From the NCBI RefSeq assembly GCF_001434665.1, contig NZ_AZDG01000019.1:1-50057 (forward strand): DNA of 50,057 nt, read 5' to 3'. Every line of letters begins with the position of its first letter. Position 1 is the first letter of the stretch. Below are positions 1 through 50,057 of the stretch, piece after piece. This DNA comes from Companilactobacillus tucceti DSM 20183 (GTDB lineage Bacteria > Bacillota > Bacilli > Lactobacillales > Lactobacillaceae). The position numbers and the translations under genes are program-made. Under the pieces are notes generated by a model. The model was given only the letters and a program-made list of their open reading frames with translations. It ran no database searches and was not told where the DNA came from.

Positions 1-31
1 AAAAGGAAGGACAAATGTCCTTCCTTTTTTT
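1..31. terminator. Rho-independent terminator at the window edge
   Basis: A 10-bp stem AAGGAAGGAC/GTCCTTCCTT with an AAAT loop is followed by a T-run. It probably ends a gene lying left of the window. The A-run on the other side would let it work in both directions. Confidence 0.8.
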
Positions 32-198
32 GTCCTTTTTTTGAACTTTACCTATAATTACTTGATAATTATTATATAATGATTAAAAAAGACTATACAT
101 ATTGAACATAAGGCGTAAAATAATCTTATTAGATATGTTATATTTAATATTCTTTTAATAGAATTAAATGTGTGTGCGTAGGATACTGTTTTATTACC

Positions 199-259
199 CA
201 TATTACATAAAAAAAGATTAAAACTCACATGAGTATTAATTTTTCTTTTATGTAATATG
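199..259. repeat. Long AT-rich inverted repeat upstream of the Mga-like gene
   Basis: CATATTACATAAAA (199-212) is repeated in perfect inverted orientation at 246-259, 14 bp. An inner imperfect hairpin, ATTAA.ACTC/GAGT.TTAAT, lies between the arms. It lies 70 bases before the regulator start, so it could be an operator, a 5' leader hairpin or a cruciform. The rest of 32-328 is AT-rich with no convincing gene; the open frame on the minus strand at 58-327 has no supporting signals. Confidence 0.55.
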
Positions 260-328
260 AGACAATATTTATAAAAATATATTTTAGTTTCTACTATAAA
301 TAGAGTAACAATAGCGGGGGTGAACATT

Positions 329-1942
329 TTGGATAGTTTTACTGATTTATTTTTATCAAAATCCGAAATTGAAAAAATTCAATTATTTAACAAAATTAGA
401 CTTATTAGAACTAGTCAATTAGCAAGTGCAGATTTAATTGGAACATATAGAAATAGACATATAGTGGTAAAAGATATTAATCTTCGAAAAGCCGCTTATC
501 AAATGAATAAGAGTTATGGAAGTGTTTATAACACATTTCTAGGTATACAAGAGGATTTTAAAGAAATCCTTGATAAGGACGATTATTCTGTTGAAGAAAT
601 GTTTTCTGTTAGTCGTGACGCATACCATGCTTATTTGACGACTAATTCTGATGGTTATAAGTTTATTGATTCAATTGTTAAAGGAACGGAAGATTCATTT
701 AAGCATTTCTATACTAGTATGAATAGTAGTAAGGCTACAGTTCTGAGACATTTGAAACCTGTTAGAGGTTATCTAAAGCGTTTTGGAGTTAGAATTGCGT
801 ATGAACCAATGAGATTTGTTGGTGATGAAGAAGCAATTCGTTTAGCTATTGCTGCGCTATATTGGAATGCAACGCGTGGCTATGTATGGCCTTTTGAAGA
901 CTTTGCTCAAGAAACTGCTTTTAAGGTTGTTGATATTGCCCTAGATAAATATCGCATGAAGACTATCAATCATATTACTAAATTATTCTATGCATATGTT
1001 GTAATGGCACACTTGTATAGAATAATTGATGGAAACCATATGCAAAATATGGATGCCTTAAATGTTATAAATTATCCTTTCCCTAATATCTTTGAGGGTG
1101 CTAGTGCCTTGCTCGAGGGTGATACTGGTAACGATAAAGTTCGTGAATTGAAGAGAGCTATTAAAGAGGATGTTAGTTATGAGGAGCAAATGTTCCAATC
1201 AGCTGATTTCTACATTCTGTTAATGTGTGTGCCAACAACATTTGAAGTTTCAAGTGAATATTTACAAACAGTTTCTAAGCAGTTGGTAAGATATAATCCA
1301 TTATTTGCTAATTTTATTGATGACTTTTTGGATCTTATTCCAATTGATGTTGAGCAAACTGTTTCAGAATTGGCATTGTCACATAAAGAGTTTTTGCGTT
1401 ACAAGTATAATTTAACGACATGTATTATTGGTGTTTTGGCTCTTGACCATAAGTATATTGAAATGTTGAACTTATTCTCAGGATTTGGCGATGCTATAAG
1501 TAAAATTAAAGATGAAAATCTAGAAAGCAAGATAGAATCTACTGTGCAACACTTAATGTTGCGTGATAAATACAGTTCATTAAAGGGGAAGTCTAAGCTT
1601 ATTTCTGAATCATTGTATTCAATTGCCTATAGATTCTTCTCACTATACAATAAGAACTTGAAGGTTAAAATTTATCTTGAATTAGAATCATTCTTCTTAG
1701 TTTATTCTGATCTTTCAGTAACTTTACAATCATTGCCATATGCAAAAATTGTTAGTGATTCAAAAGATGCTGATATTATTGTTACAGCTAATAGTTCAGA
1801 AATACCTGAAGATAAAATCAAGAAAGATGCATGTATTTATCGTTGGATGTATAACGGTGTTGACGGTCAAATGGGTGGATTACTCAACTTGATTTATAAA
1901 ATTTGGAGTGAAGAAAAGGTAGAACAAAACTTCGATCTTTAA
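329..1942 (+). CDS. Mga-like helix-turn-helix transcriptional regulator
   Basis: A protein of about 537 residues resembling the Mga/AtxA group of virulence and sugar regulators. The first 70 residues have a winged-helix look (TSQLASADLIG, then INLRKAAYQMNKSYGSVYN). The long helical middle part, around residues 150-240 (NATRGYVWPFEDFAQE), resembles the Mga core domain. In known members the later domains resemble PTS regulatory domains and EIIB; here the end (ADIIVTANSSEIPEDK, near 490) is compatible with an EIIB-like fold, but no conserved phosphorylation site is visible to me. A TTG at 329, six bases after a GGGGGTG site, is preferred over GTG at 320, which overlaps that site. It stands alone, with a long inverted repeat upstream. 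The target is unknown; the family call rests on pattern resemblance. Confidence 0.55.
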   Translation: MDSFTDLFLSKSEIEKIQLFNKIRLIRTSQLASADLIGTYRNRHIVVKDINLRKAAYQMNKSYGSVYNTFLGIQEDFKEILDKDDYSVEEMFSVSRDAYHAYLTTNSDGYKFIDSIVKGTEDSFKHFYTSMNSSKATVLRHLKPVRGYLKRFGVRIAYEPMRFVGDEEAIRLAIAALYWNATRGYVWPFEDFAQETAFKVVDIALDKYRMKTINHITKLFYAYVVMAHLYRIIDGNHMQNMDALNVINYPFPNIFEGASALLEGDTGNDKVRELKRAIKEDVSYEEQMFQSADFYILLMCVPTTFEVSSEYLQTVSKQLVRYNPLFANFIDDFLDLIPIDVEQTVSELALSHKEFLRYKYNLTTCIIGVLALDHKYIEMLNLFSGFGDAISKIKDENLESKIESTVQHLMLRDKYSSLKGKSKLISESLYSIAYRFFSLYNKNLKVKIYLELESFFLVYSDLSVTLQSLPYAKIVSDSKDADIIVTANSSEIPEDKIKKDACIYRWMYNGVDGQMGGLLNLIYKIWSEEKVEQNFDL

Positions 1943-1952
1943 GGTGCTGGAG

Positions 1953-1981
1953 TTGCAACTTGTTAAACAATATATTATGAT
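1953..1981 (+). promoter_or_regulatory. Predicted sigma-A promoter for the structured leader
   Basis: TTGCAA (1953-1958), a 17-base spacer and TATGAT (1976-1981) make a good vegetative promoter. It sits just after the regulator stop codon. Transcription would begin near 1987-1989, at the 5' edge of the folded segment. Confidence 0.55.
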
Positions 1982-2153
1982 GGTGAATGTGCGATGAGTC
2001 GAGAGCCGCCGTATTTGGACGGCACTTGAGGTAGGATATCATGCACCACTCACCGTATTGTGAGCGATATCTTCAGTAGTTGTGTGAACCAACGTACTGA
2101 TTGCTCTTATAGAGTACTACCGTTAGCCATGGTGAAAACCATGGCTTTTTTTA
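1982..2153 (+). ncRNA. Candidate riboswitch-like structured leader RNA with terminator
   Basis: This gene-free stretch folds compactly. A hairpin GCCGT/ACGGC (2008-2023) is followed by a closing helix GGTAG (2030-2034) / CTACC (2117-2121). That helix encloses three arms: GATATC...GATATC (2035-2071) with an inner CTCAC/GTGAG; TCAGTAGTTG/CAACgTACTGA (2073-2100); and CTC/GAG (2104-2114). A 9-bp terminator follows at 2125-2152, only about 15 bases before the ribosome binding site of the MFS gene. That order is typical of a transcription-attenuating riboswitch. I could not match it to a riboswitch class I know, nor to T-box, 6S, SRP or RNase P RNA. The alternative is an independent small RNA. Confidence 0.55.
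2125..2152 (+). terminator. Terminator hairpin between leader and MFS gene
   Basis: AGCCATGGT, loop GAAA, ACCATGGCT, then seven T residues. The stem is perfect and the loop is a GNRA tetraloop. It lies 28 bases before the ATG of the MFS gene, which suggests attenuation rather than simple operon end. Confidence 0.85.
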
Positions 2154-2180
2154 TGAAAAATTTTAAAAGGGGTGAGAGAT

Positions 2181-3368
2181 ATGAGATCACAAAGAAGATG
2201 GTTATTGATTTTAAATATGACTTTTAATATGGTGATGGGATTTATATTGCCAGTTAATACGATTTTTATTCATAAGAATCTTCATGAGCCACTTACTACT
2301 GCTGGTTTTGCATTAATGATCTATTCTATTTTGATGATGATCGGTAATGCACTAGGTGGGGTTATGTTCGATAGATTTTCAAAAAGATGGACTTTGTATA
2401 TAGGATACTTTATTTCCGTATTCTCGTTGATCGTCATGTCCTTTCACCATGTATGGCCTTCATATGTTGTATATTTGATCCTTTTGGGATTTGGTATGGG
2501 AATTTCGTATACTGCAATCAATGCTTATACAGCACTAGCAGCGGAACAAATGGTTGGTGATAGTCGAATTATCTTTAATAATATGTATCTAGCGGCTAAT
2601 CTGGGTATTGCTATTGGTTCTACTGCTGTTGGATTTATCTTTAATGCAAGTATCTTTTTGACTTTCTTTATTCCGGTATTAATTTTTATTTTATGTATAA
2701 TAATTTTGGCATTTAAAGCTAATATTTTTGAAGAAAGAAATACGAAAAAATCAGCATCAGGTAAGTATGTTAGTGATGATGTAGAGGATCCACGTATTAA
2801 AATTGGTCTAAGAAGATTCAGATTAAACATTGTTATTTTATGTATTGCTATTTTAATTGTTTGGATCGGATATTCTCAATGGGATAGTAATATGTCTGTT
2901 TATATGCTGGACAAGGGATTTACTACACGTGAGTATGGATTAACATTTACAATAAACGCTGGGTCATTATTGATTATTCAGCCAGTTATGAACCGTGTTG
3001 TCTCTAAAATATTTAAATTATTGAAAACACAACTATTGTTAGGAATTTCAATTATGGGACTATCATTTTTGATTTTGCCAACAGCCAAAACTTATCTTGC
3101 TTTTGTTATTAGTATGTTGGTTGTTACGGTTGGTGAATCAATGGTATTTCCAACTATTCCTGCTCTATTAAGTAAATTCTCAACTAATAAAAATCGTGGA
3201 ACTTTCCAAAGCTTCTATAGTATGTTTGGTTCACTAGGAAGAGCATTGGGTCCATATGTTGGTAGTTTAGTGGTAACTTGGATGTCATTTGGCCACATGT
3301 TTTATGGAATCACTTTGATGTTGCTAGTGGTTGCTGCCACAATGATTGGTATTAAAGAGTTGGAATAA
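2181..3368 (+). CDS. MFS permease, drug/metabolite exporter type
   Basis: A 395-residue membrane protein of the major facilitator superfamily with about twelve hydrophobic segments. The loop between segments 2 and 3 has GGVMFDRFSKRW, a form of the MFS signature. A polar central loop (roughly residues 190-215) separates the two halves. ATG at 2181 is chosen because AAGGGGTGA stands five bases before it; a GTG nine bases upstream is inside that site. The substrate cannot be told from the sequence. The structured leader with terminator just upstream suggests that the gene responds to a ligand or condition, and the hydrolase gene follows after one base. Confidence 0.8.
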   Translation: MRSQRRWLLILNMTFNMVMGFILPVNTIFIHKNLHEPLTTAGFALMIYSILMMIGNALGGVMFDRFSKRWTLYIGYFISVFSLIVMSFHHVWPSYVVYLILLGFGMGISYTAINAYTALAAEQMVGDSRIIFNNMYLAANLGIAIGSTAVGFIFNASIFLTFFIPVLIFILCIIILAFKANIFEERNTKKSASGKYVSDDVEDPRIKIGLRRFRLNIVILCIAILIVWIGYSQWDSNMSVYMLDKGFTTREYGLTFTINAGSLLIIQPVMNRVVSKIFKLLKTQLLLGISIMGLSFLILPTAKTYLAFVISMLVVTVGESMVFPTIPALLSKFSTNKNRGTFQSFYSMFGSLGRALGPYVGSLVVTWMSFGHMFYGITLMLLVVAATMIGIKELE

Positions 3369-3369
3369 T

Positions 3370-4275
3370 ATGATAGTAATTATTTTGATATTGTTATTAC
3401 TGGTTATTGTAGGTACCATCTTGAATATCTTCTTTTTATACATCCAAAAAAGAGGTTCAAGTACTTTAGGCTCAAATCCTCCTAATGTAAAACGAGATCC
3501 GGGTTTAGATCAAAAGACAGCTGAATTTTTAAAAATAAAGAAAACAGAATTAAAAATTGAGTCTAAATTCAATCACAATCAACTTTATGGTTGGTTTACT
3601 GAAGCAAAATATCCAACAGAATCAACGGTAATTTTAGTTCATGGTTTTGCAGTGGATCATAATTCTTTAAATATTCATGCTCAATTATTTTATAATTTAG
3701 GTTATAATGTCTTGCAGATTGATAATCAGGCTGCTGGAAAAAGTTCCGGCAAGTATATGGGATATGGATTCATTGAAAGTCTAGATCTCATTGATTGGGT
3801 CGATAAGATTAAAAGTAAGTATCCTAATGGGAAAATAGTACTCTTTGGAGCTTCAATGGGTGCGGCAACTGTTATGTTGGCAAGTCCAAAGTTGAACGGA
3901 AAAGTGTCAGCAATTATTGAAGATTCTGGATACACTAGTACTAAAGATATTCTGTCGTACCATGCGCAAAATATGTATCACATTAAAGGCCGCTTACTTA
4001 TTAATGGAATATCTTTATTTTCAAGAATCAGAGCAGGATTTTTTTATGGTCAGGCAGACTGTTTAAAGGCTTTGAGTAAGAATAAAATTCCAGTACTGTT
4101 TATGCATGGTCAAAATGATTTTACTGTTCCATTTGAAATGGAAGAAAAGTTATACACCTGTGGAAACTTTTTTAGGGAAAAATATGTTAGTCAAGGTGTG
4201 CATATTCGTAGCTACTATATCGATTCGATCAATTATCAAAAATCTGTGGAAAAGTTTTTAAAGCATATTCAATAG
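3370..4275 (+). CDS. Membrane-anchored alpha/beta hydrolase
   Basis: About 301 residues. Residues 1-22 form one hydrophobic anchor (MIVIILILLLLVIVG) and the rest is an alpha/beta-hydrolase domain facing outside or lying at the membrane. Visible motifs are the oxyanion-hole LVHGF, the nucleophile elbow GASMG, an acid in GQNDFTVP and a late GVH histidine, so the triad looks complete. It resembles the YqkD/serine aminopeptidase-like lipases of Firmicutes. ATG at 3370 lies just after the MFS stop; TTG at 3346 would overlap that gene. The ribosome site is weak, so translation is probably coupled to the permease. The substrate is unknown. Confidence 0.75.
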   Translation: MIVIILILLLLVIVGTILNIFFLYIQKRGSSTLGSNPPNVKRDPGLDQKTAEFLKIKKTELKIESKFNHNQLYGWFTEAKYPTESTVILVHGFAVDHNSLNIHAQLFYNLGYNVLQIDNQAAGKSSGKYMGYGFIESLDLIDWVDKIKSKYPNGKIVLFGASMGAATVMLASPKLNGKVSAIIEDSGYTSTKDILSYHAQNMYHIKGRLLINGISLFSRIRAGFFYGQADCLKALSKNKIPVLFMHGQNDFTVPFEMEEKLYTCGNFFREKYVSQGVHIRSYYIDSINYQKSVEKFLKHIQ

Positions 4276-4284
4276 GAGAATATT

Positions 4285-4752
4285 ATGAAAATAAATATTA
4301 AAGAGTTCATGGACAAGATTGAAAATAATGAATTTAAGCAAGATCATTTTGAAATAAGTAAGGATGATCTTTTACAATCTGATTCTTGGGTCTTAGAACA
4401 AGCAAAAGCTATTTTAGATAAGGATGAAGAATTGTCTCAGGTAATGATTCATGTTGCTGATGAGGAATTCGATATTGATTTCTATTTGGAAACTGGTGTG
4501 ATCAATCTACCATTCGATGATGCTAAAAAGGTAACTCACTTTTTTGAAGATGAAGAAATTGTTGATACGAAGATTTATCTTTCAACTAGATGTGATTATT
4601 TAAATGCATCAAAATTTCATATCGACTTAATTTCAGAAAATAAGTTGGAAAATGATGAAATGAAGAAAACTTTAGATATAATGAAAGAGAACTATCAAAC
4701 TAGTCTAGAGAACTTCAATAAGAAGGATGAATCAGAAACCGAGGAAAAGTAA
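4285..4752 (+). CDS. Conserved acidic protein of unknown function
   Basis: 155 residues, strongly acidic, soluble and without a signal peptide or membrane segment. The C-terminal 30 residues are charged and probably helical. I do not recognise a family. A good GGAGA site precedes the ATG. The stop codon overlaps the ATG of the next gene (TAATG), so it is translationally coupled to the TSUP exporter and its partner. It probably belongs to the same transcription unit running from the MFS gene to 5944. Confidence 0.7.
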   Translation: MKINIKEFMDKIENNEFKQDHFEISKDDLLQSDSWVLEQAKAILDKDEELSQVMIHVADEEFDIDFYLETGVINLPFDDAKKVTHFFEDEEIVDTKIYLSTRCDYLNASKFHIDLISENKLENDEMKKTLDIMKENYQTSLENFNKKDESETEEK

Positions 4753-5594
4753 TGAATTCAATGTTACTGATATTATTAATGGGACTTTTTGCTGGATGCC
4801 TAGGAGCGATTCTTGGTATTGGTGGAGGGATGATCATTACACCAATTTTAACCATTATGATGGGGCTTGATATTAAATATGCCATTGGTGCAAGTATCAT
4901 TTCTGTTATCGCTACAAGTTCGGGTTCAACAATTGCTTATTTAAAAGATGATATGTTGAACCTTCGTGTGGCAATGTTTTTGGAAATTGCAACGACCGTC
5001 GGAGCAATTATGGGGGCTTTGTTAGTGGGGTTATTCTCTAGTTCGTTCCTGTATGTTTTGTTTGGATTTTTCTTGCTGTATTCGACATATAATATGGTTC
5101 GTAAGTTGATGGATAAAAAAGGTGAGAATGTTTATGTTGGACATGATCTAATTGTAGATAAATTGAAGTTGTCTAATACTTACTACGATAAATCGGAGCA
5201 AAAACAAGTTGATTACTCAATGAAGAATGTTCCTGGTGGATTTATTATGATGTGGGCTGCTGGTCTTGCTAGTGGTTTACTTGGTATTGGTAGTGGTGCT
5301 TTTAAAGTTATTGCTATGGATACAATTATGAAGATGCCATTAAAACCATCTAGTGCTACTAGTAATTTAATGATGGGTGTAACTGCTGCAGCTAGTGCAA
5401 CGGTATACTTTTTCAATGGTTCTATTAGACCAGATATTGCTGGTCCTTTAGCTATTGGTGTCTTAGTTGGTGCCACAATTGGTGCTAGAATTATGCAAGT
5501 ACTCAAACCAAAAATTATTCGAATGATTTTTATCCCAATTATTTTGTATATGGGTGTTCAAATGGTTCTTAAAGGATTTGGGGTGAACCTATAA
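4752..5594 (+). CDS. TSUP family (TauE/SafE) permease
   Basis: A 280-residue membrane protein with the two glycine-rich halves typical of the sulfite exporter TauE/SafE family: GCLGAILGIGGGMIITP near residue 13 and ASGLLGIGSGAFKV near 172. About eight hydrophobic segments are visible, with a longer cytosolic loop at roughly residues 117-160. Family members export or import sulfite, sulfonates or other small organic acids; the substrate here is unknown. Start and stop both overlap neighbours through TAATG, which ties it tightly to the unknown acidic protein and the DUF1634 protein. Confidence 0.85.
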   Translation: MNSMLLILLMGLFAGCLGAILGIGGGMIITPILTIMMGLDIKYAIGASIISVIATSSGSTIAYLKDDMLNLRVAMFLEIATTVGAIMGALLVGLFSSSFLYVLFGFFLLYSTYNMVRKLMDKKGENVYVGHDLIVDKLKLSNTYYDKSEQKQVDYSMKNVPGGFIMMWAAGLASGLLGIGSGAFKVIAMDTIMKMPLKPSSATSNLMMGVTAAASATVYFFNGSIRPDIAGPLAIGVLVGATIGARIMQVLKPKIIRMIFIPIILYMGVQMVLKGFGVNL

Positions 5595-5944
5595 TGCATG
5601 AAGAAATGAGAAAAGTTGAATTAATTATTGGTAAGATCTTACGTATCGGTGTTGTTACTTCAGAAATTGTAATTTTAATTGGAATTGCACTTTATTTCTT
5701 AAATGGTAGTGGTTATACAGGTAGTTTTCCGACTAGATTCGGAACTATCATAAGTGGTATTGCTGCTGGAAAATCCTATGCGATTATTATGCTAGGAATA
5801 TTTCTATTGATTTTGACACCGGTATTACGGGTTGTTGTTTCAATTTATGCTTTTTATAAAGAAAAAGATACGATGTACGTAATTATTACAACAGCTGTAT
5901 TGATCATTTTGATCATTGCAATGTTATTAGGATATAGAAGTTAA
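5594..5944 (+). CDS. DUF1634 membrane protein, partner of the TSUP permease
   Basis: 116 residues with three hydrophobic segments (about 20-38, 62-85, 92-112). DUF1634 proteins are commonly encoded directly after a TSUP permease, as here, and may be an accessory subunit. The ATG overlaps the permease stop (TAATG). A terminator follows seven bases after the stop, so this is the last gene of the unit. The biochemical role is unknown. Confidence 0.75.
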   Translation: MHEEMRKVELIIGKILRIGVVTSEIVILIGIALYFLNGSGYTGSFPTRFGTIISGIAAGKSYAIIMLGIFLLILTPVLRVVVSIYAFYKEKDTMYVIITTAVLIILIIAMLLGYRS

Positions 5945-5946
5945 AA

Positions 5947-5985
5947 TGAGTCTATCAAATGTTATTTTTGATAGGCTTTTTTAGT
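5947..5985 (+). terminator. Terminator after the TSUP/DUF1634 unit
   Basis: CTATCAAA and TTTTTGATAG pair around a short loop and are followed by a T-run. It closes the transcription unit. Confidence 0.75.
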
Positions 5986-6013
5986 ACAATTAGGTGAGTT
6001 GGGAGATGATAAT

Positions 6014-6943
6014 ATGTTAGCGATTATGATTGGATTGATCATTGGAATTGGATTGCCGATTCAAACTAGTATTAATTCGCGTTTGAAGGTAGCTTTAGGA
6101 TCACCATTTTTAGCCTCATTAACGTCATTTACTATTGGAACTATTTTACTAGCAGTTATGACGTTATTAATTGAACATAGTTTGTTTTTCCCCATAAAAT
6201 TATTTACTGAACAACCTGCTTGGTTATGGGTCGGTGGAGTTTTTGGAGTAATCTACCTAACGGCTAATATATTATTATTTCCAAAGCTTGGTAGTGTACA
6301 GACGGTTATCATGCCTGTTTTAGGGCAAATAATTATGGGATTATTGATAGATAATTTTGGATTATTTTATTCTTTGAAAAGTCCATTAACTTTTACGAGA
6401 TTGATTGGAGCATTATTAGTTCTGTTAGGAGTAACGGGTGCTGTTTCAATTAATGATCTTATAAATAGACGTCATCATAAGATGGATAAAGAGGAGTCAG
6501 GTCTATTTATTTGGAGATTATTTGGAATTGTTGCAGGGATGTTAAGTGCTTCTCAGGCGGCAATTAATGGTCATTTAGGAGGAGTACTACATTCTACGGT
6601 TAAAGCCGCCTTTTTTTCTTTCTTGATAGGAACTATATGCTTATTATTGATAGTTATAATAATTCGTCCAGAATTAAAAATAAGTAAAACTAAAAAGAAA
6701 AATCCTTGGTGGATGTGGCTTGGAGGGATTATTGGAGGTCTGTATATATTAGGAAATGTATATTTAGTTCCAATAGTTGGAACAGGTCTATCTGTAGTTA
6801 TCATCTTGCTAGGATTAATGATCGGTAGTTTAATAATTGATCAGTTTGGAATTTTAGAATCAAAAAGAAATCCAGTCACAGTTGCACAAATACTAAGTCT
6901 GTTAGTAATGATCAGTGGTGTAGTTATAATTAGATTATTTTAG
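6014..6943 (+). CDS. YdcZ/DUF606-type permease, fused two-domain form
   Basis: 309 residues, about ten hydrophobic segments, made of two similar halves. The first runs from IGLIIGIGLPIQTSINSRLKV and the second from GIVAGMLSASQAAINGHLGGV near residue 170, and each carries the same N-terminal pattern with a small polar residue pair. This duplicated arrangement is that of DUF606/YdcZ members of the drug/metabolite transporter superfamily; many relatives are single-domain pairs. ATG at 6014 is preferred, eight bases after GGGAG; a TTG at 5999 overlaps that site. It stands alone between two terminators. The substrate is unknown. Confidence 0.75.
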   Translation: MLAIMIGLIIGIGLPIQTSINSRLKVALGSPFLASLTSFTIGTILLAVMTLLIEHSLFFPIKLFTEQPAWLWVGGVFGVIYLTANILLFPKLGSVQTVIMPVLGQIIMGLLIDNFGLFYSLKSPLTFTRLIGALLVLLGVTGAVSINDLINRRHHKMDKEESGLFIWRLFGIVAGMLSASQAAINGHLGGVLHSTVKAAFFSFLIGTICLLLIVIIIRPELKISKTKKKNPWWMWLGGIIGGLYILGNVYLVPIVGTGLSVVIILLGLMIGSLIIDQFGILESKRNPVTVAQILSLLVMISGVVIIRLF

Positions 6944-6950
6944 GGTATAA

Positions 6951-6989
6951 AAAAGATCGACATCTATGAAAATAGTGTCGATCTTTTTA
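6951..6989. terminator. Bidirectional terminator between convergent genes
   Basis: AAAAAGATCGACA and TGTCGATCTTTTT pair around a 13-base loop, with A- and T-runs on both sides. It serves the YdcZ-type gene and nrdF. Confidence 0.85.
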
Positions 6990-6991
6990 AA

Positions 6992-7996
6992 TTATTTATT
7001 TTTTAGTTTATTAACTAAAGAATTTCCATCTTTTAGTCCGATATCATAATCAGAATCTTTCATAGCTTCAACTTTACCCATTAAGTAACCATTACCTACT
7101 TGTGAGAAGAAATCATGATTACTTGTACCAGTTGAGATACCATTCATAACGATAGGATTGACATCTTCAGCATTACCATCTGGAAATAGTGGACTTTGAC
7201 CAAGGTTCATTAAGGCTTTATTTGCGTTATATCTTAGGAATACCATAACTTCATCAACCCAACCGACTTTATCATAAAGGGTCTTAGTGTATTGTTCTTC
7301 ATTATCATAAAGTTGATATAAGAAGTCGTACATCCAATCACGCATTTTATCTTGTTCATCAGAACTTAACTCATTAAAGCCTAATTGGAATTTATATCCA
7401 ATATAAGTACCGTGAACTGATTCATCACGAATGATCAGCTTGATAATTTCAGCTACGTTAGCTAATTTGTTATTTCCTAAGTAATAAAGTGGTGTATAAA
7501 ATCCGGAATAGAATAAGAAACTTTCTAGGAAAACACTGGCAACCTTTTTCTCTAGAGCTGTTCCGTTTTGATAGACATCGTTAATGAATTTAGCCTTCTT
7601 TTGAAGGTGTTCGTTGTGATCTGTCCATTCGAAAATTTCTTCAATTTCCTCAGCACTATTTAATGTACTAAAAATTGAGGAATAACTTTTAGCATGAACT
7701 GATTCCATAAATTGAATATTATTAAAAACAGCAGTTTCAGCTTGAGTATGAACATTTTTAAGCATTGCTTGAATACCATCTTGAGATTGTAGTGTATCAA
7801 GTAATGTTAATCCTCCAAAAACATGTCCAACAACGGTCTGTTCTTCTTTACTTAAAGTACGCCAATCATCTAAGTCGTTTGATAAAGGTATACGTGTATC
7901 TAACCAGAACTGAGAAGTCAACTTTTCCCAAGTAGCCTTATCAACGACATCTTCAATTTTGTTCCAGTTCATGGCCTTATAGTACGTATCAACCAT
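6992..7996 (-). CDS. nrdF: Class Ib ribonucleotide reductase small subunit NrdF
   Basis: The 334-residue beta subunit holds the dimetal-tyrosyl radical cofactor that starts nucleotide reduction in NrdE. Ferritin-like ligand motifs are visible: LLDTLQSQDG near residue 66, FMESVHAKSY (Glu and His) near 97, FLESFLFYSGFY near 155 and IIRDESVHGTYIG (Glu and His) near 190. AGGAGG stands nine bases before the ATG. It is the last gene of nrdHIEF, 13 bases after nrdE. In this class the metal site can be loaded with manganese with help of NrdI, encoded upstream. Confidence 0.96.
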   Translation of the reverse strand: MVDTYYKAMNWNKIEDVVDKATWEKLTSQFWLDTRIPLSNDLDDWRTLSKEEQTVVGHVFGGLTLLDTLQSQDGIQAMLKNVHTQAETAVFNNIQFMESVHAKSYSSIFSTLNSAEEIEEIFEWTDHNEHLQKKAKFINDVYQNGTALEKKVASVFLESFLFYSGFYTPLYYLGNNKLANVAEIIKLIIRDESVHGTYIGYKFQLGFNELSSDEQDKMRDWMYDFLYQLYDNEEQYTKTLYDKVGWVDEVMVFLRYNANKALMNLGQSPLFPDGNAEDVNPIVMNGISTGTSNHDFFSQVGNGYLMGKVEAMKDSDYDIGLKDGNSLVNKLKNK

Positions 7997-8009
7997 TTAA
8001 AAATTCCTC

Positions 8010-10175
8010 CTAAATTGAGCAGCTTTCACATTCGTTACTGCCGATTTCATCATTATTCTCTGTAAATGTTCTGACGTAATAGAGTGACTTAATGCCCTTA
8101 TAATATGCATAATTACGTAAAATACTTAAATCACGCGTTGTTTGTTTAGAATCAGTTTTCCATTCGTAAATACCATCAGGAATCTCTGAACGCATGAATA
8201 GTGTCAAACTCATACCTTGATCTACGTGCTCTTGAGCTGATGCGTAAATATCAATAACTTTACGCATATCAGTATCATAGGCAGATTTGTAGAATTTGAT
8301 CGTATCATTATCTAGTAGTGGAGCTGGGAAATAGAGTTTACCATTCTTCTTCTCTTGTCTTTCCTCAACTAGACGAGTTATAGGTTGTAAGCTGGCACTT
8401 GTATTATTTATATAAGAAATTGATCCATTAGGGGCAACTGCTAAACGATAAGCATTATATAATCCATGTTTCATTACGCTATCCTTTAGTTTAGACCATT
8501 CTGCTTGCGTAGGAATATCAATTCCTGCAAATAGTTTTTTCACAAGTTCGGATTTTGGCGCAAAACTGGTATTTAGATACTTGTCAAAGTAAGATCCGTT
8601 TGCATAATTTGAATTTTCAAAATTATAAAATGTTTCATTACGATCGATAGCAATGTTGTTGCTTTCAACTAAAGTCCAATAGTTTAACAGCATGAAGTAA
8701 GTTCCGATAAACTCGATTGATTCAGGTGATCCATATTCAATATGTTGGCTTGCTAAATAAGTGTGCAGTCCCATAGCACCTAAACCAATTGAATGGTTTA
8801 ATTTATTACCATTTGCAACTGAAGGTACAGCTTGAATATTTGAGACGTCACTGACATAAGTTAAGGCACGAGTCATAGCACGAATTGATTTACCAAAATC
8901 TGGAGTTTTCATCATGTTATAGATGTTTGTTGAACCAAGATTACAACTAACATCAGTACCCATTTTTACGTATTCTTGTGCATCATTGATCTCTGAAGGA
9001 GTTTGTACTTGTTGAATCTCTGTACAAAGATTACTCATAATAACCTTACCGTCAATTGGATTATCGCGATTAGCAGTATCGATATTCAAAACATATGGAT
9101 ATCCAGATTCTTGTTGTAACTTACTAATTTCGTCTTCAAGTTCACGAGCATTTATCTTGTATTTCTTAATACGAGGATCAGCCACCATGTTGTCATATTC
9201 TTTTGTGATATCAATATATGAGAATGGTTTTCCATAAACTCGCTCAACAGAATAAGGACTGAAAAGATACATATCGGCATCTTCTCTAATTAGTTCGTAA
9301 TATTTATCCGGAACGATAACACCTAAAGAAAGAGTTTTAACACGGATTTTTTCATCAGCATTTTCTTTTTTTGCAGAAAGAAAATCAATGATATCAGGGT
9401 GAAATACATTAAGATAAACAGCACCGGCACCTTGTCTTTGGCCCAGTTGATTACTATAACTAAAACTGTCTTCTAACAACTTCATAACTGGTAAAACGCC
9501 AGATGAAGAGTTGGCAACACCCTTGATCGGTGAACCTGATTCACGCAAATTAGACAGAGTAATACCAACACCTCCACCAATTCTTGAAAGTTGTAAGGCA
9601 CTATTTATTGTACGACCGATACTATTCATATCATCAGTTACTTGAAGAAGGAAACAAGATACATATTCGCCACGTCTTTTTCTACCTGCATTTAAAAATG
9701 AAGGAGTTGCAGGTTGATAGCGTTGTTCGATCATTTCAATTGCTAGGGTATGAGCTAATTCTTGATCTCCATCAGCATAAAGCAAGGCATTAAAAAGAAT
9801 TCTCATTTCATAGTTTTCTAAATATAGATCGCCATCATCTGTTTTTAGAATGTATTGATTGTAAAGTTTATAAGCAGCCATGAATGACTTAAATTGGAAA
9901 TGCTTATCAAGTAATTCTTGGTATAACTTTTCAATGAAATCAAATGAATACTTATTAATAACATCTTCTTCAATAAAGTTATTATCAATTAAATAATCGA
10001 TATGCTCTTTAAGAGAAGCAAATTTTTTAGTATTTGGTTCAACGTTTTCAGCAAAAAAAGCTTTAATAGCTTCACGATCCTTGTTTAAAGGAATTTTGCC
10101 ATCTACGGGGATGTTTATTTCATTATTTAATTTAAAGTAAGTTACTTTAGTTACGTCCAGATTGTTTAGTCCCAA
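8010..10175 (-). CDS. nrdE: Class Ib ribonucleotide reductase large subunit NrdE
   Basis: The 721-residue catalytic alpha subunit makes deoxyribonucleoside diphosphates. The catalytic cysteine region SNLCTEIQ (Asn, Cys and Glu triad) lies near 380, one redox cysteine is in YVSCFLLQ near 175, and the C-terminal redox pair is in NECESCSI, reduced by NrdH. The N-terminal segment VTYFKLNNEINIPVDGKIPL matches the short class Ib form, which lacks the ATP cone of class Ia. The ATG at 10175 lies 29 bases inside the end of nrdI, so translation of the two is probably coupled. Confidence 0.97.
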   Translation of the reverse strand: MGLNNLDVTKVTYFKLNNEINIPVDGKIPLNKDREAIKAFFAENVEPNTKKFASLKEHIDYLIDNNFIEEDVINKYSFDFIEKLYQELLDKHFQFKSFMAAYKLYNQYILKTDDGDLYLENYEMRILFNALLYADGDQELAHTLAIEMIEQRYQPATPSFLNAGRKRRGEYVSCFLLQVTDDMNSIGRTINSALQLSRIGGGVGITLSNLRESGSPIKGVANSSSGVLPVMKLLEDSFSYSNQLGQRQGAGAVYLNVFHPDIIDFLSAKKENADEKIRVKTLSLGVIVPDKYYELIREDADMYLFSPYSVERVYGKPFSYIDITKEYDNMVADPRIKKYKINARELEDEISKLQQESGYPYVLNIDTANRDNPIDGKVIMSNLCTEIQQVQTPSEINDAQEYVKMGTDVSCNLGSTNIYNMMKTPDFGKSIRAMTRALTYVSDVSNIQAVPSVANGNKLNHSIGLGAMGLHTYLASQHIEYGSPESIEFIGTYFMLLNYWTLVESNNIAIDRNETFYNFENSNYANGSYFDKYLNTSFAPKSELVKKLFAGIDIPTQAEWSKLKDSVMKHGLYNAYRLAVAPNGSISYINNTSASLQPITRLVEERQEKKNGKLYFPAPLLDNDTIKFYKSAYDTDMRKVIDIYASAQEHVDQGMSLTLFMRSEIPDGIYEWKTDSKQTTRDLSILRNYAYYKGIKSLYYVRTFTENNDEIGSNECESCSI

Positions 10176-10536
10176 GGTTATTCACTACTTTCTTAAAATT
10201 TTCTACGTCTTTATTAGTTCCATTAAATTCAAACTCGAAAACAACTGGGACATTTAGTCCAGTAGCTATATCTCTTGCCGTGTGATTATACAAGGTATTA
10301 AAGTTTCTATTGCCGCCGCCAGCAACACCGATACAATTGTCATGGTTTGTCTTATATTGAAGAAAATCAATGACAGAATCCATCATATCATCGTCGTAAG
10401 CAGGTACTATAAGAATAAATTGCCGACCCATTTCGTGGAACGGATCGGCATCGTTTATTTCATATCCTGTAAAGCCGGTCTTGTCCATAAATCGTCTTGT
10501 TTGACCGGTAATTGAATAAAAGGCTATATCTATCAT
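10147..10536 (-). CDS. nrdI: NrdI flavodoxin-like maturation factor
   Basis: A 129-residue flavodoxin-like protein. The N-terminal phosphate loop SITGQTRRF (near residue 8) and the glycine-rich GVAGGGNRNFN (near 90) are the flavin-binding hallmarks of NrdI. The family supplies the oxidant that builds the manganese-tyrosyl radical in NrdF. It lies between nrdH and nrdE: four bases after nrdH and overlapping nrdE by 29 bases. Confidence 0.94.
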   Translation of the reverse strand: MIDIAFYSITGQTRRFMDKTGFTGYEINDADPFHEMGRQFILIVPAYDDDMMDSVIDFLQYKTNHDNCIGVAGGGNRNFNTLYNHTARDIATGLNVPVVFEFEFNGTNKDVENFKKVVNNLGTKQSGRN

Positions 10537-10540
10537 ATTA

Positions 10541-10771
10541 TTAGCCTACTAATTCCTTTAGACTGTCTGGACGGAATCCAACAATAGGGTCAGTATTATC
10601 TTGCATAACGATCGGCACACTCTTAAAACCTTGTTGTTTTAAAAAGTCTAAATATTTAGGATCTTGGTTGATGTTTCTTTCTTCAAAGTTAACGTTGTGT
10701 TCTTTGAGAAATCTCTTTGTCATCTTGCATTGCATGCAGTTATTTTTGCTATATACGATTACATTGTTCAT
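10541..10771 (-). CDS. nrdH: NrdH glutaredoxin-like redoxin
   Basis: A 76-residue redoxin with the active site CMQC at residues 14-17 and the cis-proline region FKSVPIVM near 50. NrdH passes electrons, normally from thioredoxin reductase, to the C-terminal cysteines of NrdE. First gene of the operon. GAGGT stands before the ATG, and a promoter with two NrdR-like boxes lies within 110 bases upstream. Confidence 0.95.
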   Translation of the reverse strand: MNNVIVYSKNNCMQCKMTKRFLKEHNVNFEERNINQDPKYLDFLKQQGFKSVPIVMQDNTDPIVGFRPDSLKELVG

Positions 10772-10808
10772 AGTCTGATACCTCTTTTTGATGTTAATGT
10801 CATGTTCT

Positions 10809-10880
10809 AGTATAAAACATTTGTTCTGACTAACACAACATATAGTTCTCGTAAATCTACATAAATACCATATGATGTAT
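10809..10880 (-). promoter_or_regulatory. nrd promoter with tandem NrdR-box-like sites
   Basis: On the minus strand a promoter TTGTGT (10833-10838), 18-base spacer, TATACT (10809-10814) precedes nrdH. Box 1 at 10833-10848 (minus reading GAACTATATGTTGTGT) matches about 13 of 16 positions of the NrdR consensus acaCWATATaTWGTGT and covers the -35. Box 2 at 10865-10880 is weaker, about 11 of 16. The boxes start 32 bases apart, the three-helical-turn spacing usual for NrdR pairs. NrdR itself is not in the window. Binding is inferred. Confidence 0.7.
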
Positions 10881-11032
10881 GGTGAAACCTAGTACTGTAA
10901 TATCTTTTAGATAAGCACTCGATTTATTATAATTTACTTGAGTCGTGGTAAAATTACCGTAATGACTATTATAGATTTATTAGTTAAAATTGAAAGTACT
11001 AAAAGACAATTAATTTTAGTTGGGAGAAAATT

Positions 11033-11665
11033 ATGAGTTCTTGGAATTTAATTGGAATTATTGCATGGGTTGTTGTCATTGCTTTGTTAGTTTGGGTCGT
11101 TTTCAATATTAGAAATCGTCACTTAAAACTTTTAGTAGTAAAAAAAGAAAAAATAACTTGGAAAACAGTGTTGACCGACTTGATTGAAATTATTGTCGTT
11201 ATTGCAGCTGTGGTAGGGATGTTATATGCATGCCTATTTTCAAATGCTGATTTGAGTAGTAAGAAAGATATCTCAATGTCTTACAAATATGAGCCAATGA
11301 TCATTCAAACTACTGAAGACGGACAAGGATACTATGTCAAAATAAGTAAAGGTAATTCTCATGGTAATAATGATGTTTACCAATACTGGGTAAATAATTC
11401 TACTTACAATGTATCTAGTCGTGATGCGACTATTTCAGATGCGACGTTGCCTTTCAATTTTTCGGGAGTACGTATCAGTTGGCCAGTAGATAAATTTAAG
11501 CAGATGGATGATAAGTATCAATCAGCTTATGTTATTACTGCTCAAGCAAAATACAAAAAGAACTTTATCAATGGATTGGGATTGAAAGCTGGACGTCTAG
11601 CAACGGAATATCGTGTGTTAAGAGTGCCTGCTCGTTCATTTATTGATGTAAGTCACAGTAAGTAA
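11033..11665 (+). CDS. Membrane protein, lactobacillus-specific (LVIS_2131-like)
   Basis: 210 residues with two hydrophobic segments (about 5-25 and 50-72), then an outward domain of about 135 residues rich in Ser, Asn and Tyr with no cysteine pair. I recall similar proteins annotated as the LVIS_2131 family in lactobacilli, function unknown; that assignment is from memory. GGGAGAA lies before the ATG. It is monocistronic: nrdH diverges upstream and a repeat element begins directly after the stop codon. Confidence 0.65.
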   Translation: MSSWNLIGIIAWVVVIALLVWVVFNIRNRHLKLLVVKKEKITWKTVLTDLIEIIVVIAAVVGMLYACLFSNADLSSKKDISMSYKYEPMIIQTTEDGQGYYVKISKGNSHGNNDVYQYWVNNSTYNVSSRDATISDATLPFNFSGVRISWPVDKFKQMDDKYQSAYVITAQAKYKKNFINGLGLKAGRLATEYRVLRVPARSFIDVSHSK

Positions 11666-11798
11666 GAGAGTGCGATAAAAGGCGGTTTGCCACCGGAGCA
11701 TAGCCTAGAACCACAAATGATTGGAACTATCAATCGTTTGTGGTTCGTAGCTATGTGGAGGTTGCAGCCTTTGGTTGCACGTTTAGTCTATAAAAATT
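11666..11798 (+). repeat. Dispersed 3'-UTR hairpin repeat, copy 1
   Basis: The element begins directly after the stop codon with GAGAGTGCGATAAAAGGC. Its left arm (to about 11730) and right arm (about 11735-11790) are imperfect inverted copies: CATAGC.TAG.ACCACAAA.GATTG pairs with CAATCGTTTGTGGTTCGTAGCTATG. The transcript would form one hairpin of about 120 bases. It ends with a box containing CACGTTTAGTCTATAAA. Closely similar sequence lies at 22838-22958 on the other strand, and the arm ends recur at 47956-48108. Confidence 0.7.
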
Positions 11799-11805
11799 TG
11801 GAAAA

Positions 11806-11845
11806 GAAAAAAGGGGTTGTGACTAATGTCACTGCCCCTTTATTA
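11806..11845. terminator. Terminator between convergent genes
   Basis: AGGGG-TTG-TGAC / GTCA-CTG-CCCCT with a short loop, A-run before and TTTATT after. It is very like the terminator at 31206-31250, where the box CACGTTTAGTCTATAAA also precedes it. Confidence 0.7.
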
Positions 11846-11856
11846 CCTATTACTTG

Positions 11857-12066
11857 TTATTTGATCTTTTTGATTTTCTTGATGCTAACAACTATTTTAT
11901 TGTTTAATTCCATCTTATTGGAATTATCTTTGGGATCATTTTCAACAATTTCCATCAAAGCTGAATGTTCGTAAATCTTTTCGACTTTTCCTTTAAATGG
12001 ATGATCCATATCTTCATCTACTTTACACTCGTAAGTGTCGCCGACTTTTAAATCTTCTATTTTCAT
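11857..12066 (-). CDS. DUF2187-like small protein
   Basis: About 69 residues, charged and soluble. The pattern MKIEDLKVGDTYECKV...FKGKVEKIYEHSALMEIV resembles a small beta-barrel (KOW or DUF2187-like) followed by a lysine-rich tail. ATG at 12066, nine bases after AGGAG, is preferred over a TTG six bases upstream, which would leave only three bases to that site. Function unknown. It converges on the gene ending at 11665 and diverges from the kinase-like gene at 12154. Confidence 0.65.
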   Translation of the reverse strand: MKIEDLKVGDTYECKVDEDMDHPFKGKVEKIYEHSALMEIVENDPKDNSNKMELNNKIVVSIKKIKKIK

Positions 12067-12153
12067 GAACAAGATCTCCTAAAATTTTACTTAACAGCAT
12101 AGTATATTAATATAGTAGAATAGAAATTTCAAATCAAAAGCTAGGATAATGCA

Positions 12154-12711
12154 ATGAATAAGAAAATTATTGTCATAACAGGTGCAAGTGGTACAGGGAA
12201 AACCACTATTAGTCATTACTTGAAAGAGAATTATCAAATTCCTAACGTAATTACGCATACTACTAGAATGCCACGTGATGGTGAGAAAAATGGCGTCGAT
12301 TATTATTTTGAAACTGATAAAAGTTTTTCAGAAAATCATTACTTGGAAAAGGTAGAATATAGTGGTCATAAATATGGATCTTCAGAAGAAGGTCTGGAAT
12401 CTATGTGGAATAAAGTTGATGTAGCAAGTATTGTTGTCGATACCGCGGGTGCAATAGCATATAAGAAGAAATATGGTAAACAAGCTATTGTTATATTTTT
12501 AGAATTAGATCTTCCTAGTTTATCGGAAAGATTGAAAAAAAGAGGAGATAATCCAGATAGAATTATCCAAAGAATAAATAGTGAGGAATTCCATCGAGAT
12601 CTTAAAATTCCACAAGAATTACAAGGAAAAGCCTACGAAATAGTCAATAAAGACATGAATATTACTAAAATCAAGGTAGATAAGCTAATGAAAGCTCTAA
12701 ATCTTGAATAA
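12154..12711 (+). CDS. Guanylate-kinase-like protein (paralogue)
   Basis: 185 residues. The Walker A loop GASGTGKTT (residues 10-18) is followed by THTTRMPRDGEKNGVDYYF, the GMP-binding signature of guanylate kinase, and by YSGHKYGS. The usual VDVQGA segment is replaced by VVDTAGAIAYKKK, and the lid (ERLKKRGDNPDRI) is shortened. Length and motifs fit a Gmk paralogue of the kind seen in lactobacilli beside a housekeeping Gmk. Whether it phosphorylates GMP is uncertain. Monocistronic, with its own terminator. Confidence 0.75.
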   Translation: MNKKIIVITGASGTGKTTISHYLKENYQIPNVITHTTRMPRDGEKNGVDYYFETDKSFSENHYLEKVEYSGHKYGSSEEGLESMWNKVDVASIVVDTAGAIAYKKKYGKQAIVIFLELDLPSLSERLKKRGDNPDRIIQRINSEEFHRDLKIPQELQGKAYEIVNKDMNITKIKVDKLMKALNLE

Positions 12712-12722
12712 ATGACATAAAA

Positions 12723-12770
12723 GCAAAAAGCCTCAAAACACTGTAGTACCAGTGTTTTGAGGCTTTTTGT
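12723..12770 (+). terminator. Strong terminator after the Gmk-like gene
   Basis: AAAAAGCCTCAAAACACTG and CAGTGTTTTGAGGCTTTTT form a long perfect stem around a six-base loop. The flanking A- and T-runs make it bidirectional in principle. Confidence 0.9.
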
Positions 12771-12935
12771 ATTATTTAAGTAATAAAGTGTAACATTCTT
12801 ATACAATTGCTGTAACAATTCTGAAATATTCGGAGAGTATTATAGTCATCGTTGAGTGATAAGGAAACATTAATTAAGAAAATTTAAACATTTAAAAAAA
12901 ACAAAAAAAAACAAACCATTCGGGGGATTTCAATT

Positions 12936-13661
12936 TTGAATACTAAAATTAAAAAGAGTTTAATTTCATTTACAGCAGCTGCATCATTGGCAGTTACAGG
13001 ATTAGGTATGACAGGTTTAACAACACATGCCGCAACACAAATCATTACAGAAAACGTTCCATCAGTAGTTACTGCTAACAAGACAGCTATGCTATACAAG
13101 ACACCTTCTAAAGATGGTGATACAACAGGACGTGCTATTGCTGCTAATACTCCATGGGCTGTAGGTAAAGAAGCTATGGATGACCAAGGTAACATTTGGT
13201 ACTTCATCGGTACTGACGCATGGGTACAAGCATCAGACGTTACAACAAACACAGAATCACAAGCAACTGACGACTCAGCTACACAAGCTGCTACAACAGA
13301 ATCAACTTCTGACACAGTTATCAGTACTGCTAAAAAGTATATTGGTACACCATATGTATGGGGTGGTAAGACACCAAGTGGTTTTGACTGCTCAGGTTTC
13401 ACATCATACATATACAACGAAGCACTAGGTAAGAACATTGGTTCATACACAGTTGCTCAAGAAGGTGCTGGACAACAAGAATCAGTATCAGAAGCTCAAG
13501 CCGGAGACCTATTGTTCTGGGGTAGCAAAGGTTCAACATACCACGTAGCTATCTACTTAGGTAACAACCAATACATCGCTGCTCCAAAGCCTGGTGACAC
13601 AGTTAGTGTTGCTACAATCTCAGGTTACTTCATGCCTTCATTTGCTGTTCACGTAAACTAG
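12936..13661 (+). CDS. Secreted NlpC/P60 family cell-wall hydrolase
   Basis: 241 residues. A Sec signal peptide covers residues 1-33 (KIKKSL, hydrophobic core, THAA cut). An SH3-like stretch lies at about 40-102, a Thr/Ser/Gln-rich linker at 103-125 and an NlpC/P60 domain from about 128. Cys152 (GFDCSGF) and His203 (YHVAIYLG) are in place, but the third residue, often His in an IHAP motif, is Ala here (YIAAPKPG). The family cleaves peptidoglycan stem peptides. TTG start with CGGGGG nine bases before. The leader is A-rich, and codons favour C-ending forms (AAC, TAC, TTC) unlike the neighbours, a sign of high expression. Confidence 0.88.
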   Translation: MNTKIKKSLISFTAAASLAVTGLGMTGLTTHAATQIITENVPSVVTANKTAMLYKTPSKDGDTTGRAIAANTPWAVGKEAMDDQGNIWYFIGTDAWVQASDVTTNTESQATDDSATQAATTESTSDTVISTAKKYIGTPYVWGGKTPSGFDCSGFTSYIYNEALGKNIGSYTVAQEGAGQQESVSEAQAGDLLFWGSKGSTYHVAIYLGNNQYIAAPKPGDTVSVATISGYFMPSFAVHVN

Positions 13662-13696
13662 GATAAGTAATTTAACGATAAATTCAAAATTAAAGC

Positions 13697-13728
13697 CCAA
13701 GACTGCCATATGGCGGTCTTTTTTTATT
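13697..13728 (+). terminator. Terminator after the NlpC/P60 gene
   Basis: AAGACTGCC, ATAT loop, GGCGGTCTT, then a T-run. It lies 36 bases after the stop codon. Confidence 0.8.
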
Positions 13729-13761
13729 GCATTATAATAGGACAAGTTAGGATGTGTAAAG

Positions 13762-14721
13762 ATGAAAGCAGCTTATATAGAACAGACAGGATCATATGAA
13801 AAAATTAAAGTTGGAGATTTACCAATTCCTGAAGTTAAATCTTCAGAAGTACTGTTGAAAGTAGATTATGTATCAGTAAACCACATTGATACTTTTGTTC
13901 GAGCAGGTGGATTTAAGACAAATATGCAGTATCCATTTGTTATTGGAAGAGATGCAGTTGGAACGATTCAAAAAATCGGCGATGAAGTGACAGAATTTAG
14001 GGTCGGAGATCGAGTTTGGACTAATAGCATGGGCTATGATGGAAGATCTGGGATTACCAGTGAATTTGTGGCAGTCCCAACTAATCGTCTATTCAAAGCT
14101 CCAGATGTTGATGAAAGACAATTGATAGCATCAGTACATTCATCAGCTACTGCACAAATACTTTTATCAGATATCTTAAAAGTGAAATCTAATAAGAATA
14201 TTTTGATAGAAGGAGCTGCTGGACATGTTGGCACAAAGTTATTGCAGATAAGCAAATTATTGGGATTAAACGTTACAACTACCAGTAATCAACGAGACTT
14301 TGATCGTTTAAAAAAACTTGGCAGTAATGAACTTATTGATTATCATCAAGAAATATCTGGTATAGATGAATTGTTTGATTATATTGTTGATACATCTGGA
14401 AAAGTAGATTTAAATGATAATTTAAATTTGTTGAACTTGTATGGTCAAATAGGGATGATAACTGCTCCTAAATCTAATCAGTTTAAGTTTGATGTGCGTG
14501 AATTTTATACGAGTAGTAAATCTATAAAGGGTTTTGTTATAAGTCATGCTAGTTTAGAGCAATTACGAGGTGCTGGTAGAGCATTGAATTACGGCTTTGA
14601 GAATAATCAATTATTAGATGATTCAATATTAGAATTACCTTTGGAGAAAGCCTCTGAAGCACATAGGATGCTTGAAGAGGGACTTGATCATGGTAAGAGA
14701 ATTGTTTTGAAGGTAAATTAA
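13762..14721 (+). CDS. Zinc-free MDR oxidoreductase (quinone reductase-like)
   Basis: 319 residues of the medium-chain dehydrogenase/reductase superfamily. The N-terminal GroES-like half contains VLLKVDYVSVNHIDTFVRAGG and GRDAVGTIQKIGDEVTEFRVGDRV. The cofactor-binding motif IEGAAGHVGTKLLQ lies near residue 150. No zinc-binding cysteines are present, which fits NADPH-dependent quinone oxidoreductases. ATG follows a short leader containing GGATG. It stands alone. The substrate is unknown. Confidence 0.8.
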   Translation: MKAAYIEQTGSYEKIKVGDLPIPEVKSSEVLLKVDYVSVNHIDTFVRAGGFKTNMQYPFVIGRDAVGTIQKIGDEVTEFRVGDRVWTNSMGYDGRSGITSEFVAVPTNRLFKAPDVDERQLIASVHSSATAQILLSDILKVKSNKNILIEGAAGHVGTKLLQISKLLGLNVTTTSNQRDFDRLKKLGSNELIDYHQEISGIDELFDYIVDTSGKVDLNDNLNLLNLYGQIGMITAPKSNQFKFDVREFYTSSKSIKGFVISHASLEQLRGAGRALNYGFENNQLLDDSILELPLEKASEAHRMLEEGLDHGKRIVLKVN

Positions 14722-14773
14722 AAAGTAAGAGAGCAGGATAATATGTTTTGGGAGTAGTACTATGCCACCTCCA

Positions 14774-14936
14774 GGAACAAGAAAATTAATCCGCTATGGG
14801 ACTGACCCGAGCCTCGGTCTTGGGTCTCGATTTTGAGCTTCGCAAAGTGCGCAAAATTCAAAAGTCGTCCTGTGCTGTAAGGCCGGAAATCCACCGACCT
14901 AACACCACCTTCACAGTGGCCCAATTTTCTTGTTCC
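14774..14936. repeat. Structured intergenic element with 14-bp terminal inverted repeats
   Basis: GGAACAAGAAAATT (14774-14787) and its perfect complement (14923-14936) bound a GC-richer 163-bp segment. Inside are smaller hairpins, including GACCC/GGGTC (14803-14827), ATTTTG/CAAAAT and CCAC/GTGG. It carries no credible gene; the plus frame at 14796-14984 has neither ribosome site nor a protein-like composition. It may be a MITE, a REP-like repeat or a structured 3' RNA. I recall similar intergenic sequence in lactobacilli but cannot confirm this. Confidence 0.5.
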
Positions 14937-15041
14937 TTCCGGCTAGGTTATTCTTTGTTTTTGTTAAATAATGTAATGACTTGAGTATTAAAGTTTATTT
15001 TGGAGATTTCAATCCTTAATTAGAATATAAGTAATGCAAGG

Positions 15042-15086
15042 CGAGAGTGAATAAATCCTAATGAAATCAGGATTTATTCACTCTCG
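15042..15086. repeat. Perfect 18-bp hairpin without a T-run
   Basis: CGAGAGTGAATAAATCCT pairs perfectly with AGGATTTATTCACTCTCG across a nine-base loop. The following bases (TTTGCTATC) are a poor T-run, so it is not a standard terminator, although it may act as one. The rest of 14722-15190 shows no gene. Confidence 0.6.
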
Positions 15087-15190
15087 TTTGCTATCTCATG
15101 AAAAAAAATCTTTTGTGATATTGTCATATCTTTTTTAAAAGTTAACTAAGCAATAGTTGGATACATAAGTATAAAAAAATAGATATGTTA

Positions 15191-15236
15191 TTGAAAACGC
15201 ATACAATAAGAGTTAGTATACTGATATACTAGTATA
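15191..15236 (+). promoter_or_regulatory. Promoter, cre-like site and palindromic operators of the sugar acid module
   Basis: TTGAAA (15191-15196), a 17-base spacer and TAGTAT (15214-15219) form a promoter. TGAAAACGCATACA (15192-15205) differs from the CcpA cre consensus TGWAARCGYTWWCA at one position and covers the -35. Two overlapping palindromes, AGTATACTGATATACT (15215-15230) and TATACTAGTATA (15225-15236), cover the -10 and downstream region. They are good candidates for the FCD-type GntR regulator encoded at 19527. Catabolite repression plus specific repression is inferred. Confidence 0.6.
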
Positions 15237-15259
15237 TTACATAAAAGGGGGTTTTTATT

Positions 15260-16594
15260 TTGAGTGCTGACGTACTATCTCTACTTTGGGTTCTTGTGGG
15301 TATTCTTCTACTCGTATTCATGATTGTTAAACTGAAGTTTCATAATATTGTTGCATTGCTAATTTCTGGTCTTTTTATTGCATTTATGGAAGGTATGAAA
15401 ATAACTAAAGTAGTACCAACTATTCAAAAAGGTTTAGGTGGTATTTTAGGAACTTTAGCCTTAATTGTTATTTTTGGTGCCATAATCGGTAAATTAATGA
15501 CGGATTCAGGTGCTTCTCAACAGATTGCCGATACTATAGTTTCCAAAATGGGAGTTAAATTATTACCGTTTGCTTTATTAATAATTGGAACGATTTTTGG
15601 TATGGCCATGTTTTATGAAGTTGCATTTTTAATAACTGCACCATTAGTTATTAATATTGCAAAGGAAGCTAAAATCCCATATATGCGACTAATAATACCA
15701 ACAATAGCTGGTGCAACTATGGGGCATAGTATTTTTCCACCACAGCCTGGTCCAATGGCCTTAGTTTCAGCGTTTCATGCAGATATAGCCCAAGTTTATA
15801 TTTGGGGATTTGTTGTTATAATACCAACAATAATTTGTTCAGGTGTGCTTATACGTAAATTCATTCCTGGACTTGATAATATGCCCCTTGGCAATGTCAT
15901 GAAGCCCGTTGATAGAAAGCCAAAAGAAGAATTACCATCTTTTGCAATCAGCATTTTAGTACCATTATTACCAGCAATTTTAATGATTATTTCTTCTATC
16001 GTTAAACTATTTATCAATCCTGGTTCTACAGTATATAAAATTACTGAATTCATAGGTAGTGCTGAGATAAGTATGCTAATTACTGTTTTGGTAGCCATGG
16101 TTGTATTTGGATATAAACAGCATAAATCTGGTACTGAGATTACTCAGCAATTAACTAACGCCATTGAAGGTGTTTCTAATGTATTGCTTGTTATAGCTGC
16201 AGGTGGAGTAATGAAAGAGGTAATTATAGATACTGGTGTAGGTAATACTATTGTCGGAATGCTTGGTCACTTACCTGTTTCACCTCTTATTCTTGCATGG
16301 ATCATTACTGTCGTGATTAGAATTTTAACAGGACAAGGTGCTGTTGCTGCTATAACTGCTGCAGGAATTGTAGCTCCTATGATTGCCGCATTTAATGTAA
16401 ATCCAGTATTAATGGTTTTAGCATGTGCCTGTGGTAGTAATACTATGACCTTAATGTACGATGGGGGATTCCTATTGTTCCAACAATCATTTGGAATTTC
16501 TATGAAAGATACATTTAAGACATGGGGATCACTTGAATTTGTTAATTCATTTGTTGGTCTTTTGATGGTATTGGGATTAAGTCTTGTTATCTAG
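15260..16594 (+). CDS. GntP family gluconate/sugar acid permease
   Basis: 444 residues with about twelve hydrophobic segments. GATMGHSIFPPQPGPMA, near residue 155, is the conserved intramembrane motif of the GntP/gluconate:H+ symporter family, and GQGAVAAITAAGIVAP near 358 matches the second repeat. TTG start, with AAAGGGGG ten bases before it. As first gene of a module with UxuB and UxuA it probably imports a sugar acid such as mannonate, fructuronate or gluconate. A hairpin with T-run after the gene may lower downstream expression. Confidence 0.85.
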   Translation: MSADVLSLLWVLVGILLLVFMIVKLKFHNIVALLISGLFIAFMEGMKITKVVPTIQKGLGGILGTLALIVIFGAIIGKLMTDSGASQQIADTIVSKMGVKLLPFALLIIGTIFGMAMFYEVAFLITAPLVINIAKEAKIPYMRLIIPTIAGATMGHSIFPPQPGPMALVSAFHADIAQVYIWGFVVIIPTIICSGVLIRKFIPGLDNMPLGNVMKPVDRKPKEELPSFAISILVPLLPAILMIISSIVKLFINPGSTVYKITEFIGSAEISMLITVLVAMVVFGYKQHKSGTEITQQLTNAIEGVSNVLLVIAAGGVMKEVIIDTGVGNTIVGMLGHLPVSPLILAWIITVVIRILTGQGAVAAITAAGIVAPMIAAFNVNPVLMVLACACGSNTMTLMYDGGFLLFQQSFGISMKDTFKTWGSLEFVNSFVGLLMVLGLSLVI

Positions 16595-16621
16595 TCGATC
16601 TTATTTATTTTTTTGATTGAT

Positions 16622-16652
16622 ATAGTATCTGATATATCAGATACTATTTTTA
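16622..16652 (+). terminator. 26-bp perfect palindrome with T-run: terminator or operator
   Basis: ATAGTATCTGATA followed directly by TATCAGATACTAT is a perfect palindrome, then TTTTTAT. It can act as a terminator between the permease and uxuB. Its AGTAT...ATACT ends resemble the palindromes at 15215-15236, so it could also bind the same regulator. Confidence 0.6.
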
Positions 16653-16760
16653 TAAAGTATATTTTTCCTTAAAATCAAAAACTTATATATGTTAAAGCAG
16701 TGTAAAATCAAGATTCGTTTTTTAGATTTAAATAATATAAATTTTAGTGGAGATAATTAA

Positions 16761-18395
16761 ATGGTTAAATTAAATGATGATTACTTAACTAATAAAGATG
16801 CTTTTTCAAGTGTAGGAATTACTACTCCTGAATTTGATCAAGTTAAGGTAAAACAGGATACAGAAAAGAATCCTCGTTGGGTTCATTTCGGTGGCGGAAA
16901 TCTATTTAGATGTTTTCATGCTACAATTGCTCAGGATTTATTGAACAAAGGTGAATTAGATAGTGGTGTTGTAGTTGCAGAAACTTATGATGATGAAGTC
17001 ATTAATAAAATTTATCATCCATATAATGACAGATTTTTGAGTGTCACAATGAAGAGCGATGGTTCACTTGATAAAGAGCTTGTTGCCAGTGTTGGGGAGA
17101 GTATTTACTTAAATAGAGATAATTCTGATGATTTTAATAAATTAACTGATATTTTTGAGAATAGATCCTTACAGATGACAACATTTTCTATTACCGAAAA
17201 AGGATATAACTTAGTTAATATTAATGGCGACTTAATCGCAGCAGCGGTTAAAGATATTGAAAAAGGGCCTGACTTTGCACAGACAAATATGGGTATTGTT
17301 ACATACTTATTGTATAAACGTTTCCAAAATGGTGCTTTTCCAATTGCAATGGTAAGTACAGATAACTTTTCACAAAATGGTCAGAAGTTGGAAGACGCTG
17401 TTTTGTTGATTGCCAAAGGCTGGGTTAAAAATAAATTAGTTGATTCAAAATTCGTGGATTACTTAACGAATACGAATAAAGTAAGTTTTCCATGGTCAAT
17501 GATAGATAGAATCACTCCAAATCCTTCAGAATCAGTTAGTTCAAGATTAAATGATGAAGGCTTTGAAGACACTGATATTGTTCATACGACAAAACATACA
17601 AATATTGCACCATTTGGTAATACTGAAGAGACACATTATTTAGTAATTGAAGATAGCTTTCCAAATGGACGCCCAGCTCTTGAAAAAGCTGGAGTATTGA
17701 TGGCAGATAGAAATACTGTTAATGATGCTGATCAAATGAAAGTTACTGCATGCTTAAATCCTCTTCATACTTCATTAGCTATTTTTGGTTGCCTCCTAGA
17801 TTATAAGAAGATTTCAGATGAAGTTAGTGATGAGGACTTACTTGGATTGATTAAGAATTTAGGTTACGGAGAAGATTTACCAGTTGTTATTGACCCTAAA
17901 ATTATTAACCCTAAAGAATTTATAGATCAATTAATTAATAAAAGATTACCTAACAAAAATATACCTGATACACCTCAAAGAATTGCTACTGATACATCAC
18001 AAAAAATTCCAATTAGATACGGTGTCACAATTAAGCATTACGTTGATGCAACTGATAAAGATGTTAAAGATTTGGAATTTATTCCTTTGGTACTTGCTGG
18101 ATGGTGTAGATATCTAATGGGAATCGATGACAATGGAAATAAATTTGAATTAAGCAACGATCCTTTGTTAGACGACTTACAACCATACGTTAAAGATATT
18201 AAATTAGATGACAAAGTTAATGTTTCTGAAGTTTTGAAACCAATTTTGAGCAATCAAAGTATTTTTGCAAATGATTTATATGCTATTGGTTTAGCTGATA
18301 AGGTAGAAAATTACTTTAGTAAAATGATTCAAGGCAAAGGTGCTATTAGAAAAACAATTTCAGATACAGTATCAAATAAAGGTAAGAAATTTTAA
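16761..18395 (+). CDS. uxuB: D-mannonate oxidoreductase / fructuronate reductase UxuB
   Basis: 544 residues of the mannitol dehydrogenase/UxuB family. The nucleotide-binding segment WVHFGGGNLFRCFHA lies at residues 40-54. MIDRITPNPSESVS (near 250) and VTACLNPLHTSLAIFG (near 330) are the catalytic lysine- and histidine-type regions of this family. UxuB interconverts D-fructuronate and D-mannonate with NAD(H). GGAGAT lies before the ATG. The mannonate dehydratase gene follows 24 bases later. Family length is usually 480-540, so this is complete. Confidence 0.88.
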   Translation: MVKLNDDYLTNKDAFSSVGITTPEFDQVKVKQDTEKNPRWVHFGGGNLFRCFHATIAQDLLNKGELDSGVVVAETYDDEVINKIYHPYNDRFLSVTMKSDGSLDKELVASVGESIYLNRDNSDDFNKLTDIFENRSLQMTTFSITEKGYNLVNINGDLIAAAVKDIEKGPDFAQTNMGIVTYLLYKRFQNGAFPIAMVSTDNFSQNGQKLEDAVLLIAKGWVKNKLVDSKFVDYLTNTNKVSFPWSMIDRITPNPSESVSSRLNDEGFEDTDIVHTTKHTNIAPFGNTEETHYLVIEDSFPNGRPALEKAGVLMADRNTVNDADQMKVTACLNPLHTSLAIFGCLLDYKKISDEVSDEDLLGLIKNLGYGEDLPVVIDPKIINPKEFIDQLINKRLPNKNIPDTPQRIATDTSQKIPIRYGVTIKHYVDATDKDVKDLEFIPLVLAGWCRYLMGIDDNGNKFELSNDPLLDDLQPYVKDIKLDDKVNVSEVLKPILSNQSIFANDLYAIGLADKVENYFSKMIQGKGAIRKTISDTVSNKGKKF

Positions 18396-18419
18396 AAAGA
18401 GAAGAGAGTTTAAGTAATT

Positions 18420-19487
18420 ATGGAAATGGGATTCCGTTGGTACGGTGAAAAAGATGATCCAATTAAGTTACAAGATATCCGTCAGATTCCTGGCACAAAG
18501 CAAGTTGTGGGTGCCTTATATGACATTCCAGTTGGTGAAGTTTGGCCTAAGAGTGAGATAAAGAGTTTAAAGGATCAAGTAGAATCAGCAGGATTAAAAA
18601 TTAAAATTATTGAATCAGTTAATATTCATGATGATATTAAAATTGGTTTACCATCTAGAGATAAATATATTGAGAATTATAAAGAGACAATCAAAAATTT
18701 AGCAGCATATGGAATTAAAGTTATTTGCTATAACTTTATGCCAATTTTTGATTGGGTTAGAACAGATTTGCATTATAAGTTAGCTGATGGGTCAACTGAT
18801 TTAGCATTTCAACATAAAATCGTTGAAGGTTCTCCAGATGATATTATTAAATCAGTTCAAAAGAATTCAAATGGATTTATTTTGCCAGGTTGGGAACCAG
18901 AAAGATTGGCAGAAGTTAAGAAGTTATTTAAAGCATATGAAAATGTTGATGAGAATAAACTAGCAGAAAATATGGAGTACTTTTTGAAAGCTATTATGCC
19001 AACATGTGAGAAGTATGATGTCAAAATGGCAATGCATCCTGATGATCCGCCTCGTCCATTATTTGGACTACCAAGAATTTATAAAAACGTTGAAGATATG
19101 CGTAAAATTGAAAATATGTATGATTCTCCATATAATGGTTTCACTATTTGTACGGGTAGTTTAGGAGAAAATCCTAAAAATGATGTTCCGGCAATCATTA
19201 GAGAATTCGTTAAAAAGAATAAGGCACCATTTATTCATGTCAGAAATATCAAATTTATGGGTAATGAAGGTGACTTCCACGAATCAGCTCATCTGTCATC
19301 AGAAGGCTCATTAGATATGTATGAAATTATGAAAGCATTACATGATACAAACTTTAATGGTGTCGTAAGACCTGACCACGGACGTGATATTTGGGGTGAA
19401 GAAGGTCGCCCTGGATATGGATTATATGATAGAGCGTTAGGTATTGCTTACTTAAACGGATTGTGGGAAGCTTTAAATAAAGCTTAG
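18420..19487 (+). CDS. uxuA: Mannonate dehydratase UxuA
   Basis: 355 residues. The N-terminal [17 protein letters not shown] and the metal-site motifs [36 protein letters not shown] and [12 protein letters not shown] are characteristic of UxuA. The enzyme dehydrates D-mannonate to 2-keto-3-deoxy-D-gluconate using Mn/Fe. It follows uxuB in one unit. No 2-keto-3-deoxygluconate kinase or aldolase gene is in the window, so the pathway must be completed elsewhere. Confidence 0.94.
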
Positions 19488-19526
19488 TCATAAAAATTAG
19501 ATAGCATAGGAAGAGTGATAGATATA

Positions 19527-20189
19527 ATGGATGTAAATAATATGCAAGATAAGGCATACAGAGAAATAAATCATCGTATATTACGCTCTACCTATGCTCC
19601 AGGTGATAAGATTTCTGAAAGTTTGCTTGAACAAGATTTAAATCTTGGACGAACACCAGTTAGAGAAGCGTTGATTCGATTGAGGAGGGACGGTTTGATC
19701 AATATTGTCCCTCAAAGTGGAACTTATGTTTCCAAGATTAATTTAAGTGAAGCCACAAATGCACGTTTTGTTAGAGAAAGTGTTGAAAGAAAAGTTATGG
19801 TCGAAGCTGCTGCAGTAGCTAGTGAATCTGATATTTCATATTTAAATGATATTTTGGATAAACAATTGGCGGCATCAAAGAATAGTGATCATGAGATGTT
19901 CTTTGAATTAGATGAAAAATTTCATCAATACTTTTATAAAATGACAAATAAAATGATTGTTTGGAACTGGCTACAAGTAACTAATGATCAATTACTGCGT
20001 TTTAGATGGCTAAGATTAAAAGTTGTTCAATTGAATTGGGATAATTTGATTAAGGAACATCAAAAAATTTGCCAAGCGGTTGGTAAGCATGATCCAGAAG
20101 AAGCGGAAAGATTGTCTATCAACCATCTTCACTTGATGATTGATGAAGAAAGTGATGTTTTGGAAATTTTCCCTAATTACTTTATTTAA
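19527..20189 (+). CDS. GntR family (FCD) regulator of the sugar acid module
   Basis: About 220 residues. A winged-helix DNA-binding domain (residues 1-70: ISESLLEQDLNLGRTPVREALIRLRRDGLINIVPQSGTYVS) is followed by an FCD ligand-binding helical domain (ARFVRESVERKVMVEAA; metal-site histidines in FHQYFY and the late SINHLHLM). ATG at 19527 is preferred over GTG at 19515, which lies only two bases from AGGAAG. It ends the uxu unit, 39 bases after uxuA, so it is probably the local repressor responding to fructuronate, mannonate or a related acid. Confidence 0.85.
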   Translation: MDVNNMQDKAYREINHRILRSTYAPGDKISESLLEQDLNLGRTPVREALIRLRRDGLINIVPQSGTYVSKINLSEATNARFVRESVERKVMVEAAAVASESDISYLNDILDKQLAASKNSDHEMFFELDEKFHQYFYKMTNKMIVWNWLQVTNDQLLRFRWLRLKVVQLNWDNLIKEHQKICQAVGKHDPEEAERLSINHLHLMIDEESDVLEIFPNYFI

Positions 20190-20191
20190 AT

Positions 20192-20234
20192 AAAAGCCTC
20201 TGTATTTTTTTAAAAAATACGGAGGCTTTTTTGT
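20192..20234. terminator. Bidirectional terminator
   Basis: AAAAGCCTCTGTATTTTT and AAAAATACGGAGGCTTTT pair with one wobble. It lies between the convergent regulator and symporter genes. Confidence 0.85.
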
Positions 20235-20243
20235 AATATAAAC

Positions 20244-21569
20244 TTATCCAGTAATTTCCTTAATCTTAGATTGTATCTTACTTTCGTTATAAGCTAATAA
20301 AATCAAAAACATCACAACATACAATCCTAAAGGTATTAAAGCAAAGTTCAAATTAATTGCAGAAATAGTAGAAGCAGACTGTGTTTTATTTGAAACATAG
20401 CCGGTTAGTTGCAATGATTCAGCGGTAACTAGTCCACCTAATCCAAGTCCTAAATTAACTCCAAAATCGTCAGTAGATGCTAATACACCTTCTGCTTGAA
20501 TTCCCATAGCTGTACCATAGCGAATTGTATCAGCAATCATAATTGAAACTAGTCCGATTATGAAACCATTACCAATAGAATTGACAAAAATTCCGAAGAA
20601 TAAAACCGGCATATTCTCGCTATAAGCTGCGTAAGTAATAATTAGTTGTCCAATAAAAGCAGTACCAATACCTGTTAACATAGTATTCTTTTTACCTAAA
20701 TGGGCTGAAACAAAGTAGATTGAAACAACTCCGATCAAGGCTGTTAACGTAAAACTGTTAGCGAGTGAAACTAAGCTTTCATTATGAATTACATATTTAA
20801 AATAGTAGATGATAGTTTGATTTTTAATTGCTGTTGTCATCCAATATAGGAAAATTACGATTGAAATAACCATCCAAGGTTTATTTTGTTTCAACATTTT
20901 CCAAACGGCACTTAGTGGCTGATGATTTATCTCTTCATTAGAAAAGCGTTCACGAACGTGGAAGAAGGTGTTCAAGATCAAAGCTAGAGAGATTGCTCCG
21001 AATAAAACAATCGTTAGCAAGAATCCCTTTTGTTGATCACCTTTACCAAATAAGGCTACTAAAGGAATGGTAAAAGTAGCGACAATAATTTGTACAGAAC
21101 TACCAAAGAATTGTCTAATAACACCTAATAAAGTAGTCTCTTTTTCATTTTCGGTCATTGTTGGCAAAATTGATGTAATTGGCAAGTTAACGGCCGTATA
21201 GAAGAATCCTAATCCAAGATAGGTCACATATGCCCAAATCAATTTACCAGTATGAGGTAAGAAATTTGGGGTAACAAAGGTTAAAACTGCAAAGATAACA
21301 TATGGGAATGAGAACCAAAGAAAGAATGGTCTACTTTTTCCCCACTTAGAATGCGTGTTATCAATCATGACACCGATAATTAAACTTTCAAATACGTCAG
21401 CTGCACGTGCTACGACGAATAATACTGCAGCTTCGTTAGGAGTGAGTCCAAAAACATCGGTATAAAAAAACAGCAGATACATGGTCATCATTTGAAATAC
21501 TAAGTTATCTGCTGCATCACTCAACCCATAGCTGAGTCGTTCAGTAATAGACGTTTGCCATTTATTCAT
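20244..21569 (-). CDS. GPH family sugar:cation symporter
   Basis: 441 residues, about twelve membrane segments. The N-terminal ERLSYGLSDAADNLVFQMMTMYLLFFYTDVFG and the DNTHSKWGKSRPFFLW loop are signatures of the glycoside-pentoside-hexuronide (GPH) family, which includes MelB, XylP and UidB. The EIIA-like tail found in some LAB members (LacS) is absent. It lies next to the uxu module, which suggests a glucuronide or hexuronide substrate, but this is context only. It follows the YagU-like gene by nine bases. Confidence 0.85.
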   Translation of the reverse strand: MNKWQTSITERLSYGLSDAADNLVFQMMTMYLLFFYTDVFGLTPNEAAVLFVVARAADVFESLIIGVMIDNTHSKWGKSRPFFLWFSFPYVIFAVLTFVTPNFLPHTGKLIWAYVTYLGLGFFYTAVNLPITSILPTMTENEKETTLLGVIRQFFGSSVQIIVATFTIPLVALFGKGDQQKGFLLTIVLFGAISLALILNTFFHVRERFSNEEINHQPLSAVWKMLKQNKPWMVISIVIFLYWMTTAIKNQTIIYYFKYVIHNESLVSLANSFTLTALIGVVSIYFVSAHLGKKNTMLTGIGTAFIGQLIITYAAYSENMPVLFFGIFVNSIGNGFIIGLVSIMIADTIRYGTAMGIQAEGVLASTDDFGVNLGLGLGGLVTAESLQLTGYVSNKTQSASTISAINLNFALIPLGLYVVMFLILLAYNESKIQSKIKEITG

Positions 21570-21578
21570 CGGTATCGC

Positions 21579-22091
21579 CTACTTCTTTGACGTTAGACGA
21601 CGATATAATTCTTGTCCAACGACATCATTAGTCCACATCCAAGCGATATGTCCTAATGCCTCTGAAATATGTTCTTCTGTTGGCTGATCTTTAGCATCAG
21701 GAACAGTCTTCATCATAGGCATGATGCCAAGATGGAAGGCGGCCCAAATTGCCAATCCAAAGATACTACCAGAGCCTTTTCTGATGAAAGGTTTATATTC
21801 AGCTAAGACTTCATAAATAATAGCGAAAGAAGTTGAAAATCCGAAGTGAACTAAATAACTTACCCAAGGTAATTTGTGTCCAGAATATGTATAAGTAGCG
21901 TGAGTCCATTTGCTAGGAATGCCAAATTGTTGAAGTAGTGTTTGAGGTGGATTAGTTTCATCTCGTTCTTCTGTTCTAGGTGGCAAGACATTTTCCCAAC
22001 CTAATTTGACGAAACCAGATATTACGCCAGCAAAAGTTCCCGCAATGATTGCTGACTTTAAATTACTCTTTTGTTCCTTTGATAGTTTCAT
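21579..22091 (-). CDS. YagU-like (DUF1440) inner membrane protein
   Basis: 170 residues. The pattern SAIIAGTFAGVISGFVKLGWENVLPPR, then ATYTYSGHKLPWVSYLVHFGFSTSFAIIYEVLAE and ISEALGHIAWMWTNDVVGQELYRR, follows E. coli YagU throughout. Three or four hydrophobic segments are visible. YagU has been linked to acid resistance, but its mechanism is not known to me. First gene of a two-gene unit with the GPH symporter. AAAGGGGGAAAA precedes the ATG and TATAAT (about 22126-22131) may be its -10. Confidence 0.8.
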   Translation of the reverse strand: MKLSKEQKSNLKSAIIAGTFAGVISGFVKLGWENVLPPRTEERDETNPPQTLLQQFGIPSKWTHATYTYSGHKLPWVSYLVHFGFSTSFAIIYEVLAEYKPFIRKGSGSIFGLAIWAAFHLGIMPMMKTVPDAKDQPTEEHISEALGHIAWMWTNDVVGQELYRRLTSKK

Positions 22092-22280
22092 GATTTTCCC
22101 CCTTTGAATGATGTTTTCCTTATTATTATAGAACAGACATAATAATATCGCTGTGATTTAGTATTGTATTGTTACAAGAACCTCACAATTTCTTCACAAA
22201 TTATTATTTGTTTATTCGTAATTTGGAAATTAATTATTCATAATTGAAAGCTATTATTTAAGCATAGTCAAAAGCAAAGA

Positions 22281-22304
22281 AGAGGTGACCGGATGAAATA
22301 TTAA
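22281..22304 (+). other. Very short open frame with strong ribosome site (MKY)
   Basis: AGAGGTGA is followed by ATG AAA TAT TAA. Such a minimal frame behind a good ribosome site may be chance or a regulatory element. It lies just before the first C-loop hairpin. Confidence 0.25.
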
Positions 22305-22316
22305 ACTCTATATCAA

Positions 22317-22500
22317 GTTTTAATCCCCCTTAAAACAAGATAATGTTTTCTTAAAAACTCACTTATATAAACACAACAAAAATGATTAATCCCCTATAAA
22401 TTTAATCCCTAAAAAATCCTTATTTATTATTTAATCCCCCAATTAAATAATCCTAATAGGTTATATAAACGAAAATATATCCCCCCTGATATATATTTTC
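22317..22500 (+). ncRNA. C-loop hairpin array, first part, ending at a terminator
   Basis: Small AT-stem hairpins expose C-rich loops: GTTTTAA-TCCCCC-TTAAAAC (22317-22336), TTTAAT-CCCCCA-ATTAAA (22430-22447) and GAAAATATAT-CCCCCCTGAT-ATATATTTTC (22471-22500). Between them are further unpaired AATCCCC runs near 22387-22409. A strong terminator follows at once. On the plus strand the loops are complementary to Shine-Dalgarno sequences, as in C-rich-loop regulatory RNAs of Gram-positive bacteria. The transcribed strand is not decided by the sequence. Confidence 0.45.
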
Positions 22501-22541
22501 AAAAAAAGCAGGACCTACCCTCTACGGTAGATCCTGCTTTT
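22501..22541. terminator. Terminator within the C-loop array
   Basis: AAAAGCAGGA.CTACC, loop CTCTAC, GGTAG.TCCTGCTTTT. Seven A residues precede it and four T residues follow, so it reads better as a minus-strand terminator but can work on both strands. Confidence 0.8.
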
Positions 22542-22550
22542 ACTTATAAA

Positions 22551-22622
22551 TTTAATCCCTAATTAAATAATCCCCTGATATAAGAAGATTTACAATTTTA
22601 AAATATATCCTCCCTGATGTAT
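22551..22622 (+). ncRNA. C-loop hairpin array, second module
   Basis: TTTAAT-CCCTA-ATTAAA (22551-22567), then AATCCCCTG, then ATATAT-CCTCCCTG-ATGTAT (22603-22622, one wobble). The order and spacing match the modules at 22430-22500 and 22723-22789, so the three are diverged copies. Confidence 0.45.
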
Positions 22623-22655
22623 AAAAAATTGATTACAAGAATAAAATATAGAAAC

Positions 22656-22691
22656 TTGAGGTGAGTGATAGAGATATGAACAATCTCTAAA
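22656..22691 (+). other. Very short open frame with strong ribosome site (MNNL)
   Basis: TTGAGGTGA is followed, after 11 bases, by ATG AAC AAT CTC TAA. As at 22281, a GAGGTGA site and a frame of a few codons stand next to a C-loop module. Confidence 0.25.
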
Positions 22692-22722
22692 TAAATTTCT
22701 TCATAAATTAAAAGATCCCTTA

Positions 22723-22789
22723 TTTAATCCCCTAATTAAATAATCCCTTATATACAAATAAAATATATTTCCTCCCCAGATATATATTT
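22723..22789 (+). ncRNA. C-loop hairpin array, third module
   Basis: TTTAAT-CCCCTA-ATTAAA (22723-22740), TAATCCC, then AAATATAT-TTCCTCCCCAGAT-ATATATTT (22761-22789), followed by a terminator. The loop CCTCCCC is complementary to a GGGGAGG ribosome binding site. Confidence 0.45.
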
Positions 22790-22791
22790 AA

Positions 22792-22832
22792 AAAATGAGA
22801 CTGTGGTGTATTCCACAGTCTCATTTTGCATT
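22792..22832. terminator. Terminator beside repeat copy 2
   Basis: AAAATGAGACTGTGG, loop TGTATT, CCACAGTCTCATTTT: a perfect 15-bp stem. With six A residues in front it is a strong minus-strand terminator for the opp operon and a fair plus-strand one for the C-loop RNA. Confidence 0.85.
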
Positions 22833-22837
22833 TATAG

Positions 22838-22958
22838 CCTAAACGTGTAACAAAGGGCTGCAACCTCCACATAGCTACGAACCACAAATGATTGATGGTG
22901 CCAATCATTCGTGGTCCTAGGCTATGTTCCGGTGGCAGATTGCCCTTTGTCACACTCT
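22838..22958 (-). repeat. Dispersed 3'-UTR hairpin repeat, copy 2
   Basis: Read on the minus strand it starts three bases after the oppF stop codon as AAGAGTGTGACAAAGGGC and runs through ATCTGCCACCGGAACATAGCC to GGTTGCAGCCCTTTGTTACACGTTTAGGCTATAAA. It matches the copy at 11666-11798 along its whole length, with the same inverted-arm layout, and is likewise followed by a terminator. A minus open frame crossing it is a by-product of the repeat. Confidence 0.75.
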
Positions 22959-22961
22959 TGT

Positions 22962-23885
22962 CTATTTAAATGTAGCAGCTTTTTTGTCATCACAATACAA
23001 GAAATGACCTGGTAATACTTCTTGTAGCTTTTGTCCTTCATGGAAAGAGCTCTTATAATCAAAATCGATTCTTTGACGAGTTTTTTCAACTTCTGGATCA
23101 GGAACGGGAATAGCTGACAAGAGACTCTTTGTATATGGATGTAGCGGATGATCGTATATTTCATCGGCATCAGCCAATTCGACGATTTTACCATGGTACA
23201 TAACGGCGATTCTATCACTGATATATTTAACCATTGAAAGGTCATGGGCAATAAACATATAAGTTAATCCTTGTTCTTTTTGAATATCTTGCATCAAGTT
23301 AACAACTTGAGCTTGGATAGATACATCAAGTGCTGAAATAGGTTCATCAGCAATGATAAATTGAGGATCAACGGCTAGAGCTCTAGCAATACCAATACGT
23401 TGTCTTTGACCACCAGAGAATTCATAAGGGTAACGTGTCATATGTTCGGGGTTCAAATGAACCATATCTAGCAATTCACGAACACGTTTGTCACGCTCTT
23501 CATTACTACTTGTTAATCCATGGACATCAAGTCCTTCAGCAATAATATCCTTAACTTTCATTCTAGGATTTAGTGAAGCATATGGGTCTTGAAAGATCAT
23601 TTGCATTTCACGACGGAATTTTTTCATTTGTGGGCCATGACTTTTGATTTTACTAATATCTTGACCATTAAATAAAATTTGACCAGCTGTTGGATCATAA
23701 AGTCTGATGATACTACGACCAGTAGTACTCTTACCAGAACCAGATTCACCAACTAATCCAAATGTTTCTCCTTTATATATATCAAAGGAAACGTCATCGA
23801 CAGCTTTTACTTCGTTAGGTTTACCAATATTAAAATATTGTTTTAAATGTTTGACTTGGACAATTGCTTGTTTATCTTCTGCCAT
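22962..23885 (-). CDS. oppF: Oligopeptide ABC transporter ATPase OppF
   Basis: 307 residues. Walker A GESGSGKST (near 40), signature FSGGQRQRIGIARAL (near 150) and Walker B FIIADEPISALD are intact, and the C-terminal HPLHPYTKSLLSAIPVPDP is the oligopeptide/dipeptide extension. With OppD it energises peptide import through OppBC. The ATG overlaps the oppD stop (TAATG). Last gene of the operon, followed by repeat copy 2 and a terminator. Confidence 0.95.
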   Translation of the reverse strand: MAEDKQAIVQVKHLKQYFNIGKPNEVKAVDDVSFDIYKGETFGLVGESGSGKSTTGRSIIRLYDPTAGQILFNGQDISKIKSHGPQMKKFRREMQMIFQDPYASLNPRMKVKDIIAEGLDVHGLTSSNEERDKRVRELLDMVHLNPEHMTRYPYEFSGGQRQRIGIARALAVDPQFIIADEPISALDVSIQAQVVNLMQDIQKEQGLTYMFIAHDLSMVKYISDRIAVMYHGKIVELADADEIYDHPLHPYTKSLLSAIPVPDPEVEKTRQRIDFDYKSSFHEGQKLQEVLPGHFLYCDDKKAATFK

Positions 23886-24928
23886 TATATATTGTCTCCT
23901 AACTTTTTAAATTTGGTGAAACGTTTCTGAATTCCCTTAGGAGGAGTAACTTTTGGTGCATCTGGGTGCAATAGCCACGTTGCAGCATAATGAGTCTTGG
24001 AAACTTTAAAGAAAGGAGGTTGCTCTTCCAAATCTATTTGCATGGCGTATTCGTTACGTGGTGCAAAAGCGTCACCTTTAGGAGGATTTAACAAGTTAGG
24101 AGGTGTACCTGGGATTGAATTAAGGTGGTCCTCTTCACTTGTATCTAAAGTAGGCATGGAATCTAATAATCCCCAAGTATAGGGATGTTGAGGATCATAG
24201 AAGATTTCATCTACTGAACCGTATTCAACAAATTTACCGGCATACATAACGGCTACACGATCAGCAATACCAGCCACGACACCAAGATCATGGGTGATAA
24301 AGATGATAGAAGTACCGATTTTTTGTTGTAACTCTTTTAATAAATCGATAATTTGAGCTTGAACAGTAACGTCCAAAGCAGTTGTTGGTTCATCGGCAAT
24401 AAGAATTTCAGGATAGTCTACGATAGCAATCGCGATAACGATACGTTGTCTTTGACCACCAGAGAATTGATGAGGATAGTCATTCATTCTCTCTTTAGGA
24501 TTAGGTATACCGACTAAACGTAAAACTTCTTCGGCACGACCAAGTGCTTCTTTTTTGGAAACTTTATTGTGGATCAAAAGTGGTTCAGCAACTTGTTTTC
24601 CAATTGTCATTGTTGGATCAAGGGATGTCATAGGATCTTGGAAAATCATTGAAATTTTATTTCCACGGATAGCATCCATTTCTTTTTTGCTTTTTTTAAG
24701 TAGATCTTCTCCATGATAGAGGATAGTACCTTTATTTATATCAGCGTTTTTTGCAAGTAACTGCAAGATTGAACGAACAGTGATCGACTTACCAGAACCA
24801 GATTCCCCAACGATAGCTAAGGTTTCACCGGCGGAAAGATCGAAATTCACTCCTCGAATAGCTTGGACAGTACCATTGTAGGTAGCAAAGTTAACGTGTA
24901 GATCTTTTACTTCTAGAATTTTATCCAT
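23885..24928 (-). CDS. oppD: Oligopeptide ABC transporter ATPase OppD
   Basis: 347 residues. Walker A GESGSGKSI, signature FSGGQRQRIVIAIAI and Walker B ILIADEPTTALD are present, and the C-terminal oligopeptide-transporter domain has PQHPYTWGLLDSMP and PGTPPNLLNPPKGDAFAPR. The cysteine cluster seen in the tails of some OppD proteins is absent here. It follows oppC by 23 bases and overlaps oppF. Confidence 0.95.
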   Translation of the reverse strand: MDKILEVKDLHVNFATYNGTVQAIRGVNFDLSAGETLAIVGESGSGKSITVRSILQLLAKNADINKGTILYHGEDLLKKSKKEMDAIRGNKISMIFQDPMTSLDPTMTIGKQVAEPLLIHNKVSKKEALGRAEEVLRLVGIPNPKERMNDYPHQFSGGQRQRIVIAIAIVDYPEILIADEPTTALDVTVQAQIIDLLKELQQKIGTSIIFITHDLGVVAGIADRVAVMYAGKFVEYGSVDEIFYDPQHPYTWGLLDSMPTLDTSEEDHLNSIPGTPPNLLNPPKGDAFAPRNEYAMQIDLEEQPPFFKVSKTHYAATWLLHPDAPKVTPPKGIQKRFTKFKKLGDNI

Positions 24929-24951
24929 TGCTTATTCTTTCTCCTTAGTTA

Positions 24952-25971
24952 TTAGTCTGATGATTGTGGGTCAAAGGCGTCACGTAGACCATCACCTAGT
25001 AAGTTAGTAGCAATCATAATAATACTTAAGATAATTGCAGGTGCCCACATTTGATATGGTAAGAATCTAAAGGCTTTTTGTCCATCAGATAATAGTGTAC
25101 CTAATGATGCATTTGGTGCAGGGATACCAATACCAATGAAACTTAAGAAGGCTTCAAAGAAAATAGCATTTGGAATTGTAAACATTGTTTGAATGATAAT
25201 TGTTGAAGATAGGTTAGGAATCAAGTGTTTTGTAGCAATTTTAGTTGAAGATTCTCCTAAAGTACGTGCTGCCAAAACATATTCTTGCTCTTTTAATTGG
25301 AAGGTTTGAGCACGAATCAGACGAGCCATTGTGACCCAATCAGTAATAGCGATGGCTAAAACAATTGAGATCAATCCTGGCTTTAAAATAATCATCATTA
25401 AGATAACAACGATTAGGTTAGGAACTGAAGAAACGATTTCAACGATACGTTGCATAACGTTATCTGTCATTCCGCCTTTCCAACCTGAGACGATACCGTA
25501 AGGGATACCGATCAATAAATCTACCAAAGTAGCCAAAACAGCAACTATTAGAGAAAGACGAGTACCATAGATAATTCTTGATAATAAATCACGTCCAAGA
25601 TAATCAGTACCTAAGATGTAGTAAGTACCTTTTGGAGCATGAACTTGTTGATAAGCATCAACCATCTTGCCACCCATATTTTGGTAACCGTTGAATCCAG
25701 GGATATTTAGATTACCTAATTTTGGAGGAAGGTTAGATAGGGTAGCATGTTGAGCATTTGGATTATATGGTGCAATTATTGGGGCAAAGACAGAGATAAG
25801 AACAATTAGTGAAAGTAGTGTTAAACAAACAACAGCAACTTTATTTTGAAAAAGACGACGACGGACATCTTGCATGTAAGTTAAAGAAGGTGTGCCGATT
25901 TTTTCTTGTTCCTTATTACCCTCATTATTTAAAAATTTAAATTTATCCTTGGGTATTTGAGGAATTTCCAT
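24952..25971 (-). CDS. oppC: Oligopeptide ABC transporter permease OppC
   Basis: 339 residues with six membrane segments. After the first (near residue 45) there is a long outward loop of about 80 residues (NPNAQHATLSNLPPKL...), then GTDYLGRDLLSRIIYGTRLS, the usual DppC/OppC start of the permease domain. The ATPase-contact EAA loop (AARTLGESSTKIATKHLIPN) is intact. The ATG overlaps the oppB stop. Confidence 0.94.
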   Translation of the reverse strand: MEIPQIPKDKFKFLNNEGNKEQEKIGTPSLTYMQDVRRRLFQNKVAVVCLTLLSLIVLISVFAPIIAPYNPNAQHATLSNLPPKLGNLNIPGFNGYQNMGGKMVDAYQQVHAPKGTYYILGTDYLGRDLLSRIIYGTRLSLIVAVLATLVDLLIGIPYGIVSGWKGGMTDNVMQRIVEIVSSVPNLIVVILMMIILKPGLISIVLAIAITDWVTMARLIRAQTFQLKEQEYVLAARTLGESSTKIATKHLIPNLSSTIIIQTMFTIPNAIFFEAFLSFIGIGIPAPNASLGTLLSDGQKAFRFLPYQMWAPAIILSIIMIATNLLGDGLRDAFDPQSSD

Positions 25972-26903
25972 TATTCATTACCTCCGTTTCCTAATCTAAT
26001 TCTTGGATCAATAAGTACGTATAAAATATCAACAACTAAGAAGACTAAAATCAATAAGAATGAATAGAAGATAGTTAGTCCCATGATAGTTGGGTAGTCA
26101 TTAGTAGTAATTGATTTAACAAATTGTTCACCGATACCAGGAATCGAGAAAATGTTCTCAACAACCATTGAACCAGTCATAGTTGATACGGCCATAGGTC
26201 CAATAATAGTAACAATAGGAATCAATGAATTACGTAAAGCGTGTTTAACAACTACTTGCCATTCTGAATTACCTTTTGATTTAGCGAGTTCAATGTAGTC
26301 ACTACTTAACACGTCGACCATTTCAGTTCTCATAAATCTGGCGACATTACCCAAAGGTAACGCAGCTAAAGCGATAGTAGGTAGGACGCTTGATTGGAAG
26401 TTGTCCCAAAGAGCAACTGGATAGATGTGCCATTTGTAGGCCAAGTAAAATTGTAATAAAACAGCCAAAACAAATGATGGGATTGAAATACCTAGAATTG
26501 ATACGAATGTTGCCAAAGTATCGACCCAAGTATTTTTTCTAATGGCAGCGATGGCACCAAGTAAGATACCTAAAATAGTACCAAGTATCATTGCTTGAGC
26601 ACCAATTTGCATTGATGGTGCTAAACGTTGGCCGATTAGTTGTGTAACAGGTTCATTGTTAAATTGGAATGAAGTTCCAAGATTTCCTTGGAAAAGTCCA
26701 CCTATATAACGAATATATTGAATTAATATTGGTTGATCCAATCCATATTGTGCTTTAACGATTGCTAATTGTTCTGGTGATAGACGATTCTGATTAGAGA
26801 ATGGAGTACCAGGAAGCATCTTCATTAGAAAGAAAGTGATCGTAGCAATTATGAAGAGGGTCAAAAATAGGTAAAGAATTCTTTTAAGAATATATTTTGC
26901 CAT
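25971..26903 (-). CDS. oppB: Oligopeptide ABC transporter permease OppB
   Basis: 310 residues, six membrane segments. The N-terminal KYILKRILYLFLTLFIIATITFFLMKMLPG and the coupling loop IELAKSKGNSEWQVVVKHALRNSLIP are typical of OppB/DppB. It lies 21 bases after oppA. The partner permease is OppC. Confidence 0.95.
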   Translation of the reverse strand: MAKYILKRILYLFLTLFIIATITFFLMKMLPGTPFSNQNRLSPEQLAIVKAQYGLDQPILIQYIRYIGGLFQGNLGTSFQFNNEPVTQLIGQRLAPSMQIGAQAMILGTILGILLGAIAAIRKNTWVDTLATFVSILGISIPSFVLAVLLQFYLAYKWHIYPVALWDNFQSSVLPTIALAALPLGNVARFMRTEMVDVLSSDYIELAKSKGNSEWQVVVKHALRNSLIPIVTIIGPMAVSTMTGSMVVENIFSIPGIGEQFVKSITTNDYPTIMGLTIFYSFLLILVFLVVDILYVLIDPRIRLGNGGNE

Positions 26904-26924
26904 ATTTAATCTCCCTAACTTTAA

Positions 26925-28559
26925 TTATTTTTTATAAGCAGTAACGAGGTTATAACCGCCATTTGGTGAAATACGATAGTTTCTGACATTAGATTTAGTC
27001 AAGTTAGCTTGATTCAATTGATAAAGAACAACAGCACCTTGATCTTCAGTTAAGATCTTAGTTGCTTCAAGCATATCTTGCCATCTAGCATCTTCATCAT
27101 TAGCATCAGTAGTCTTACTCTTTTTAACTAAAGCATCATAGGCTTTATTAGAGTACTTACCATCATTGATCGAACTGTCAGTTGTGAAGCAATCTAAGAA
27201 ACTGATTGGATCTGGGAAGTCGGCTGTCCAAGCTGAAACAACCATATCGAAGTCACCGCTGATAGATTTATCCAAACGTGATTTAAATGGGACATTTTGT
27301 AAGGAAATCTTTAATCCAGGTAATGTCTTCATCATTTGACCTTGAATAAATTCATTTTGTTTCTTAGCGGCGTCAGTATCATCACCTAAAATAGTAAAGC
27401 TGAGATCTTTTTGACCAGTTTCTTTTAGTCCTTCTTTCCAAAGTTTCTTGGCAAGTTTAGGATTGTATTCTGAGTACTTGTTTACTGAATCTAAGGTCTT
27501 TTCTTTAGTAAAGTCTGTACCAGTCTTAGGATTATAAGACATCTTTGTAGGAACTAATGTATCTTCAATACCACCAGTTTTACCTAGGATATTGTCAGTT
27601 AGTTGTTCACGATCGATCGACATTGAAATTGCTTGTCTGATCTTTTTATTTCTAAAGAATTTATATTTCTTTTGATTTAGTTCCAAGTAGTAGTTACTTG
27701 CTGTTTCTGAGATACTGAATGATTTGTAACCTGAAACTTGGCGAGCAGTATCACCACTGATTTGTTGAAGACGGTTAATTCTGTTTGTATCGTAAAGATT
27801 CAATCCAGTATTAGCATCTTTAACAACGTAATATTCGACTTTGTTTAATCTAACTTTTTTAGCATTCCAGTATTTATTATTTTTAACTTCAGTCCAGTTA
27901 TTATCAGAAACATTCCAATTAGTTAATTTAAATGGACCATTGAACACCATACCAGCACTCTTTAAACCATATTGTTTACCGGCTTTTTCTACAGCTGGTT
28001 TATATAATGGTAGAAATGGTGAATTTACAACTAAAGCGTTGAAGTATGGAATTGGTGTATCTAAGTCAATTTGAAGTTTGTATTTATTAAGAGCTTTGAT
28101 CCCCAATGTATTAACTGGTTTTTTACCAGCGCTGATTTTATCAGCATTTTTTATTCCACTATAAATGTAGGCATATTCAGAAGCTGTCTTTGGATCGACA
28201 GTTCTACGCCATGCGTAAACGAAATCCTGAGCCGTTACGGGTTTACCGTTGGACCATTTAGTATGTCGTAGTTCAATCGTATAGGTTTTACCGTTATTTG
28301 TAGGTTTGACGATTTTTTTAGCAACAGCTGGTTGCAATTTTTTACCATCAAATCGGTATAAACCTTCCATTGTATTGGAAAGATTTTGCGAACCGATAAC
28401 ATCGGTATTCATTGATGAGTCCATAGTTGCGATTACATCACTAGAACTGATAGAAAGAGTTTTTTTATCATCTTTTTCAGTATTAGAACCGCAGCCAGAC
28501 AAAATCAGCGCTATCGCAAAAATCGGAAATAGTGCTAACAAATACTTTTTAAATTTCAT
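26925..28559 (-). CDS. oppA: Oligopeptide-binding lipoprotein OppA
   Basis: 544 residues. A lipoprotein signal peptide ends in LSGC (lipobox, Cys23), then a solute-binding domain of family 5 (RHTKWSNGKPVTAQDFVYAWRRTVDPKT near 105). It captures peptides outside the membrane and hands them to OppBC. First gene of oppABCDF. GGGAGG stands before the ATG, and TTGTAT...TACTCT about 60 bases upstream may be the promoter. Confidence 0.95.
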   Translation of the reverse strand: MKFKKYLLALFPIFAIALILSGCGSNTEKDDKKTLSISSSDVIATMDSSMNTDVIGSQNLSNTMEGLYRFDGKKLQPAVAKKIVKPTNNGKTYTIELRHTKWSNGKPVTAQDFVYAWRRTVDPKTASEYAYIYSGIKNADKISAGKKPVNTLGIKALNKYKLQIDLDTPIPYFNALVVNSPFLPLYKPAVEKAGKQYGLKSAGMVFNGPFKLTNWNVSDNNWTEVKNNKYWNAKKVRLNKVEYYVVKDANTGLNLYDTNRINRLQQISGDTARQVSGYKSFSISETASNYYLELNQKKYKFFRNKKIRQAISMSIDREQLTDNILGKTGGIEDTLVPTKMSYNPKTGTDFTKEKTLDSVNKYSEYNPKLAKKLWKEGLKETGQKDLSFTILGDDTDAAKKQNEFIQGQMMKTLPGLKISLQNVPFKSRLDKSISGDFDMVVSAWTADFPDPISFLDCFTTDSSINDGKYSNKAYDALVKKSKTTDANDEDARWQDMLEATKILTEDQGAVVLYQLNQANLTKSNVRNYRISPNGGYNLVTAYKK

Positions 28560-28724
28560 TACTTAACCTCCCTAAAAGCATCACAATAATTAGAGTACAC
28601 CATAAAACATTAAATACAAGAACTTTTTATTAAAAAACCTCTAATATTTTGTTAAAGGGTAATAAAATATTGCATAAAATGCCTAAAACGTATATTTCTT
28701 AGATTTCTAGGTGTTTTACTTCCA

Positions 28725-28767
28725 TAAAAAAGACATGATCCGATTAGATTCGGAATCATGTCTTTTC
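28725..28767. terminator. Terminator after hflX
   Basis: AAAAAGACATGAT.CCG and CGG.ATCATGTCTTTT pair around a short loop, with A- and T-runs at both ends. It directly follows the hflX stop on the minus strand. Confidence 0.85.
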
Positions 28768-30042
28768 TTATTCTTTAATGAACTCACTGTATTCGTTGAG
28801 TTCATCTGGACTTAGATTTGCTGTAATAGATGATCCTTCATTGAGAAATTCTTTTTTGATGATTTGAGAATTTCTGAGGACTTTTTCAGCAACTTTTTGT
28901 TTATCATATGGAATCAGAAGATTTGTCATTTTGAAGTTAGCGTAGAGTTTCTTTTTAATTAAATCTACTAAAGTATCAATTGACTTTTTATCCAAAGCTG
29001 AATAGTAGATATTGTCTCCTTCAATTGAAGGGAAGACTTGATCAGGTTTTAAGTCAGCTTTGTTAAATGCATAAATCATAGGCTTATCTTTAACGCCGAC
29101 TTCTTTGAGAGTTTTCTCAGTTACTTCAAGCATATTTCTCCAATGTTCATCACTAACATCGATAACTTGAACTAATAAGTCAGCATCTTTAGCTTCTTTT
29201 AAAGTAGTTTTGAAAGACTCAATCAAATTGTGAGGGAGCTTGCTGACAAAACCAACGGTATCAGATAGTAGGAAACTAGTATTATCCTCTAAATCAATTT
29301 TTCTAACGCTAGTATCAAGTGTTGCAAAGAGCATATCTTTTTCAAAAACTTTACGATCATCCGAATCTTCTTTATTAAAGTTTAAAAGACCATTCATAGT
29401 TGTAGATTTTCCAGCGTTTGTATAACCAACTAATGAAACTAGTGGCATAGTTGTGTTGGTACGCTTTCTGCTTTGAACATTGATTGTTTTATCAACTGTT
29501 TTTAATTGGTCCTTTAAATAGGTAATTCTTTTACGAATTACACGACGATCTAATTCTAGTTTTGTTTCACCAGCACCACGGTTAGCAAGTCCACCAGAAG
29601 CTGATTGTTGGTCCAGTGGATTACCTGATGGATGGATTCGTGGTAATTGATATTGTAACTTTGCGATTTCTACTTGTAGTTTAGCTTGTTTGGTATGAGC
29701 ACGATTAGAGAAGACTTGTAAAATCAACTCTGTTCTATCCATAAAGCTTAATTTTGTTTCTTTTTCTAGATTACGTATTTGAGATGGTGTTAGTTCATCA
29801 TTTAGAACGATTGTTTTAACATCATCGGCATTGGCTATTTCTTTGATCTCGGTAACTTTACCAGAACCAAAGTAAGTTTTGGCACTGACACTATCAGCTT
29901 TTTGTTTGATAGTATCAGCGACTTCCATATTATTAGCTTCGACTAATGAAGCTAATTCTTCCATTGTATATTCAAAGTCAGGCTGTAGATGGCTGACTCC
30001 GGCAACAATAACGCGTTCTTTTGTATTATTTAATTCTTTCAT
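28768..30042 (-). CDS. hflX: Ribosome-associated GTPase HflX
   Basis: About 424 residues. The N-terminal HflX domain includes TYFGSGKVTEIK and NDELTPSQIRNLEK, then a helical linker (AKLQVEIAKLQYQLPRI), a glycine-rich GGLANRGAGETKLELDRR and the G domain with GYTNAGKSTTMN (G1), DTVGF (G3) and NKAD (G4). HflX splits or rescues stalled ribosomes under stress. ATG at 30042 is chosen because AGGAGGAT lies four bases before it; an upstream alternative would run through that site. Monocistronic. Confidence 0.94.
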   Translation of the reverse strand: MKELNNTKERVIVAGVSHLQPDFEYTMEELASLVEANNMEVADTIKQKADSVSAKTYFGSGKVTEIKEIANADDVKTIVLNDELTPSQIRNLEKETKLSFMDRTELILQVFSNRAHTKQAKLQVEIAKLQYQLPRIHPSGNPLDQQSASGGLANRGAGETKLELDRRVIRKRITYLKDQLKTVDKTINVQSRKRTNTTMPLVSLVGYTNAGKSTTMNGLLNFNKEDSDDRKVFEKDMLFATLDTSVRKIDLEDNTSFLLSDTVGFVSKLPHNLIESFKTTLKEAKDADLLVQVIDVSDEHWRNMLEVTEKTLKEVGVKDKPMIYAFNKADLKPDQVFPSIEGDNIYYSALDKKSIDTLVDLIKKKLYANFKMTNLLIPYDKQKVAEKVLRNSQIIKKEFLNEGSSITANLSPDELNEYSEFIKE

Positions 30043-30279
30043 AGATCCTCCTGGTGGCACCAAAACCCCAGGGTATTAATGCCGTTTAATTATTTGTTTG
30101 AAATATGGGCGTCTCTTAATCTTATTTCTAACCACATGTGCAGTGTCCATCCTTTCGATAGTCTGCTTAAATAATAACATGGATTGATAAAACTCACCAT
30201 AATAGGAAGAAAGACGACCAGTCTTTTGTTTACAGTCACTTTTCTGTATGATTTTAGACACGGGAAGGGAGAGTTAAAT

Positions 30280-30978
30280 TTGAAAAATTATCGTACTAGA
30301 AGAGAATTAAAAAGGGAAGTGAAAGCATTATTGAAAAAGGATTTAGGAAAAGCAATAATGCTGTATTTGATATTGATTTTATCGAGTATAATAAATATTT
30401 TTTACTCAAGAACTGAGACTGTACGTACGGCAACCTATGATCCGTCCACTTTATATATGCATTCATTTAAATTGATATCTACCGGTGGAATTATATATTT
30501 AATTGTTTTAGTGTTGGTATTATCAGTGTTTTTTAGAAGTTTAGATTGGTTAAGAAATCCAGATTTAGATTTTTCACCATTAAAGAGTAATTTTATGTAT
30601 TACCGTAATCCTGATTGGTGGCAATTGATAGTTATCTATTTGATCAAAGGATTTTTCACGATTTTATGGCTATTATTGTTAGTTATTCCTGGCTATATTA
30701 AGATTTGTTCTTATTCCCAAACATATTTTATTTATAAAGACGTTCAAGCACGAGGTGACGGCGATAAATATACTTTCACCGATTATATTACTAAGAGTCG
30801 TCAGTTGATGGATGGCAATAAATGGCGTTATTTTGTTCTACAACTTAGTTATATTGGTTGGTACTTCTTAGGATACATTACCTTTGGAATAGCCTTGATT
30901 TGGGTTATACCTTATGTATGTATGACTAATGCTAATTTTTATAAGGATTTAGTTGAGCAAAATCCTGATGTTATTTAG
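30280..30978 (+). CDS. DUF975 family membrane protein
   Basis: 232 residues. The opening LKNYRTRRELKREVKALLKKDLGKAIMLY and four or five hydrophobic segments match DUF975 integral membrane proteins of Firmicutes. TTG start at 30280, six bases after AAGGGAGAG; any longer form has no ribosome site. It is followed 47 bases later by a short immunity-like gene. Function unknown. Confidence 0.75.
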   Translation: MKNYRTRRELKREVKALLKKDLGKAIMLYLILILSSIINIFYSRTETVRTATYDPSTLYMHSFKLISTGGIIYLIVLVLVLSVFFRSLDWLRNPDLDFSPLKSNFMYYRNPDWWQLIVIYLIKGFFTILWLLLLVIPGYIKICSYSQTYFIYKDVQARGDGDKYTFTDYITKSRQLMDGNKWRYFVLQLSYIGWYFLGYITFGIALIWVIPYVCMTNANFYKDLVEQNPDVI

Positions 30979-31025
30979 TTGGCCATTTGCCAAATAAAGT
31001 TTTAATGTTTTTAGAGGAAACGTGT

Positions 31026-31202
31026 ATGTTAAATAAAGGTAAAGAAGCAATGCACAGTTTATACAATAGTCTGTCTAAATCAAATGATCCTAAGTTGGAT
31101 AATATTAAAGAAGTACTTCTAAGATCGTATAGTAAATCTAATGATGATAAAGAAGATCCAGCTTTAATGCGAAGAGTTGCACGTTTAGTCTATAAAAATT
31201 AA
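31026..31202 (+). CDS. Short bacteriocin-immunity-like protein, possibly truncated
   Basis: 58 residues, helical. EAMHSLYNSLSKSND..LDNIKEVLLRSYSKSND resembles the first half of enterocin A-type immunity proteins (usually 80-110 residues), which protect producers from class IIa bacteriocins. The last codons (VARLVYKN) lie in a 25-base stretch, 31176-31200, identical to 11774-11798 at the edge of a repeat element. The frame may therefore have been cut short or re-ended by that element. AGAGGA lies nine bases before the ATG. The family call is tentative. Confidence 0.5.
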   Translation: MLNKGKEAMHSLYNSLSKSNDPKLDNIKEVLLRSYSKSNDDKEDPALMRRVARLVYKN

Positions 31203-31205
31203 AAA

Positions 31206-31252
31206 ACGGAAAAGAGAGTTGTGACTTATGTCACGGCCCTCTTTTTTTTCGC
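31206..31252 (+). terminator. Terminator after the immunity-like gene
   Basis: AGAGAG-TTGTGAC, loop TTAT, GTCACGG-CCCTCT, then eight T residues. Sequence and context are shared with the terminator at 11806-11845. Confidence 0.8.
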
Positions 31253-31263
31253 TAAATTGTCTT

Positions 31264-31290
31264 CTTACAAATTTGTAAGGAATTGTAAGA
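31264..31290. promoter_or_regulatory. Palindromic operator upstream of the Bce-type transporter
   Basis: CTTACAAATTTGTAAG (31264-31279) is a perfect 16-base palindrome of the form TTACA-N4-TGTAA, followed by another half-site TTGTAAGA. As I recall, response regulators of BceRS type bind inverted repeats of this form in front of their ABC transporter genes. The site lies 75 bases before the ATPase gene. Confidence 0.6.
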
Positions 31291-31354
31291 AGAATCAAAC
31301 GACTTTAAACGTCAATTTTCTTAAGATAGATATATCAAATGGAGGAGAGATCAA

Positions 31355-32107
31355 ATGCAAAAAATCGTAGAAGTAAAAAATATCGAAAAAATATATGGTA
31401 AAGCTGGAGAAAAACAATATAAAGCTTTATCAGATGTTAATTTTGAAGTTGAACCTGGTGAGTTCGTCGGTATTATGGGGGCATCTGGTTCAGGTAAAAC
31501 GACTTTATTAAACATTTTATCTACTTTAGATACTCCAACAAGTGGTCAAGTTCATATTGGTGGACAAGACATAACAAAATTAAATACTAATGAAATGGCT
31601 GATTTTCGTGCCAATAAAATTGGATTCATTTTCCAAGATTTTAACTTATTAGAGAATTTAACAGCTTATGAAAATATTGCTTTACCTTTAGCTTTACAAA
31701 ATACTAACGCTAAAAAAATCGATCCAGCAGTTAATAGCATTGCTGAAAAGTTAGGATTAACAGATATCTTAAACCACTATCCAACTGAATTATCAGGTGG
31801 TCAAAAACAAAGAGTAGCAGCGGCTCGTGCCTTAGTTCATGATCCTTCAATTATTTTTGGTGATGAACCTACTGGAGCGCTTGACTCTAAGAGTGCTCGT
31901 GCTTTGTTAGATACAATGAGCAAAATTAATCATGAAGATAATGTTTCAATTCTTTTAGTTACACATGATCCATTTTCAGCAAGTTACTGTGACCGTATTA
32001 TCTTTATTAAAGATGGTGAGATCGGACAAGAATTAAAGAAAGCCGATCATTCTCGTGGTGAATTTTATCAAGAAATCTTGGATTCATTAGGAACATTTGC
32101 GGAATAA
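31355..32107 (+). CDS. BceA-type ABC transporter ATPase
   Basis: 250 residues. Walker A GASGSGKTT (near 41), the Q-loop FIFQDFNLL, signature LSGGQKQR and Walker B IIFGDEPTGALD are intact. The MacB/LolD-like architecture with an FtsX-type permease of 595 residues right after it identifies the BceAB (peptide-7 exporter) class, which senses and removes peptide antibiotics. GGAGGAGAG precedes the ATG. Confidence 0.88.
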   Translation: MQKIVEVKNIEKIYGKAGEKQYKALSDVNFEVEPGEFVGIMGASGSGKTTLLNILSTLDTPTSGQVHIGGQDITKLNTNEMADFRANKIGFIFQDFNLLENLTAYENIALPLALQNTNAKKIDPAVNSIAEKLGLTDILNHYPTELSGGQKQRVAAARALVHDPSIIFGDEPTGALDSKSARALLDTMSKINHEDNVSILLVTHDPFSASYCDRIIFIKDGEIGQELKKADHSRGEFYQEILDSLGTFAE

Positions 32108-32127
32108 GAAGAAAGGAGGAATAAAAA

Positions 32128-33915
32128 TTGTTAAATAAACTAGCTTTAAGTGGTATCAAACACCGCTTGAGAGACTATAGTGTATTGTTTTCAGGACTTA
32201 TCATAGCTTCAGCCATTTTTTACATGTTTATGTCACTAGCCACTAATAGTGCCTTTTTAAAATCAAATTCACCTGCGCAAGCTACTAGCTTCATCTACGG
32301 ATTTGGAGTTGTACTATTAGCAATCATAACGATAGTTTATATAAGTTATGCTAATGGATTTTTACTCAGTATGAGGCAAAAAGAGTACGGAATGTTTATG
32401 ATGCTTGGGGCCAAGAGTAGTAAAATTTCCAAAATGATTTTTGTTGAAACATTTACAATTGGTGCCATTGCAACTGTATTGGGTAGCGTTATAGGAATCA
32501 TAGCGACTGGATTTGTTAGTCGATTAGTAATAGATGCACTAGATATGCAAGTTAAACATTTTAATAGTTTCTATTTACCCGCATTACTTAGTACTTTTGC
32601 ATTTTTTATAGTGATATTTATTATCTCAGCTCTAAAGAATTCGATTTCAATCAGAAGAACTAAAGTTTTGACTTTATTACATAAAGATAGTCAACCTGCT
32701 CGTATTAAAAAGAATCCTATTTTAAAAGCATTTCAAGTTATTCTGGGAATTATCTTTTTAGCAATTGGTTATGCAACAATGATACTTATGGGAAGTAATG
32801 CAGCTTTGATCTATTTAGGTGTACCAGTTGCTTTGTTTACAATTGTTATTGGTACTTACTTTATGATCAATGCAGTTATCACAGCCGTTATATCAGCTTT
32901 AAAGAAGAATAAGAAATTTTCTCAAAAAGGTCTAAATAATTTTACCTTGTCACAATTGAGCTTTAGAATTTCAGATTACACAAAGATTCTTTCAATGGTC
33001 GCAATGATGTTTGCCTTAGCATTAGGTGCAATCACTGTTGGATTAGGATTCCAGAATCAAATTTCAACAGTAGTTGAAGGTCAAAACTATTACGACGTTA
33101 CAGTAAATAATATCAATGATGCTCAACAAAAAAGAATCGATAAACTAGATACTAAAAAAGTGACAACTTATTCATATAAAGCTTCTAAGGGTACTATTTA
33201 CTACCAAGCAAGTGAGTTTAAGAAGACACCATTTAAGTATCAAAAGTTTAATATGAAATCAATGATCAGTAAGACAACATCAACAACTGATCCTTCCAAT
33301 GCCGATGTATCATTTGAACTATTGAATGCTAATTTACCAAGGTATAGAACTTCAAGAGTAGCTGTAGTTGATGATGCTAAATTTAATAGCATTGATTCTA
33401 AAAAGAGTAGTTTAACTTTAGTTAGAACAAAGTCATTCAACAAAAACTTAGCAGCAATCAAGAAAATAAACCAAGCTGAACAAAAGCGTTATCCGGAACT
33501 TAAAGACGCTGGTTTAAGTAAATATGATAGCTACGTTATGGTAAATGGAATTTTCTCAGGTTTAGAGTTCATGGGTCTATTCTTAGGAATCGCCTTTCTA
33601 GCAATGTTAGCAAGTTGTCTAATGTTCAAGATCCTATCAGGAGCTAGCAGTGATGTTAAACGCTACAACATGCTTTATAAGATTGGTACAAGAGCAAAGG
33701 TTTTACGTTCGACTATCAATAAAGAAATTGCCGTATTATTCGCAGTACCAGCTGGATTAGGTATTGTTCATGTATTAATTGGTCTTCAAATGTTTTCAAA
33801 AATCTTATATAAACCATATATGAATATTGAAATACCATTTGGAATATTTATTGTTTTGTATTTAGGTTATTACTTTATTACCCGTTACTTATACAAGAAA
33901 ATTGTTTTAAAATAG
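32128..33915 (+). CDS. BceB-type FtsX-like permease
   Basis: 595 residues, ten hydrophobic segments. A large outward domain at about 310-475 between segments 7 and 8 is typical of BceB and holds the peptide-sensing part; it is somewhat shorter than usual. FtsX signatures lie in SMRQKEYGMFMMLGAKSSKISKM (near 80) and YNMLYKIGTRAKVLRSTINKE (near 510). TTG start nine bases after AGGAGG. The usual two-component pair BceRS is not in the window. Confidence 0.87.
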   Translation: MLNKLALSGIKHRLRDYSVLFSGLIIASAIFYMFMSLATNSAFLKSNSPAQATSFIYGFGVVLLAIITIVYISYANGFLLSMRQKEYGMFMMLGAKSSKISKMIFVETFTIGAIATVLGSVIGIIATGFVSRLVIDALDMQVKHFNSFYLPALLSTFAFFIVIFIISALKNSISIRRTKVLTLLHKDSQPARIKKNPILKAFQVILGIIFLAIGYATMILMGSNAALIYLGVPVALFTIVIGTYFMINAVITAVISALKKNKKFSQKGLNNFTLSQLSFRISDYTKILSMVAMMFALALGAITVGLGFQNQISTVVEGQNYYDVTVNNINDAQQKRIDKLDTKKVTTYSYKASKGTIYYQASEFKKTPFKYQKFNMKSMISKTTSTTDPSNADVSFELLNANLPRYRTSRVAVVDDAKFNSIDSKKSSLTLVRTKSFNKNLAAIKKINQAEQKRYPELKDAGLSKYDSYVMVNGIFSGLEFMGLFLGIAFLAMLASCLMFKILSGASSDVKRYNMLYKIGTRAKVLRSTINKEIAVLFAVPAGLGIVHVLIGLQMFSKILYKPYMNIEIPFGIFIVLYLGYYFITRYLYKKIVLK

Positions 33916-33984
33916 TTCCCTTTGGGGAACTGGGGTCTGCAGGAACTATCCTTCCCACAGACCCCAGCTCCTCAAATGAGGAGC
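33915..33984 (+). other. Three abutting GC-rich hairpins after bceB-like gene
   Basis: GTTCCC-TTTG-GGGAAC (33915-33930) begins inside the stop codon. CTGGGGTCTG / CAGACCCCAG (33930-33967) encloses an inner AGGA/TCCT. GCTCCTC-AAAT-GAGGAGC (33967-33984) follows without a gap. None has a T-run. In such AT-rich DNA this is a distinct 3' structure, perhaps an mRNA-stabilising end or an RNA processed from the 3' UTR. Confidence 0.55.
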
Positions 33985-34042
33985 TTCCAATCCCCCGTTT
34001 ATTAATGTGTGAAATCCTCAACAAATTTCCCGTAAATAAAAG

Positions 34043-34085
34043 GCCTCTGTTATTTCTAGACTTAGGAATAACAGGGGTTTTTGTG
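34043..34085 (+). terminator. Terminator of the Bce-type unit
   Basis: CCTCTGTTATT and AATAACAGGGG pair around a 12-base loop, then TTTTTGTG. From here to 34417, about 330 bases, I see only AT-rich sequence and no gene; the promoter of the amino acid transporter should lie there. Confidence 0.75.
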
Positions 34086-34417
34086 TGCTCTATTTGAGCG
34101 TTTTCATATTATTTTCTGTAATGAGTTAGATTTAATAAAATCACTAAATATATTATTAAGTTTATGTTCGGAAATTGCCATATTCTTAAAAATAAATAAA
34201 AAGTTTTAAAAAATAAAAAAATCTAAATCTGAGGTTTAATTATTAAACAAATGGTGGTATTACAGTGATTAGGTGATTTATTTGGGCGCTTAATAAACCG
34301 AACAAAGTGGGTCACTTAAATGATTTTTGTTGCTAAATGTTTTTTAAAACATTAAAATTTCTTTAATACATTTTTTTCAGTAAGAATTATATAGGGAAAA
34401 AGAAGGGAGAAAAGTTT

Positions 34418-35158
34418 ATGTCATCAATGATCGAATTTCGTGACGTGCAAAAATATTACGGAAAGTTTCATGCACTAAAAGACATTAACTTAAAAATTGA
34501 TAAAGGGGAAACTGTCGTTTTGATAGGCCCCTCAGGTTCTGGTAAGAGTACTTTAGCTAGAACAGTTAATGGTTTGGAGACTATTCAAAAAGGACAGCTT
34601 ATTGTTAACGGACGTGATATTGCCGATAAAACAACTGATATTAATAGAATCAGAACTGATGTTGGTATGGTGTTCCAGCATTTTAATTTGTATGCAAACA
34701 AAGATGTTTTAGAGAATGTTATGTTGGCACCTAGAATTGTTTTGAAGTTAAGTGAAGAAGAAAATAAAAAGACAGCTATGAACTTGTTAGATCAAGTTGG
34801 ATTGGCTGACAAAGCTCATAATATGCCTTCACAAATATCTGGTGGACAAGCTCAGCGTGTGGCAATTGCTAGATCACTTGCTATGAAACCTCGTTGTATG
34901 CTATTTGACGAACCTACAAGTGCCCTTGACCCTGAAATGATCGATGATGTTTTGGGCGTTATTAAGTACGTTACAAGTCAAAGTGATATGACATCACTCA
35001 TTGTTACTCATGAAATGGGATTCGCAGAAGAAGTTGCCAACCGTGTTATTTTTATGGCCGATGGACAAATTCTTGAAGATGACAAAACTGAAACATTCTT
35101 CAAGAACCCTACAAATGAACGTGCTAGTCAGTTCTTAGGTAAGATTATTAAGCATTAA
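34418..35158 (+). CDS. Polar amino acid ABC transporter ATPase (GlnQ-like)
   Basis: 246 residues. Walker A GPSGSGKST, Q-loop VFQHFNLY, signature ISGGQAQRVAIARSLAM and Walker B MLFDEPTSALDPEMI are as in GlnQ/ArtP-type importers. First gene of a four-gene unit: ATPase, binding lipoprotein, two permeases. AGAAGGGAG precedes the ATG. The substrate is probably glutamine, glutamate or another polar amino acid. Confidence 0.93.
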   Translation: MSSMIEFRDVQKYYGKFHALKDINLKIDKGETVVLIGPSGSGKSTLARTVNGLETIQKGQLIVNGRDIADKTTDINRIRTDVGMVFQHFNLYANKDVLENVMLAPRIVLKLSEEENKKTAMNLLDQVGLADKAHNMPSQISGGQAQRVAIARSLAMKPRCMLFDEPTSALDPEMIDDVLGVIKYVTSQSDMTSLIVTHEMGFAEEVANRVIFMADGQILEDDKTETFFKNPTNERASQFLGKIIKH

Positions 35159-35176
35159 AGAGGGGGAGTAGCAGAT

Positions 35177-36004
35177 ATGAAAAAGTTTAAATATGTAACA
35201 CTTTTGATTACGTCTTTACTCCTTGTTTTGACGTTGGCGGGTTGTGGATCTCAACCTTTGTCATCTCAAAATATTTTAGAAAATGATAAGAAATCTAACA
35301 CTATTACTTGGGGAGTTAAGGCTGATCAAAAATTGATCGGTTTAATTGATGTTAAAGACGGCCAAGAAAAAGGTTTTGAAATTGACTTGGCTAAGGCTAT
35401 TACTAAAAAGGTTCTAGGTAAAGATGGTAAGGCAAAGTTTGTAACCGTTACATCACAATCTAGAATTCCTTTATTAAAGAATGGAAATATTGATGCGATT
35501 ATTGCAACAATGTCTATTTTGCCTGATCGTAAAAAAGTGATCGATTTCTCAGATTCATATTTTGATGCTGGACAATCGATCTTAGTTAAAAAAGGTTCAT
35601 CAATTAAGAGCGTTAAAGACTTAAACGGTAAGACCGTTACAAGTGCCGTGGGATCTAATTCTGTTGATAATATTCAAAAGATTGCTCCAAAAGCACGAGT
35701 ACTTCAATTACCAGACTTTGCTCAAGCACTGACAGCTTTGAAGTCTGGACAAGGTGAAGCGATGACGACTGATAATGTCATCTTAGCTGGTCTTGCGGTT
35801 GAAAACCCTGGTTATAAATTAGTTGGTGGTACTTTCACTACTGAACCTTATGGTATTGGTATCAATAAGGGACAAGGTGACTTTAAAAAAGCAATTAATA
35901 AGGGCCTAAAAGAAGTTATTGAAGATGGTACATATAACAAGCTGATTATGAAGTGGTTTGGAAATGTTCCTGGATTTGACTATAAGGAGGTGCTCAGAAA
36001 ATGA
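35177..36004 (+). CDS. Amino acid-binding lipoprotein (GlnH-like)
   Basis: 275 residues. A lipoprotein signal ends in LAGC (Cys23). The family 3 solute-binding domain shows GVKADQKLIGLIDVKDGQEKGFEIDLAKAI and the ligand-pocket region ATMSILPDRKKVIDFSDSYFDAGQS. It delivers an amino acid to the two permeases. The ATG of the next gene overlaps its stop by four bases. GAGGGGGAG precedes its own ATG. Confidence 0.92.
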   Translation: MKKFKYVTLLITSLLLVLTLAGCGSQPLSSQNILENDKKSNTITWGVKADQKLIGLIDVKDGQEKGFEIDLAKAITKKVLGKDGKAKFVTVTSQSRIPLLKNGNIDAIIATMSILPDRKKVIDFSDSYFDAGQSILVKKGSSIKSVKDLNGKTVTSAVGSNSVDNIQKIAPKARVLQLPDFAQALTALKSGQGEAMTTDNVILAGLAVENPGYKLVGGTFTTEPYGIGINKGQGDFKKAINKGLKEVIEDGTYNKLIMKWFGNVPGFDYKEVLRK

Positions 36005-36639
36005 TAAAACTACTTGTAGATAATTGGTCATCATTTATTTCTGGATTTGGATGGACTGTTTTATCCAGTATTGTGGCCTTGTTTTTCAGTTTGATCATTG
36101 GTTCCCTCTTTGCAATTTTAGAAGTTATGCCTAGTAAAGTTGCTCGTGTGATCGGGAACGTTTATGTTGAGATTTTTCGTAATATTCCACTACTAGTTAT
36201 TACTATGTTCTTCTACTTGGTAATTCCTTTATATGTAGTTAAGATCAACGGATTTACAGCAGGTACGATTGGATTAACGATTTATACATCAGCCTTTATC
36301 GCTGAAACAGTTCGTTCAGGAATCAATTCAGTTGATATTGGTCAAATGGAAGCTTCACGTGCTCAAGGTATGACTTTCTGGCAAGCTATGCGTTATATCG
36401 TTTTACCACAAGCCTTCAAGTTAGTAATTCCTCCACTAGGAAATCAATTTATTAATTTGGTTAAAAATTCGTCAGTTCTAGCCTTTGTTGCTGGATTTGA
36501 TTTGATGTATCAAGGAAATGCTATTGCTTCAACAACCTTTGAAACAGTAAATACATATATCGTGGTTGGCTTGTTCTACTTGGTTATAACATTACCGATC
36601 AGTTATTATATGCAACATCTAGAAAGAAAATTAGCTTAG
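36001..36639 (+). CDS. Amino acid ABC transporter permease 1
   Basis: 212 residues of the HisM/GlnP permease family. Five membrane segments, EIFRNIPLLV, then the coupling loop EASRAQGMTFWQAMRYIVLPQAFK. It starts inside the stop of the binding-protein gene (ATGA). It probably forms a heterodimer with the following permease. Confidence 0.92.
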   Translation: MIKLLVDNWSSFISGFGWTVLSSIVALFFSLIIGSLFAILEVMPSKVARVIGNVYVEIFRNIPLLVITMFFYLVIPLYVVKINGFTAGTIGLTIYTSAFIAETVRSGINSVDIGQMEASRAQGMTFWQAMRYIVLPQAFKLVIPPLGNQFINLVKNSSVLAFVAGFDLMYQGNAIASTTFETVNTYIVVGLFYLVITLPISYYMQHLERKLA

Positions 36640-36652
36640 AGGGGGACGTATT

Positions 36653-37306
36653 ATGCAAAATTGGATAGATGCTTATTCATGGATAAATATACGATTCCTT
36701 CTCCAAGGGTTGGGAATCACTATTTTAATTTCCGTTATTTCAGTTGTATTGAGTTTTATCTTTGGATCAATCTTAGGGATTATTAGATATGCTAAAATTC
36801 CGTACTTTTCAAGAATTATAGGGTTTATTATCGATGTTGTTCGTAATTTACCTTTACTATTGATTATCTTCTTTACATATTTCGGATTGCCTGCGTTTGG
36901 GTTCAAACCAGATACGATTCCAGCCGCGATACTTGCGATGACGTTCTTTGAATCGATGATGATTGCAGAGATCATTCGTTCAGGTATTTTGGCTGTTGAT
37001 ATCGGTCAAATGGAAGCAGCTCGTGCTCAAGGTATGAAATTAGGACAAGCAATGTGGCATGTTATTTTGCCTCAGGCTTATAAAAAGATGATACCAGCAT
37101 TGGTTAGTCAATTTATCTCATTGATCAAGGATACATCACTTGCAACAATCATCGTTGTGCCAGAATTGATGCAACATGGACAAGTAGTATATGGACAAAA
37201 TCCTAACTACATTATTCCTGTCTTTGTAATTATGGCTGTAATGTATTTTGTCGTTTGTTATGCTTTGTCACTACTTTCAAAATATATCGATAGTCGAATG
37301 GCGTAA
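36653..37306 (+). CDS. Amino acid ABC transporter permease 2
   Basis: 217 residues, same family as its neighbour: DVVRNLPLLLIIFFTYFGLP and the coupling loop EAARAQGMKLGQAMWHVILPQAYK. GAGGGGG lies before the ATG. Last gene of the importer unit. No clear terminator follows before the T-box promoter. Confidence 0.92.
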   Translation: MQNWIDAYSWINIRFLLQGLGITILISVISVVLSFIFGSILGIIRYAKIPYFSRIIGFIIDVVRNLPLLLIIFFTYFGLPAFGFKPDTIPAAILAMTFFESMMIAEIIRSGILAVDIGQMEAARAQGMKLGQAMWHVILPQAYKKMIPALVSQFISLIKDTSLATIIVVPELMQHGQVVYGQNPNYIIPVFVIMAVMYFVVCYALSLLSKYIDSRMA

Positions 37307-37337
37307 TTTAAAATTAGAAAATTATTAAAACAATAAC

Positions 37338-37366
37338 TTGACTTGTAATTTAAACACTGTTAGTAT
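37338..37366 (+). promoter_or_regulatory. Promoter of the T-box leader
   Basis: TTGACT (37338-37343), a 17-base spacer and TAGTAT (37361-37366) precede the T-box RNA. Confidence 0.6.
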
Positions 37367-37394
37367 TCATATCAATCACATAAACAAATTAAGT

Positions 37395-37622
37395 GTTTGA
37401 ACTAAGTAATGCTGTATCTGTGTGTAAGAAAGCCGGTGGTTGATGCGAATCGGTCAGGATATAGTACAGAAATACCAAACATGACTTGGTTATCCAAGCG
37501 GTAAAAAAGAGAGCCGTTATCTCTCAAGAGTGGAGCAATAGTTTTTAGACTATTCTCAAATTGGGTGGTACCACGGTAAAAGTCGTCCCTGTTATTTAGA
37601 TATAACAGGAACGGCTTTTTTT
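37395..37622 (+). ncRNA. T-box leader with terminator
   Basis: The T-box sequence TGGGTGGTACCACGG lies at 37562-37576, followed by a terminator with a long stem (AGTCGTCCCTGTTAT / ATAACAGGAACGGCTT) and a T-run ending near 37622. Upstream is stem I: GTATCTGT pairs with ACAG.ATAC, enclosing GGTTGATGCGAATCGG. TAC appears where a specifier could lie (GATATAGTACAG and GAAATACC). Tyrosine is therefore likely but not proven. Uncharged tRNA would allow readthrough into the NhaC-type transporter gene. Confidence 0.9.
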
Positions 37623-37641
37623 ATATTCAGGGGGTATTTAA

Positions 37642-37674
37642 ATGGAAACTTCAGGCGGTAATCCTCGATATTGA
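37642..37674 (+). CDS. Possible 10-codon leader peptide METSGGNPRY
   Basis: GGGGG (37630-37634), seven bases, then ATG and ten codons ending CCT CGA TAT TGA. The last sense codon is tyrosine. The codons CCT CGA (37663-37668) can pair with TCGAGG (37698-37703), which contains the ribosome site of the transporter gene. It could couple translation of the peptide to that of the transporter. It may also be chance. Confidence 0.35.
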   Translation: METSGGNPRY

Positions 37675-37714
37675 TTCGACGATTTAAAGCAAAAAATTCG
37701 AGGAGATTATAATT

Positions 37715-39124
37715 ATGGAAAATAAAGTAAGTTTTAGAGAATCAATTACGATTCTAATAGTAATGTTAATAGTTTTAGGTACTAGTGTTATCAAGTTTGG
37801 TCTTTCACCACAAACTCCAGTCTTGGTAGTTATTGGCTTACTCATTCTTTGGGCAAAAATAAGAAAGAGTAGCTGGGATGATATTCATAACGGAATTATG
37901 GATGGTGTTAAAAACGGAATTGTGCCAATTTTTATTTTTATTTTAATTGGTGCTTTGATCGGAACATGGATCGCTGCTGGAATTATTCCTTCAATGATGG
38001 TAGCTGGATTCCATATGATTTCGGCTCAATGGTTTGTTCCTTCAGTTTTCTTAGTTTGTGCTTTGATCGGAACTTCTATCGGTAGTGCATTTACAATTAT
38101 TTCAACTATCGGTATTGCACTATTTGGAATGGGAACAACACTAGGCGTTAATCCAGCATTAGTAGCTGGCGCAATTATTTCAGGTGCTATCTTTGGTGAT
38201 AAAACTTCACCACTTTCAGATTCAACTAATTTGGCTTCAGCCATTGCTGGATCAGACTTATTCAGCCATATTAAAAACTTGATGTGGACAACAATTCCTG
38301 CATTTTTGATTTCATTGATTTTATACGCTGTTATTGGAAAAAGTGGATCAGGTGCTAGTTTAGGAAAAATAAATACTACCTTAAATGTTTTAAACTCTAA
38401 CTTTACAATTACATGGTGGGCAATCTTACCAATCGTCTTACTATTCATTTGTGCTTTCTTAAAAGTTCCTGCAATTGCTACATTGATCTTAAATATTACC
38501 GTTACCATTGGTATGATCTTTATCGAAAATCCTTCAACACCAATCAAGTCAGTTGCTGGATTTATTGAATCAGGATTTGTTTCAAAGACTGGTAATGCTA
38601 GTGTTGATGCTTTACTTACTCGTGGTGGTATAAGTTCTATGATGGGAACTGTTTCATTGATTTTCCTTACATTATCATTAGGTGGTTTATTGATGAAATT
38701 TGATATTATTCAAACAGCCATGCAACCACTTGCTAAACGTCTAAAGACATCAGGTCCATTAGTTACAGCTACAATTCTGTCAGGTATCGGTGTTAATATT
38801 TTCGTTGGTGAACAATACTTATCAGTTATTCTTCCTGGTAAAGCTTTCAAGGAAACATTTAATAAGCGTGGTCTTGATAATTTGGCTCTCAGTCGTGTAC
38901 TTGAAGATGGTGGTACAGTTATTAATTACTTGATTCCTTGGGGTGTTGCAGGTGCCTTCGCTGCCAATACGCTTGGAGTATCAACCTTAGAATTTCTACC
39001 ATTCTGTTTCTTCAGTTTACTCTCACCAGTTCTTTCTATTATTAGTGGATTTACTGGAATTGGATTGAAACGTTTATCTAGTTCAAAAAAGTCAGTTAAA
39101 AACTCTAAAGCAGTGACTGCATAA
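37715..39124 (+). CDS. NhaC family transporter under T-box control
   Basis: 469 residues, about twelve membrane segments, of the NhaC Na+/H+ antiporter family (GALIGTWIAAGIIPSMM, AIISGAIFGDKTSPLSDSTNLAS, ALSRVLEDGGTVINYLIPWGVAGAF). Members controlled by tyrosine T-boxes in Firmicutes (YheL type) are thought to carry tyrosine, so this gene is probably an amino acid transporter rather than a pure sodium antiporter. AGGAG lies nine bases before the ATG. A terminator follows. Confidence 0.85.
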   Translation: MENKVSFRESITILIVMLIVLGTSVIKFGLSPQTPVLVVIGLLILWAKIRKSSWDDIHNGIMDGVKNGIVPIFIFILIGALIGTWIAAGIIPSMMVAGFHMISAQWFVPSVFLVCALIGTSIGSAFTIISTIGIALFGMGTTLGVNPALVAGAIISGAIFGDKTSPLSDSTNLASAIAGSDLFSHIKNLMWTTIPAFLISLILYAVIGKSGSGASLGKINTTLNVLNSNFTITWWAILPIVLLFICAFLKVPAIATLILNITVTIGMIFIENPSTPIKSVAGFIESGFVSKTGNASVDALLTRGGISSMMGTVSLIFLTLSLGGLLMKFDIIQTAMQPLAKRLKTSGPLVTATILSGIGVNIFVGEQYLSVILPGKAFKETFNKRGLDNLALSRVLEDGGTVINYLIPWGVAGAFAANTLGVSTLEFLPFCFFSLLSPVLSIISGFTGIGLKRLSSSKKSVKNSKAVTA

Positions 39125-39195
39125 AATTTGGCAAAACGTCAATTAAATAGATATAAAATGATTTAAAATTCAATATATTTAATTTTATTAACTAT

Positions 39196-39247
39196 AAAAA
39201 GCGTAATAACGACTATATTAATCAAATAGTTGTTATTACGCTTTTTG
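39196..39247 (+). terminator. Terminator after the NhaC-type gene
   Basis: AAAAAGCGTAATAAC and GTTATTACGCTTTTT form a long stem with an AT-rich loop. Confidence 0.88.
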
Positions 39248-39314
39248 GGTTATTTTGAAATTAAAAGATGAACTGTTATCCTTAAAATTATCTATATATA
39301 GGGAGAATTATTGA

Positions 39315-40220
39315 ATGAAAAAAGTTAAGGTCGCCATCTGGGGAATTAATGTCATTTTAGTTGGTATAGTTTTGTTTTTAGCGTTAGGTAAAGGAAATAC
39401 AGACGAACCTAAATATACTACCTATACAGTAAAAGCTCAGAGTACAAACTATTTTACAGGTGTTGTGCAAGCTGATGAAAAAAATGCAGTAAGTGCTGAT
39501 CCAAAGTCTTCTGATGAAGTTTTGGCTTCAACACAAGTCAACAATGGACAAAAGGTTATTAAGGGTCAGACACTTTTTACTTTTTATGAGGATATGACTA
39601 GTGAAATAAATAGTGTGAATTTAGAAATCAGTCAAATTAATTTAGCTATTCAAGAAGTAAATAAGAATACAACTAAAACTACTGATGACAAAATGGAATT
39701 AGCCAAAGATCAACAAAGTCTAGCTGAAGCTCAAGATAAGTTAAACAAATTGAATAAACAACAAAATCGCGTTGTTACAGCTCCAATTTCAGGGACTTAC
39801 TATAAGGATAGCGAAGGTCATAGTTATATTTATGGTAATCCGATTATTCTTGGTAATGTTAATGAATTTAGTTTGGATAAAATCAAGATCGGTAAAAGTG
39901 TGACTGTTGTAAAAAATAATGGTAAAGAAATTGCTGGTACATATTCACAAAAAGATGCTATTCCATATAATAATGCAGCTGTCTCTTATTATCATTTCCA
40001 AGTAAGTACAGATGAAAAATTGCCATATGGTATGCATGTCCAAATAAAAAATAAATCGTTAGGATACAAAATCCCTGCAAGTGCGGTTAAAGATGAAGAC
40101 ACAGTATATCTATTAAAGAATAATAAGAAACATAAAGTGATTTTGAACTTAACTAAGCATGGAAATGCTTACTACACTAAAGAAGATATCAAGGCCGGCG
40201 ACAAGCTAGTCTTGTTTTAG
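39315..40220 (+). CDS. MacA/YknX-like membrane fusion protein
   Basis: 301 residues. One N-terminal membrane anchor (about 7-25), then a short lipoyl-like half (FTGVVQADEKN...VNNGQKVIKGQTLFTF), a coiled coil (about 95-148) and the second half (NRVVTAPISGTYYKD). It is shorter than Gram-negative MacA, as usual in Gram-positives. It precedes a MacB-like ATPase and permease by 11 bases and forms with them a tripartite-like exporter of the YknXYZ type. Confidence 0.83.
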   Translation: MKKVKVAIWGINVILVGIVLFLALGKGNTDEPKYTTYTVKAQSTNYFTGVVQADEKNAVSADPKSSDEVLASTQVNNGQKVIKGQTLFTFYEDMTSEINSVNLEISQINLAIQEVNKNTTKTTDDKMELAKDQQSLAEAQDKLNKLNKQQNRVVTAPISGTYYKDSEGHSYIYGNPIILGNVNEFSLDKIKIGKSVTVVKNNGKEIAGTYSQKDAIPYNNAAVSYYHFQVSTDEKLPYGMHVQIKNKSLGYKIPASAVKDEDTVYLLKNNKKHKVILNLTKHGNAYYTKEDIKAGDKLVLF

Positions 40221-40231
40221 GTGGTGATCAT

Positions 40232-40903
40232 ATGCTTAAAGTAACCAATATTGGTAAAAGATATGGTAAATTCATTGCCTTAGAAAATATAAATCTCGAA
40301 GTTGCAGACGGAGAATTTTTGGCAATTATGGGTCCGTCTGGTTCTGGAAAATCGACTTTAATTAATATCTTAGGTTTATTAGACCAAAAATATACTGGGG
40401 AGTATTTATTAAAAGATAAGTCTTATAAAGAAACTAATGATAATTATTTATCAAAAATTCGTGGCGATCAATTGGGCTTTGTTTTTCAAAATTTTAAATT
40501 ATTAACTACTTATAGTGTTTATGAAAATATAGAAGTTCCTTTAATTTATAGCAAACAAAAACAAACTAATAAACATGCATTAGTAGAAGATGTGATAAAA
40601 AAAGTTGGTTTAGAAGGAAAAGAAAAGAATCTCCCATCAGAACTATCAGGTGGTCAACAACAACGAGTAGCCATCGCTAGAGCTATTGTTAATCGCCCTA
40701 ACTTAATTATTGCTGATGAGCCAACAGGTGCCCTAGACTCAAAAACAAGTACCGAAATCATGAATATATTTACCGAACTTAATAAAACTGGAACCACGAT
40801 CATAATGGTTACTCATGATAGTGAGGTTGCGGACTATGCGATGAGAACAGTTTATATACATGATGGACATCTATATGATGACGAAAAGAGTGTGAAAAAA
40901 TAA
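40232..40903 (+). CDS. MacB-type ABC transporter ATPase
   Basis: 223 residues. Walker A GPSGSGKST, Q-loop FVFQNFKLL, signature LSGGQQQRVAIARAI and Walker B LIIADEPTGALDSKT are intact. Family LolD/MacB/YknY. GGTGGTGATC lies before the ATG. It overlaps the permease start by one base (TAATG). Confidence 0.92.
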   Translation: MLKVTNIGKRYGKFIALENINLEVADGEFLAIMGPSGSGKSTLINILGLLDQKYTGEYLLKDKSYKETNDNYLSKIRGDQLGFVFQNFKLLTTYSVYENIEVPLIYSKQKQTNKHALVEDVIKKVGLEGKEKNLPSELSGGQQQRVAIARAIVNRPNLIIADEPTGALDSKTSTEIMNIFTELNKTGTTIIMVTHDSEVADYAMRTVYIHDGHLYDDEKSVKK

Positions 40904-42057
40904 TGATAGATAAAATTATGATGGCACTCAAATCAATTGATAAAAATAAGAACCGTAATTTCTTAACAATGTTAGGCATCATTATTGGAATTGCTAGTGT
41001 TATATGTATTTTGGCCATTGGGGATGGATTTACTCATGTCGCTACTAAGGGGATGCAAAATCATAACACTAAAAATAAAGTTACTCTGGAATTTACCGCT
41101 TCGTCTGATGAGGATACTAAAAGTGGATTCACTAGAAATGATTTAGCAGTTTTAGAAGGAATAAAAGGTGTCGATCACGTTAAGTTAACAAGTAGTAATC
41201 CGGAAGCTAGCGTTACAGTTCAACACAAGACTAAAAAAACGTCTGCGACTTTAAACAAATCACCAAAAAAATTGAAACTTTATAAGGGATTTGGGACAAA
41301 AGTAGATGCTGGCGATACAGGAAATATTTTTATATCTAAAGATTTAGCCGATCGAGCTTTTAAAGGTAAGGCGTTAAATAAGAGTCTAGTTATTAATGAC
41401 AATGTTTTTGTTGTCAGAGGAATTTATAAAATCGGTGACTTTGAATATCGTCCAGATATATACGTTTCTAAAACTATATTCAAGCAATTATTTGCAAGTC
41501 AGATATCACAAGATGAGGCCAAAATATCTGTAAATCCATCAGCCAGTAAAAAAGCTGTGGGTAAGAGTGCGGTCAATGAAATGAAGAAGTTCGGTGAAGA
41601 TGCCAAACTTGGTAAATATTCAATTTCTCATCCTGATCAAATTAGTAAGAGTTTTACTAAGACTTTAAATAATATTACTTATTTTGTTGCATTTGTGGCA
41701 GGAATATCATTATTGATCGCTGGTATCGGCGTTATGAACGTTATGTATATTACTGTTTCAGAACGTAGAAAAGAGATTGGTATCAGGCGTGCCTTTGGTG
41801 CAACTGCTGGTGATATAAGAAATCAATTTCTTATTGAAAGTATTGTTCTTTGTTTAATAGGTGGATTGATAGGAATACTTTTGGGTTATGGAGTAGTATC
41901 GATCATCAACAGCTTTTTGCCATTTAAAGCGATGGTAACAACATATGCAATTATTATGTCACTGTCAGTTTCTACAGGAGTTGGATTAGTCTTTGGATTT
42001 ATTCCTGCCAATAAAGCTGCTAAATCTCCACTTGTAGGACTGCTTAAAGAAGAATAG
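40903..42057 (+). CDS. MacB/YknZ-like permease
   Basis: 384 residues. One membrane segment at about 20-40 (NFLTMLGIIIGIASVICILAIGDG), an outward MacB-type core domain at about 45-250, then three segments with the FtsX motif VMNVMYITVSERRKEIGIRRAFGATAGDIRNQF. It mechanically couples ATP hydrolysis to export of peptides or small molecules. The substrate is unknown. Confidence 0.9.
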   Translation: MIDKIMMALKSIDKNKNRNFLTMLGIIIGIASVICILAIGDGFTHVATKGMQNHNTKNKVTLEFTASSDEDTKSGFTRNDLAVLEGIKGVDHVKLTSSNPEASVTVQHKTKKTSATLNKSPKKLKLYKGFGTKVDAGDTGNIFISKDLADRAFKGKALNKSLVINDNVFVVRGIYKIGDFEYRPDIYVSKTIFKQLFASQISQDEAKISVNPSASKKAVGKSAVNEMKKFGEDAKLGKYSISHPDQISKSFTKTLNNITYFVAFVAGISLLIAGIGVMNVMYITVSERRKEIGIRRAFGATAGDIRNQFLIESIVLCLIGGLIGILLGYGVVSIINSFLPFKAMVTTYAIIMSLSVSTGVGLVFGFIPANKAAKSPLVGLLKEE

Positions 42058-42065
42058 GGGACTTT

Positions 42066-42521
42066 ATGAAAAAAATATATGATTTAGATAAAGTAAGTTT
42101 AGTTGGAATTTTCTTAATGTATTTCTTTTTAGAAATCATCATGTTGTTTCTTGGTGATAAAAATATGGTAGGTGCGCCAGCAGCTGCCATGAAATTCAAA
42201 TTTTTTATTTTTGCCATTAAAGCAATATTATCCTTTGCCGTTTTTTATGGTATTTTCTATCTTTTATTGAAAAATACTAAGGCTGATATGAGAGTTGTTT
42301 TTGTAAACATCATTGTTGGACTTGTTGTAACTTCAATTTTGAGTTCGTTAGTGTTTGCCTTTATAAGTAAAGACGCCAATATTTTGTATAGAATAATTAC
42401 AGGAGCAATAGGATTTGGTTTGATGATGTGGTTGAATTGGAAAAACTTAAAAATCGATCAAACAAATAAAATTAAAATTACAGTTTGGAACGTCATCTGG
42501 TTTGTATTAAGTATCGTGTAG
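42066..42521 (+). CDS. Small membrane protein of the exporter unit
   Basis: 151 residues, four or five hydrophobic segments, basic C-terminal part. No family recognised. AGGGGAC lies before the ATG, eight bases after the permease gene, so it belongs to the exporter unit. A hairpin follows its stop. Confidence 0.65.
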   Translation: MKKIYDLDKVSLVGIFLMYFFLEIIMLFLGDKNMVGAPAAAMKFKFFIFAIKAILSFAVFYGIFYLLLKNTKADMRVVFVNIIVGLVVTSILSSLVFAFISKDANILYRIITGAIGFGLMMWLNWKNLKIDQTNKIKITVWNVIWFVLSIV

Positions 42522-42543
42522 ATAATAAAATTTCATACTGACA

Positions 42544-42580
42544 AATAATGGCAGGGCTATCTTAGTCCTGCTATTATTTT
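42544..42580 (+). terminator. Hairpin directly before the lipoprotein gene
   Basis: AATAATGGCAGG (42544-42555) and CCTGCTATTATT (42567-42578) pair over 12 positions with one wobble, then TTGG. It resembles a terminator of the exporter unit and ends only five bases before the next ATG. Confidence 0.65.
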
Positions 42581-42583
42581 GGT

Positions 42584-43246
42584 ATGAAGAGAATATTTTG
42601 GATAGTGTTGCCGATGTTAATGCTGGTCGGTTGTCATCATAATAAACAACAATCTGTAATATCAAAAAATAAACAGCGATGGAATCAAGAGACCAAAAAA
42701 GCTGAGGTCAAAAAAAGCCCCAGCTTTGGAATGATGGATTATAGCAATGAACCATTGACTTGGCATAAATTTAAAAAACAAAATGATTCGATCATCTTAG
42801 GAACTGTTATTGATTATAAGAAGAATAAAAATCAGACAATGTTTCCTACTACTTCGGTACAAGTAAAAGTAGATAAAGTATTGGCTGGTAAAAAATTTAG
42901 TAAATATATAACAACTGTTTTTCCTTCAGGTTTTGGGTATGAGGATAAAATTGAAACAAATATTGAAGGAAATAATGCGGATGGGATATCACATAAGGAA
43001 TATTTATATCAGAAAAAATCTTTCCCACTGCCTAAAATTGGTAGTAAATTTGTTACAGGGATAGTAAAAGATCAAGGAAAGTATCAAGTGAGTGCGCCTT
43101 TATTTAATTTTTGGACTTTTAATAAAGGTCAATTGAAATTGAATAATTTAGATATTAGGAATATTGAAAATGATGAAAAAGTTGATCAATTACGTGATTT
43201 AACTGAGTTTTTGAATTGCAAACTAAACAGTAGCCATAATAAATAA
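42584..43246 (+). CDS. Putative lipoprotein of unknown function
   Basis: 220 residues. The signal MKRIFWIVLPMLMLVGC ends in a lipobox with Cys17. The mature part has IILGTVIDYKKNKNQTMFPTTSVQVKVDKVLAGK, a small beta-rich pattern, without a recognised family. The ATG is fixed by the signal peptide, but no ribosome site is visible because the terminator-like hairpin fills the space upstream. Confidence 0.6.
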   Translation: MKRIFWIVLPMLMLVGCHHNKQQSVISKNKQRWNQETKKAEVKKSPSFGMMDYSNEPLTWHKFKKQNDSIILGTVIDYKKNKNQTMFPTTSVQVKVDKVLAGKKFSKYITTVFPSGFGYEDKIETNIEGNNADGISHKEYLYQKKSFPLPKIGSKFVTGIVKDQGKYQVSAPLFNFWTFNKGQLKLNNLDIRNIENDEKVDQLRDLTEFLNCKLNSSHNK

Positions 43247-43282
43247 ATCATGCTATTCTTTTCGCAAAAAGGGGATAGGGTC

Positions 43283-43486
43283 ATGATGTACAGTTCAACC
43301 ATTGTAGTAGTTCTTCTTTTGGCATTAGTTTGGTATGTATTTTCCAAGAATGATGGTAAATCATTTAAATTTAATAAGAATAGAGCACCTATTATTATTG
43401 GTATTGTTGTAGCTGTGCTATTTATATTTACAGTCATACCAGCACTTCACATGTTCCCGTTCACTCAAGGTTATTGTTTTAGATAA
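43283..43486 (+). CDS. Small two-segment membrane protein
   Basis: About 67 residues with two hydrophobic segments (about 5-21 and 36-56) separated by a basic loop (KNDGKSFKFNKNRAP). AAAAAGGGGATAGGG lies before the ATG at 43283 (or 43286). Longer forms start without a ribosome site. Function unknown. The stretch 43487-43638 shows no gene. Confidence 0.55.
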   Translation: MMYSSTIVVVLLLALVWYVFSKNDGKSFKFNKNRAPIIIGIVVAVLFIFTVIPALHMFPFTQGYCFR

Positions 43487-43638
43487 TTTGAAAATTAGCT
43501 TTGAAAGTGGTTACCTTACTGGCACAAGCGACTACCTTGACGTTTCAGAAAATAAAAATAAAATAGGTGTATTTGCTAAACATTCTAACTTAAGTGACCT
43601 ACAATAGAAGTTGTAAATAAAGAAAGGAAGCTTTAAGA

Positions 43639-43854
43639 ATGGCTGTATCAGTAGATAAAACAAGTTTATTAGATATGAGAATGAATGAAGTTTTTGATTG
43701 GAGTGACTCAACACTACCAGTTAGAGATGCTATCTGGGATCACTTTATGGAAGCATCAAATCATAACACTGATAAGACAGCGGTGGAAGCTAAGAAGTAT
43801 GAAGATATGAGCGAAGCCGACTTGAAACCAGCAGTTGAAAAGCTACTTAAGTAA
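43639..43854 (+). CDS. Small conserved protein of unknown function
   Basis: 71 residues, acidic and soluble: LLDMRMNEVFDWSDSTLPVRDAIWDHFMEAS. AGAAAGGAAG stands before the ATG, and a terminator follows. It looks like a real lactobacillus gene, judged by composition and signals, but I do not recognise a family. It converges on the PEP-carboxykinase-like gene. Confidence 0.65.
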   Translation: MAVSVDKTSLLDMRMNEVFDWSDSTLPVRDAIWDHFMEASNHNTDKTAVEAKKYEDMSEADLKPAVEKLLK

Positions 43855-43872
43855 AATAGGATTTAGGATAAT

Positions 43873-43904
43873 AAAAAAAGCAGATCAGGCGACCTGCTTT
43901 TTTG
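43873..43904. terminator. Bidirectional terminator
   Basis: AAAAAAGCAG.TC, loop AGGC, GA.CTGCTTTTTT. It lies between the convergent small gene and the PEP-carboxykinase-like gene. Confidence 0.85.
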
Positions 43905-43908
43905 TTGT

Positions 43909-45603
43909 CTAATTATTCATTAATTGATTTAATAACTCTTTTGCTGATTCTTGTAAACTATCTTTTGACTTATCATAGCCAAGATGAGTATAGATCTCAC
44001 CAACATAAACGTTGTCTTTGTAAAGTTTGTTGAAAACTTTATCGATAACTGGGCGAGTTTTTTCTTCTTCTTGCACTGGTCCAAATGGATTAGCAAAGAA
44101 TGTAGTACTCATTCCGACTTCATCAGTTGTTCCAAGAGCTTTTCTCTTACCAGCGATGAAAGTTGCTTTAGCTTCATCTTCATTAGGGAATTGATGCAAT
44201 CCTATTTCAGAATCGTAGTTATTAGCATATACCCACATGTCAATATGATGATGTTCCACCACGCGTTTGTATGTATTAGCTGGTAGAATAACACGAGCAT
44301 TTTTTAGCTCAGGGTTTAAGTAGATACCACGGTCCATGTTGTTGAAGGCTACAGAGCTGCTTAAGTCATCTAGACGAACGAAAGCACCAGTTTCAGTACC
44401 TTGTGCGTAAACATTACCTTCATCATCAAATGCAAAACTACCCATATCATCAAAGATAGTTTCAATATTTAGAATTTTATCATCAGCAATTTCTTGTAAG
44501 GCTTCGATTGATTCAGATTTTCCGGCACCAGAGTCACCGAAGAAAACAACTGACTTAGTCTTACCATTTGAGAAGCTGATTCTAACCATTGAACCATGAA
44601 TTGGAAGGCGATTTTCATAAATCATATGAAGATTATGAAGTGTTAAGCACATCTTTTTCATGTAACCAAAGTAAGTAGTTTTGTCATTATAAGGAACTTC
44701 ACCGACCCAAAGGTCATTTTCTTCATCATGATAATAGTGACAAACGTCGCCTTCAGTTTTATCTAAACCAAAGAGTAAGATCTCATCAGGCTTTTTACCC
44801 TCAATGCTTGCTGTGTCAGCAACTTCAAACAAGTTGGCTAGAGCAATACCACTAACAAAATAGTCACGATGGAAGTAAATATAGGCTAAACTTTCTCCGA
44901 TTTTAGCAGGGAAACAGAACCAATCTTTTTGATCACCGTCAAATTTAGCAATTGGATTGTCTTTAACAGCATCGAAGACACCTTCACGTTTATTACTCTT
45001 AGTGTGCATCATCATTGGAGGACGTAACATAAGAGTATCTAGGAATCTGATATTTTGAAGTGCTTCATATCCCTTAGGTGTAGGCCAAGAAATAGATTGT
45101 GTTAGCACACAAGCATTAGTACCAGCATTTACTTGACGATATGCTCGGTTAGAAAATCCTTGTAATTTCTCTTCAATTGCACGATATAGTTGGAGGACGA
45201 TTTCGTTAAATCGGTTATCAATATCCATAAAATCGTTAGTTACGATTTCACTATTATGTTTATTGATCAGAGAAACTCTAAAGTATGAACGATAGAACGA
45301 GTACAAATCTTCAATACTTTTTAGTATCAAACTTCGGTCGTATTTTTCGTATCCAGATTTATTATCTACTAAGATAGCTTTCAAAGTATTTGTGTATGTC
45401 TTGGCATCTAATTTCTCAAAGTCATTAGTTGATGTTTTTTTGCTTTCTTTGAGATAAAGCTCTACTAATTTGGCAAAGCTTTCTGAGTTGATCAGTTGAA
45501 AAATATCGCGAACGTATTCTTCGTTATAGTTGATTACAGCTACTGAACGATCAGGATTAATATAAAATCCTTCGGTTTCAACAGCGCTTGATGGTTTCAA
45601 CAT
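43909..45603 (-). CDS. pckA: PEP carboxykinase (ATP)-like protein
   Basis: About 564 residues. The P-loop FFGDSGAGKSESIEAL (near 350) and the following IFDDMGSFAFDDEGNVYAQGTETGAFVRLDD match the nucleotide- and metal-binding core of the PEP carboxykinase/HPr kinase superfamily. The P-loop differs from the classical GLSGTGKTT form, so the family is divergent. PEP carboxykinase would form PEP from oxaloacetate, or the reverse. ATG at 45603, 11 bases after AAGGGG, is preferred over a TTG 21 bases upstream. A cre-like site lies 114 bases upstream. Confidence 0.65.
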   Translation of the reverse strand: MLKPSSAVETEGFYINPDRSVAVINYNEEYVRDIFQLINSESFAKLVELYLKESKKTSTNDFEKLDAKTYTNTLKAILVDNKSGYEKYDRSLILKSIEDLYSFYRSYFRVSLINKHNSEIVTNDFMDIDNRFNEIVLQLYRAIEEKLQGFSNRAYRQVNAGTNACVLTQSISWPTPKGYEALQNIRFLDTLMLRPPMMMHTKSNKREGVFDAVKDNPIAKFDGDQKDWFCFPAKIGESLAYIYFHRDYFVSGIALANLFEVADTASIEGKKPDEILLFGLDKTEGDVCHYYHDEENDLWVGEVPYNDKTTYFGYMKKMCLTLHNLHMIYENRLPIHGSMVRISFSNGKTKSVVFFGDSGAGKSESIEALQEIADDKILNIETIFDDMGSFAFDDEGNVYAQGTETGAFVRLDDLSSSVAFNNMDRGIYLNPELKNARVILPANTYKRVVEHHHIDMWVYANNYDSEIGLHQFPNEDEAKATFIAGKRKALGTTDEVGMSTTFFANPFGPVQEEEKTRPVIDKVFNKLYKDNVYVGEIYTHLGYDKSKDSLQESAKELLNQLMNN

Positions 45604-45716
45604 ATATAAAATTTCCCCTTTCAATTTAAAGACTTAAACTACATTCTAAAACATTTTACTGAAAACTTATACACTAAGTTAAATGAAAATGAGATTTTTT
45701 TAATAAATAATTTAAA

Positions 45717-45730
45717 TGAAAACGTTTTTT
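45717..45730. promoter_or_regulatory. cre-like site upstream of the PEP-carboxykinase-like gene
   Basis: TGAAAACGTTTTTT fits the CcpA site TGWAARCGYTWWCA except at the penultimate C. It suggests carbon catabolite control of the minus-strand gene. Its distance from the start would also permit activation. The rest of 45604-45942 is AT-rich without a gene. Confidence 0.5.
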
Positions 45731-45879
45731 CTAATAATTGTGGTAAGCGGATAACATTAGCTACCACTGGTGTATCACTTCATTTTAACAAGTGCAGCAT
45801 TATTTCTAATGTTAAGTATAAAAAAACAAAAAAATCTTTTTTGATTAAAATAATTACAATACAATTATAATAATTCCGA

Positions 45880-45900
45880 CAAATTAAACATAGTTAATTG
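45880..45900. promoter_or_regulatory. Inverted repeat upstream of the NrtR-like gene
   Basis: CAAATTAAACATAGTTAATTG has imperfect seven-base arms (CAA.TTAA / TTAATTG). It could be an autoregulatory operator. Weak evidence, as the region is very AT-rich. Confidence 0.3.
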
Positions 45901-45942
45901 CCTAGCACTTATTGTAAAATTAATTAAGGAGGGCAATTTAAT

Positions 45943-46665
45943 ATGGTAGAGATAAGCATTACTAACGTTATTTGGAGCTTTAATAGTAAAACAAAAGAAT
46001 TGTTAGTTCTTTTATTGAAAAGAGCAGAAGATAAAATGTGGGGCCTGCCCACAACTTATTTACGTGAAGATGAAAATGCTGAAGAAGCTTCATTGCGCTT
46101 AGTACGAGAGAAAATTGGGGTTGATCTTCCATTGGTCAATACTGAGCAGTTAGCTACATTTACAGATATTCATCGTAGTAAAAAGAGAGAACTTGCTTTG
46201 ACTTATATGATTTATTTACCAGATATGCCTAAATTGACTCCTGGATATGGCGCAGATGATGCGCAGTGGTTTAGTGTAGCGTCTGGTCATGATAATTACT
46301 TATTGAAGTATAAAAAATTGCAGTTTGAAACTTTAAGAGAAAATGTTGATAGGAATAAATTTTACGCTCATTCTGAGAAATACCGTAAGAACAGTGGATT
46401 GTTTTCTGATCACAGTTTGATTTTACGAACGGCTTTCAGTAGATTGAAGAACCGTCTTGACTATTCGCCAACAATATTACGAATTTTAGGACCAACATTT
46501 ACACTAAAACAAGCTAGAATGGTCTATTCTATACTGTTACGTATTTCAATTTCAGAAATCGATAACTCAAATTTCCGTAAGACGCATCGCCGGCTGTTTC
46601 AAGAGGTAGGAACAGAAAACATAAAAGGGGCCGGCAGGCCAGGGAAAGTTTATCAATTAAAATAG
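45943..46665 (+). CDS. NrtR-like Nudix-related transcriptional regulator
   Basis: 240 residues: a Nudix domain (about 5-135) joined to a winged-helix domain (about 150-240) ending NFRKTHRRLFQEVGTENIKGAGRPGKVYQL, the hallmark of NrtR regulators. The Nudix box is degenerate: where REUXEEXGU is expected it reads RLVREKIGV, so hydrolysis is unlikely and ligand sensing (ADP-ribose in known NrtR) is expected. AAGGAGGG precedes the ATG. The neighbour is a NiaP-like permease. Confidence 0.8.
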   Translation: MVEISITNVIWSFNSKTKELLVLLLKRAEDKMWGLPTTYLREDENAEEASLRLVREKIGVDLPLVNTEQLATFTDIHRSKKRELALTYMIYLPDMPKLTPGYGADDAQWFSVASGHDNYLLKYKKLQFETLRENVDRNKFYAHSEKYRKNSGLFSDHSLILRTAFSRLKNRLDYSPTILRILGPTFTLKQARMVYSILLRISISEIDNSNFRKTHRRLFQEVGTENIKGAGRPGKVYQLK

Positions 46666-46673
46666 TGAACTTG

Positions 46674-46704
46674 ACATGACTTTTATTGTCATGTTATTCT
46701 TTTG
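46674..46704 (+). promoter_or_regulatory. Inverted repeat between the regulator and the NiaP-like gene
   Basis: ACATGAC, seven bases, GTCATGT, then TTATTCTTTT. It may be a weak terminator of the regulator gene or an NrtR operator for the permease. The sequence alone cannot decide. Confidence 0.45.
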
Positions 46705-46770
46705 AAGTTTTAAAAGTAAAATGTACCTAAATTACTTTTTTTATAAAAAATATAAACACGGAGATGTAAT

Positions 46771-47955
46771 ATGCAAAATGTTTTAACTAAAAGTAACAAA
46801 TTATTATTTGTTATTGGTACTGCATGGCTCTTTGATGCCATGGATGTGGCACTATTATCATTTATTATGCCAATTGTTCAAAGTGAGTGGAAACTTGCTC
46901 CAGCACAAATTGGATACCTTAGTGCTGTAACATCCTTAGGTATGATCTTTGGGTCATTAGGATGTGGCTATTTAGCCGACAAGTTTGGTCGTAAGCACGT
47001 TATGATCGGGACTTTGATATTATTTTCAACAGGAAATCTTTTACTAGCTTTTACCCAAGATGTAAATACATTTATGTTAGTTAGATTTCTTACTGGAGTT
47101 GGACTAGGTGGAGAATTGCCAGTTGCTGCTACAATGTTGGCTGATTCATTTACAGGTAAAACTCAAGCTAGAATGTTAGTTTTAGCAGATAGCTTCTGGG
47201 CTATTGGTTGGATTCTTGCATCACTATTATCATTTTTAATAATGCCATTTTTCGGTTGGAGAATTACCGTTATAGCTACATTTTTTGTTTCTTTGTATGC
47301 TTTTGTTATGAGAAGACATTTACCAGATGAATATGAAAAAACAGAGCGAGAGAAAATCAATATTTTTAATTCGCTAAAGGAAATTTGGTCAGGACAATAT
47401 CTACGTGCCACTAGTGTTTTAACAGTTTTATGGTTTGTAGTTATGTTCTCATACTATGGAATGTTTCTATGGTTACCAAGTGTTTTGGTATTAAAAGGAT
47501 TTACAATATTTCACGGATTCGCTTATACATTACTAATGAGTTTGGCACAGTTACCGGGATATTACTTGGCAGCATGGCTAATGGGGAAAATTAGTCGTAA
47601 GAGAATCTTGATTATTTATCTTTTAGGTACAATTATCAGTGCATTTATTTTTGGAACTGCTAATAGTGAAATTGCTATATTTATTGGTGGTGCATTATTA
47701 TCATTCTTTAACTTAGGTGCTTGGGGAACACTGATCGCATTCACACCAAGTCATTATGAAGCACAAATTCGTGGTGTCGGGGTTGGATTTACTCAATCAA
47801 TCGGAAGAATTGGAGCAACTCTTGGTCCTTTCTTGATCGGTGCATTACTAGGTATGGGATTGAGCATTTCAATGGTATTCATGATGTTTGTCGCTGTTTT
47901 AGCAGTTGGTATTTTAGTTCTATTATTTGGAATAAGCGATGTTACTGCTGAATAA
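46771..47955 (+). CDS. MFS permease, NiaP-like (niacin uptake)
   Basis: 394 residues, twelve membrane segments. The motif GYLADKFGRKHVM and FLTGVGLGGELPVAATMLADSF in the N-terminal half, with FDAMDVALLSFIMP at the start, fit the aromatic acid:H+/NiaP group. An NrtR-like regulator next door, which in known cases controls NAD precursor genes, makes nicotinate or nicotinamide the best guess. GGAGAT precedes the ATG. Repeat copy 3 begins right after the stop. Confidence 0.72.
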   Translation: MQNVLTKSNKLLFVIGTAWLFDAMDVALLSFIMPIVQSEWKLAPAQIGYLSAVTSLGMIFGSLGCGYLADKFGRKHVMIGTLILFSTGNLLLAFTQDVNTFMLVRFLTGVGLGGELPVAATMLADSFTGKTQARMLVLADSFWAIGWILASLLSFLIMPFFGWRITVIATFFVSLYAFVMRRHLPDEYEKTEREKINIFNSLKEIWSGQYLRATSVLTVLWFVVMFSYYGMFLWLPSVLVLKGFTIFHGFAYTLLMSLAQLPGYYLAAWLMGKISRKRILIIYLLGTIISAFIFGTANSEIAIFIGGALLSFFNLGAWGTLIAFTPSHYEAQIRGVGVGFTQSIGRIGATLGPFLIGALLGMGLSISMVFMMFVAVLAVGILVLLFGISDVTAE

Positions 47956-48108
47956 AGAGTGTTACAAAAGGCGGTCTGCCACCGGAACATGTTTAGAGTT
48001 ATAAAGATTCAGAAATGCAAAAAGACGGAAACTTATATGGTTTCCGTCTTTTTTGTGCTTTATTTTAAACGAGTTCCAAGAGGCAAACCTCTTTGCACTC
48101 TCTTTAGA
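47956..48108. repeat. Dispersed 3'-UTR repeat, copy 3 (arms only)
   Basis: AGAGTGTTACAAAAGGCGGT...GCCACCGGAACATG starts at the permease stop. The inverted right arm, read from the minus strand as AGAGAGTGCAAAGAGG...TTGGAACTCG, starts at the stop of the phosphatase gene. The centre is replaced by a terminator. Both convergent genes thus carry the AGAGTG box directly after their stop codons. Confidence 0.6.
48019..48054. terminator. Bidirectional terminator inside repeat copy 3
   Basis: AAAAAGACGGAAAC and GTTTCCGTCTTTTTT pair perfectly around TTATATG. Confidence 0.9.
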
Positions 48109-48763
48109 TAATCATTTGGTTATAACTTGTAACTAAATTTTTACCATTATCGCGTTCAAGCATTGTTAAACTTGAGTTTCTTGGACTGTCTGTTACATCA
48201 AATTGTCCATCGCTATAACGGTCAGTGATTGATCTAATTGTTGTTCCGTGTGAAACAAGTAGTATCTTATCTCCATCTTTAGCTACTTTATCAATTGCAT
48301 CAAATCCACGATTGATTCTTGACCAATATTCTTCAGCGTTTTCGGCGTCGTGGAATGGATCTGCTTCTTTCATGAAGTCTTTTGTAGCATTAAGATCGTA
48401 TTTTTCAATAATATCGCTGAAACCTTTGGCACCATGTGGTTGTCCTACCATAAACCAAGCTTCAGGTGAATTCATTCCCTCAAAGTAACCATAAAATTGT
48501 TCTCTGAATTCCATCAACTTTGTTGGCTTTAATTTGTCTTTATTCATATTTTCATCAACGATTAATTTACATGTATCAATTGCACGTCTAGCATCTGATG
48601 AAAAAGCGGCACTGAAATCAACATCTTTTAAAGCAACGGCAGCTTTTTTGGCAATTTCTACTCCATTCGGTGCTAAGGGTGTATCTGACCAGCCTTGCAT
48701 TTTGTTATAACGGTTGAACCAAGTACGACCGTGACGAATTAAATAAATTTGGTATTTTGCCAT
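48104..48763 (-). CDS. Histidine phosphatase (phosphoglycerate mutase-like)
   Basis: 219 residues. The catalytic RHG motif is in YLIRHGRTWFN (residues 7-17) and the second histidine in LLVSHGTTIR (near 177). The branch is the broad-specificity phosphatase type rather than glycolytic Gpm: it lacks the Gpm-typical segment and has a long middle helix region (MEFREQFYGYFEGMNSPEAW). AGGAGG lies before the ATG. Monocistronic. The substrate is unknown. Confidence 0.88.
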   Translation of the reverse strand: MAKYQIYLIRHGRTWFNRYNKMQGWSDTPLAPNGVEIAKKAAVALKDVDFSAAFSSDARRAIDTCKLIVDENMNKDKLKPTKLMEFREQFYGYFEGMNSPEAWFMVGQPHGAKGFSDIIEKYDLNATKDFMKEADPFHDAENAEEYWSRINRGFDAIDKVAKDGDKILLVSHGTTIRSITDRYSDGQFDVTDSPRNSSLTMLERDNGKNLVTSYNQMII

Positions 48764-48909
48764 TTTGTTCCTCCTAAAGGTTTATCATCTTAATGATACT
48801 ACATGTCTATCAATTACCGTCAAATTAAAAAGATTTGTTCTAATGAGCCTAATTTTTGGGAATTATTTGTCTACTTGTGTAAAGTAAAAAGTAGTGGGAG
48901 GTATTTGAT

Positions 48910-49530
48910 ATGAAAGTAGTTGTTATTGGAGCGAATGGTAAGCAAGGTTCGATGATTGTTGAGGAAGCATTTAGACGTGGCTTAGATGTTACATCGATCG
49001 TTCGAAGTGAGAAAAAATCCCCAACTGAAAAATTTTTGATCAGGGATGTTTATGATTTGACGCATGATGATGTTAAGGATTTTGATGTTTTAGTAGATGC
49101 CTTAGGATTCTTTGGTGATAAGGTAAAAGAATTTGTCCCTTCTACGAAACATTTGATTGATATACTGGAGAATACTAATACCAGATTGATGGTTGTAGGT
49201 GGTGCAGGGTCATTGTATGTGAATAAAGAACATACAAAGAGAAGATTTGAGCAAGATGATTTTCCTGATTTTGTAAAGCCACTTAGTGAGGAAATGGGAA
49301 AGGCATTGGATATCTTACGTAAAAGTGATATCGATTGGACTTATATTAGTCCAGCTGATGATTTTGATTTTGAATCGGCCAAAACGGGTAGTTATGTTCT
49401 AGCTGGAGAAGAAATGACATTTGATGAAAATGGCAAGAGTAAAATAAGTTACGCTGATTACGCTATAGCTATGGTTGATGAGATTGTGAATGCTAAGCAT
49501 AAAAGAGAGCGTATCAGTGTTAGATGGTAG
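48910..49530 (+). CDS. NAD(P)-binding Rossmann protein (NmrA/YwnB-like)
   Basis: 206 residues of the atypical short-chain dehydrogenase type. The dinucleotide motif IGANGKQGSMIVEEA (residues 6-20) is followed by LVDALGFFG and the late DWTYISPADDFD, as in YwnB/YhfK-like proteins. The SDR catalytic Tyr-x-x-x-Lys is not evident. GGGAGG precedes the ATG. The flavodoxin gene follows after eight bases, so the pair may serve redox stress. Confidence 0.8.
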   Translation: MKVVVIGANGKQGSMIVEEAFRRGLDVTSIVRSEKKSPTEKFLIRDVYDLTHDDVKDFDVLVDALGFFGDKVKEFVPSTKHLIDILENTNTRLMVVGGAGSLYVNKEHTKRRFEQDDFPDFVKPLSEEMGKALDILRKSDIDWTYISPADDFDFESAKTGSYVLAGEEMTFDENGKSKISYADYAIAMVDEIVNAKHKRERISVRW

Positions 49531-49538
49531 GTGTTTAA

Positions 49539-49982
49539 ATGAGTAAAATATTTTTAGGTTATACAAGTCTTTCGGGACGTAATGAGATAGTTGCTAAACA
49601 TTTGGCAAGTTATTTAGAGGAAAAGGGCGTTGAGGTAGTATTAGACCAATTGGTCGATGCAGATGCCTTTGATCTACCTGAGTATGACGCCGTTATAATA
49701 GAAACATATACATATAATGATGGCGAGATACCTGAAGAAGCGCAGGATTTCTTTGAAGATTTACAAGATGTAGATCTAGCTAAAACAAAATTTGCTGTAC
49801 TAGGTGTCAGTTCTAAATCGCATATTCATTTTGGTAGAGCAGTAGATTACTTTACTATGGAAATGAATTCTAGCAATGGTGATCAAGTCGCTGATTCAGT
49901 TAAGATCAATGAATATCCAGATGATGATGACTATGCTCGTGTACATCAATTGGCAGACTATGTTTTGAAGAGTTTGAACTAA
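49539..49982 (+). CDS. Flavodoxin
   Basis: 147 residues. The phosphate-binding loop YTSLSGRNEIVA (residues 8-19) and the flavin-stacking loops ETYTYNDGEIPEE (near 55) and GVSSKSHIHFGRAVDYF (near 88) identify a short-chain flavodoxin. It carries electrons with bound FMN. The second gene of a pair with the Rossmann protein; GGTAGGTG in the end of that gene is its ribosome site. Confidence 0.88.
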   Translation: MSKIFLGYTSLSGRNEIVAKHLASYLEEKGVEVVLDQLVDADAFDLPEYDAVIIETYTYNDGEIPEEAQDFFEDLQDVDLAKTKFAVLGVSSKSHIHFGRAVDYFTMEMNSSNGDQVADSVKINEYPDDDDYARVHQLADYVLKSLN

Positions 49983-50057
49983 AAAAGTAGACAATCCCGT
50001 TCGGATGGTACTGCAACTATTTTTTGAGACAATAAAATAAAAGCACTTCTATTATTG
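49983..50057. other. Possible edge of an insertion sequence
   Basis: AAAAAGTAGACAATCCCGTT just after the flavodoxin stop resembles the end of an IS3-family element, where similar AAAGT.GACA tips occur. The minus strand is open for about 24 codons to the window edge. Too little is present to be sure. Confidence 0.2.

What the first reader, a model, noticed from the sequence alone, without database searches (positions are those of the whole stretch)
22317..22789. Array of seven AT-stem hairpins with C-rich loops, in three related modules
The sequence shows seven small hairpins whose loops are TCCCCC, CCCCCA, CCCCCCTGAT, CCCTA, CCTCCCTG, CCCCTA and TTCCTCCCCAGAT. Three units (22430-22500, 22551-22622, 22723-22789) share the order TTTAAT-C-ATTAAA, AATCC, then ATAT-C-ATAT, so they are diverged tandem copies. 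Loops vary in length but stay C-rich while the stems stay paired. Two end at strong terminators. C-rich loops that bind Shine-Dalgarno sequences are known from Staphylococcus regulatory RNAs. A tandem set of this size in a lactobacillus is, as far as I know, undescribed.
Basis: partly seen in the sequence, partly recalled or inferred. Interest (0 to 1): 0.75.

Follow-up and report, generated by a model that had tools for sequence, protein, structure and literature searches.

The report
Tandem C-loop small RNA genes
The hairpin array is one complete-looking and two decayed tandem genes of an uncatalogued family of small RNAs in lactobacilli, probably switched on by a sensor-regulator pair and probably silencing messages by covering their ribosome-binding sites, with the neighbouring peptide-uptake operon as a candidate target.

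Summary
In detail: all seven C-loop hairpins lie on the + strand at the stated places, as diverged tandem copies. They belong to an RNA family of Companilactobacillus. Unit 1 (about 22182-22541) looks complete: 11-bp-phased TTCAYA-like boxes, a -10 nine bases later, a leader with a strong Shine-Dalgarno (SD) sequence but no conserved peptide, C-loop hairpins, a terminator hairpin. Units 2 and 3 lack the promoters seen in three close relatives. The own genome also has three 100-112-nt compact RNAs behind the same promoter. In 50 distinct compact RNAs the helix closing the C-rich terminator loop occurs in 30 versions, with strong covariation. A second Lactobacillaceae genus has RNAs of the same plan. 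No Rfam family matches. In a further genus the promoter stands before an OmpR-type regulator; its closest own-genome relative (L206) is the candidate regulator. A long unit lies within 8 kb of the oppA start in 28 of 33 genomes; oppA's SD is invariant in 29 of 29 read. Best reading: regulator-induced anti-SD RNAs that work like Listeria LhrC and streptococcal csRNAs without belonging to either. Transcription, regulator binding and targets are untested.

The parts
22182..22247 (+). 11-bp-phased direct repeats (CTCACAA 22182, TTCACAA 22193, TTCGTAA 22215, TTCATAA 22237): probable response-regulator boxes of unit 1
   Evidence: same phase in most long units printed; coordinates; like layout before compact RNAs
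22252..22257 (+). -10 element TATTAT, nine bases after the last TTCATA; transcript start inferred at about 22263-22266
   Evidence: start site inferred
22263..22295 (+). conserved 5' leader CATAGTCAA...GAGGTGACCGGATG with an extended Shine-Dalgarno sequence (22282-22288)
22293..22304 (+). three-codon minigene M-K-Y-stop; no peptide conserved across units
22317..22336 (+). hairpin 1, loop UCCCCC
22384..22409 (+). further C-tracts AAUCCCCUAUAAAUUUAAUCCC, mostly single-stranded in the fold
22426..22451 (+). hairpin with loop CCCCCA (TTTAAT/ATTAAA type)
22471..22500 (+). hairpin with loop CCCCCCUGAU (ATAT/ATAT type)
22504..22541 (+). terminator-like hairpin of unit 1 (TTTT on +, longer T-run on -)
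22546..22650 (+). unit 2 remnant without boxes or promoter; hairpins 22550-22568 (CCCTA) and 22602-22622 (CCTCCCTG)
   Evidence: alignment with three relatives
22658..22690 (+). unit 3 leader remnant: SD GAGGTGA 22658-22664 and tiny ORF MNNL 22676-22690; boxes and -10 absent though present in relatives
22720..22743 (+). unit 3 hairpin, loop CCCCUA
22761..22789 (+). unit 3 hairpin, loop with CCUCCCC
22792..22827 (.). terminator-like hairpin at the end of unit 3; longer T-run on the - strand, so it may also end the opp transcript
22962..28559 (-). opp operon (oppF, D, C, B, A; names by my reading of the ORFs) converging on the array; oppA start at 28559 with SD TTTAGGGAGG: candidate target

Best explanation
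Unit 1 is a gene for a + strand regulatory RNA of about 280 nt; units 2 and 3 are tandem copies that lost their promoters in this species. An OmpR-type response regulator binds the phased TTCAYA-like boxes and switches on this RNA together with the compact (about 100 nt) RNAs elsewhere in the genome. The exposed C-rich loops pair with G-rich Shine-Dalgarno sequences of target mRNAs and block ribosome binding; oppA and oppB of the adjoining peptide transporter are the favoured candidates. The 5' SD with its meaningless minigene probably holds a ribosomal subunit at the 5' end and protects the RNA from 5' decay. Shown by sequence: the family, its promoter layout, covarying stems with C-rich loops, tandem copies, promoter loss. 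Inferred: transcription, the identity and signal of the regulator, target pairing, the role of the 5' SD.
For: Array matches in 33 of 36 Companilactobacillus genomes and 0 of 24 others. Phased boxes and -10 at fixed spacing before both classes. Three compact RNAs in the own genome. 50 distinct compact RNAs with 30 different 7-bp helices closing the terminator loop. Covariation on 36 of those 50: 91.9% of cells paired vs 78.6% shuffled, 57 double-changed cells vs 16.0, score 0.534 vs 0.264 shuffled and at most 0.231 slid. 22.3% vs 2.5% of C-tracts in stems of score 8 or more. The triple-box pattern hits 13 of the 388 sampled genomes outside the genus, its backward control one genome; five of the 13 hits lie directly before a regulator 56-58% identical to own-genome L206, the other seven own regulators 27-41%. 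RNAs of the same plan in another genus, 6 of 7 genomes by sequence match. oppA has the strongest predicted duplex with the array's loops among 39 window start regions (-17.8 kcal/mol, z -2.84). oppA's SD TTTAGGGAGG is invariant in 29 of 29 read, and a long unit lies within 8 kb of the oppA start in 28 of 33 genomes. SD GAGGTGA kept in 68 of 76 long units, ORFs of 2-22 codons without a shared peptide.
Against: No transcript data. The L206 gene shows no full box set upstream. The loop that scores best with oppA lies in promoterless unit 2; duplex scores are weak evidence (mean z -0.32 for the array's loops, -0.65 for compact segments, 39 crude starts), and G-rich SDs are common. The yagU-like gene's duplex is not special (z 0.24) and its G-run varies. 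+ strand T-runs of the window's own terminators are short and the - strand folds well too. The generic sigma-70 scan shows no excess (7 found, 10.0 expected). The compact model R1 did not find the second genus's RNA although its genome G404 was in the sample, so common descent is unproven. The compact RNAs were picked by a pattern that asks for C-runs, so loop constancy is partly by construction. In one search two of five measures are not far from shuffles (34/500 and 180/500 as high). Seven of 13 promoter hits outside the genus precede neither a regulator nor such an RNA.
Confidence: 0.65

Rival explanations
1. The array is a repeat element (MITE/REP-like) that spreads and happens to form hairpins.
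For: Tandem, AT-rich, multicopy, with decayed copies.
Against: A copy lies within 8 kb of the oppA start in 28 of 33 genomes; units show boxes, -10 and leader in fixed order; stems covary around C-rich loops; no exact match of the 21-nt core in viral contigs and no match of a compact unit in plasmids. Target-site duplications were not looked for.
Confidence: 0.05
2. Small-protein or dual-function genes: the SD and start codon express a tiny peptide.
For: GAGGTGA in 68 of 76 and an ATG in 64 of those 68 long units; 27 of 64 ORFs have at most three codons against 18% in shuffles. A 33-aa protein gene shares the promoter layout and CATAGTCAA leader elsewhere.
Against: ORFs of 2-22 codons with no shared peptide; none of 50 compact RNAs holds GAGGTGA.
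Confidence: 0.1
3. The - strand is the functional one: G-rich loops that hold a protein (CsrA-sponge-like) or belong to the opp 3' end.
For: G-rich loops with GGA on the - strand, longer T-runs after the hairpins on that strand, and a good - strand fold.
Against: Boxes, -10 and leader point to the + strand, and compact RNAs end in a + strand T-run (the finder asked for that).
Confidence: 0.04
4. Same RNA family and regulator, but the C-loops act as a sponge for ribosomes, an RNA-binding protein or other RNAs rather than on specific mRNAs.
For: Many similar C-tracts per long RNA, a strong SD in the same RNA, low specificity of predicted duplexes.
Against: Compact RNAs keep three C-rich sites, as the target-pairing LhrC RNAs do (passages of PMC5880928 and PMC4132741).
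Confidence: 0.15

Closest known systems
LhrC1-5 small RNAs of Listeria monocytogenes
   Same: Several copies, dependence on a two-component response regulator, three CU-rich sites (loop A, single-stranded stretch, terminator loop) as in the compact class, SD pairing, oppA among targets (passages seen in PMC5880928 and PMC4132741).
   Different: No LhrC match in Rfam scans at E up to 1; no LisR consensus was known in 2014 (passage, PMC4132741), so boxes cannot be compared; a long class with SD leader and many C-hairpins; targets here only predicted.
csRNAs of streptococci (CiaRH regulon)
   Same: Several similar RNAs per genome from promoters with an 11-bp direct repeat about ten bases before the -10; anti-SD stretches (passages seen in PMC3091779).
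   Different: Boxes are TTCAYA-like, not TTTAAG; CiaRH is stated there not to be found outside streptococci; C-rich sites also in hairpin and terminator loops; anti-start pairing not shown here.
STAB-SD 5' stabiliser of Bacillus cry3A mRNA
   Same: Strong SD near the 5' end that stabilises without translation (recalled; only a search listing seen).
   Different: A stabiliser role in these RNAs is inference.

Membership tests
LhrC family | several copies per genome | tested here: met
   three compact copies in the own genome; 2-3 in each of the 7 genus members in the model search; 1-4 per region read by pattern
LhrC family | three CU-rich sites: loop A, single-stranded stretch, terminator loop | tested here: met
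   compact class: C-rich sites after hairpin 1, in the single strand and in the terminator loop; the first site lies beside rather than inside the first loop in the folds
LhrC family | recognisable homology (Rfam model) | tested here: not met
   no LhrC match
LhrC family | control by LisR | tested here: inconclusive
   regulator-type boxes present; candidate is the L206 type; its relation to LisR was not tested
LhrC family | pairs with the SD of oppA | tested here: inconclusive
   best of 39 predicted duplexes, weak statistics; no experiment
csRNA family | NTTAAG-N5-TTTAAG repeat about ten bases before the -10 | tested here: not met
   layout alike (11-bp period, nine bases) but boxes are TTCAYA-like
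csRNA family | anti-SD sequence in an unpaired region | tested here: met
   CCCCCCTATAACA and TTTAATCCCC largely unpaired in compact folds
csRNA family | Rfam match | tested here: not met
   no csRNA-named family in the lists; two other streptococcal sRNA families appear far below their cut-offs (E 0.35 and 0.5)

The most novel reading that the evidence does not exclude
A new RNA family shared by at least two Lactobacillaceae genera in which one response regulator drives two formats of anti-SD RNA: compact three-site RNAs, and long combs of many C-loops, grown and lost by tandem duplication beside the opp operon, each with a 5' ribosome-docking minigene that stabilises it, together shutting down peptide uptake and other G-rich-SD genes under envelope stress in bacteria without Hfq.
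Probability: 0.25. Interest if true: 0.8.

Novelty: new variant of a known kind. Interest (0 to 1): 0.64.

Why it matters
Lactobacilli are said to lack Hfq (passage in PMC4132741), and the paper searches made here brought up no RNA family of this kind in them. This gives a genus-wide RNA family with a promoter signature, a candidate regulator and candidate targets, testable in harmless food bacteria. It also shows an LhrC/csRNA-like plan with different sequence and boxes, plus a long tandem format that I did not see described for those families in the passages read.

Tried and rejected
Pho regulon: the boxes resemble the PhoP consensus as I recall it, but the stretch before one pstS-like gene (L124), read by eye, lacks them; the second pstS locus (L123) was not checked. 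Autoregulation by own-genome OmpR-type regulators: over the eight loci the best promoter scores were 15.8-19.5 (top L210 at 19.5, without recognisable boxes), against 20.0-23.5 for the compact promoters. NCBIfam scan of six sequences (five of the eight regulators and the 33-aa protein): no regulator reached a cut-off in the rows shown; L206's best was PieR, 290 bits against 450; the 33-aa protein had none. The yagU-like gene as cis target: long G-run SD in only part of its relatives, z 0.24. R1, the compact model, listed none of the window's long units and hit 7 of 395 genomes, all of the own genus. The two-box promoter pattern with two mismatches in the own genome is not above its control (10 vs 12), though two hits are exact and the control was not split by mismatch. 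Of 13 promoter hits outside the genus seven lie before neither the regulator nor an RNA of this kind. A CsrA-type sponge on the - strand was considered and dropped on strand evidence. A CroR search listed nothing of use.

Full report
What is there. Unit 1 with leader and terminator folds far better than shuffles (z -6.14), also without the terminator (z -4.95). Units 2-3 fold well with their terminator (z -5.55) but only weakly without it (z -1.92). The - strand also folds well (z -5.14), so the strand is chosen on other evidence.

Relatives. The window's genome is a Companilactobacillus by its neighbours: relatives of the adjoining gene are named C. baiquanensis, C. keshanensis, C. kedongensis and others. 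The array finds matches in 33 of 36 genomes of the genus and in 0 of 24 other genomes searched. The best-kept segment is a leader, TTCATAATTnnnCGTTATTATTTAAGCATAGTCAA...GAGGTGACCGGATG, present up to four times in the regions printed. Aligned with three close relatives, the window's three modules correspond to three successive units that have promoter and leader there; in the window the promoters of units 2 and 3 are missing. So the modules are tandem gene copies and only the first looks complete here.

Promoter. Upstream of the long units lie direct repeats at an 11-bp period (window boxes at 22182, 22193, 22215, 22237), and TATTAT follows nine bases after the last TTCATA. OmpR-family response regulators commonly bind such repeats (general knowledge). 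For streptococcal csRNAs the CiaR repeat TTTAAG-N5-TTTAAG was sought ten bases before the -10 (passage of PMC3091779).

A compact class. Searching the own genome for paired boxes led to three RNA genes at G000:C23. Across the genus regions read, the promoter leads to RNAs of mostly 100-117 nt (up to 146) with one plan: a first hairpin, CCCCCCTATAACA, TTTAATCCCC, and a terminator whose loop holds CCCC, mostly UCCCC. Among 50 distinct units the seven base pairs closing that loop occur in 30 versions, and none holds GAGGTGA. On 36 of the 50, pairing is 91.9% of cells against 78.6% shuffled, with 57 double-changed cells against 16.0; the number of pairs with double changes (34 of 500 shuffles as high) and of pair types (180 of 500) are less telling. 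The finder asked for C-runs and a T-run, so these are partly by construction; the covariation of the stem is not. Folds of the own three give z -4.53, -6.71 and -7.15.

The long class. Among 79 leader hits (a few false) 336 C-tracts were scored: 22.3% have stems of score 8 or more against 2.5% with shuffled flanks. Stems change while loops stay, for example GAACTAT/GTAGTTC, GAGCTAT/GTAGCTC and GAGTTAT/GTAACTC around UCCCC. Of 76 leader-bearing units 68 keep GAGGTGA exactly and 64 of those have an ATG at most nine bases on; the ORFs have 2-22 codons (median 6, shuffles 8) and no shared peptide; 27 of 64 have at most three codons against 18% in shuffles. A kept SD without a kept product suggests a 5' stabiliser or ribosome dock (inference; STAB-SD is recalled).

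Beyond the genus. A covariance model of the compact RNAs hits 7 of 395 Lactobacillales genomes, all of the own genus. The triple-box promoter pattern hits 20 of 395, 13 of them outside the genus; its backward control hits one genome. Five of the 13, all in one genus, lie directly before an OmpR-type regulator gene. Its closest own-genome relative is L206 (56-58% identity; the other seven own regulators 27-41%); the segment ERTVDAHIKKLRQKIE, which holds the recognition helix as I recall the fold, is identical to three of the five and differs by one residue in two; a histidine-kinase-like ORF follows L206. Another of the 13 leads to an RNA with C-rich sites and a terminator in a second Lactobacillaceae genus; 6 of 7 genomes of that genus hold a match, and boxes stand before the five copies printed. 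R1 did not find that RNA, so it is the same plan rather than proven kin. L206 is thus the best candidate regulator; that it binds these boxes in Companilactobacillus is inferred, and its own gene shows no full box set.

Targets. A long unit lies within 8 kb of the oppA start in 28 of 33 genomes with both on one contig (hand-listed positions). The oppA SD reads TTTAGGGAGG in 29 of 29 genomes read, while bases before and after it vary. Among 39 window start regions oppA gives the strongest predicted duplex with the array's loops (-17.8 kcal/mol, z -2.84, loop of unit 2); for compact segments oppB is fourth by energy and lowest in z (-3.07). This is suggestive only: mean z is -0.32 and -0.65, and the best array loop lies in a promoterless unit. 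LhrC of Listeria represses oppA and pairs with SD regions (passages of PMC5880928).

Known or new. No Rfam family matches at gathering score, and at E up to 1 only hits below their cut-offs appear; one of them, a T-box outside these RNAs (E 1.2e-9), looks real. The paper searches (listings of the top rows) showed no description of such RNAs in lactobacilli. It works like LhrC and csRNAs in anatomy; membership in either fails on model or box tests. I call it a new variant of a known kind.

Noticed in passing
G000:C34:120418-120498 (L052, L187) and homologues L089, L091, L092, L094: A 33-aa, probably membrane-anchored protein (MKKHPFLVLTSLSAVAAVCGKLIKSHNDKKLFN) has a like promoter and the CATAGTCAA leader, so it probably belongs to the same regulon; no NCBIfam match.
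   Followed up: partly
L186 (G000:C49:48066-48108), L188, L189: A further type of RNA behind a like promoter with C-tracts CTCCCTGAT and CTTCCCCCCTGATA, read in three genomes.
   Followed up: no
L063: A contig labelled Furfurilactobacillus milii has the same 30 bases before the yagU-like gene as C. paralimentarius (L057) and a partial leader: contamination or transfer.
   Followed up: no
long units such as L193-8794, L197+4684, L050+10216: Variants of a tail GAAGAAAAGCTTATGAAAAATACAAATACAAAAAGAGCT before the terminator look like a second SD plus start codon without a conserved ORF.
   Followed up: no
L279 (G231): The box pattern (two mismatches) also precedes a lipoprotein gene that to my eye resembles a PrsA-type foldase, hinting at envelope stress.
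   Followed up: no
window 22845-22955: Two nested pairs of inverted-repeat arms lie between the array and oppF (I1 and I8).
   Followed up: no
L119:1306-1476 (-): T-box-like leader (55.2 bits, E 1.2e-9, below its cut-off of 93) beside the compact RNA genes, before an amino-acid permease-like ORF.
   Followed up: no
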